This document shows, piece after piece, positions 1 to 24,136 of a stretch of DNA of 24,136 bases; the stretch's first letter is position 1, and each line of letters begins with the position of its first letter. The stretch covers positions 1 to 24,136 of the IMG/VR virus record IMGVR_UViG_3300025896_000184. One strand, written 5' to 3'. Under the pieces are notes generated by a model. It was given only the letters and a program-made list of their open reading frames with translations, was not told the DNA's origin and searched no databases. Made by a program: the position numbers and the translations under genes. This stretch comes from a virus.

Positions 1-1
1 C

Positions 2-712
2 GGTGTGATCTGTGTCGATCTCATCGACGATCTGATCGTCGGGGCGCTGCTGACGACCAACCTGCCCGATCACGTGAGCATGAGCCCGCTGGGCAACTAT
101 GCAGTCATCGCGTGGTCCGGCGGCACGGGCATGGACTACTCGGTTGCAGCAGCCTCCTCGGTCAATTCGACCAATGGTGTGCGTGCCTACAACCGGGCGT
201 TTTCCACGTTCACGCAGATCAACACCTATGGCGAGCACAGCGATCTTGCGGTCGACATGGCCGGCAATGAAGTCATCCTGACTGTTTGCTACACCTATCG
301 CATGGAGCCGCGGGGCATCGTCGACGGGGACTACTACTACGCGAGGCTCGACAACGGGGCCTGCTACCCACTTGGCAACGTCTATGGGGGTGGCGGCACG
401 GCGGTGCATTTCAACGGCACCGGGACGAAAGTCCCCGGTTGGGCACTGATGACCATGCAAGCCGGAAGTGGCAACACAGTCGTGAAGTGGCAGGACGAAT
501 GCATCACCGCCCTGCAACTCACCCCCACGGCTGCCAAGCACCTGCGCATTGCGCACCACCACACAGCCTATGTGGACGAGTGGACTGCGCCCGAGGCCAC
601 GTGGAACAGCGATGGCACTCGCGTGATGTTCCGATCCAATTTCGGCACGGCGGGCGCGGTGATCGAGTCGTACATGGCCGTGTTGCCAAGCAATTGGCCC
701 ACCCTGGTCTGA
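2..712 (+). CDS. Beta-propeller-like phage protein, 5'-partial
   Basis: The reading frame is open to the left edge, so the true start lies outside the window; the GTG at position 5 is not trusted as a start. The visible 236 residues contain recurring beta-strand blocks, such as PDHVSMSPLGNYAVIAW near the start and TWNSDGTRVMFRSNFG near the end. These resemble TolB/WD40-type propeller blades that begin after a Ser/Asp-Gly turn. I infer a virion surface or adhesion-type protein from the fold and from its place at the head of a structural operon. No enzymatic motif is visible. A host-derived propeller protein carried as a moron is an alternative. It ends 13 bases before the next gene. Confidence 0.6.
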   Translation, partial: GVICVDLIDDLIVGALLTTNLPDHVSMSPLGNYAVIAWSGGTGMDYSVAAASSVNSTNGVRAYNRAFSTFTQINTYGEHSDLAVDMAGNEVILTVCYTYRMEPRGIVDGDYYYARLDNGACYPLGNVYGGGGTAVHFNGTGTKVPGWALMTMQAGSGNTVVKWQDECITALQLTPTAAKHLRIAHHHTAYVDEWTAPEATWNSDGTRVMFRSNFGTAGAVIESYMAVLPSNWPTLV

Positions 713-725
713 CACAAAGGTCATC

Positions 726-1430
726 ATGACCATCGCGTTTGTCCAGGGCCCCGCATCCGTGACCGGATCTGCGGCGAGCATTGCCGCTACCTTTGCCGGA
801 TCCACGCCTGCTGGGCGGTTGGTGGTGGTGACCATCACGCAGAGCTACGGCGCCAATCCGCCGCGCGCCATCACCAACGTGCGCGACAGCATCGACGGCG
901 CGGTCGACTACGCGCTGCTGCACGAGACCAACAATGGCGGAACGCTCTACGTGCACGAGTACGGCCGCATCGTCACCACCGCTGGTACGCGCACCGTCAC
1001 CTGCACTTTTGCCGGGGCTGCAGACGCAAGCCTTGCGATCAACGAATACAGCTCGACCTCTGGCTTCGAGCTCGACGCGGCCAGGTCCGCGAACGTAGGA
1101 ACCGGGACCGCAGTACAGGCCGGCAGCATCACCCCCAGCGGGACTGCGCTGTACCTCATGGCCTCGGGCTGGACCAACGGAACCGGCACGTCGATGACGC
1201 CCACCGCGGGATGGAATGGCCGGCAAGAGCGCGAGTCAGGTTCTTCGAGCCTGATCGAAGTGCAGGACCTCATCACCTCGGGCGCCCAGAACCCGGCGAT
1301 GGCGCTCGGCGCTTCCCAGGCATGGGCGGCCGTGATGGTGTCGTACCACGAGATTTCTGCCGCCAACATCAAGCGCGCAGTCAGCAACAACACCGGCGGC
1401 ATGCGTGATCTCACAGGGGGAATGCAATGA
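726..1430 (+). CDS. Phage structural-type protein, Ig-like/beta-rich
   Basis: A 234-residue protein starting at an ATG preceded by an AAAGG ribosome-binding site. It is rich in Thr, Ser, Ala and Gly and is predicted to be mostly beta-strand, with the pattern of small secreted or virion beta-sandwich proteins. There is no signal peptide or membrane segment. The C-terminal segment SQAWAAVMVSYHE resembles a closing strand often seen in phage proteins of this type. The stop overlaps the next start as ATGA, so the two are probably translationally coupled. I do not recognise a named family. A capsid decoration or accessory fibre role is inferred from context only. Confidence 0.6.
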   Translation: MTIAFVQGPASVTGSAASIAATFAGSTPAGRLVVVTITQSYGANPPRAITNVRDSIDGAVDYALLHETNNGGTLYVHEYGRIVTTAGTRTVTCTFAGAADASLAINEYSSTSGFELDAARSANVGTGTAVQAGSITPSGTALYLMASGWTNGTGTSMTPTAGWNGRQERESGSSSLIEVQDLITSGAQNPAMALGASQAWAAVMVSYHEISAANIKRAVSNNTGGMRDLTGGMQ

Positions 1431-2776
1431 GCAAGCAGAGCGTCACCAAGGGCGCCACCAGTCAGATCGCCTACGTTTGGATCCGCGACAGCGGTTCAGC
1501 GGTCGGGGCCGGCCTTACCGGGCTGGTCTACAACTCCGGGTCTCTCGTCGCAAGCTATGTGCGCCCGGGTGCCGCGCGGACAGCCCTCACCCTGGCGACT
1601 CAGACCGTGACCGGCGCATATTCCAGTGGCGGGTTCGTCGAGGTCGATGCCACCAACACCCCCGGCCTCTACCGCCTGGACGTGCCCGACGCGGTGTTTG
1701 CCAGCGGAGTCAACTCTGCCATCGTCATGCTCAAGGGAGCCACGAATATGGAGCCGGTGCTCGTCGAGTACGAGCTCAAGGGCGTTGACCTGCAGGACGC
1801 CGTGCGTGCCGGTCTCACGGCCCTGCCCAACGCGGCTGCGGAGGCGGCTGGCGGGCTGTACACGCGTGGCACCGGTACCGGGCAGATCAATCAACCCGCA
1901 GCCGGATCGATCGACACGAACACACGCACCTGGAACGCCCTGACCACCGTCGCGTTGCCGCTCACCCCCACCGTGGCAGGCCGCACGCTCGACGTGTCGA
2001 CCACGGGCGAGGCCGGGGTCGATTGGGCAAATGTCGGCAGCCCAACAACCGCTGTGGGGCTCACCGGAACCACGATCAGTACAGCCCAAGCCGTGGCCAG
2101 TGTTTCCGGCGCGGTGGGCTCTGTCACCGGCGGTGTGGGTGGCAACGTCGCCGGCTCGGTCGGCACCGTCAACGCGCTGGCCGCCAATGTGATCACGGCA
2201 GCGGCCACTGCGGCCGACTTCACCACCGAAATCCAGACCGGCTTGGCCACTGCAGCGGCCCTGAGCACCGTGGCCGGCTACATCGACACCGAGGTTTCCG
2301 ACATCCAGGCGCGGCTGCCCGCTGCCCTGGTGGGCGGCCGGATGGCCTCCGACGCAATCGCCATCAGCGGTAGCACTGTCGCGGCCGACGCGCTGCAACT
2401 TGCCTTCGACGATACGGCCGGCGCCGTGCCGTGGATGGGCATTGCCGATCAAGGCACGGCGCAGTCAGCCACGTCCACCACGGTGGTTCTGCGGGCTGCG
2501 GCGGTGTTCGCCGACAGTTCCCTCATTGGCTGCACGATCGCTGTGTTCGGTTCGACGCAGGGGTATTGGCAGTTCCGAGAGATCACGGCCTTCGTCAACA
2601 GCACGGATACCGCCACCGTCGACGCGTTCAGTGTCACCCCCAGCGGCAGCATCACGTACAAGATCTTTGGTGGGCCGCCGGCCCCGTCGACATTGCCCAG
2701 GGTCGACGTGCGCCAAGTCATTGGTGACCCGATCATCGCCAGCAGTTCCAAGACCACCAACTGGGGCGGGACCTGA
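1427..2776 (+). CDS. Phage surface protein with BppU-like N-terminal domain
   Basis: A 449-residue protein in three parts. Residues 1-120 resemble the N-terminal domain of phage baseplate or fibre proteins (BppU-like), with a conserved core around VDATNTPGLYRLDVPDAVF. Residues 180-300 are a low-complexity Ala/Gly/Thr/Val stretch that may form a shaft or linker. Residues 330-435 form a compact domain containing TTVVLRAAAVF and a STDTATVDAF strand, a pattern repeatedly seen in siphovirus surface proteins. It is joined to the preceding gene by ATGA. It is virion-associated by inference. Its position upstream of the portal, rather than beside tail genes, suggests head decoration or a moron insertion. 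Confidence 0.65.
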   Translation: MSKQSVTKGATSQIAYVWIRDSGSAVGAGLTGLVYNSGSLVASYVRPGAARTALTLATQTVTGAYSSGGFVEVDATNTPGLYRLDVPDAVFASGVNSAIVMLKGATNMEPVLVEYELKGVDLQDAVRAGLTALPNAAAEAAGGLYTRGTGTGQINQPAAGSIDTNTRTWNALTTVALPLTPTVAGRTLDVSTTGEAGVDWANVGSPTTAVGLTGTTISTAQAVASVSGAVGSVTGGVGGNVAGSVGTVNALAANVITAAATAADFTTEIQTGLATAAALSTVAGYIDTEVSDIQARLPAALVGGRMASDAIAISGSTVAADALQLAFDDTAGAVPWMGIADQGTAQSATSTTVVLRAAAVFADSSLIGCTIAVFGSTQGYWQFREITAFVNSTDTATVDAFSVTPSGSITYKIFGGPPAPSTLPRVDVRQVIGDPIIASSSKTTNWGGT

Positions 2777-2779
2777 TCC

Positions 2780-3445
2780 ATGGCCCAGGCCTGGAAGCCC
2801 GGGGCCTGGAAGCCCGATGCGTGGGCGGGCACCGTTTGGGCCTCGTCGGCCACCTCGGCCAGCGCATCGGCCAGCCTTGGGGCTGCGGTGCAGGCGGCTC
2901 GCAGCATTTCGGCCAGTGTGACCGTGGGCGTGCAGGCGGAGGCCACAGTCACGGCATCAGTCAATTCCGCGTTGCAAGCGAGCCGCAGCAGCACGGCAAG
3001 CATCGCTGCCGTGCTGCAGACGGTGGCAATCGCCGCAGCCAACCTCGGCGGGGCCTTGCAGTCGGCCGGCAGCAACCTCGCTGCGCTGAATGCCCAGGTT
3101 CAGGCGGGCACCACGGTCAGCTTCGGCGCCGAGGCGGCGGTGCAGTCAGGTCAAGATGCCGCGACATCGCTACAGACGGCGGTCATCGAGGCGCGACTCG
3201 TATCTGCCCAGCTGTCGGCGATGGTCTCGGCGCAGACCGCTCTTGCGGCAGCGCTGCAATTGGCCATTCGCAGCACAGCGGCATCCGTGACAGCCTGTAG
3301 CGCCTATGTATTCGACGGAGCCTCCGTCGATCCCCCCACATGGCCAGCGGGTGGTACTACCCGCATCGGCCCGACCATCCTGCGCCCACGAAAAAGGCGC
3401 ATTGGTCCGACAGTGCTCCGCAGCCCCTACAAAGGCAACACCTGA
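2780..3445 (+). CDS. Ala/Ser-rich helical repeat phage protein
   Basis: A 221-residue protein starting 3 bases after the previous stop. It opens with a degenerate tandem repeat (AWKPGAWKPDAWAG). Residues 20-170 are strongly Ala/Ser/Val/Gln-rich, with a roughly 30-residue periodicity in which ALQA/AVQA-type blocks recur. This fits a long amphipathic helical or trimeric coiled-coil rod. The C-terminus is Pro/Arg-rich and basic, with two similar segments (RIGPTILRPRK and RIGPTVLRSPY). There is no signal peptide. The stop overlaps the next start as TGATG. I infer a structural or tethering role; the family is not recognised. The composition may also reflect a rapidly evolving accessory virion protein. 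Confidence 0.55.
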   Translation: MAQAWKPGAWKPDAWAGTVWASSATSASASASLGAAVQAARSISASVTVGVQAEATVTASVNSALQASRSSTASIAAVLQTVAIAAANLGGALQSAGSNLAALNAQVQAGTTVSFGAEAAVQSGQDAATSLQTAVIEARLVSAQLSAMVSAQTALAAALQLAIRSTAASVTACSAYVFDGASVDPPTWPAGGTTRIGPTILRPRKRRIGPTVLRSPYKGNT

Positions 3446-4005
3446 TGCAGCAAGAGCTCATTGCCGGAGATAGCCTCAACTTCACGGCGGCCGTGCCCGA
3501 CTACAGCGCTGCCGAGGGCTGGACGCTCAAGTACCGCCTGGTGCCGCGCAACGCCGGCGGGGCGGTCATCGACATCACGGCGACCGTGGTCGGCGACGAG
3601 TACGCCGTGCAGATCCCCGCCACCACCACGGCGGCGTGGGGGGCCGGCGTCTACACGTGGACCAGCTGGGTCGAGCTCGGCACCGAGGTCTATACCGTCG
3701 ATGCTGGCCAGATCACGGTGCGCCCCAACCCGCGCACCCTGCCTGCCGGGTATGACGGCCGCAGCCAGGCGCACAAGGCGCTCGAGGATCTGAAGACCGC
3801 CTTCGCCACCTTCAGCGCCACCCAGGGCACGGTGCGCCGGTATGCCATTGCCGGCCGCGAAATGGAGTTCAACTCCGCCGCCGAGATCCTCAAGCAGATC
3901 GCCTTCTGGGAGGCGCAGCTCGCGAACGAGCAGGCTGCCGCCGATCTGGCCAAGGGTCTGAAGCCGAAAAACCGCATCCTCACGCGCTTCACGCGCCCCC
4001 GCTGA
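3445..4005 (+). CDS. Head-tail joining protein, BppU-like N-terminus plus gpW-like C-terminus
   Basis: I place the start at ATG 3445 because it forms a TGATG overlap with the preceding gene and has AAAGG upstream. An in-frame upstream ATG at 3340 lies inside the previous gene. The 186-residue product has an N-terminal Ig-like domain (about 1-95; GDSLNFTAAVPDY, GWTLKYRLVPR). Its C-terminal segment (about 120-170; VRRYAIAGREMEFNSAAEIL) resembles lambda gpW, the small connector that stops DNA leakage and receives the tail. Position supports this, since gpW lies just upstream of the portal gene in lambda. The N-terminal domain is extra compared with the short lambda protein. The domain assignment is by eye and moderate. 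Confidence 0.65.
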   Translation: MQQELIAGDSLNFTAAVPDYSAAEGWTLKYRLVPRNAGGAVIDITATVVGDEYAVQIPATTTAAWGAGVYTWTSWVELGTEVYTVDAGQITVRPNPRTLPAGYDGRSQAHKALEDLKTAFATFSATQGTVRRYAIAGREMEFNSAAEILKQIAFWEAQLANEQAAADLAKGLKPKNRILTRFTRPR

Positions 4006-4007
4006 CC

Positions 4008-5750
4008 ATGGGAATCAAGAGCTTCCTCGCCGGCCTCACCCCGAGCCGGCGGCCGCCGGCTGCGCGCGCCGAAAGCCCTGCGGCGCCGCTTCCGCCCGGC
4101 GCGGGGGATTGGCGCCGCGTCGACCCGGTCATGGGCTTGCTGACAGCCGGCAACACCGGCCGCGCCCTGCGCAGCTACATGGCCTCGAGCAACGACCGCC
4201 TGGTGGCCGACCTGATGGCCGTCACCGGCTTCGTGTCGGGCAATGCCGAGGTCCGCATGAGCCTGCGCAGCATGCGCATGCGCTCGCGGCAGCTTGCCAA
4301 CGACAACGAGTACGTCAAGCGCTTCCTGCAGCTCATCCGCAACAACGTCGTCGGCCCGCGCGGCCTCGAGCTGCAGATGAAGATCTACAAGGCCCGCGGC
4401 GGCAAGCTCGACAAGGACGCCAACGAGACCATCGAAGACTTCTTCTGCGCTGCCGGGAAGAAGGGCGTCTACACCGCCTGCGGCAAATACAGCCGCGCGA
4501 GCTTCGAGCGCGCTGCCATCACTGCGCTGGCCCGCGACGGTGAGGTCATCGTCGAGAAGCTCTACGGCCGCCAGTTCGGCCGCTTCGGCCTGGCCTGGCG
4601 CCTCATCGACCCCGACCTGCTCGACGAGACCCTGAACGTCGGCATCAACGGCGCCTATCCCGGGCATGGCCGCCTGGATACCGGCAACGACATCCGCATG
4701 GGCGTCGAGCGCAATGCCTACGGGCGCCCGGTGGCGTACTGGTTCCACAACGTGCACCCTGGGGATGACGTCGTCAACGTGCCCGTGCTGCGCCATCGCC
4801 GCATCGAGGCCGAGCGGATCATCCACCACTATCTGATCGAGGAACTGCGTCCCGACACCGTGCGCGGCGTGCCGTGGGTCTACGCCGCGCTGCGCCGCAT
4901 GGGCATGCTGGGCGGCTACGAAGAGGCGGCCCTGGTCAATGCGCGCCAGGGCGCCAGCAAGATGGGCTTCTACAAGCGTCCGGCCGTCGAAGGCCTGCCC
5001 ATCAACGCTTCGGCCGACGGCAGCGCGGTGGCCGATTCGGAGGACGCCGAAGGCAACCTCGTGCACGAGGCCGAGCCCGGCGTCTTCGGCGTACTGCCCG
5101 CCGGGTGGGACTTTCAGACCTACGACCCGGCCTACCCGAACGACGCCATGGAAGGGTTCGTGAAGGGCATGCTGCGTGCCTTCAGCTCCGGTGTGGGCCT
5201 GACCTACAACACCCTGGCCAGTGATCTCGAGGGGGTGAGCCTGTCGTCGATGCGCCACGGCGCCAACAACGACCGCGACACCTACGAGGCCCTGCAGCAG
5301 AACTTCATCGAGGGCATCAGCACCCCGATGTTCGAAGGCCAGCTCTCGCTCGGCCTGTCGCTGGGCGTGGTCGGCCGGCTGCCGCCCGACGCATTCGAGC
5401 GCCTGAACAGGCCGCGTTTCATCGCGCGTCCGTTCCGCAGCCCCGACCCGCAGAAAGACATCGCCGCCAATGCCCAGAAGGTGGCGCTGGGCACCACCAG
5501 TCGCACCCGCATCTGCGCCGAAGAGGGCGTCGATTTCGAGGAGGTGCTCGAAGAACTGGCCGAGGAAGAAGCGATGGCCCGCGAACTCGGGGTGACGCTG
5601 AACACCCAGGCCGCCAGCGCGCACAAGAACCCGGCGGTCGACGACGCCGGCAAGCCCATGAAACCCGGCGCCGGGGCCGAACCCGCCGGCGACGCTGAAG
5701 ACACGCAAACCCCCGCAGGAGATACCGAAGATGACACCGCTGCTGAGTAA
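4008..5750 (+). CDS. Phage portal protein, lambda gpB family
   Basis: A 580-residue portal protein, slightly longer than lambda gpB. Portals form a dodecameric ring at one capsid vertex through which DNA is packaged and ejected. Recognisable lambda-portal segments include the N-terminal LANDNEYVKRFLQLIRNNVVG region (about 98-120), the GEVIVEKLYGR stretch and the central WRLIDPDLLDE region. A later GVGLTYNTLASDLEGVSLSSMR block (about 390-415) is highly typical of the family. The C-terminus (about 535-580) is a disordered acidic Ala/Asp/Glu tail. The gene overlaps the next by 20 bases, and the ribosome-binding site of the protease-capsid gene sits inside its tail-coding region. Confidence 0.93.
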   Translation: MGIKSFLAGLTPSRRPPAARAESPAAPLPPGAGDWRRVDPVMGLLTAGNTGRALRSYMASSNDRLVADLMAVTGFVSGNAEVRMSLRSMRMRSRQLANDNEYVKRFLQLIRNNVVGPRGLELQMKIYKARGGKLDKDANETIEDFFCAAGKKGVYTACGKYSRASFERAAITALARDGEVIVEKLYGRQFGRFGLAWRLIDPDLLDETLNVGINGAYPGHGRLDTGNDIRMGVERNAYGRPVAYWFHNVHPGDDVVNVPVLRHRRIEAERIIHHYLIEELRPDTVRGVPWVYAALRRMGMLGGYEEAALVNARQGASKMGFYKRPAVEGLPINASADGSAVADSEDAEGNLVHEAEPGVFGVLPAGWDFQTYDPAYPNDAMEGFVKGMLRAFSSGVGLTYNTLASDLEGVSLSSMRHGANNDRDTYEALQQNFIEGISTPMFEGQLSLGLSLGVVGRLPPDAFERLNRPRFIARPFRSPDPQKDIAANAQKVALGTTSRTRICAEEGVDFEEVLEELAEEEAMARELGVTLNTQAASAHKNPAVDDAGKPMKPGAGAEPAGDAEDTQTPAGDTEDDTAAE

Positions 5751-7845
5751 CCGCTACTGGTCGCGGGAAGACGCGCCCGGCCGCCTGCAACTGCGCAACG
5801 CGCTCGATCAGCTGCAGATCGGCCAGCGGCTGCGCCTGTCCGACCTGCCGGCCAACGCCCATGCGGAACAGGCTGCGCCCGACGAGGCCGAGCGCGCCGA
5901 CGCGCTGCCCGGGCTTGTGGAATACACGAGCCACGCCCTGCGCGCCGGTGAGATCGACAGCGATACCCGCGAGACCGAACTGTCGTTCAGCTCTGAAGCG
6001 CCCTGCGAGCGCTGGTGGGGCATCGAAGTCCTGGGTCACGCCCAGGGCGAAGTCGATATGTCGTGGATCGCGTCCGGCCGGGCCCCACTGCTCGCCGACC
6101 ACGATCCGCAAACCCAGATTGGCGTTGTCCGCAGCGCCCTGCTCAGCCGCGACCGGAAAGGTCGTGCCGTCGTGAGGTTCGGTAAGAGCCCGCGCGCCGA
6201 GCAGGAAATGCAGGACGCCAAAGACGGCGTGCGCGTCAACGTGAGCGTGGGCTACGAAATCCGTGAACTCGAGCTGGTGAAGCAAGAGGGCGACGTGAAG
6301 ACGTACCGCGTGACCGACTGGCGCCCGCTCGAAACGAGCCTGGTGTCGATCCCGGCCGACATGACTGTCGGCATCGGGCGAGCCGCCGAGGACAACACCA
6401 CCCCCCCGCAAAAGCAAACCCCGAAGGAGAAATCCATGAGCGAAACGAACACCACCGCCGAACTCGACCGCGTCCGCGCCGAGGCCCGCACCGCTGCCGT
6501 CAAGGACGAGCAGGACCGCGTCAAGGGCATCATGGCCCTGGCCACCCGCCACGCCCTGCGAGAGCTGGGCGAAAAGGCCGTCGCCGACGGCACCGCGCTC
6601 GAGCTGTTCCGTGGCCAGGCGCTGGACGAACTGCACAAGAAGGGCAGCGACAAGCCGCTGTACCAGCCGGCGGCCGAAATCGGCCTGTCCGACAAGGAAG
6701 CGCGCGAATTCAGCGTCGCGCGCTACATGCGCAGCCTGATCGACAAGGACACGAGCGTTGCCCCGTTCGAGCACGAGTGCGCCAAGTCCGTGCGCGAGGC
6801 CCTGGAAAAGGCCGGCTACCGCGGCCACGGCAAGGGCAACTTCCTGCCCTACGAACTCATGCGCCAGCAGCTGCCCGGCACCCGCATGGTCGATGGCCGC
6901 CTGATGATCGGTGACCGTGTCGTCGCGCAGCGGGATCTGGCCACCAGCTCCACCGCGGCGGGCGGCGCGATGGTCGCCACCGATCTGCTCGCGGCCGACT
7001 TCATCACCTTGCTGCGCAACGCCTCGCTGGTGCGCCGCATGGGGGCTCGCGTGCTCGGCGGCCTGGTCGGCAACGTCGCCATCCCGCGCCAGACGGCGGG
7101 CGTGTCGCCGGGCTGGGTGGCGCAGGCCGGAGCGGCTTCCGAAGCCGACTCCACCTTCGCGCAGGTGACCCTGTCGCCGAAGACGGCCCATGCCATCCAG
7201 GACGTGACGCGCGACCTGCTGCTGCAAGGCACGCCGGCGGTCGAGGGCCTGATCCGCGCCGACCTGATCGAAGGCATGGCCACCCAACTCGACCTGGTCG
7301 CGCTGCATGGCACCGGTGCTTCCAACCAACCCACCGGACTGGCCGCCACGGCCGGCATTGGCGCGGTGGTGGGCGGCACCAACGGCGCCGCGCCGACCTG
7401 GGACAACATCGTCGACCTCGAATCGGCGGTGGCCAACAACAATGCCGCGGTCGGCTCCACCGGCTACCTGAGCAACACCAAGGTGCGCGGCAAGCTCAAG
7501 CGCACCCAGAAGTTCGCCAGCACGAACGGCCAGGAAATCTGGATGCCGGCCATGGCCGGCGACGATTCCAGCCTGTTCGGCAGCCTCAACGGCTACCGCG
7601 CCGGCGTGAGCAACAACGTCAGCTCCGCGCTCACCAAGGGCACGAGCTCGGGCGTGTGCTCGGCGATCTTCTACGGCAACTGGTCGGACCTGCTGATCGG
7701 CGAGTGGGGCACGGCCGAGCTGCTGCCCGACGAAGTCACCCAGGCCGCGAACCGGATCGTGCGCATGCACATCTACCAGACCATCGACATCGCCGTGCGC
7801 CGCGCGCAGAGCTTCGCCGCGATGCTGGACGCGCTGACCGTCTGA
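5731..7845 (+). CDS. Prohead protease-major capsid protein fusion (HK97-like)
   Basis: A single 704-residue frame. Residues about 60-230 are a caudoviral prohead serine protease, with catalytic His124 in LLADHD and Ser172 in VSVGYEI, spaced as usual. Residues 236-395 are a charged helical scaffold or delta region. Residues about 395-704 are an HK97-fold capsid, with RDLATSSTAAGG near the mature N-terminus and GTGASNQPTGLAATAG in the fold. ATG 5731 has an AGGAG site within the portal gene. A second, strong ribosome-binding site stands before an in-frame ATG at 6436, so a separate 469-residue capsid precursor may also be made. The fused form would be processed by its own protease during maturation. 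Confidence 0.93.
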   Translation: MTPLLSNRYWSREDAPGRLQLRNALDQLQIGQRLRLSDLPANAHAEQAAPDEAERADALPGLVEYTSHALRAGEIDSDTRETELSFSSEAPCERWWGIEVLGHAQGEVDMSWIASGRAPLLADHDPQTQIGVVRSALLSRDRKGRAVVRFGKSPRAEQEMQDAKDGVRVNVSVGYEIRELELVKQEGDVKTYRVTDWRPLETSLVSIPADMTVGIGRAAEDNTTPPQKQTPKEKSMSETNTTAELDRVRAEARTAAVKDEQDRVKGIMALATRHALRELGEKAVADGTALELFRGQALDELHKKGSDKPLYQPAAEIGLSDKEAREFSVARYMRSLIDKDTSVAPFEHECAKSVREALEKAGYRGHGKGNFLPYELMRQQLPGTRMVDGRLMIGDRVVAQRDLATSSTAAGGAMVATDLLAADFITLLRNASLVRRMGARVLGGLVGNVAIPRQTAGVSPGWVAQAGAASEADSTFAQVTLSPKTAHAIQDVTRDLLLQGTPAVEGLIRADLIEGMATQLDLVALHGTGASNQPTGLAATAGIGAVVGGTNGAAPTWDNIVDLESAVANNNAAVGSTGYLSNTKVRGKLKRTQKFASTNGQEIWMPAMAGDDSSLFGSLNGYRAGVSNNVSSALTKGTSSGVCSAIFYGNWSDLLIGEWGTAELLPDEVTQAANRIVRMHIYQTIDIAVRRAQSFAAMLDALTV
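6424..6438 (+). promoter_or_regulatory. Internal ribosome-binding site and in-frame start for capsid precursor
   Basis: AAGGAGA at 6424-6430 lies 5 bases before an in-frame ATG at 6436. The product would begin MSETNTTAEL, just after the protease domain and a Pro/Lys linker. Site strength and spacing match the other starts in this operon. This suggests that capsid subunits are made in excess of protease, as in phages with nested protease/scaffold/capsid products. Confidence 0.6.
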
Positions 7846-7867
7846 CGCGCCCGCCTGCTCGACCTCC

Positions 7868-7892
7868 GCCGCGCCCCGCACCAGGGCGCGGC
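7868..7892 (+). terminator. GC-rich hairpin after the capsid gene
   Basis: A perfect 9-bp inverted repeat (GCCGCGCCC at 7868-7876 and GGGCGCGGC at 7884-7892) with a 7-nt loop lies in the 73-bp gap between the capsid gene and the next gene. No T-run follows, so it is not a standard intrinsic terminator. It may attenuate read-through or stabilise the abundant capsid mRNA. The gap is the longest in the late operon. Confidence 0.4.
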
Positions 7893-7918
7893 CCAAACAC
7901 CTCACCAGGACACCCACC

Positions 7919-8212
7919 ATGAAGAAGATCGAGATCCTCTCCCACACCCACATCCCCGGCGGCGACGACAACGGCGGCACACGCACCGTGTTTGCCGGCA
8001 GCGTGATCGAGGCCGACGACGCGGTGGCCGGCGCCGTCGTCGCAGCCGGCCGTGCGAAGTACGCCGACAAGGGCGCCAAGCTCGTCGACACCACCAAGGC
8101 CCACGAGGCCGAGGCCGACAAGCGCGCCAGCGCCACCGCCTCGCCCGAGGCGGCCATGGCGGCGCTGATCGCTGCCGCGGTGCAGGCGGCGCTCGCCAAA
8201 CCCGCTGCCTGA
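7919..8212 (+). CDS. Small phage head protein
   Basis: A 97-residue protein directly downstream of the capsid gene. Residues 1-60 contain a compact beta-rich portion (IEILSHTHIPGG, then TVFAGSVIEADDAVA). Residues 60-97 are an Ala/Glu-rich helix (SPEAAMAALIAAAVQAALAK). Small proteins of this shape are common between the capsid and FII-like genes of siphoviruses, where they may serve as decoration or accessory connector proteins. I do not assign a named family. The upstream sequence CACCAGGACACCCACC gives only a weak AGGA ribosome-binding site. Confidence 0.65.
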   Translation: MKKIEILSHTHIPGGDDNGGTRTVFAGSVIEADDAVAGAVVAAGRAKYADKGAKLVDTTKAHEAEADKRASATASPEAAMAALIAAAVQAALAKPAA

Positions 8213-8221
8213 GGCCGCGCC

Positions 8222-8506
8222 GTGGCCATGGTCGAAGACCTCAGCCTGTTCATGGGCACCGCAGGTTTTGCCGAGACCGTGACCGTGCAGGGCACCGCCA
8301 CCGCGGCGGTGTTCGACACGGCCAGCGATCTCGCCTTCGGTGACGTGATCGGCGCCGCCCCCACGCTGCTCCTGCCCGCCTCGGCGGTGCCAGCAGTGGC
8401 CGAGGGCGGGGCGTGCACCGTGCGCGGGGCAGGCTACCGCGTGCGCCAGGTGCTGGCCGAGCCGCCCGACGGCGCCTTCGTGCGCCTCGTGCTGGTGAGG
8501 GTCTGA
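8222..8506 (+). CDS. Head-tail joining protein, lambda gpFII-like
   Basis: A 94-residue beta-barrel-type protein. The C-terminal pattern GGACTVRGAGYRVRQVLAEP followed by an R-L-V-L strand is characteristic of FII-like head-tail joiners, which cap the connector and receive the tail. The frame can start at GTG 8222 or ATG 8228. GTG is kept here because it opens the frame nearest the previous stop, but the ATG is equally possible. Size and position (after capsid, before tail terminator) fit the family. The stop is 2 bases before the next ATG. Confidence 0.72.
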   Translation: MAMVEDLSLFMGTAGFAETVTVQGTATAAVFDTASDLAFGDVIGAAPTLLLPASAVPAVAEGGACTVRGAGYRVRQVLAEPPDGAFVRLVLVRV

Positions 8507-8508
8507 CC

Positions 8509-8934
8509 ATGGCGCTCGCTGCTGCCCAGGTCATCGACGCGGTGGCCGCCCTGCTGGCGCCACTGCCCGCCAGTGCCGGGCGCGTCTACACCAGCCGCGC
8601 CTGGCCCCTCACGCTGGCGGGCCTGCCCGCCTGGCGTGTCACGGCCGAGGAAGAGTCGGTCGTGCCGTTCATGTTGAGCGGCGAGAACGAGCACACGCTT
8701 GCGATCTCCGCCCGGGCCTTTGCCGCGGCCGTCGACGACCTCGACGACGTGCTGCACACGCTGGCGGCGGGAGGCCTCGCGCTGATCTTCGCCGGCACGC
8801 CGCCCCACGCCCTGCGGCTCAGCGGCATCCGCCGCGAGCTCGCCACCGAAGGCGAGGCCATGGTCGGCGTCATCACGCTGCGCCTGCAGGCCACGTTCTA
8901 CGTCCATCCCCAGAACCCCGAAACCATTCTCTGA
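8509..8934 (+). CDS. Tail terminator / minor tail protein (gpU/gpZ-type)
   Basis: A 141-residue protein. The start is ATG 8509, two bases after the stop of the FII-like gene; the longer in-frame extension lies inside that gene and is rejected. The pattern is an N-terminal helix (AAAQVIDAVAALLAPL), the strand RVYTSRAWPLTLAGLPAWRV, then a helical DDLDDVLHTLAAGG segment and closing strands (ITLRLQATFYV). This matches small tail-completion proteins found just before tail tube genes, which stop tail polymerisation and join it to the head. Assignment is by pattern and position. Confidence 0.7.
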   Translation: MALAAAQVIDAVAALLAPLPASAGRVYTSRAWPLTLAGLPAWRVTAEEESVVPFMLSGENEHTLAISARAFAAAVDDLDDVLHTLAAGGLALIFAGTPPHALRLSGIRRELATEGEAMVGVITLRLQATFYVHPQNPETIL

Positions 8935-8946
8935 AGGAGCATCACC

Positions 8947-9597
8947 ATGGGAATCACGGTTGCCGACGGCACCTTTCTCGCGATCGCATCGACCTACGCC
9001 ACCTCGTCCACCATGACGGCGCTGACCAACGCCACCGAGGCCGTGGCCACACTGGGCGCGGGCCACGCCGTGGTGGTGGGCGACGTGCTCGAGCTCACCT
9101 CCGGCTGGCCCGAGGCCGACGGCCGCCTCGTGCGCGTCAAGACCGTCGCCACCAACGATGTCACGCTCGAACTGTTCGATACCAGCAACACCACGCGCTT
9201 TCCGGCTGCCGGTGGCACGGGCAGCGTCCGGCGCATCACCGCCTGGACCACGATCGCGCAGATCCTGGAGCTGAGCACCGAAGGCGGCGACCAGCAGTTC
9301 TACACCTACCAGTTCCTGAACGAACTGGTGAAGCGTCGGGTGCCGACGGCGCGCGAACCCTACGCGCTGAAGATGAAGCTGGCCGACGACATCACGCTCG
9401 CGCAGGACGCCATCATCAAGGCGGCGGAATCGAGCGGCGTGCCCAAGGGCGTGCGCTTCAGCTACCGCAACGGCGCCAAGAGCTACGTCAGCGGTTTCTG
9501 GACACGCGGGGCCTTCGCCGAGCTGACGCTGGGCGAAGCCAACAAGCGCGCGCTGGACGTTGCGCTCACCGGCCTGCCCAGCGAATACGCATCGTGA
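8947..9597 (+). CDS. Major tail tube protein
   Basis: A 216-residue tail tube subunit of the non-contractile type, which forms stacked hexameric rings around the tape measure. Supporting features are the N-terminal MGITVADGTFLAIASTYA, the central segment ILELSTEGGDQQFYTYQFL (about 117-136) and the C-terminal strands VRFSYRNGAKSYVSGFW. A good GAAGGAG site precedes the ATG. It is followed without a gap by the G/GT chaperone gene (GTGA overlap), the standard order for siphoviruses. Confidence 0.82.
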   Translation: MGITVADGTFLAIASTYATSSTMTALTNATEAVATLGAGHAVVVGDVLELTSGWPEADGRLVRVKTVATNDVTLELFDTSNTTRFPAAGGTGSVRRITAWTTIAQILELSTEGGDQQFYTYQFLNELVKRRVPTAREPYALKMKLADDITLAQDAIIKAAESSGVPKGVRFSYRNGAKSYVSGFWTRGAFAELTLGEANKRALDVALTGLPSEYAS

Positions 9598-9995
9598 GCG
9601 AGCTGAGCCTCGAGGGTATCCGCCGCGCGGCCCAGGCGGCTCGCGAGTTTTCGGTGGTGTGCGATCACGCGCAGCTCGTGCTGCGCGTGCCCACGCCGCA
9701 CGAGGCCGAACTCGTGGTCGCGCGTGCCGGCTTCGGCACGGAGGCGAACGCCGGCGAGATCGGCCTGCGGGTGCGGCGCGGCCTGCTCGAACAGGCCGTG
9801 GTGGCCTGGATCGGCGTGACCGTGGGGGACGTGTTGCCCGGGCACGAGCAGGCGGCCGATCCGCTGCAGCTCGAGCCGGGTGCCGCCGCGCTGCTGCTCG
9901 ACGCCCGGCCGCTGTGGGCAGAAGCCCTGTGGGCGCGCCTGAAGGCCGAGACCGACGCGCGCCGCACGGCGCGAGAGAGCGCTGCAAAAAACTGA
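9594..9995 (+). CDS. Tail assembly chaperone, gpG-like
   Basis: A 133-residue protein starting at GTG 9594, overlapping the tail tube stop as GTGA. It lies between the tube and tape-measure genes and ends at a slippery A-run, the hallmark of the lambda G gene. The sequence is acidic and Leu/Ala-rich with a helical C-terminus (LWAEALWARLKAE). In lambda-like phages G and the frameshifted GT coat and stabilise the tape measure before tube assembly. The unframeshifted product ends at the TGA at 9993-9995. Confidence 0.8.
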   Translation: MSELSLEGIRRAAQAAREFSVVCDHAQLVLRVPTPHEAELVVARAGFGTEANAGEIGLRVRRGLLEQAVVAWIGVTVGDVLPGHEQAADPLQLEPGAAALLLDARPLWAEALWARLKAETDARRTARESAAKN

Positions 9996-10237
9996 GGGCG
10001 CGCCTCGAATGGGAGAAATCCCAGGGCGAGGCGCGCAAGCTCATGGCGGCCGGTCTCGGCCAGATGCTGGCACCCATGCCCGTGCAGTGCGCTGGCGCAC
10101 TGCAGGCGGCGCACTGCTGGCAGTTCTGCGGCGGCTGGGAGCCCCAGCGCTGGCCGGTGTACGCCGCCCTCTACCCCGTGCCCGACTGGCACCTGATGAC
10201 CGATCTGATGATGGAGATCCGCGCCCATGGCCGCTGA
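9594..10237 (+). CDS. Tail assembly chaperone gpGT, made by -1 frameshift
   Basis: This product follows frame 9594-9992, then slips back one base and continues to the stop at 10235-10237, adding about 82 residues (LRARLEWEKSQGEARKL onward). The added part has the features of a gpT domain, including a Cys/Trp-rich patch (AAHCWQFCGGWEPQRWP) and an acidic C-terminus. No independent ribosome-binding site is needed for it. The T frame ends 11 bases inside the tape-measure gene, as in other siphoviruses. The heptamer and hairpin are described separately. Confidence 0.82.
9986..10036 (+). promoter_or_regulatory. Programmed -1 frameshift signal (slippery heptamer plus hairpin)
   Basis: The heptamer A AAA AAC occupies 9986-9992 in the exact G frame (GCA AAA AAC TGA). 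After a 5-nt spacer a strong hairpin follows. Its outer stem is a perfect 10 bp (GCGCGCCTCG at 9998-10007 with CGAGGCGCGC at 10027-10036). An inner TGGGA/TCCCA stem is closed by a GAAA tetraloop (10010-10023). Heptamer, spacing and structure together are a textbook stimulatory arrangement. Confidence 0.88.
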
Positions 10238-12284
10238 CAAGGAAGTCAAGTTCCGACTCTCCGCGCAGGACGACACCTCGCGCGTGCTGCGCAATCTGGG
10301 CACGGAGTTCAAGACCCTCGGGAAGTCGACCAGCGCCGTGCGTGGCCTGCTCGGCGACCTGGGCGTGGGCCTGGGCGGAGCGCTGGCCGGCGTCAGCTTC
10401 GCGGCGATCATCAAGGGCGCGATCGACAGCCTGGACGCCCTCAACGACCTGCGCGACGCCACCGGCTCCAGTGTGGAGAACATCTCCGCACTCGAGGACA
10501 TCGCCGCGCGCACCGGCACCAGCTTCGACACCGTCGGCGCGGCCCTGGGCAAGTTCAACAAGGTGCTGACGGAGGCCAAGGACCCGGGCAGCGAAGCGGC
10601 GCAGATCCTCGAGGCCCTCGGCCTCAATGCCGAGGAGCTGCGCAACCTCGACCCGGCCGAGGCGCTGCAGCAGGCGGCGAAAGCGCTGGCCGGCTTTGCG
10701 AACGACGGCGAGCGGGCGCGCGCCGTGCAGCAGCTGTTCGGCAAATCGGTGCGCGAGATCGGCCCCCTCCTGGCCGATCTGGCCGAAGCAGGGCAGCTCA
10801 ATGCCACCGTGACGGCCCAGCAGGCGCAGGAGGCTGAAAAGTTCAGCCATGCGCTCAGCGCGATCGAGAAGAACGCGCTCGACGTGAGCCGCGCGCTGGC
10901 CTCATCGATGCTGCCCACGCTCAACGGCATCGTCGAGGCCTTCCGGGGCGGAGCGAGCGAAGGCGACGCGCTGAAGGGCGTGGTCGACGGTATCGGCGCG
11001 GTGTTCCGCACGGTGGTGCAGACGCTGACGATCGTCGGCGCGAACGTGTCCTTCGTGTTCGCTGCCACAGGCCGTGAGATCGGCGCGATCGTCGCGCAGA
11101 TCGCTGCCCTGGCTCGCATGGATATCAGCGGCTTTCGTGCAATCAGCGATGCCGTGCGCGCCGATGGGGTGCGCGCCCGGGCCGAGCTGGATGCCCTGGA
11201 GCGCCGCATCATGTCGGTGGGCGGGCCCGATCTCGGGCAGAGTGACCCCCGCGAGCTGGCCCGCCGCGGCCGCGGCCCCCGCACGCTGGCCACGCTGAAG
11301 ATTCCCGACGAGGTCAAACCCACGCGCCCGGGGGGCTCACGGGCGCCCAGGGGTGAGCGTGCCGAGATCGACGAGGCCGCCCAGGCCCTGGCCCGCTACG
11401 TGGCGCAGCTCGACCGCGAACTGCAGGCCGTGGACGACCTGACCGAAGAGCAGAAGGCGCTGAACTTTCTGCGTTCGCTGGGCAGTACCGGAGAGATTGA
11501 GCAGGTCCGCGAGCTGGTGCTCGGCATGGCCCAGCAGAAGCAGTCGGTGCTCGACCAGGCCGATGCCGAGAAGGAACTGAACCGCTACCTCCAGGAGCAG
11601 GCCGGGCTGCGCAAGCAGATCGACGAAACGCTCGACAACCTCAGCGGCCGCACCGAAGAAGCGCGCAAGCGCGCCCTGACCGAGCGCCTGCAGAGCCGGC
11701 TGAGCGCCGGCGAGAACTTCAGCCCCGAGGAGCTCGACCGCATCGTCAAGGGCATCGGTGGCGTCAACGAGAAGCTCGAACAAGGCAAGGGCATCGCCGA
11801 GGAACTGGGGCTGAGCTTCAGCAGTGCCTTCGAAGACGCCATCGTGCATGGCGGCAAGCTGAGCGACGTGCTCGACGGCCTGGGGGCCGACATCACCCGC
11901 ATCGTCACCCGCAAGCTCGTGACCGAGCCACTGGGCAACGGCATCGCCGACCTGTTCAAGAGCGCCGGCGGCTCCGGTGGCGGTGGCGGTGACCTGTGGG
12001 GCAAGCTCTTCGGCCAGGTCAGCAGCTTCTTCGGCGGCTTCTTCGCCGAGGGTGGTTACCTGCCCGCAGGCAAGTGGGGCATTGCCGGCGAGCGGGGCCC
12101 GGAACCGATCTTCGGCGGCCGCTCGGGCATGACGATTCACCCGGCCTCGGCCGAGCCGGTGCAGCGCCCGGTCTCGGTGGTCAACCACTTCGCGATCAGC
12201 GGTGCGGCCGACGTGCGCACCCAGACCCAGCTCGCCGCCGCCGCCGGCGCCGGTGTGCAACGCGCCCTGGCCCGCAACGGCTGA
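10227..12284 (+). CDS. Tail length tape measure protein
   Basis: A 685-residue tape measure, whose length sets tail length. It starts at ATG 10227 inside the end of the T frame. Features are an N-terminal KFRLSAQDDTSRVLRNLG start typical of the family, hydrophobic segments at about 43-66 and 265-300, and long helical regions (about 385-560). The C-terminal block FAEGGYLPAGKWGIAGERGP (about 607-626) is strongly conserved in these proteins. A Gly-rich linker precedes this block. Using the usual proportion of about 1.5 angstrom per helical residue, the tail would be roughly 100 nm, which is an inference. It is short compared with many tape measures. Confidence 0.92.
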   Translation: MAADKEVKFRLSAQDDTSRVLRNLGTEFKTLGKSTSAVRGLLGDLGVGLGGALAGVSFAAIIKGAIDSLDALNDLRDATGSSVENISALEDIAARTGTSFDTVGAALGKFNKVLTEAKDPGSEAAQILEALGLNAEELRNLDPAEALQQAAKALAGFANDGERARAVQQLFGKSVREIGPLLADLAEAGQLNATVTAQQAQEAEKFSHALSAIEKNALDVSRALASSMLPTLNGIVEAFRGGASEGDALKGVVDGIGAVFRTVVQTLTIVGANVSFVFAATGREIGAIVAQIAALARMDISGFRAISDAVRADGVRARAELDALERRIMSVGGPDLGQSDPRELARRGRGPRTLATLKIPDEVKPTRPGGSRAPRGERAEIDEAAQALARYVAQLDRELQAVDDLTEEQKALNFLRSLGSTGEIEQVRELVLGMAQQKQSVLDQADAEKELNRYLQEQAGLRKQIDETLDNLSGRTEEARKRALTERLQSRLSAGENFSPEELDRIVKGIGGVNEKLEQGKGIAEELGLSFSSAFEDAIVHGGKLSDVLDGLGADITRIVTRKLVTEPLGNGIADLFKSAGGSGGGGGDLWGKLFGQVSSFFGGFFAEGGYLPAGKWGIAGERGPEPIFGGRSGMTIHPASAEPVQRPVSVVNHFAISGAADVRTQTQLAAAAGAGVQRALARNG

Positions 12285-12306
12285 ACGCCTCACCTCGACT
12301 CCGACC

Positions 12307-12912
12307 ATGGCATTCTTCGAACACCGACTGGACCCGCGCATCACCGTGGGCGCCAAGGGCGGCCCGCAGTGGAGCACGCACGTCACGCGCACCGCCTCGG
12401 GCCGGCGCTTCACGAACCGCCTGTGGGCCTACCCGCTGCACAAGTACGACGTGTCGCACGGCCTGCACAGCGCGGCCGATTTCGAGACGCTGCGCGCCTT
12501 CTTCATGGTGGTTGCCGGCCAGGCGGACGGATTCCGGTTCAAGGATTGGGCCGACTACCGCTGCACGCAGACCACGAGCAGCCTCACGTTCATCACCGGC
12601 AGCACGTGGCAGCTCAACCGCATGTACGCGGCGGGCGCGCGCTCCTATGTGCGGCCGATCAGCAAGCCGGTGGCCGCCACGGTGTACCGCACGCGCGCCT
12701 CGGTGGTGACCGTGGCCAGCGCCACCATCGACACCACCACCGGCATCGCCACGATCGCCGGCCACAGCGCCGGCGACACCTACACCTGGGAGGGCGAGTT
12801 CGACGTGCCGGTGGCCTTCACGAGCGACTTCGCCGACATCGAAATGATCGGCGGCGGCGCCGACCTGCTGCAGAACTGGGCAGGCATCCAGGTCGAGGAG
12901 ATCCGGCTGTGA
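12307..12912 (+). CDS. Tail-tip protein, DUF2460 family (GTA gp12-like)
   Basis: A 201-residue protein with the family's hallmark pattern: N-terminal GGPQWSTHVTRTASGRRFTN, then a DGFRFKDWADYRC motif at about 76-88. The start is ATG 12307; an in-frame extension upstream lies in the tape-measure gene. DUF2460 proteins are distal tail hub components in gene transfer agents and related siphoviruses. The gene is the first of a DUF2460, DUF2163, NlpC/P60, tip-protein cluster, which supports the call. The stop overlaps the next start as GTGA. Confidence 0.88.
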   Translation: MAFFEHRLDPRITVGAKGGPQWSTHVTRTASGRRFTNRLWAYPLHKYDVSHGLHSAADFETLRAFFMVVAGQADGFRFKDWADYRCTQTTSSLTFITGSTWQLNRMYAAGARSYVRPISKPVAATVYRTRASVVTVASATIDTTTGIATIAGHSAGDTYTWEGEFDVPVAFTSDFADIEMIGGGADLLQNWAGIQVEEIRL

Positions 12913-13760
12913 AAACCCTGCCATCGGCCCTGGCGGCGCACTACGCCGGCACCGGGCACACGCTGGCCACGGCCCTGCGCATCACGCGCACCGACAACGT
13001 GGTCTTCGCGATCACCGACCACGACGCCGACTCGACGATCGACGCCGTGCTCTACAAGTCCGCGCCCGGCCTGGACGTGACCAACATCGAGCACAGCGCC
13101 GGCACGGGTGTGGACAACCTCGAGCTCAGCGTCTTCGGTGACGACAGCGTCTTCACGCCGATCGACGTGCTCGGCGGCGTGTGGCGCAACGCCGCCTTCA
13201 CGATCTTCCGCTACAACTGGGCGAGCCCCGCCGACGGCATCGACACGCTGCTCACCGGCACGGTGGGTGAGGTCACGCTGCGCGGGAACACCATCGTTGC
13301 CGAGCTGCGGGGGCTGCAGCAGTACCTGCAGCAACCGGTGGGCAACGTCAGCACCAAGGCCTGCCGCACCCGCCTGGGCAGCGCGCTGTGCGGCGTGAAC
13401 CTGGCCACGTACACCTTCGCGGCCACGATCACCACGGCCACGAGCCGGCAGGTGTTCACCGCCGCCGCGCTGGCCCAGGCGGCGGGCTACTTCGCCGAAG
13501 GGCTGCTCACCTGGACGAGCGGGGCGAATGCCGGCCTGTCGCAGAAGGTCAAGACCTTCGCCGCGGGCGGTGTGGTCACTCTGGCGCTGCCGATGCTGGG
13601 CACGGTCAGCGTGGGCGACGGCTTCGACATCACGGCCGGGTGTACCAAACGCCTGGCCGAAGACTGCATCGCCAAGTTCGCCAACGTGCTCAACTACCAA
13701 GGCGAGCCGCACCGCCCCACGCTCGACGACATGGTCAAGCCGGTCGAGCCCAGCGTATGA
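12909..13760 (+). CDS. Tail-tip hub protein, DUF2163 family (GTA gp13-like)
   Basis: A 283-residue protein starting at GTG 12909 (MKTLPSALAAHY). It has the DUF2163 N-terminal domain, with ALRITRTDNVVFAITDHDAD at about 22-41. The C-terminal beta domain contains Cys residues in KACRTRLGSALCGVN and ITAGCTKRLAEDCIAKF. Related proteins bind an iron-sulphur or metal site in the tail tip of some phages (lambda gpL-like), and these Cys residues are candidate ligands here. It overlaps the previous gene by GTGA and the next by ATGA. Confidence 0.87.
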   Translation: MKTLPSALAAHYAGTGHTLATALRITRTDNVVFAITDHDADSTIDAVLYKSAPGLDVTNIEHSAGTGVDNLELSVFGDDSVFTPIDVLGGVWRNAAFTIFRYNWASPADGIDTLLTGTVGEVTLRGNTIVAELRGLQQYLQQPVGNVSTKACRTRLGSALCGVNLATYTFAATITTATSRQVFTAAALAQAAGYFAEGLLTWTSGANAGLSQKVKTFAAGGVVTLALPMLGTVSVGDGFDITAGCTKRLAEDCIAKFANVLNYQGEPHRPTLDDMVKPVEPSV

Positions 13761-14194
13761 GCCTGACCCGCAGCGATGTGGTGGCCGCGGCCCGCACGTG
13801 GATCGGCACCCCCTGGCAACACCAGCAGCGCACCAAGGGCGTGGCGGTCGATTGTGTCGGCCTGGTGATCGGCGTGGGCCGCGAGCTCGGCATGGTCACC
13901 GGCGACTGGGACATCAAGGGCTATGGCCGCCACCCCGACGGCCGCCTGCTCGCGATGGCCGACGAGCACATGCAGCGCATCGCACTGTGCGACATGCGGC
14001 CGGGCGACGTGATCGGTGTGGTGCTCGATGCCGAACCGCAGCACTTCGCGATCCTGGGCGACTACCTGCATGGCGGCCTCTCGATCATCCATGCCGCAGC
14101 CAACGCGCGCCCGCCGCGCGTGATCGAAACCCGCCTGATGCCCAGCCGCGCCCTGCGCGTGGTGGCGGCCTGGGCATTGCCAGGGGTGGCCTGA
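13757..14194 (+). CDS. Tail-tip NlpC/P60 endopeptidase
   Basis: A 145-residue papain-like peptidase. The catalytic triad is visible as Cys33 in VDCVGL, His96 in EPQHFAIL and His112 in SIIHAA. This is an NlpC/P60 protein of the lambda gpK type, which cleaves cross-links in the host peptidoglycan during DNA entry. I chose ATG 13757 because it forms an ATGA overlap with the DUF2163 gene and begins the domain correctly (MSLTRSDVVAAARTWIGTPW). It ends in a TGATG overlap with the tip protein. The whole length is catalytic domain. Confidence 0.92.
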   Translation: MSLTRSDVVAAARTWIGTPWQHQQRTKGVAVDCVGLVIGVGRELGMVTGDWDIKGYGRHPDGRLLAMADEHMQRIALCDMRPGDVIGVVLDAEPQHFAILGDYLHGGLSIIHAAANARPPRVIETRLMPSRALRVVAAWALPGVA

Positions 14195-17100
14195 TGTCGA
14201 CGCAATATATCGTTGCCGCGGTCGGCGCAGTTGTTGGTGGATACGTCGGCAGCTTTTTCGGCGCAACGGCGCAGGGCGCCCAGTGGGGCTGGGCCCTTGG
14301 TGGTGCCGTCGGGGCCTCGATGGCGCCGAACCAGAAGGTGCAAGGGCCCAAGCTCGCCGACCTGAAGGCCACCGGCGTGGAGTACGGCCAGCCCATCCCC
14401 TGGCTGCAGGGGCACCCGCGCGTGGCACCCCAGGTGTGGTGGTCGAGTGACCGGCGCGAGATCGCGACCACGGTGGAGCAGGGCGGCAAGGGCGGCGGTG
14501 GCACCGACGTGACGACCTACACCTACGAGGTCGACATGCTGCTCGGCTTGTCGGACAACGAGATCGTCGGGGTCTCCCGCGTCTGGCAGAACGGCAAGCT
14601 CGTCTACAACACCCTGTCCAGCGCCGACAGTGGCACGGTGGCGGCCAGCGTCACCACCGATCTGTGGAAGCGCATCACGGTGTACACCGGCAGCGCCACG
14701 CAGATGCCCGACCCGGCCTATGAAGCCGCGGTCGGAACGGCCAATGCGCCGGCCTACCGTGGCCGCGGCAGCGTGTTCATCGAGGGCCTGCAACTCGGCG
14801 GCTCGGGGCAGATCCCGAACCTGACATTCGAGGTGCTGACCAAGGGCGATGTCGGCTTTGCCTATGACCAGATCGACCCGCTGCTGAGCATCGCGCTGAC
14901 GAACAACGACATCCCGTGCACCATCGGGCACCGGGTGGGCAAGTACAAGATCATGGTGGCCAACACCAGCACCGGGCGCCCGCTGAAATACTGGGATGTG
15001 GAAGAGGCGCAGGACGGCACCATCGAGCTCGTCTCGCTGGGGCAGATCGGTACATTTCAGACGGCCGGCACCATCGTGGCGGGCAACAGCGATCAAAGCT
15101 GTTTCGTGCTCAACAGCGGTGGCGGGACGAACGTGTTGCGCGTCATCGAAGACGACGCCACATGGGCCGACTACAACATCGGCAGCACATTCAGCACCTG
15201 GGGGCGCCGCAACGGCGTGGTGGTGGGGCGCCGATTGAGCGACGGCAAGATCGTTCGCGCCGACACCCTGGCCGCCAGCGCGGCGGGCGGGTACGTGGCG
15301 AATCACATCGCCGTAGGAACTGACAAGTGCTTTGCACTGCGCGGCAGCGTCGGGCCGCTCGAGGTCTACGTGTTCGATTTGTCGACGATGGCGCTGCTGC
15401 AGACCATCGCGACGCCCGCGGGGGGCAGCGCGAACTTGTTCTGCGACGAGCACGACAACGTCTACGTCACCAGCGGCACCGCGTTTTGGCGGCTCGACGT
15501 CACGGGATGGACGGCGATGCCTTCGCCCGGCTCCAGTGGGTGGGGCACGGCCGGTGGCTATTCGAGCCTCAACCTGGCCGGAGGCTACCTCTATACGACT
15601 TCGGCCGGCGGACCCAGCGCAACTTTTACCAACAAACGGTTGATGATGCTGCCCACCTACACGCTGCGGGACGAGAGCTTGGCGGATGTGGTCAGCCGCC
15701 TGTGCCTACGTGCAGGACTCACGGCTGGGCAGTTTGACGTGACGGCGCTCGCCAGCATCGCGAAGCCGGTGCGGGCCTTCGCCGTGAGCCAGGTATGCGG
15801 CACGCGCGCCTGTCTCGACATCCTGGCTTCGGCCTACTTCTTCGAGTGCGTGGGAGGCGACAAATTGTACTTCCGCCCGCGGGGTTCGGCGCCGGTGGCC
15901 ACGATCCCATGGGCCGATCTGGGCGCGAGCATGAGCCCGGAGGGGGACGCCGAGACCCTGGCGCTGAAGCTCAACAACGAGCTCGAGATCCCGGCCGAGG
16001 TAGCGCTGAGCTACATCAACGTCGACAAGGACTACAACACCGACACGCAGGTCAGCGACCGGCTGCTCACGGCCCAGGGCAGCACCAGCAACGCGCAATT
16101 GCCCCTGGCCTTCACGGCATCCGAGGCCAAGGGCATCGCCGATGCGATGGTGGCTGATCAGGGGGCGTCGATCGTCAGCACCCGGCTCGCCTTGCCGCAC
16201 ACCTACGCGCGCCTCGAGCCCACCGACGTCGTGCTCGCCACCGGCGATGACGGCAGTCAGTACCGCCTGCGCTTGATCAAGCGCGCCGACGCGTCCGGGC
16301 TGCTGAGCTTCGACGCCGTGCTCGACGATGCCAGCGTGCTCACCAGCGCGGGTGTGACGAGCACCGACTACATCCCGTCGACGACGGTCAATGCGCCGGC
16401 GCAGACGCTGCTGGAGGTTCTGGACATTCCCATCCTGCGCGACGCCGACAACTCCCCTGGGCACTACGGGGTTTGCAAAGGGAGTTCCCCCCAGTGGCCC
16501 GGGGCCGTGATCTTCGGCAGCGCAAACGACGTGGACTTCGTACAGGCAGCCACGGTGACCGAAGCGGCGATTTTCGGTGTGGCAACCACCACTTTGGGCG
16601 CTTGGACTGGGGGCAACGTTTTCGACGAAACCAACACGCTCACCGTCGACGTTGGGAACGGCCAGCTGGCCAGCAGCACGCGCGATGCGCTGTTGTCCGA
16701 CGAGACGATCAACTCCCTCCTCGTCGGGGCCGAGATCATCCGCTTCGTGGATGCGGCGCTGCTGGGCCCCGGCGTCTATCAACTGGCGCGCCTTTTGCGC
16801 GGCCAGCGGGGCACGGAATGGGCCGCCGGAGGGCACGCCGCGGCCGAACGCGTGGTGCTGTTGCGCAACGCCGGCGCGCGCCGCCTGCCGTTGCAGGCCG
16901 GGCAGATCAATGTGCCCCTGTACTGGCGTGGGGTGTCGATCGGCCGCAAGCTGAGCACCGCAACCAGCAAGCAAGTCACGAACACCGGCATCGGACTCAA
17001 ACCCCACGCCCCGGTGGACGCCCGCGTGGCCCGCGATGCGGGCAACGACTGCACGATCCGCTGGGCGAGGCGCACCCGCCTGTCTCATCGGTTTCTCTCG

Positions 17101-17331
17101 CCGGGCATCGACGCACCGCTTGGCGAGACCAGCGAAGCCTACGTGGTAGAGATCTACAGCTCGGCTTCGTTCCTCACCCTGGTGCGCTCCATCAGTGCCA
17201 CCGGTCCCGCCAGTTACACCGCCGCGCAGCAGACCAGTGACGGGCTCACTCCGGGTGACCCGCTCAACCTTCGCATTTACCAAGTCTCGGCCGTCGTCGG
17301 CCGGGGTTACCTATTGCAGGCCATCGCATGA
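14194..17331 (+). CDS. Large tail tip / host-specificity protein (gp15/J-like)
   Basis: A 1045-residue protein. The start is ATG 14194 by TGATG overlap; the longer open frame upstream is antigenic noise from the NlpC gene. Residues 5-45 are Gly-rich and hydrophobic (VGAVVGGYVGSFFG), typical of the family and of membrane contact. Residues about 50-250 carry the hub-like region, with a WKRITVYTGSATQMPDP motif. Residues about 280-480 include a beta-propeller-like insertion (LFCDEHDNVYVTSGTAFWRL). The C-terminal part has the GVYQLARLLRGQRGTEWA motif characteristic of GTA gp15-type tips, then a fibronectin-like domain (about 940-1045). It probably forms the distal tip that touches the receptor. 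Confidence 0.87.
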   Translation: MSTQYIVAAVGAVVGGYVGSFFGATAQGAQWGWALGGAVGASMAPNQKVQGPKLADLKATGVEYGQPIPWLQGHPRVAPQVWWSSDRREIATTVEQGGKGGGGTDVTTYTYEVDMLLGLSDNEIVGVSRVWQNGKLVYNTLSSADSGTVAASVTTDLWKRITVYTGSATQMPDPAYEAAVGTANAPAYRGRGSVFIEGLQLGGSGQIPNLTFEVLTKGDVGFAYDQIDPLLSIALTNNDIPCTIGHRVGKYKIMVANTSTGRPLKYWDVEEAQDGTIELVSLGQIGTFQTAGTIVAGNSDQSCFVLNSGGGTNVLRVIEDDATWADYNIGSTFSTWGRRNGVVVGRRLSDGKIVRADTLAASAAGGYVANHIAVGTDKCFALRGSVGPLEVYVFDLSTMALLQTIATPAGGSANLFCDEHDNVYVTSGTAFWRLDVTGWTAMPSPGSSGWGTAGGYSSLNLAGGYLYTTSAGGPSATFTNKRLMMLPTYTLRDESLADVVSRLCLRAGLTAGQFDVTALASIAKPVRAFAVSQVCGTRACLDILASAYFFECVGGDKLYFRPRGSAPVATIPWADLGASMSPEGDAETLALKLNNELEIPAEVALSYINVDKDYNTDTQVSDRLLTAQGSTSNAQLPLAFTASEAKGIADAMVADQGASIVSTRLALPHTYARLEPTDVVLATGDDGSQYRLRLIKRADASGLLSFDAVLDDASVLTSAGVTSTDYIPSTTVNAPAQTLLEVLDIPILRDADNSPGHYGVCKGSSPQWPGAVIFGSANDVDFVQAATVTEAAIFGVATTTLGAWTGGNVFDETNTLTVDVGNGQLASSTRDALLSDETINSLLVGAEIIRFVDAALLGPGVYQLARLLRGQRGTEWAAGGHAAAERVVLLRNAGARRLPLQAGQINVPLYWRGVSIGRKLSTATSKQVTNTGIGLKPHAPVDARVARDAGNDCTIRWARRTRLSHRFLSPGIDAPLGETSEAYVVEIYSSASFLTLVRSISATGPASYTAAQQTSDGLTPGDPLNLRIYQVSAVVGRGYLLQAIA

Positions 17332-18029
17332 GCTTCCCGAGCACCCAGATCAGCAGTCCCCCCCAGGCCCTGGCGGAGGTGGTCGTCAATGAGGCGCTCG
17401 AGACGCTGAGCCACGCCAGCTTGTTGGGCAAGCGCCAGGCAAGCACCGCGGGGCTCACCTGGGGGTATTACGGCGGGCTGTGGGGCGGCACGGCGGTGGC
17501 CGACGGCACGGTGACGCTGACCAACGCCGCCACGAACTATGTGGTCGTCTTGCGAAGCAGCGGCGTCGTGAGCACCAGCACCGCGACGACGAACTGGAAC
17601 AACACCGCGCTGTACGGCCGCCTGTACAGGCTCACCACGGCGGGGAGCGTGGTGACGGCGGCGGAGGATCACCGCGCCGGCCCGTTCGGAGCATTTGCCG
17701 CGGCGCAGCGCGTCTACCTGACGCTGACGGATGCCGCCACCATCGCCGTCGATGCCGGCCTGGCGCAATTCGTCAAGGCGGCCGAGCTGGTGATCGCCGG
17801 CAACCGGACCATGGGCAACCCCAACAACATGGTCGATGGCGCGCAGATCGTCATCCCGATCAAGCAAGACGCCACCGGGAGCCGCACGCTGGCCTATGGA
17901 ACGAAATGGAAGTTCCCCGGCGGGGCGCCCGCGCTGAGCACCGCCGCAAATGCCCGCGACCTGCTCACCGGGGTGTATGACGCAGGCACCGACACGATCC
18001 TCGCCCGCCTCGACAAGGCGTTCGCGTGA
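17328..18029 (+). CDS. Short tail fibre-like protein
   Basis: A 233-residue protein coupled to the tip gene by ATGA. The N-terminal half is a beta-rich domain (AGLTWGYYGGLWGG, then TVTLTNAATNYVVV). The C-terminal block has the repeated phage-fibre pattern of conserved Asn/Asp and Gly turns: NRTMGNPNNMVDGAQIVI, QDATGSRTLAYGTKWKFPGG, and LLTGVYDAGTDTILARL. Such C-terminal domains occur in many tail fibre and collagen-like phage proteins. A receptor-proximal or stabilising role is inferred. It ends in a TGATG overlap with the membrane protein gene. Confidence 0.72.
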   Translation: MSFPSTQISSPPQALAEVVVNEALETLSHASLLGKRQASTAGLTWGYYGGLWGGTAVADGTVTLTNAATNYVVVLRSSGVVSTSTATTNWNNTALYGRLYRLTTAGSVVTAAEDHRAGPFGAFAAAQRVYLTLTDAATIAVDAGLAQFVKAAELVIAGNRTMGNPNNMVDGAQIVIPIKQDATGSRTLAYGTKWKFPGGAPALSTAANARDLLTGVYDAGTDTILARLDKAFA

Positions 18030-18400
18030 TGGCGGGCATGTCTGCGGAGGCAGAGCGCGTCACCGCCGCGGTGCAGGAAAACTCGGACCACATCACCGCG
18101 CTGCGCGGGGAGATCGCTGACCTGCGGGCCGAGCAGAAGCTCGCGATGCGCGAGGCCATTGTCGAGGCGCTGCGGGAAGTCATCACCGACAAAGAAACGA
18201 TGCCGGCGTTCTGGGGCAGTGCATTCGACCATCTGAGCGAGCAGGGGGTCAAGGGCGCCGGGCGCATCGTCATCGGCGGATTCGGGTCGGCGCTGCGCCT
18301 GATCTTCTGGGTGGTGGTGGGGGGCCTCGTGCTGTTTCAGTGGGGCGGCCTCCCCCTCGTCATCAAAGGGTTCAAGGCGTTGTTCTCCGCGCCGCCATGA
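18029..18400 (+). CDS. Small membrane protein, possible holin
   Basis: A 123-residue protein starting at ATG 18029 (TGATG overlap); GTG 18026 is an alternative that adds one residue. Residues about 5-60 form a charged helix (HITALRGEIADLRAEQKLAM), probably coiled-coil. A single hydrophobic segment at about 88-110 (ALRLIFWVVVGGLVLFQWGG) is followed by a short basic tail. This layout occurs in single-span holins and in small phage membrane proteins encoded after fibre genes. No endolysin follows, so the holin call is tentative. The stop lies about 20 bp from the point where integron integrase homology begins on the opposite strand. Confidence 0.6.
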   Translation: MAGMSAEAERVTAAVQENSDHITALRGEIADLRAEQKLAMREAIVEALREVITDKETMPAFWGSAFDHLSEQGVKGAGRIVIGGFGSALRLIFWVVVGGLVLFQWGGLPLVIKGFKALFSAPP

Positions 18401-18419
18401 CCCAAATCCATCTACTACC

Positions 18420-18734
18420 GAAAGGGAGCGCGGACAGCGCCTGCTTTTGCGTGGACGGGGCGACCTCTCGGTCAACGGCCAGGAAGTTCAGATAGGACTG
18501 AACTTCGGCAGCGCCCATGCCGGCCGGGTGACGCCGGTTGTGCCACTGTGCAAAGGCCTTCGCCCAGTGCACGTAGGTGCGCTCGGTGCTCAGGCTGTAT
18601 TGGCGCGTGCGGCATTCGATGGCGATGCGTTCCCACAAGTTCGGCTTGGCTGAGATCGGTCGGCGTGTGTCGTGTATCGCGGCAGGTGCTGTCGTGATAA
18701 CCGGAGCTTGCGCTTTGGAATCAATGACTTGCAT
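18420..18734 (-). pseudogene. intI: Integron integrase, N-terminal fragment
   Basis: The frame reads leftward from ATG 18734. Residues 30-103 match the N-terminal SAM-like DNA-binding domain of integron integrases: RQYSLSTERTYVHWAKAFAQ, RHPAGMGAAEVQSYLNFLAV and STQKQALSAL. Homology ends at about residue 103-105. The frame then runs about 16 unrelated residues into the complement of the phage membrane gene and stops at 18372. A normal IntI is about 320-340 residues, so the catalytic domain with the Arg-His-Arg-Tyr set and the IntI-specific insertion is missing. The fragment cannot be an active recombinase. Its position next to attI and divergent from the attC sites is that of a classical integron. 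Confidence 0.88.
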
Positions 18735-18797
18735 GCGGTATCCCTTGAATACACGACAGCACTTGGCTATCGGGATGTCGTAGAAATCACGTTAGGG
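18735..18797 (+). other. Candidate attI site
   Basis: This is the 63-bp interval between the intI start codon and the first cassette. It ends in the core-type heptamer GTTAGGG at 18791-18797, which becomes the first bases of cassette 1. A short inverted repeat (CGACA near 18754 and TGTCG near 18776) could be part of the integrase-binding sites. It is called by position and by its core junction; attI sites have little shared sequence. Confidence 0.6.
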
Positions 18798-18804
18798 CGC
18801 TCGC

Positions 18805-19467
18805 TCACATCAAGCCGTGTGCGTGCAGCTGCATCGGCGTCGTGTTGTCTTCGCCGGGCTTGTTGGCTTCGGTGCAAAGCTCTTTCACCAGCACGGCAAG
18901 CGCGGCAATCTTCGGCCTCGGAATCTTGTCCGGGTCGCAGCCTTCACCCATCCAGTCCTGAACCTGCATTGCCATGCGCCGCAAATGCGCGGCATCCACC
19001 TCTAGGCGTGGCAGGTTGCACGGGCCAATGTTGCCGACCTTCTTGTTGTGGTTCGTGTAACGGTCGGCCTTGCCGCCACCCGCCATGTTGGTAATGCAAA
19101 TGCCATGCGCCTGTTCCACGTAACGCGCAAAGGTGTCAAGGTCACCGCCTACGCGCCCTTGGTCAAGGTCCCATCCCAACTCAAGCGCAATGCGCTCGAT
19201 CTGGTCACTGTGCAGCGGTTCGTAAGGCAACGCCGGAATCCACTCTTCCAGCTTCTCGGCCAGCGCGTCAACGCGCGGGTCTGCGCCCGGCTCGCTGCTC
19301 TCTTCAATGCGGTAACCAAACCACACCCACAGCGCGCGGGCTAGTTGCACATGGTCCATGCTCATCTTCTGCTCCTGTTCAAAGCGTTCATACTCGCACG
19401 CGCTGCACCCATACTGCCGGTCGTGCTCTCGTTCATCGTGGCCGCACAATCGGCATTTGGCGTGCAT
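18805..19467 (-). CDS. Zinc-ribbon phage-type protein (cassette 1)
   Basis: A 220-residue protein, the only gene of cassette 1. The N-terminus is a Cys4 zinc ribbon (Cys5, Cys8, Cys21, Cys24). The rest is helical and acidic, with no recognised domain. A segment near residue 115-140 (YVEQAHGICITNMAGGGKAD) and a C-terminal helical block (IPRPKIAALAVLVKELC) stand out. GAGG precedes the chosen ATG by 6 bases. A second good site, AGGAG, precedes an in-frame ATG at 19365 (residue 35), so a shorter form without the zinc ribbon may also be made. The stop at 18805 lies 8 bases from the cassette edge. Function unknown. Confidence 0.72.
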   Translation of the reverse strand: MHAKCRLCGHDEREHDRQYGCSACEYERFEQEQKMSMDHVQLARALWVWFGYRIEESSEPGADPRVDALAEKLEEWIPALPYEPLHSDQIERIALELGWDLDQGRVGGDLDTFARYVEQAHGICITNMAGGGKADRYTNHNKKVGNIGPCNLPRLEVDAAHLRRMAMQVQDWMGEGCDPDKIPRPKIAALAVLVKELCTEANKPGEDNTTPMQLHAHGLM

Positions 19468-19492
19468 ACAGTGCCTCGTTTCTCAACCAGCG

Positions 19493-19550
19493 CCCTAACC
19501 CCTCGTTCGAGCGGGACGCCTATCGGCGCCCCTCAACTCGAACGTTAGCC
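19493..19550 (+). repeat. attC1 (end of cassette 1)
   Basis: R'' CCCTAAC at 19493-19499, R' GTTAGCC at 19544-19550, 58 bp. The inner stem is GGG, unpaired A, CGCC against GGCG, CCC, with a TATC loop. Cassette 1 begins GTTAGGGCGCT, the exact complement of the 11 nt ending at this R''. R' differs from the consensus GTTRRRY at one base. Confidence 0.9.
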
Positions 19551-19554
19551 AGCA

Positions 19555-19743
19555 CTATCCACGCGCGGTGGCGCGCTCCCAGATGTTGTCCAGCGTCTCC
19601 ACCTGTTTTGCGCTGGGCCGGCGACCATCGGCAATCTGCCGCTGCAACGAATCCACGAAGCCGCACTCCCAATCGGTCAGCTTCTCGCTTCGCTTCTCGC
19701 AGTCGTCCAGCATCGTCATGTACTCGTCGGCCCAGGTGGTCAT
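19555..19743 (-). CDS. Small phage-type helical protein (cassette 2, distal)
   Basis: A 62-residue protein starting 7 bases after the stop of the Acb2-like gene, with a GAGG site in that gap. Both genes sit in cassette 2 and probably share a transcript. The sequence is charged and helical, with the pattern DWECGFVDSLQRQIADGRRP then SAKQVETLDNIWERAT. This resembles a short C-terminal module seen in phage and plasmid replication-associated and other small phage proteins, but I do not assign a function. The stop lies 10 bases inside the cassette's left edge. Confidence 0.72.
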   Translation of the reverse strand: MTTWADEYMTMLDDCEKRSEKLTDWECGFVDSLQRQIADGRRPSAKQVETLDNIWERATARG

Positions 19744-19750
19744 GGCTGCC

Positions 19751-20032
19751 TCAGAAGGTGGTGGGTTGCGCGATGCCGCGAATCACGGCCATGAACCCGC
19801 GCTGAATGTCAGTCGCGCCGATGCTCACCCAACGCTGGTCCAGCGCCGGGCCACGGTCGGGCGGGTTCTCCTGGCGCAAGATCGCATTGCGCGTCACGTC
19901 CGGGTGCGCCCGCAGCTTGGCGATGTACTCGCCGCAAGCTTCGGCCAGCGCCTTGCCTTCGTTCATCAGCGCGACTTCTGCATCGCTCAGTTGCCGGTAG
20001 CCCGTCACCTTCGGTTGAATCATCGTTTCCAT
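19751..20032 (-). CDS. acb2: Acb2/Tad1-like cyclic-nucleotide sponge (anti-CBASS/Thoeris)
   Basis: A 93-residue protein close to the length of known Acb2 proteins. Family features are GYRQLSDAEVALMNEGKALA near the N-terminus (11-30) and the C-terminal block RWVSIGATDIQRGFMAVIRG followed by IAQPTTF (67-93). Acb2/Tad1 hairpin proteins form hexamers that bind the second messengers of CBASS or Thoeris, so the effector is not activated. From memory, Tyr11 and Lys26 are ligand-contact residues in Acb2; Tyr12 and Lys27 here keep the same spacing. AGGAA precedes the ATG. The middle (about 44-62) is a longer acidic and Arg-rich loop than in some homologues. Finding it inside an attC-bounded unit is unusual. 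Confidence 0.82.
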   Translation of the reverse strand: METMIQPKVTGYRQLSDAEVALMNEGKALAEACGEYIAKLRAHPDVTRNAILRQENPPDRGPALDQRWVSIGATDIQRGFMAVIRGIAQPTTF

Positions 20033-20072
20033 GTGGTTCCTGTAGTTGCATGCCAGCGTTGGTGCGGGTGCT

Positions 20073-20130
20073 GGCTAACCCCTCGCTGGAAGGGACCGCC
20101 TTCGGCGGCCCCTCAGCTCAAACGTTAGGC
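20073..20130 (+). repeat. attC2 (end of cassette 2)
   Basis: R'' GGCTAAC at 20073-20079, R' GTTAGGC at 20124-20130, 58 bp. The stem is GGG, unpaired A (20095), CCGCC, loop TTC, GGCGG, CCC. Cassette 2 begins GTTAGCCAGCAC, which complements the 12 nt ending at this R'' exactly. The non-consensus R'' therefore matches its own cassette start rather than the R' beside it. Confidence 0.93.
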
Positions 20131-20134
20131 GTCT

Positions 20135-20371
20135 TCACTCTCGCACGCCCAGCGCGGCGCGAATGTCGGCGCGGGCCTTCATGGCGCCAGCGGTGCGGCC
20201 CATGACGTAGGCCCGGCGCATCGCCTCCAGCACCCACTCGTGCGGGTTGAATCGCGCTGCCTCCTCTGGCGTCTTCGGCAGGTAGCTGTGCCCCTCCTGG
20301 GAAAGCAGCGCTTCGTCTCGCGCCACGCTCTCCAAGCTGTTTTGCACTTCCGTTGTCAGGTTCCAGTCCAT
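20135..20371 (-). CDS. Small phage-type protein (cassette 3)
   Basis: The only gene of cassette 3. I place the start at ATG 20371, which gives 78 residues beginning MDWNLTTEVQ, because an AAAGGA site sits 8 bases upstream. ATG 20380 is nearly as good and adds MSA. The longer open frame to 20419 runs into attC3 and is not convincing. The product is helical with Pro/His interruptions: SLESVARDEALLSQEG, then FNPHEWVLEAMRRAYVMGRT. No domain is recognised. The pattern and size are those of small phage accessory proteins. The stop is 5 bases from the core of attC2. Confidence 0.68.
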   Translation of the reverse strand: MDWNLTTEVQNSLESVARDEALLSQEGHSYLPKTPEEAARFNPHEWVLEAMRRAYVMGRTAGAMKARADIRAALGVRE

Positions 20372-20405
20372 TGCGCTCATCCTTTCGCAGCTTCGTCCAC
20401 CAGCC

Positions 20406-20468
20406 GCCCAACCCGCCAATCAAGCGGAGCCGCGCTGGCGCGCGTCCCGCTTATCGGCAACGTTGTGC
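20406..20468 (+). repeat. attC3 (end of cassette 3)
   Basis: R'' GCCCAAC at 20406-20412, R' GTTGTGC at 20462-20468, 63 bp. The arms AAGCGG and CCGCTT pair, with an unpaired A after the left arm and a GC-rich inner stem. The cassette 3 start (GTTAGGC) and this R'' differ by one transition that still pairs as a wobble. R' is one base off consensus. Confidence 0.85.
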
Positions 20469-20469
20469 G

Positions 20470-21138
20470 TCACAGTTCCATCGCCTGCTGCACTGCCACC
20501 GGGGTTTGTTCCAGCGGGATCAACGATCCCTGCGCTTGGGCGCGGCTGATGCGCTCGCAGGCGATGTCGAAATACTTGCGCTCACGCTCGATGCCTGTGA
20601 ATGCCTTCCCAAGCTGCGCGCAGGCTACGCCGGTTGTGCCGCTGCCCATGAAGGGGTCAAGCACCGTCTGCGCGTCGGGCGCGAAGCTCACGCACCAGCG
20701 CATCAACTCCACCGGCTTCTGTGTCGGGTGCTCGTCGCCTGGGTTCTTCTTGTAGTAGCTGAACTGCCGCAGGGCGCGGTGCATGCTCGTCCACGCCAGT
20801 TCGCCATCGGCAAAGTCGCCGCCCATGCGCTTTTCCCAATACAGCCACCCCATGCTGGCCGGCAGCAAGTCGGCAAAGTAGTTCCCGCCCCAAATCACGG
20901 CTGCAGGCGCCTTCTCGGTCATCAGGCCAAACAGCCAGGCGGGCGGGCGCTCGTTGTCCCATCCCAGCTTGTCGCCGTTCGTGCGCCTGCTGCCGCGTGT
21001 GCGCTGGGCGCCGCCGTCTTGCCCAATGCCATAGGGCGGGTCGGTGCACAGCAAGTCGTGCGCAGGCAGCAGAGGCAGCACCTCGCGGCAGTCGCCGTGC
21101 CAAAGTTCCGCGCTTCCAATCACCACTTTCTCTGCCAT
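20470..21138 (-). CDS. DNA methyltransferase, beta-class, DPPY type (cassette 4)
   Basis: A 222-residue S-adenosylmethionine-dependent DNA methyltransferase. Catalytic motif IV (TDPPYGIG, residues 32-39) comes first. The SAM-binding motif I (DPFMGSGTTG, 161-170) comes last, with HPTQKP at 137-142 just before it. This order is the beta class. DPPY favours N6-adenine; N4-cytosine is not excluded. The target-recognition region between residues 45 and 130 is short. There is no partner restriction gene in the cassette, so it is probably an orphan phage methylase that masks recognition sites. The ribosome-binding site is weak (GCGGA). The stop lies 2 bases from the R' core of attC3. Confidence 0.92.
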   Translation of the reverse strand: MAEKVVIGSAELWHGDCREVLPLLPAHDLLCTDPPYGIGQDGGAQRTRGSRRTNGDKLGWDNERPPAWLFGLMTEKAPAAVIWGGNYFADLLPASMGWLYWEKRMGGDFADGELAWTSMHRALRQFSYYKKNPGDEHPTQKPVELMRWCVSFAPDAQTVLDPFMGSGTTGVACAQLGKAFTGIERERKYFDIACERISRAQAQGSLIPLEQTPVAVQQAMEL

Positions 21139-21168
21139 CGTCCGCTTTCAAAGTTCGGGGGGTGTGCC

Positions 21169-21225
21169 GCACAACACCGGCTGCAACGGACTGCCTACGG
21201 CAGCCGTTGATCCTGGCCGTTGTGC
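21169..21225 (+). repeat. attC4 (end of cassette 4)
   Basis: R'' GCACAAC at 21169-21175, R' GTTGTGC at 21219-21225, 57 bp. The stem is CAACGG, unpaired A, CTGCC, loop TAC, GGCAG, CCGTTG, a clean 11-bp pairing. Cassette 4 begins GTTGTGCG, complementary to its R'' over 8 nt and 12 of 13 overall. The C-terminus of the Lar-like gene of cassette 5 reads into this site. Confidence 0.92.
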
Positions 21226-21539
21226 CGCTCGTGGGCCGCGTTCCATTGCGCCAGCGCGGAGCTTTCGCTGTCCGCCCAAGGCCCGCGAGTGCCGCAGTTG
21301 CCACAGCACACGAAGTGGATCAGCCGGCCCCAGTGCAGCGTCTCGTCGCTCAGGATCACCGCTGGGTCTCGGTCGGCCGGCAGCGGAGCGCACAGCAGGC
21401 ACGGTGCAATGTCATGCTCCCAGATCCCGGCCGCCGTGAGGTCATAGCCGCGGTACAGGAACACATGGCTGTAGCACGGGTCCATGCCTGGGTCGAGATC
21501 GTCCAGCCAGTCCAGCGAAGCGTCGCAGCCGAGCGTCAC
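21195..21539 (-). CDS. Lar-like zinc-ribbon protein (cassette 5, distal)
   Basis: A 114-residue protein. I start it at GTG 21539, which overlaps the upstream stop as GTGA and has AGGTGG upstream. The motif layout is that of the Lar restriction-alleviation family: PCLLC (Cys47, Cys50), then VCCGNCGTRGPWADSESSAL (Cys79, Cys82) and AQWN. Lar proteins of Rac-type phages reduce type I restriction, but many homologues are untested. The N-terminal part (1-45) is longer than in minimal Lar. The last 8 residues (NGQDQRLP) and the stop are encoded by attC4, which belongs to the neighbouring cassette. Confidence 0.72.
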   Translation of the reverse strand: MTLGCDASLDWLDDLDPGMDPCYSHVFLYRGYDLTAAGIWEHDIAPCLLCAPLPADRDPAVILSDETLHWGRLIHFVCCGNCGTRGPWADSESSALAQWNAAHERHNGQDQRLP

Positions 21540-21784
21540 GGGTTGTCCCACCTGCCGTCTGGCCTCGGGTTCTGGCCTTCGGGGTGCACCGCAACCACCC
21601 ACCCTGCCGCGCGTGTCTCGGCCGCCTCTTCCAGCGCCTCGCGCAGCGGCTGCGGCTCGCTGTTCCACCACCAGTCGCTAGGCGGTACGCCGCCGGCTAG
21701 GTCGATCCACACCTGAAAGAGCCCGTCGGTCGGCACCTTCTCTTCAGTGGTCTCCGTGGGCCTGCGTTCAATCACTATGCTCAT
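21536..21784 (-). CDS. Hypothetical acidic protein (cassette 5, proximal)
   Basis: An 82-residue protein starting at ATG 21784 with GGAG upstream at slightly long spacing. It has an acidic N-terminus, a Trp-rich centre (SDWWWNSEPQPLREALEEAA) and a closing strand (AAGWVVAVHPEG). No domain is recognised. It overlaps the Lar-like gene (GTGA), so the two are probably co-translated in cassette 5. The start lies about 24 bases from the R'' of attC5, leaving almost no room for a promoter inside the cassette. Expression must therefore come from the right. Confidence 0.66.
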   Translation of the reverse strand: MSIVIERRPTETTEEKVPTDGLFQVWIDLAGGVPPSDWWWNSEPQPLREALEEAAETRAAGWVVAVHPEGQNPRPDGRWDNP

Positions 21785-21807
21785 GTCATCACGCTCCGGT
21801 TACAGCG

Positions 21808-21866
21808 GCACAACTGGCGGGTCAAGCGGACCGCCTTCGGCGGCCCGCTTACCCTTGTCGTTGGGC
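21808..21866 (+). repeat. attC5 (end of cassette 5)
   Basis: R'' GCACAAC at 21808-21814, R' GTTGGGC at 21860-21866, 59 bp. The arms AAGCGG and CCGCTT enclose CCGCC, TTC, GGCGG, with an A on the left arm opposite a C. Cassette 5 begins GTTGTGCCGCT, which complements the 11 nt ending at this R'' exactly. Confidence 0.92.
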
Positions 21867-21870
21867 GTCT

Positions 21871-22353
21871 TCAGTTGTCGAACCAGAAGACCACGCGGCC
21901 GGCGTCGGCGTCTTGCAGGCGCTTGAGCACTGCGAAGTAACCCGGGCCGAGGAACTCGCGCAGCGTTTGCTTCTTGCCTTCGCCCGGCTCGCATGTGCCG
22001 CCACCAGTCCAGAAGTTCGGCCCGAGCTGCTTGGTGCATCGTCGGTCCTCGATGGTCTGTTCGTAGTCCACCGCCGCCAGCTCGGCCACACTCACCCAGC
22101 TTGCGCTGTGCGCGTCGCTGCTCCAGGCGTCGTAGCTCTCGGCGGCGTTTCGGCTTGCATCTCGTGGGAAGCCCCGGTCGGCCGCAATCGGTGCCAGCCC
22201 CGAGTAGTTGCGCACGCCGGCCAGCCAGCCGAAGAAGCCGTAGTCGCGGGCGTCAAACGCCATCACCTTGTCGTCAGCCCACGCACGGGGCCTAACTGTC
22301 TGTTCAACCGGACCCGCCACGGCACCCTGGCTTGCCTGCTGTGTCTCGCTCAT
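21871..22353 (-). CDS. Conserved phage-type protein, YGFFGWLAGVRN family (cassette 6)
   Basis: A 160-residue protein. The core (about 30-100) has a pattern I associate with a widespread phage protein of unknown function: DYGFFGWLAGVRNYSGLAPI, RGFPRD, then a DAHSASWVSVAELAAVDYEQ block. I start it at ATG 22353, preceded by AAAGGAG; an in-frame GTG lies 2 codons upstream. The start codon and ribosome-binding site sit in the loop of attC6, and residues 1-22 are encoded by the left half of that site. The N-terminal segment is thus probably an attC-derived extension. It has 4 Cys or His pairs but no clear metal motif. Confidence 0.72.
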   Translation of the reverse strand: MSETQQASQGAVAGPVEQTVRPRAWADDKVMAFDARDYGFFGWLAGVRNYSGLAPIAADRGFPRDASRNAAESYDAWSSDAHSASWVSVAELAAVDYEQTIEDRRCTKQLGPNFWTGGGTCEPGEGKKQTLREFLGPGYFAVLKRLQDADAGRVVFWFDN

Positions 22354-22404
22354 CGTCACTCCTTTGGCGCTCGCGTGGCGGGCGCGGTTAACCTGGCGTT
22401 AGGC
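22290..22404 (+). repeat. attC6 (end of cassette 6), long loop
   Basis: R'' GCCTAAC at 22290-22296, R' GTTAGGC at 22398-22404, 115 bp. The arms CCCGCCAC (22313-22320) and GTGGCGGG pair perfectly over 8 bp, extended outward by AACCG and CGGTT. The loop of about 50 nt contains the end of the cassette 7 gene and the start of the cassette 6 gene. The cassette 6 start (GTTGGGC) differs from this R'' by one wobble-compatible base. Confidence 0.82.
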
Positions 22405-22850
22405 CCGTACAAATCCACGGGGCTGAAATCTGCGCACAGCGGCTTCGCTCGTTGGAACAGCAGTTGAATCTCGCTCTCATGCAGCACGCGGGCAACGTCC
22501 ATGCTCACGGCCTGGAAGCCGAGGCGTTGCAGCGTGGCGTACTCGCTGGCCGTGAACCAGCGCCTCAGCTGTTCCAGCGTGCGGCAGGCGCAGCCGAAGT
22601 GCTTGCCGAACGGCCAGCCGGTGCGCGGTATCGCGTCATACCCGAACTGCTGCATCCACGGCACAAGGTTGTCATGGTCGGGACGTTCTTCCACCCACCA
22701 ATGGCTGAAGCCTGGGCGGAACGGACCGCGCCCTTCGGCATCCTGCACGCGGTACACACGCGCCGGTACGGGCCTAACAGTTCGGTCGAGCCGACTGCCC
22801 ACGGCAGTAGGCATCGTGCCTTCGTTCATCGTCGTCTCGGCCGTGGTCAT
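22356..22850 (-). CDS. Conserved phage-type protein, CACRTLEQLRRWF family (cassette 7)
   Basis: A 164-residue protein. Residues about 31-135 resemble a widespread phage protein of unknown function: YRVQDAEGRGPFRPGFSHWW, then GKHFGCACRTLEQLRRWFTA and SEYATLQRLGFQAVSMD. The first 27 or so residues are encoded inside attC7, with GAGGTGA and ATG 22850 in its right arm; ATG 22814 is an alternative start. The last 16 residues are encoded by attC6. Its final codons AAG GAG form the ribosome-binding site of the next gene, and its TGA is 2 bases before that gene's ATG. Conserved family positions lie only in the middle. Confidence 0.74.
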   Translation of the reverse strand: MTTAETTMNEGTMPTAVGSRLDRTVRPVPARVYRVQDAEGRGPFRPGFSHWWVEERPDHDNLVPWMQQFGYDAIPRTGWPFGKHFGCACRTLEQLRRWFTASEYATLQRLGFQAVSMDVARVLHESEIQLLFQRAKPLCADFSPVDLYGPNARLTAPATRAPKE

Positions 22851-22871
22851 CGGCTCACCTCTGCGTTAGGC
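22772..22871 (+). repeat. attC7 (end of cassette 7), long loop
   Basis: R'' GCCTAAC at 22772-22778, R' GTTAGGC at 22865-22871, 100 bp. GAGCCGA on the left pairs with TCGGCTC on the right, continued by CCACGGC with GCCGTGG. Cassette 7 begins GTTAGGCCCGTAC, the exact complement of the 13 nt ending at this R'', the longest such match in the array. Confidence 0.9.
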
Positions 22872-22961
22872 ATCACCAACAGCCGCGCAGCCAATCAGCG
22901 CCAGTGCCGCGCCCACGATCAGCAGGCGCTGCGCCCACTTCCACACGTCATCCCCGTACAT
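22866..22961 (-). CDS. Small membrane peptide (cassette 8, distal)
   Basis: A 31-residue frame (MYGDDVWKWAQRLLIVGAAL onward, ending IGCAAVGDA) with one hydrophobic span at about 13-27. It overlaps the end of the preceding Cys-rich gene in another frame. Its stop TAA is formed by the core of attC7 (GTTAGGC read on the - strand). The ribosome-binding site is weak (GGGG). It could be a genuine single-span peptide, or a fortuitous frame given its length. Confidence 0.4.
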   Translation of the reverse strand: MYGDDVWKWAQRLLIVGAALALIGCAAVGDA

Positions 22962-23226
22962 CACGCGCCCCACAGATGTCGCAGCGCTCGCCGGGTTGCA
23001 GGTGGCATTCGCCGCAAGGTGTGGCGCGTCGCCCAATCTCAACCAGCGGCTTGTGCACTGGCATTGCGGCAGCCAGCGCCTTGTAGCGTTCCACCTCACG
23101 TTCGCGCCAGCCGGGGTCAATCAAGTCCCACAGCAGCGGCGGCTTCTGCTTCGGCTGCGCACAAACGTGTTCCGCGCAGTCGTCGGCGTTGTTGCATTTT
23201 CCTGCCGGGTGTTCGCATTGGGTCAT
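22948..23226 (-). CDS. Double zinc-ribbon-like protein (cassette 8)
   Basis: A 92-residue Cys-rich protein with a strong AAGGAG site. The N-terminal cluster (Cys4, Cys11, Cys17, Cys22) and the C-terminal cluster (CGEC at 71-74, CDIC at 82-85) flank a helical middle (WREREVERYKALAAAM). The C-terminal Cys4 group is a typical zinc ribbon and follows the pattern GRRATPCGECHLQPGERCDI. Similar small zinc-ribbon proteins are common in phage early regions. Function unknown. Its ATG overlaps the preceding small gene's stop (ATGA), so it is probably co-translated. Confidence 0.74.
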   Translation of the reverse strand: MTQCEHPAGKCNNADDCAEHVCAQPKQKPPLLWDLIDPGWREREVERYKALAAAMPVHKPLVEIGRRATPCGECHLQPGERCDICGARDVRG

Positions 23227-23390
23227 TGCGGCTCCTTCGCCTTGTCAATCTGTTTTGCCAGCCACTCAGCGCCAAGGCGCTTCAGCTTTTCCCATCTGGC
23301 ATCGTTCAGCCGCACGCTGCGCGGCTTGGTTGCTTCTTCTGGTGGCAGGGCCTTTCGGCCCTGGCCCCTTCCTGCGCCGCCCCGGGTCAC
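23223..23390 (-). CDS. Small basic helical protein (cassette 8)
   Basis: A 55-residue frame from GTG 23390 to TGA at 23223-23225. It begins VTRGGAGRGQGRKALPPEEA and contains RSVRLNDARWEKLKRLGAEW, a pattern close to short ribbon-helix-helix or phage DNA-binding proteins (strand RSVRL, then a long helix). It overlaps the upstream stop as GTGA and the downstream start as ATGA. Coupling at both ends and the amphipathic helix make it a convincing gene despite its length. A DNA-binding role is inferred only from this pattern. Confidence 0.7.
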   Translation of the reverse strand: MTRGGAGRGQGRKALPPEEATKPRSVRLNDARWEKLKRLGAEWLAKQIDKAKEPQ

Positions 23391-23572
23391 TGCACAGCCT
23401 TCAGCGTGCTCACCGGCAGGGCCATTTCGCCGCGCCCTGTCTTGCCAGTGGCCGGGTTGTAGGGCTTCACTTGCGCATACTGCTCGGTTTCGCCGGGCAG
23501 GGTACGAAAGGCCAGGATCACGAACTGACCGAACTTGCCTGCGACGATCTGGTTAACTTGGAAGGTGTTCAT
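23387..23572 (-). CDS. Small beta-rich protein (cassette 8, first gene)
   Basis: A 61-residue protein. I start it at ATG 23572 (MNTFQVNQIVAGKFGQFVIL), with GGAG 8 bases upstream; the open frame upstream to 23620 has no good start and overlaps the promoter candidate. The pattern VAGKFGQFVILAFRTLPG with YAQVKPYNPATGKTGRGEMA looks like a small SH3- or OB-like barrel. Function unknown. It is first in a set of three or four overlapping genes in cassette 8, and has the only substantial leader in the array. Confidence 0.7.
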   Translation of the reverse strand: MNTFQVNQIVAGKFGQFVILAFRTLPGETEQYAQVKPYNPATGKTGRGEMALPVSTLKAVQ

Positions 23573-23693
23573 TTGCTTGCTCCGGGTTGGTGTGTCGATG
23601 GGTGTACTGTAGTACGTCAATCAAACATCCGCAAGGGGTCTAGCAAAAGAATTGTGTAACACCGCAAACAATCGCGCGCTCCGGCACCACGGC
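23573..23693 (-). promoter_or_regulatory. Leader of cassette 8 with candidate promoter and operator-like dyad
   Basis: This is the longest noncoding stretch inside the array (121 bp). On the - strand, TTGCGG at 23634-23629 and TACAGT at 23611-23606 are spaced 17 bp and could be -35 and -10 elements of moderate quality. The dyad GTACT-GT-AGTAC (23604-23615) covers the -10 and would suit a repressor. Transcription would run leftward into cassette 8 and possibly all cassettes to its left. This is a sequence-only prediction. Confidence 0.35.
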
Positions 23694-23751
23694 ACCTAAC
23701 AGGTCGCTCAAACGGAGCGCCTACGGCGCCCGCTTAGCTCCAACGTTAGGC
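23694..23751 (+). repeat. attC8 (end of cassette 8)
   Basis: R'' ACCTAAC at 23694-23700, R' GTTAGGC at 23745-23751, 58 bp. The stem is CGG, unpaired A, GCGCC, loop TAC, GGCGC, CCG. Its R'' matches the cassette 8 start (GTTAGGC) at six of seven positions. Confidence 0.9.
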
Positions 23752-23752
23752 C

Positions 23753-23932
23753 CTACTCGCACTTGCCGCTGTCGGCCAGGCGCTTCATTTCCTCAAACAG
23801 CGCTTTGCGGCCGGCGACCCAGCCAGCGTTGTAGGCATCCGTTGCGTGGCCTTGCATGTCATCGGCGGTGTAGCCCCAGCGTGCGCCGTCCATTTCGCTC
23901 GGCTCGGGCAGTGGCGGCAAATCGGTGTTCAT
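23753..23932 (-). CDS. Small phage-type protein (cassette 9)
   Basis: A 59-residue protein, the only gene of cassette 9. It begins MNTDLPPLPEPSEMDGARWG and continues with YTADDMQGHATDAYNAGWVA and an amphipathic C-terminal helix (ALFEEMKRLADSGKCE). The N-terminal Pro-rich segment followed by a YTADDM helix resembles small proteins of unknown function in many proteobacterial phages. GAGAG precedes the ATG at 7 bases. The stop lies within 2 bases of attC8. The cassette is compact (278 bp) with only about 40 bases upstream of the gene, so it probably depends on a promoter to the right. Confidence 0.72.
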   Translation of the reverse strand: MNTDLPPLPEPSEMDGARWGYTADDMQGHATDAYNAGWVAGRKALFEEMKRLADSGKCE

Positions 23933-23972
23933 GTCGTTGCTCTCTAAGGTTGTTTCGCTTCGGCTAGGTAGG

Positions 23973-24029
23973 GCCTAACACTTCGCTCAAGCCGACGCCT
24001 GACGGCGCGGCTTACCTCGGGCGTTAGGC
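23973..24029 (+). repeat. attC9 (end of cassette 9)
   Basis: R'' GCCTAAC at 23973-23979, R' GTTAGGC at 24023-24029, 57 bp. The arms AAGCCG, unpaired A, CGCC pair with GGCG, CGGCTT. This is nearly the arm sequence of the class 1 aadA-type attC in the same orientation, which fixes the array polarity. Cassette 9 begins GTTAGGCCCTAC, complementary to its R'' over 12 nt. Confidence 0.95.
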
Positions 24030-24032
24030 GTC

Positions 24033-24136
24033 TCAATCCCAGCCGCGCTCGGCCAGCGGGCCTTCGTTGTACGGCGCCTCTCCGCGAACCCAGCGCTCCA
24101 GGCGCTTCATGTGTTCGGGGCCGCCAAAGGCGCTCC
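24033..24136 (-). CDS. Partial hypothetical protein (cassette 10)
   Basis: The C-terminal 33 residues of a gene that continues past the right edge. The visible part contains SAFGGPEHMKRLERWVRGEA and PYNEGPLAERGWD, then TGA at 24033-24035. The frame is open to the window end, and an internal ATG at 24111 could be a start, but the residues before it look coding. It lies 3 bases inside the cassette 10 edge and keeps the leftward orientation of all other cassettes. Function unknown. Confidence 0.55.
   Translation of the reverse strand, partial: SAFGGPEHMKRLERWVRGEAPYNEGPLAERGWD

Follow-up and report, generated by a model that had tools for sequence, protein, structure and literature searches.

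Probable translation starts inside attC loops in a phage array of apparently inverted cassettes

How does a cassette gene come to start inside the recombination site in front of it, two bases behind the stop codon of its neighbour? The locus that raises this question belongs to an attC array in a complete IMG/VR record of the virus class with linear ends (24,136 bases; this whole stretch of DNA is hereafter called the window). Gene 6 (positions 21871 to 22353, minus strand; 160 aa) is a relative of phrog_10141 whose first ~21 residues, MSETQQASQGAVAGPVEQTVR, come from the site attC6, and gene 7 (22356 to 22850, minus strand; 164 aa), a relative of phrog_1106, takes its 26 N-terminal residues from attC7 and its last ~16 from attC6. 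The R' core of attC6 (22398 to 22404, minus strand) reads GTTAGGC on the plus strand and GCCTAA/C in coding sense, the slash marking the crossover point directly behind a stop codon; this TAA lies in frame 0 and is crossed by gene 7 in frame 1. The letters of the junction are exactly those given in the initial annotation: gene 7 passes through R' and ends AAG (22364 to 22362), GAG (22361 to 22359), TGA (22358 to 22356) within the attC6 loop, and two bases later, after CG, the ATG of gene 6 follows in the same loop (22353 to 22351). The last Lys and Glu codons of gene 7 also double, as had been proposed, as the Shine-Dalgarno (SD) sequence of gene 6, with AAGGAG (22359 to 22364, minus strand) standing 5 nt before the ATG. 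TGA CG ATG is the close stop/start arrangement of coupled gene pairs, and an alternative in-frame start, GTG (22359 to 22357), lies two codons before the ATG and overlaps the TGA of gene 7. Both ORFs look real: gene 6 matches phrog_10141 at 1.4e-22, gene 7 matches phrog_1106 at 8.8e-9 up to residue 145, just ahead of its attC6-coded tail, and codon use is coding-like in both. Relatives of gene 7 were found neither in other viral contigs nor in isolate phages.

The window reads as a phage contig with portal, tape-measure and tail genes on the plus strand at bases 1 to ~18,400, an intI fragment and about nine attC sites, eight of them detected by the finder and the ninth by eye. The minus strand holds every called gene of the array, and all sites are read on it as well. 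Two are long, namely attC6 (22290 to 22404; 115 nt with a long apical loop, the coding strand being the bottom strand) and attC7 (22772 to 22871; 100 nt), which contains the start ATG of gene 7 (22850 to 22848) and whose R' includes a TAA (22866 to 22868) in frame with an upstream ORF (22866 to 23120), an uncertain gene. The finder further detected short attC at 20073 to 20130, 20406 to 20468, 21169 to 21225, 21808 to 21866 (attC5), 23694 to 23751 and 23973 to 24029; a probable short attC at 19489 to 19548, with an R box off consensus, was missed by it. The inverted cores R'' RYYYAAC and R' GTTRRRY are present and 7/7 complementary in attC6 and attC7, the R'' of attC6 reading GCCTAAC on the plus strand (22290 to 22296); its L boxes pair and the extrahelical base lies on the L'' arm. 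In three sites the single-stranded DNA folds better than shuffled sequences (attC6 bottom strand z=-3.2, attC7 z=-5.5, attC5 z=-3.5). With eight detected sites and a full intI absent from the contig, the window is a CALIN (at least two attC without complete intI). It is not a complete integron with functional intI and attI, as it has only ~105 N-terminal IntI residues (18420 to 18734, minus strand, the strand of the cassette genes; PF13495, 9.7e-21) without the catalytic domain. This fragment matches phage-borne IntI proteins at 46.9% over ~80 aa, and confirmed relatives of it were not found in viral contigs. The window has no close isolate phage, the best portal match being 36%, and isolate-phage matches to its array mainly represent the methylase.

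Since R' and R'' alone are symmetric, the sites were oriented by their L boxes and by the extrahelical base. In 88 of 92 sites L' and L'' pair and this base is found on the L'' arm of the bottom strand. The genes do not follow the canonical layout, with the gene on the attC top strand and the attC at its 3' end. Among those within 300 nt of an attC in the discovery set of 19 contigs, assembled from the window and from loci retrieved through loop or arm patterns, 115 of 116 are on the bottom strand and one is on the top strand. A short-attC probe built independently of loops or genes yielded 57 further contigs, of which 52 are reversed, one is canonical and four are unclear; some probe and discovery contigs overlap in sequence, so these counts stand for fewer independent phages. 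The sole canonical probe contig (L091) has a full IntI nearby, and its attC presumably resembles the aadA type. L091 serves as one control; the other is Shewanella phage M16-3, whose integron is of the canonical type and was scored as such. In the window the intI fragment and the array stand in canonical relation to each other. Judged from these contigs, bottom-strand genes, reversed from the canonical arrangement, are the rule, and with every gene on the attC bottom strand the attC of each cassette would lie upstream of its gene.

The explanation that we regard as probable is a phage attC array of inverted cassettes, in which the long attC is both a recombination site and a portable 5' translation-initiation module. 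Read in coding direction, a cassette would consist of the C behind one crossover, the 5' attC arm, the loop, the 3' attC arm, the gene and a final GCC TAA, its stop codon being followed at once by the recombination point. The loop of a long attC would supply SD and ATG, and translation of the 3' arm and R'' would give the gene product a short leader at its N terminus. At attC6, a ribosome reaching the end of gene 7 would melt the hairpin's 5' arm and could then reinitiate on gene 6, which would also initiate independently from the loop. Transcription would come from a phage promoter on the right, and the cassettes would be mobilized by IntI acting in trans.

Candidate starts within attC loops are found far beyond attC6. 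A scan for the order R'-SD-ATG-R'' matched 15 viral contigs (~10 distinct phages), while its mirror pattern matched none. A loop start was counted where SD and ATG in the loop open at least 50 codons through R'', and a site was called long at 80 nt or more. Among the 41 long sites not matching the scan pattern, 24 have such a start, whereas the mirror strand gives 1 and shuffled loops give 0.6; the probe set replicated this with 20 of 48 new long sites (mirror 0, shuffled 1.4). These counts overstate independence because they include many homologues and overlapping contigs; the long sites fall into 10 coarse clusters, six with SD and ATG, and the clustering at 70% may merge unrelated loops. 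The occurrence of SD and ATG in attC loops is far above chance. About half of the long sites are without them, and none of the 99 short attC (0/42 and 0/57) holds them, the gene start there mostly lying past the attC. In bacterial genomes the loop pattern was found only in a dispersed attC-like repeat of two Methylococcaceae MAGs, and a search of 369 genomes of their class did not find the attC6-family arm. The repeat occurs in several copies (L018 to L021) with SD and ATG in its loop, unfused to long genes.

The genes upstream of the sites mostly stop earlier. Of the 54 genes that run into a site in the first set, 36 end with the R' TAA (p=6e-7); the other 18 all cross it in frame 1, and frame 2 does not occur. 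The corresponding numbers in the second set (n=47) are 30, 17 and 0. Pooled over all arrays, entry in frame 2 amounts to 0/101, and 15 genes of the first set that are in frame 2 stop 4, 7 or 10 nt before the attC instead. In about a dozen sites a gene that runs through in frame 1 has its stop close to the loop ATG, for example at offsets of +2 in the window, +3 in G008, -4 in G007, L038 and L066, and -1 in L069; in L052 and L101 the frame-1 stop lies 24-25 nt earlier. Frame-1 proximity was seen in 26 of 31 cases, with 9 expected if the null retains SD and ATG. When a single site stands for each coarse cluster, a frame-1 stop at -14 to +7 nt of the loop ATG occurs in five of six, compared with 1.7 expected (p=0.0005) or, when the null also keeps the second codon, with 3.3 expected (p=0.02). 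The bare proximity of stop and ATG is thus only mildly above chance. The initial annotation had asked whether attC loops are built to offer a stop/start relay and whether other long loops hold the same one. The start half of this idea is supported, as long phage loops very often hold SD and ATG and about a dozen run-through genes stop near the loop ATG; the stop half does not generalize, the stop usually being the R' TAA, typically 27-46 nt before the ATG. Exact TGA-CG-ATG was rejected as a general rule, since upstream frames and gaps vary. In attC6 the close stop/start results from an upstream gene that crosses R' in another frame and thereby ends beside SD and ATG.

These distances bear on the strongest alternative, according to which SD and ATG of the loop are a real start, free ribosomes enter directly at the apical loop, and the nearby stop is a coincidence without coupling. 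We judge it quite possible, though somewhat short of an even chance. With the upstream stop at R' in most sites and the ATG typically tens of bases away, tight coupling cannot be the general mode, and the proximity of frame-1 stops reaches only p=0.02 with the stricter null. SD and ATG of attC6 are moreover predicted to be partly open (unpaired 0.56 and 0.86), so that coupling may add little. Against this alternative, the predicted cost of opening the start in free RNA exceeds that of ordinary starts in these phages (medians 15.5 vs 11.2 kcal/mol). The predicted median falls to 11.6 kcal/mol with a ribosome at the R' stop and strongly, to 6.0 kcal/mol, once the 5' arm is cleared, part of which follows from the clearing itself, since a shorter folded sequence has a lower opening energy. 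For attC6 the three predicted values are 10.9, 10.8 and 4.9 kcal/mol. According to this folding model, the start of gene 6 would be opened by a ribosome that runs through, which is the case on gene 7, but not by one that halts at R'. Translational coupling of gene 7 to gene 6 is therefore plausible in the model.

A second alternative grants the loop no role: the ATG of attC6 would be unused, its surroundings a product of chance, and gene 6 would have a more internal start, such as the Met of VMAFDARDYGFF, the point from which its relatives are homologous. In fact, homology to the relatives in contig G001 and in Xanthomonas phages sets in only at about residue 32-34. The relative in G001 is 87% identical over residues 25-160 and starts outside its attC as MGCDIHSY..., so that the native N terminus of gene 6 relatives appears swapped for the attC6-coded leader in the window. 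The internal ATG, however, has AAGG only ~2 nt upstream, and loop SD and ATG lie far above the mirror and shuffle controls. Nor do indels and leader swaps disturb the reading frame of the leaders. Between the ATG and the end of R'', members of the attC6 family have 64, 55 or 52 nt, lengths that leave the same remainder on division by 3, whereas the segment ahead of the ATG ranges freely from 47 to 51 nt. Furthermore, different phages have one and the same gene behind unrelated attC leaders, fused in an identical frame and homologous from R'' onward (G008/L040, 96%; G008/L073, 85%); the loci are positions 12574 to 12935 of G008, shared with L040, and 15010 to 15733, shared with L073. These pairs suggest an exchange of leader or attC at R'', unlike the usual crossover. 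The excess of loop SD and ATG, the frame-kept leaders and the in-frame leader swaps make it likely that the loop ATG is the true start of the cassette gene, and we consider an unused ATG unlikely.

Even less probable is the proposal of the initial annotation that cassettes 6 and 7 are long-term neighbours that have adapted to each other. The TGA beside the SD is indeed confined to the window copy, as the other attC6-family loops found are GGAGCAACGATG, GGAGCGACGATG or similar. Yet the attC6 loop, SD and leader peptide recur in other phages with different genes on both sides, the ATG at the equivalent position of the homologous attC, and unrelated gene pairs also show run-through stops near a loop ATG. 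As the proximity of stop and start recurs with other neighbours, long co-residence is unneeded. It is unneeded also because gene 7, in a free circle, would meet its own attC7 and stop there at an ATGA overlap. The stop/start overlap of attC6 is one local version of attC-borne translation starts. That the attC orientation was misassigned and the genes stand in the usual orientation is a highly improbable reading, for which the symmetry of R' and R'' alone would leave room, but against which stand the extrahelical base of nearly all sites, the canonical outcome of the controls and the canonical relation between intI fragment and array.

Cassettes of this kind recur in different contexts. One is shared by G001 and L093 with 97.9% over 523 nt and an R' at both ends; among 67 shared segments, two run from R' to R', four from R'' to R', and 41 have neither boundary. 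The window shares its cassette at 23222 to 23748 with the phage contigs L058 and L098 at ~82%, with homology beginning at the R' core.

Integrons and CALINs of phages are already known, and phage attC have been shown to be substrates of IntI1 (Qi et al. 2023, PMC9892861). Like the present arrays, those described there often lack intI and carry cargo including DNA methyltransferases; they are described as same-direction or as having divergent attC, and neither an antisense placement of genes relative to attC nor start codons in the loops came up in the sections and search terms covered in that paper. A comparable case of coupling is that of ORF-11, ORF-17 and ORF-18 at attI1 in class 1 integrons (PMC8876359). 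There too a short reading frame spans a recombination site and passes ribosomes on to the gene behind it; however, the site is an attI and the ORF is separate, whereas the present attC itself supplies the start of the gene and probably adds its codons to the protein. In addition, attC hairpins hinder translation, and a short ORF within the attC relieves this by termination-reinitiation (PMC8876359). There upstream translation melts the attC stem and permits reinitiation, as it may in the present arrays, but in canonical cassettes the attC is located 3', while the present attC lies 5' of the gene with the start in its loop. In Xanthomonas integrons symE is also opposed to the Pc direction (PMC12444791), as an exception in canonical arrays, in contrast to the present arrays, which are reversed throughout, as a rule. 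Our search, which included few subscription papers, found no literature on whole inverted-cassette arrays or on attC loops with the gene's own start or SD.

The larger finding is, to judge from the sequences, a format of inverted phage cassettes that have the attC at the 5' end and bring their own start and stop. This points to a second function of integron recombination sites, as translation signals, and to the use by phages of mirror-image cassettes, a form that suits operons read from the phage side. The finding also gives a testable handle on two open questions, namely the expression of promoterless cassettes away from Pc and the birth of new cassettes. The chances are about even that phages keep a separate pool of inverted cassettes, in which the attC is a swappable hairpin of recombination site, ribosome-binding site, start codon and in-frame leader, with a universal stop at the crossover. 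If true, such a pool would allow the plug-in expression of anti-defence genes from a phage operon, correctly initiated and terminated, and would imply a route of cassette birth that joins the attC upstream of genes.

The cargo of the window array includes a protein of the Acb2/Tad1 hairpin family, a DNA methyltransferase and a Lar-like protein. As Acb2-family (anti-CBASS), Lar-like and DNA methyltransferase genes are among the cargo, the format may help phages to exchange counter-defence genes. Acb2/Tad1-like cassette genes are located in two different phages, at 19751 to 20032 of the window and at 5814 to 6098 of L030 (corresponding to 25814 to 26098 of G007), the former assigned by PF24729 (9e-14) and the G007 copy by similar sequence; they represent possible anti-CBASS cargo.

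With respect to integrases in the other contigs, a TTG-started 414-aa ORF in G007 was considered as IntI and rejected, as it reads as an ordinary phage tyrosine integrase. L055 (6838 to 7345) has an ORF for an IntI N terminus and, behind it, a small remainder of the C terminus, a pattern that would fit a deletion of the catalytic middle part. A 335-aa IntI-like protein with ~45-53% to the IntI of phages M16-3 and P1 is encoded at 11904 to 12911 of L078, a contig with one attC probe match and mixed gene orientation.
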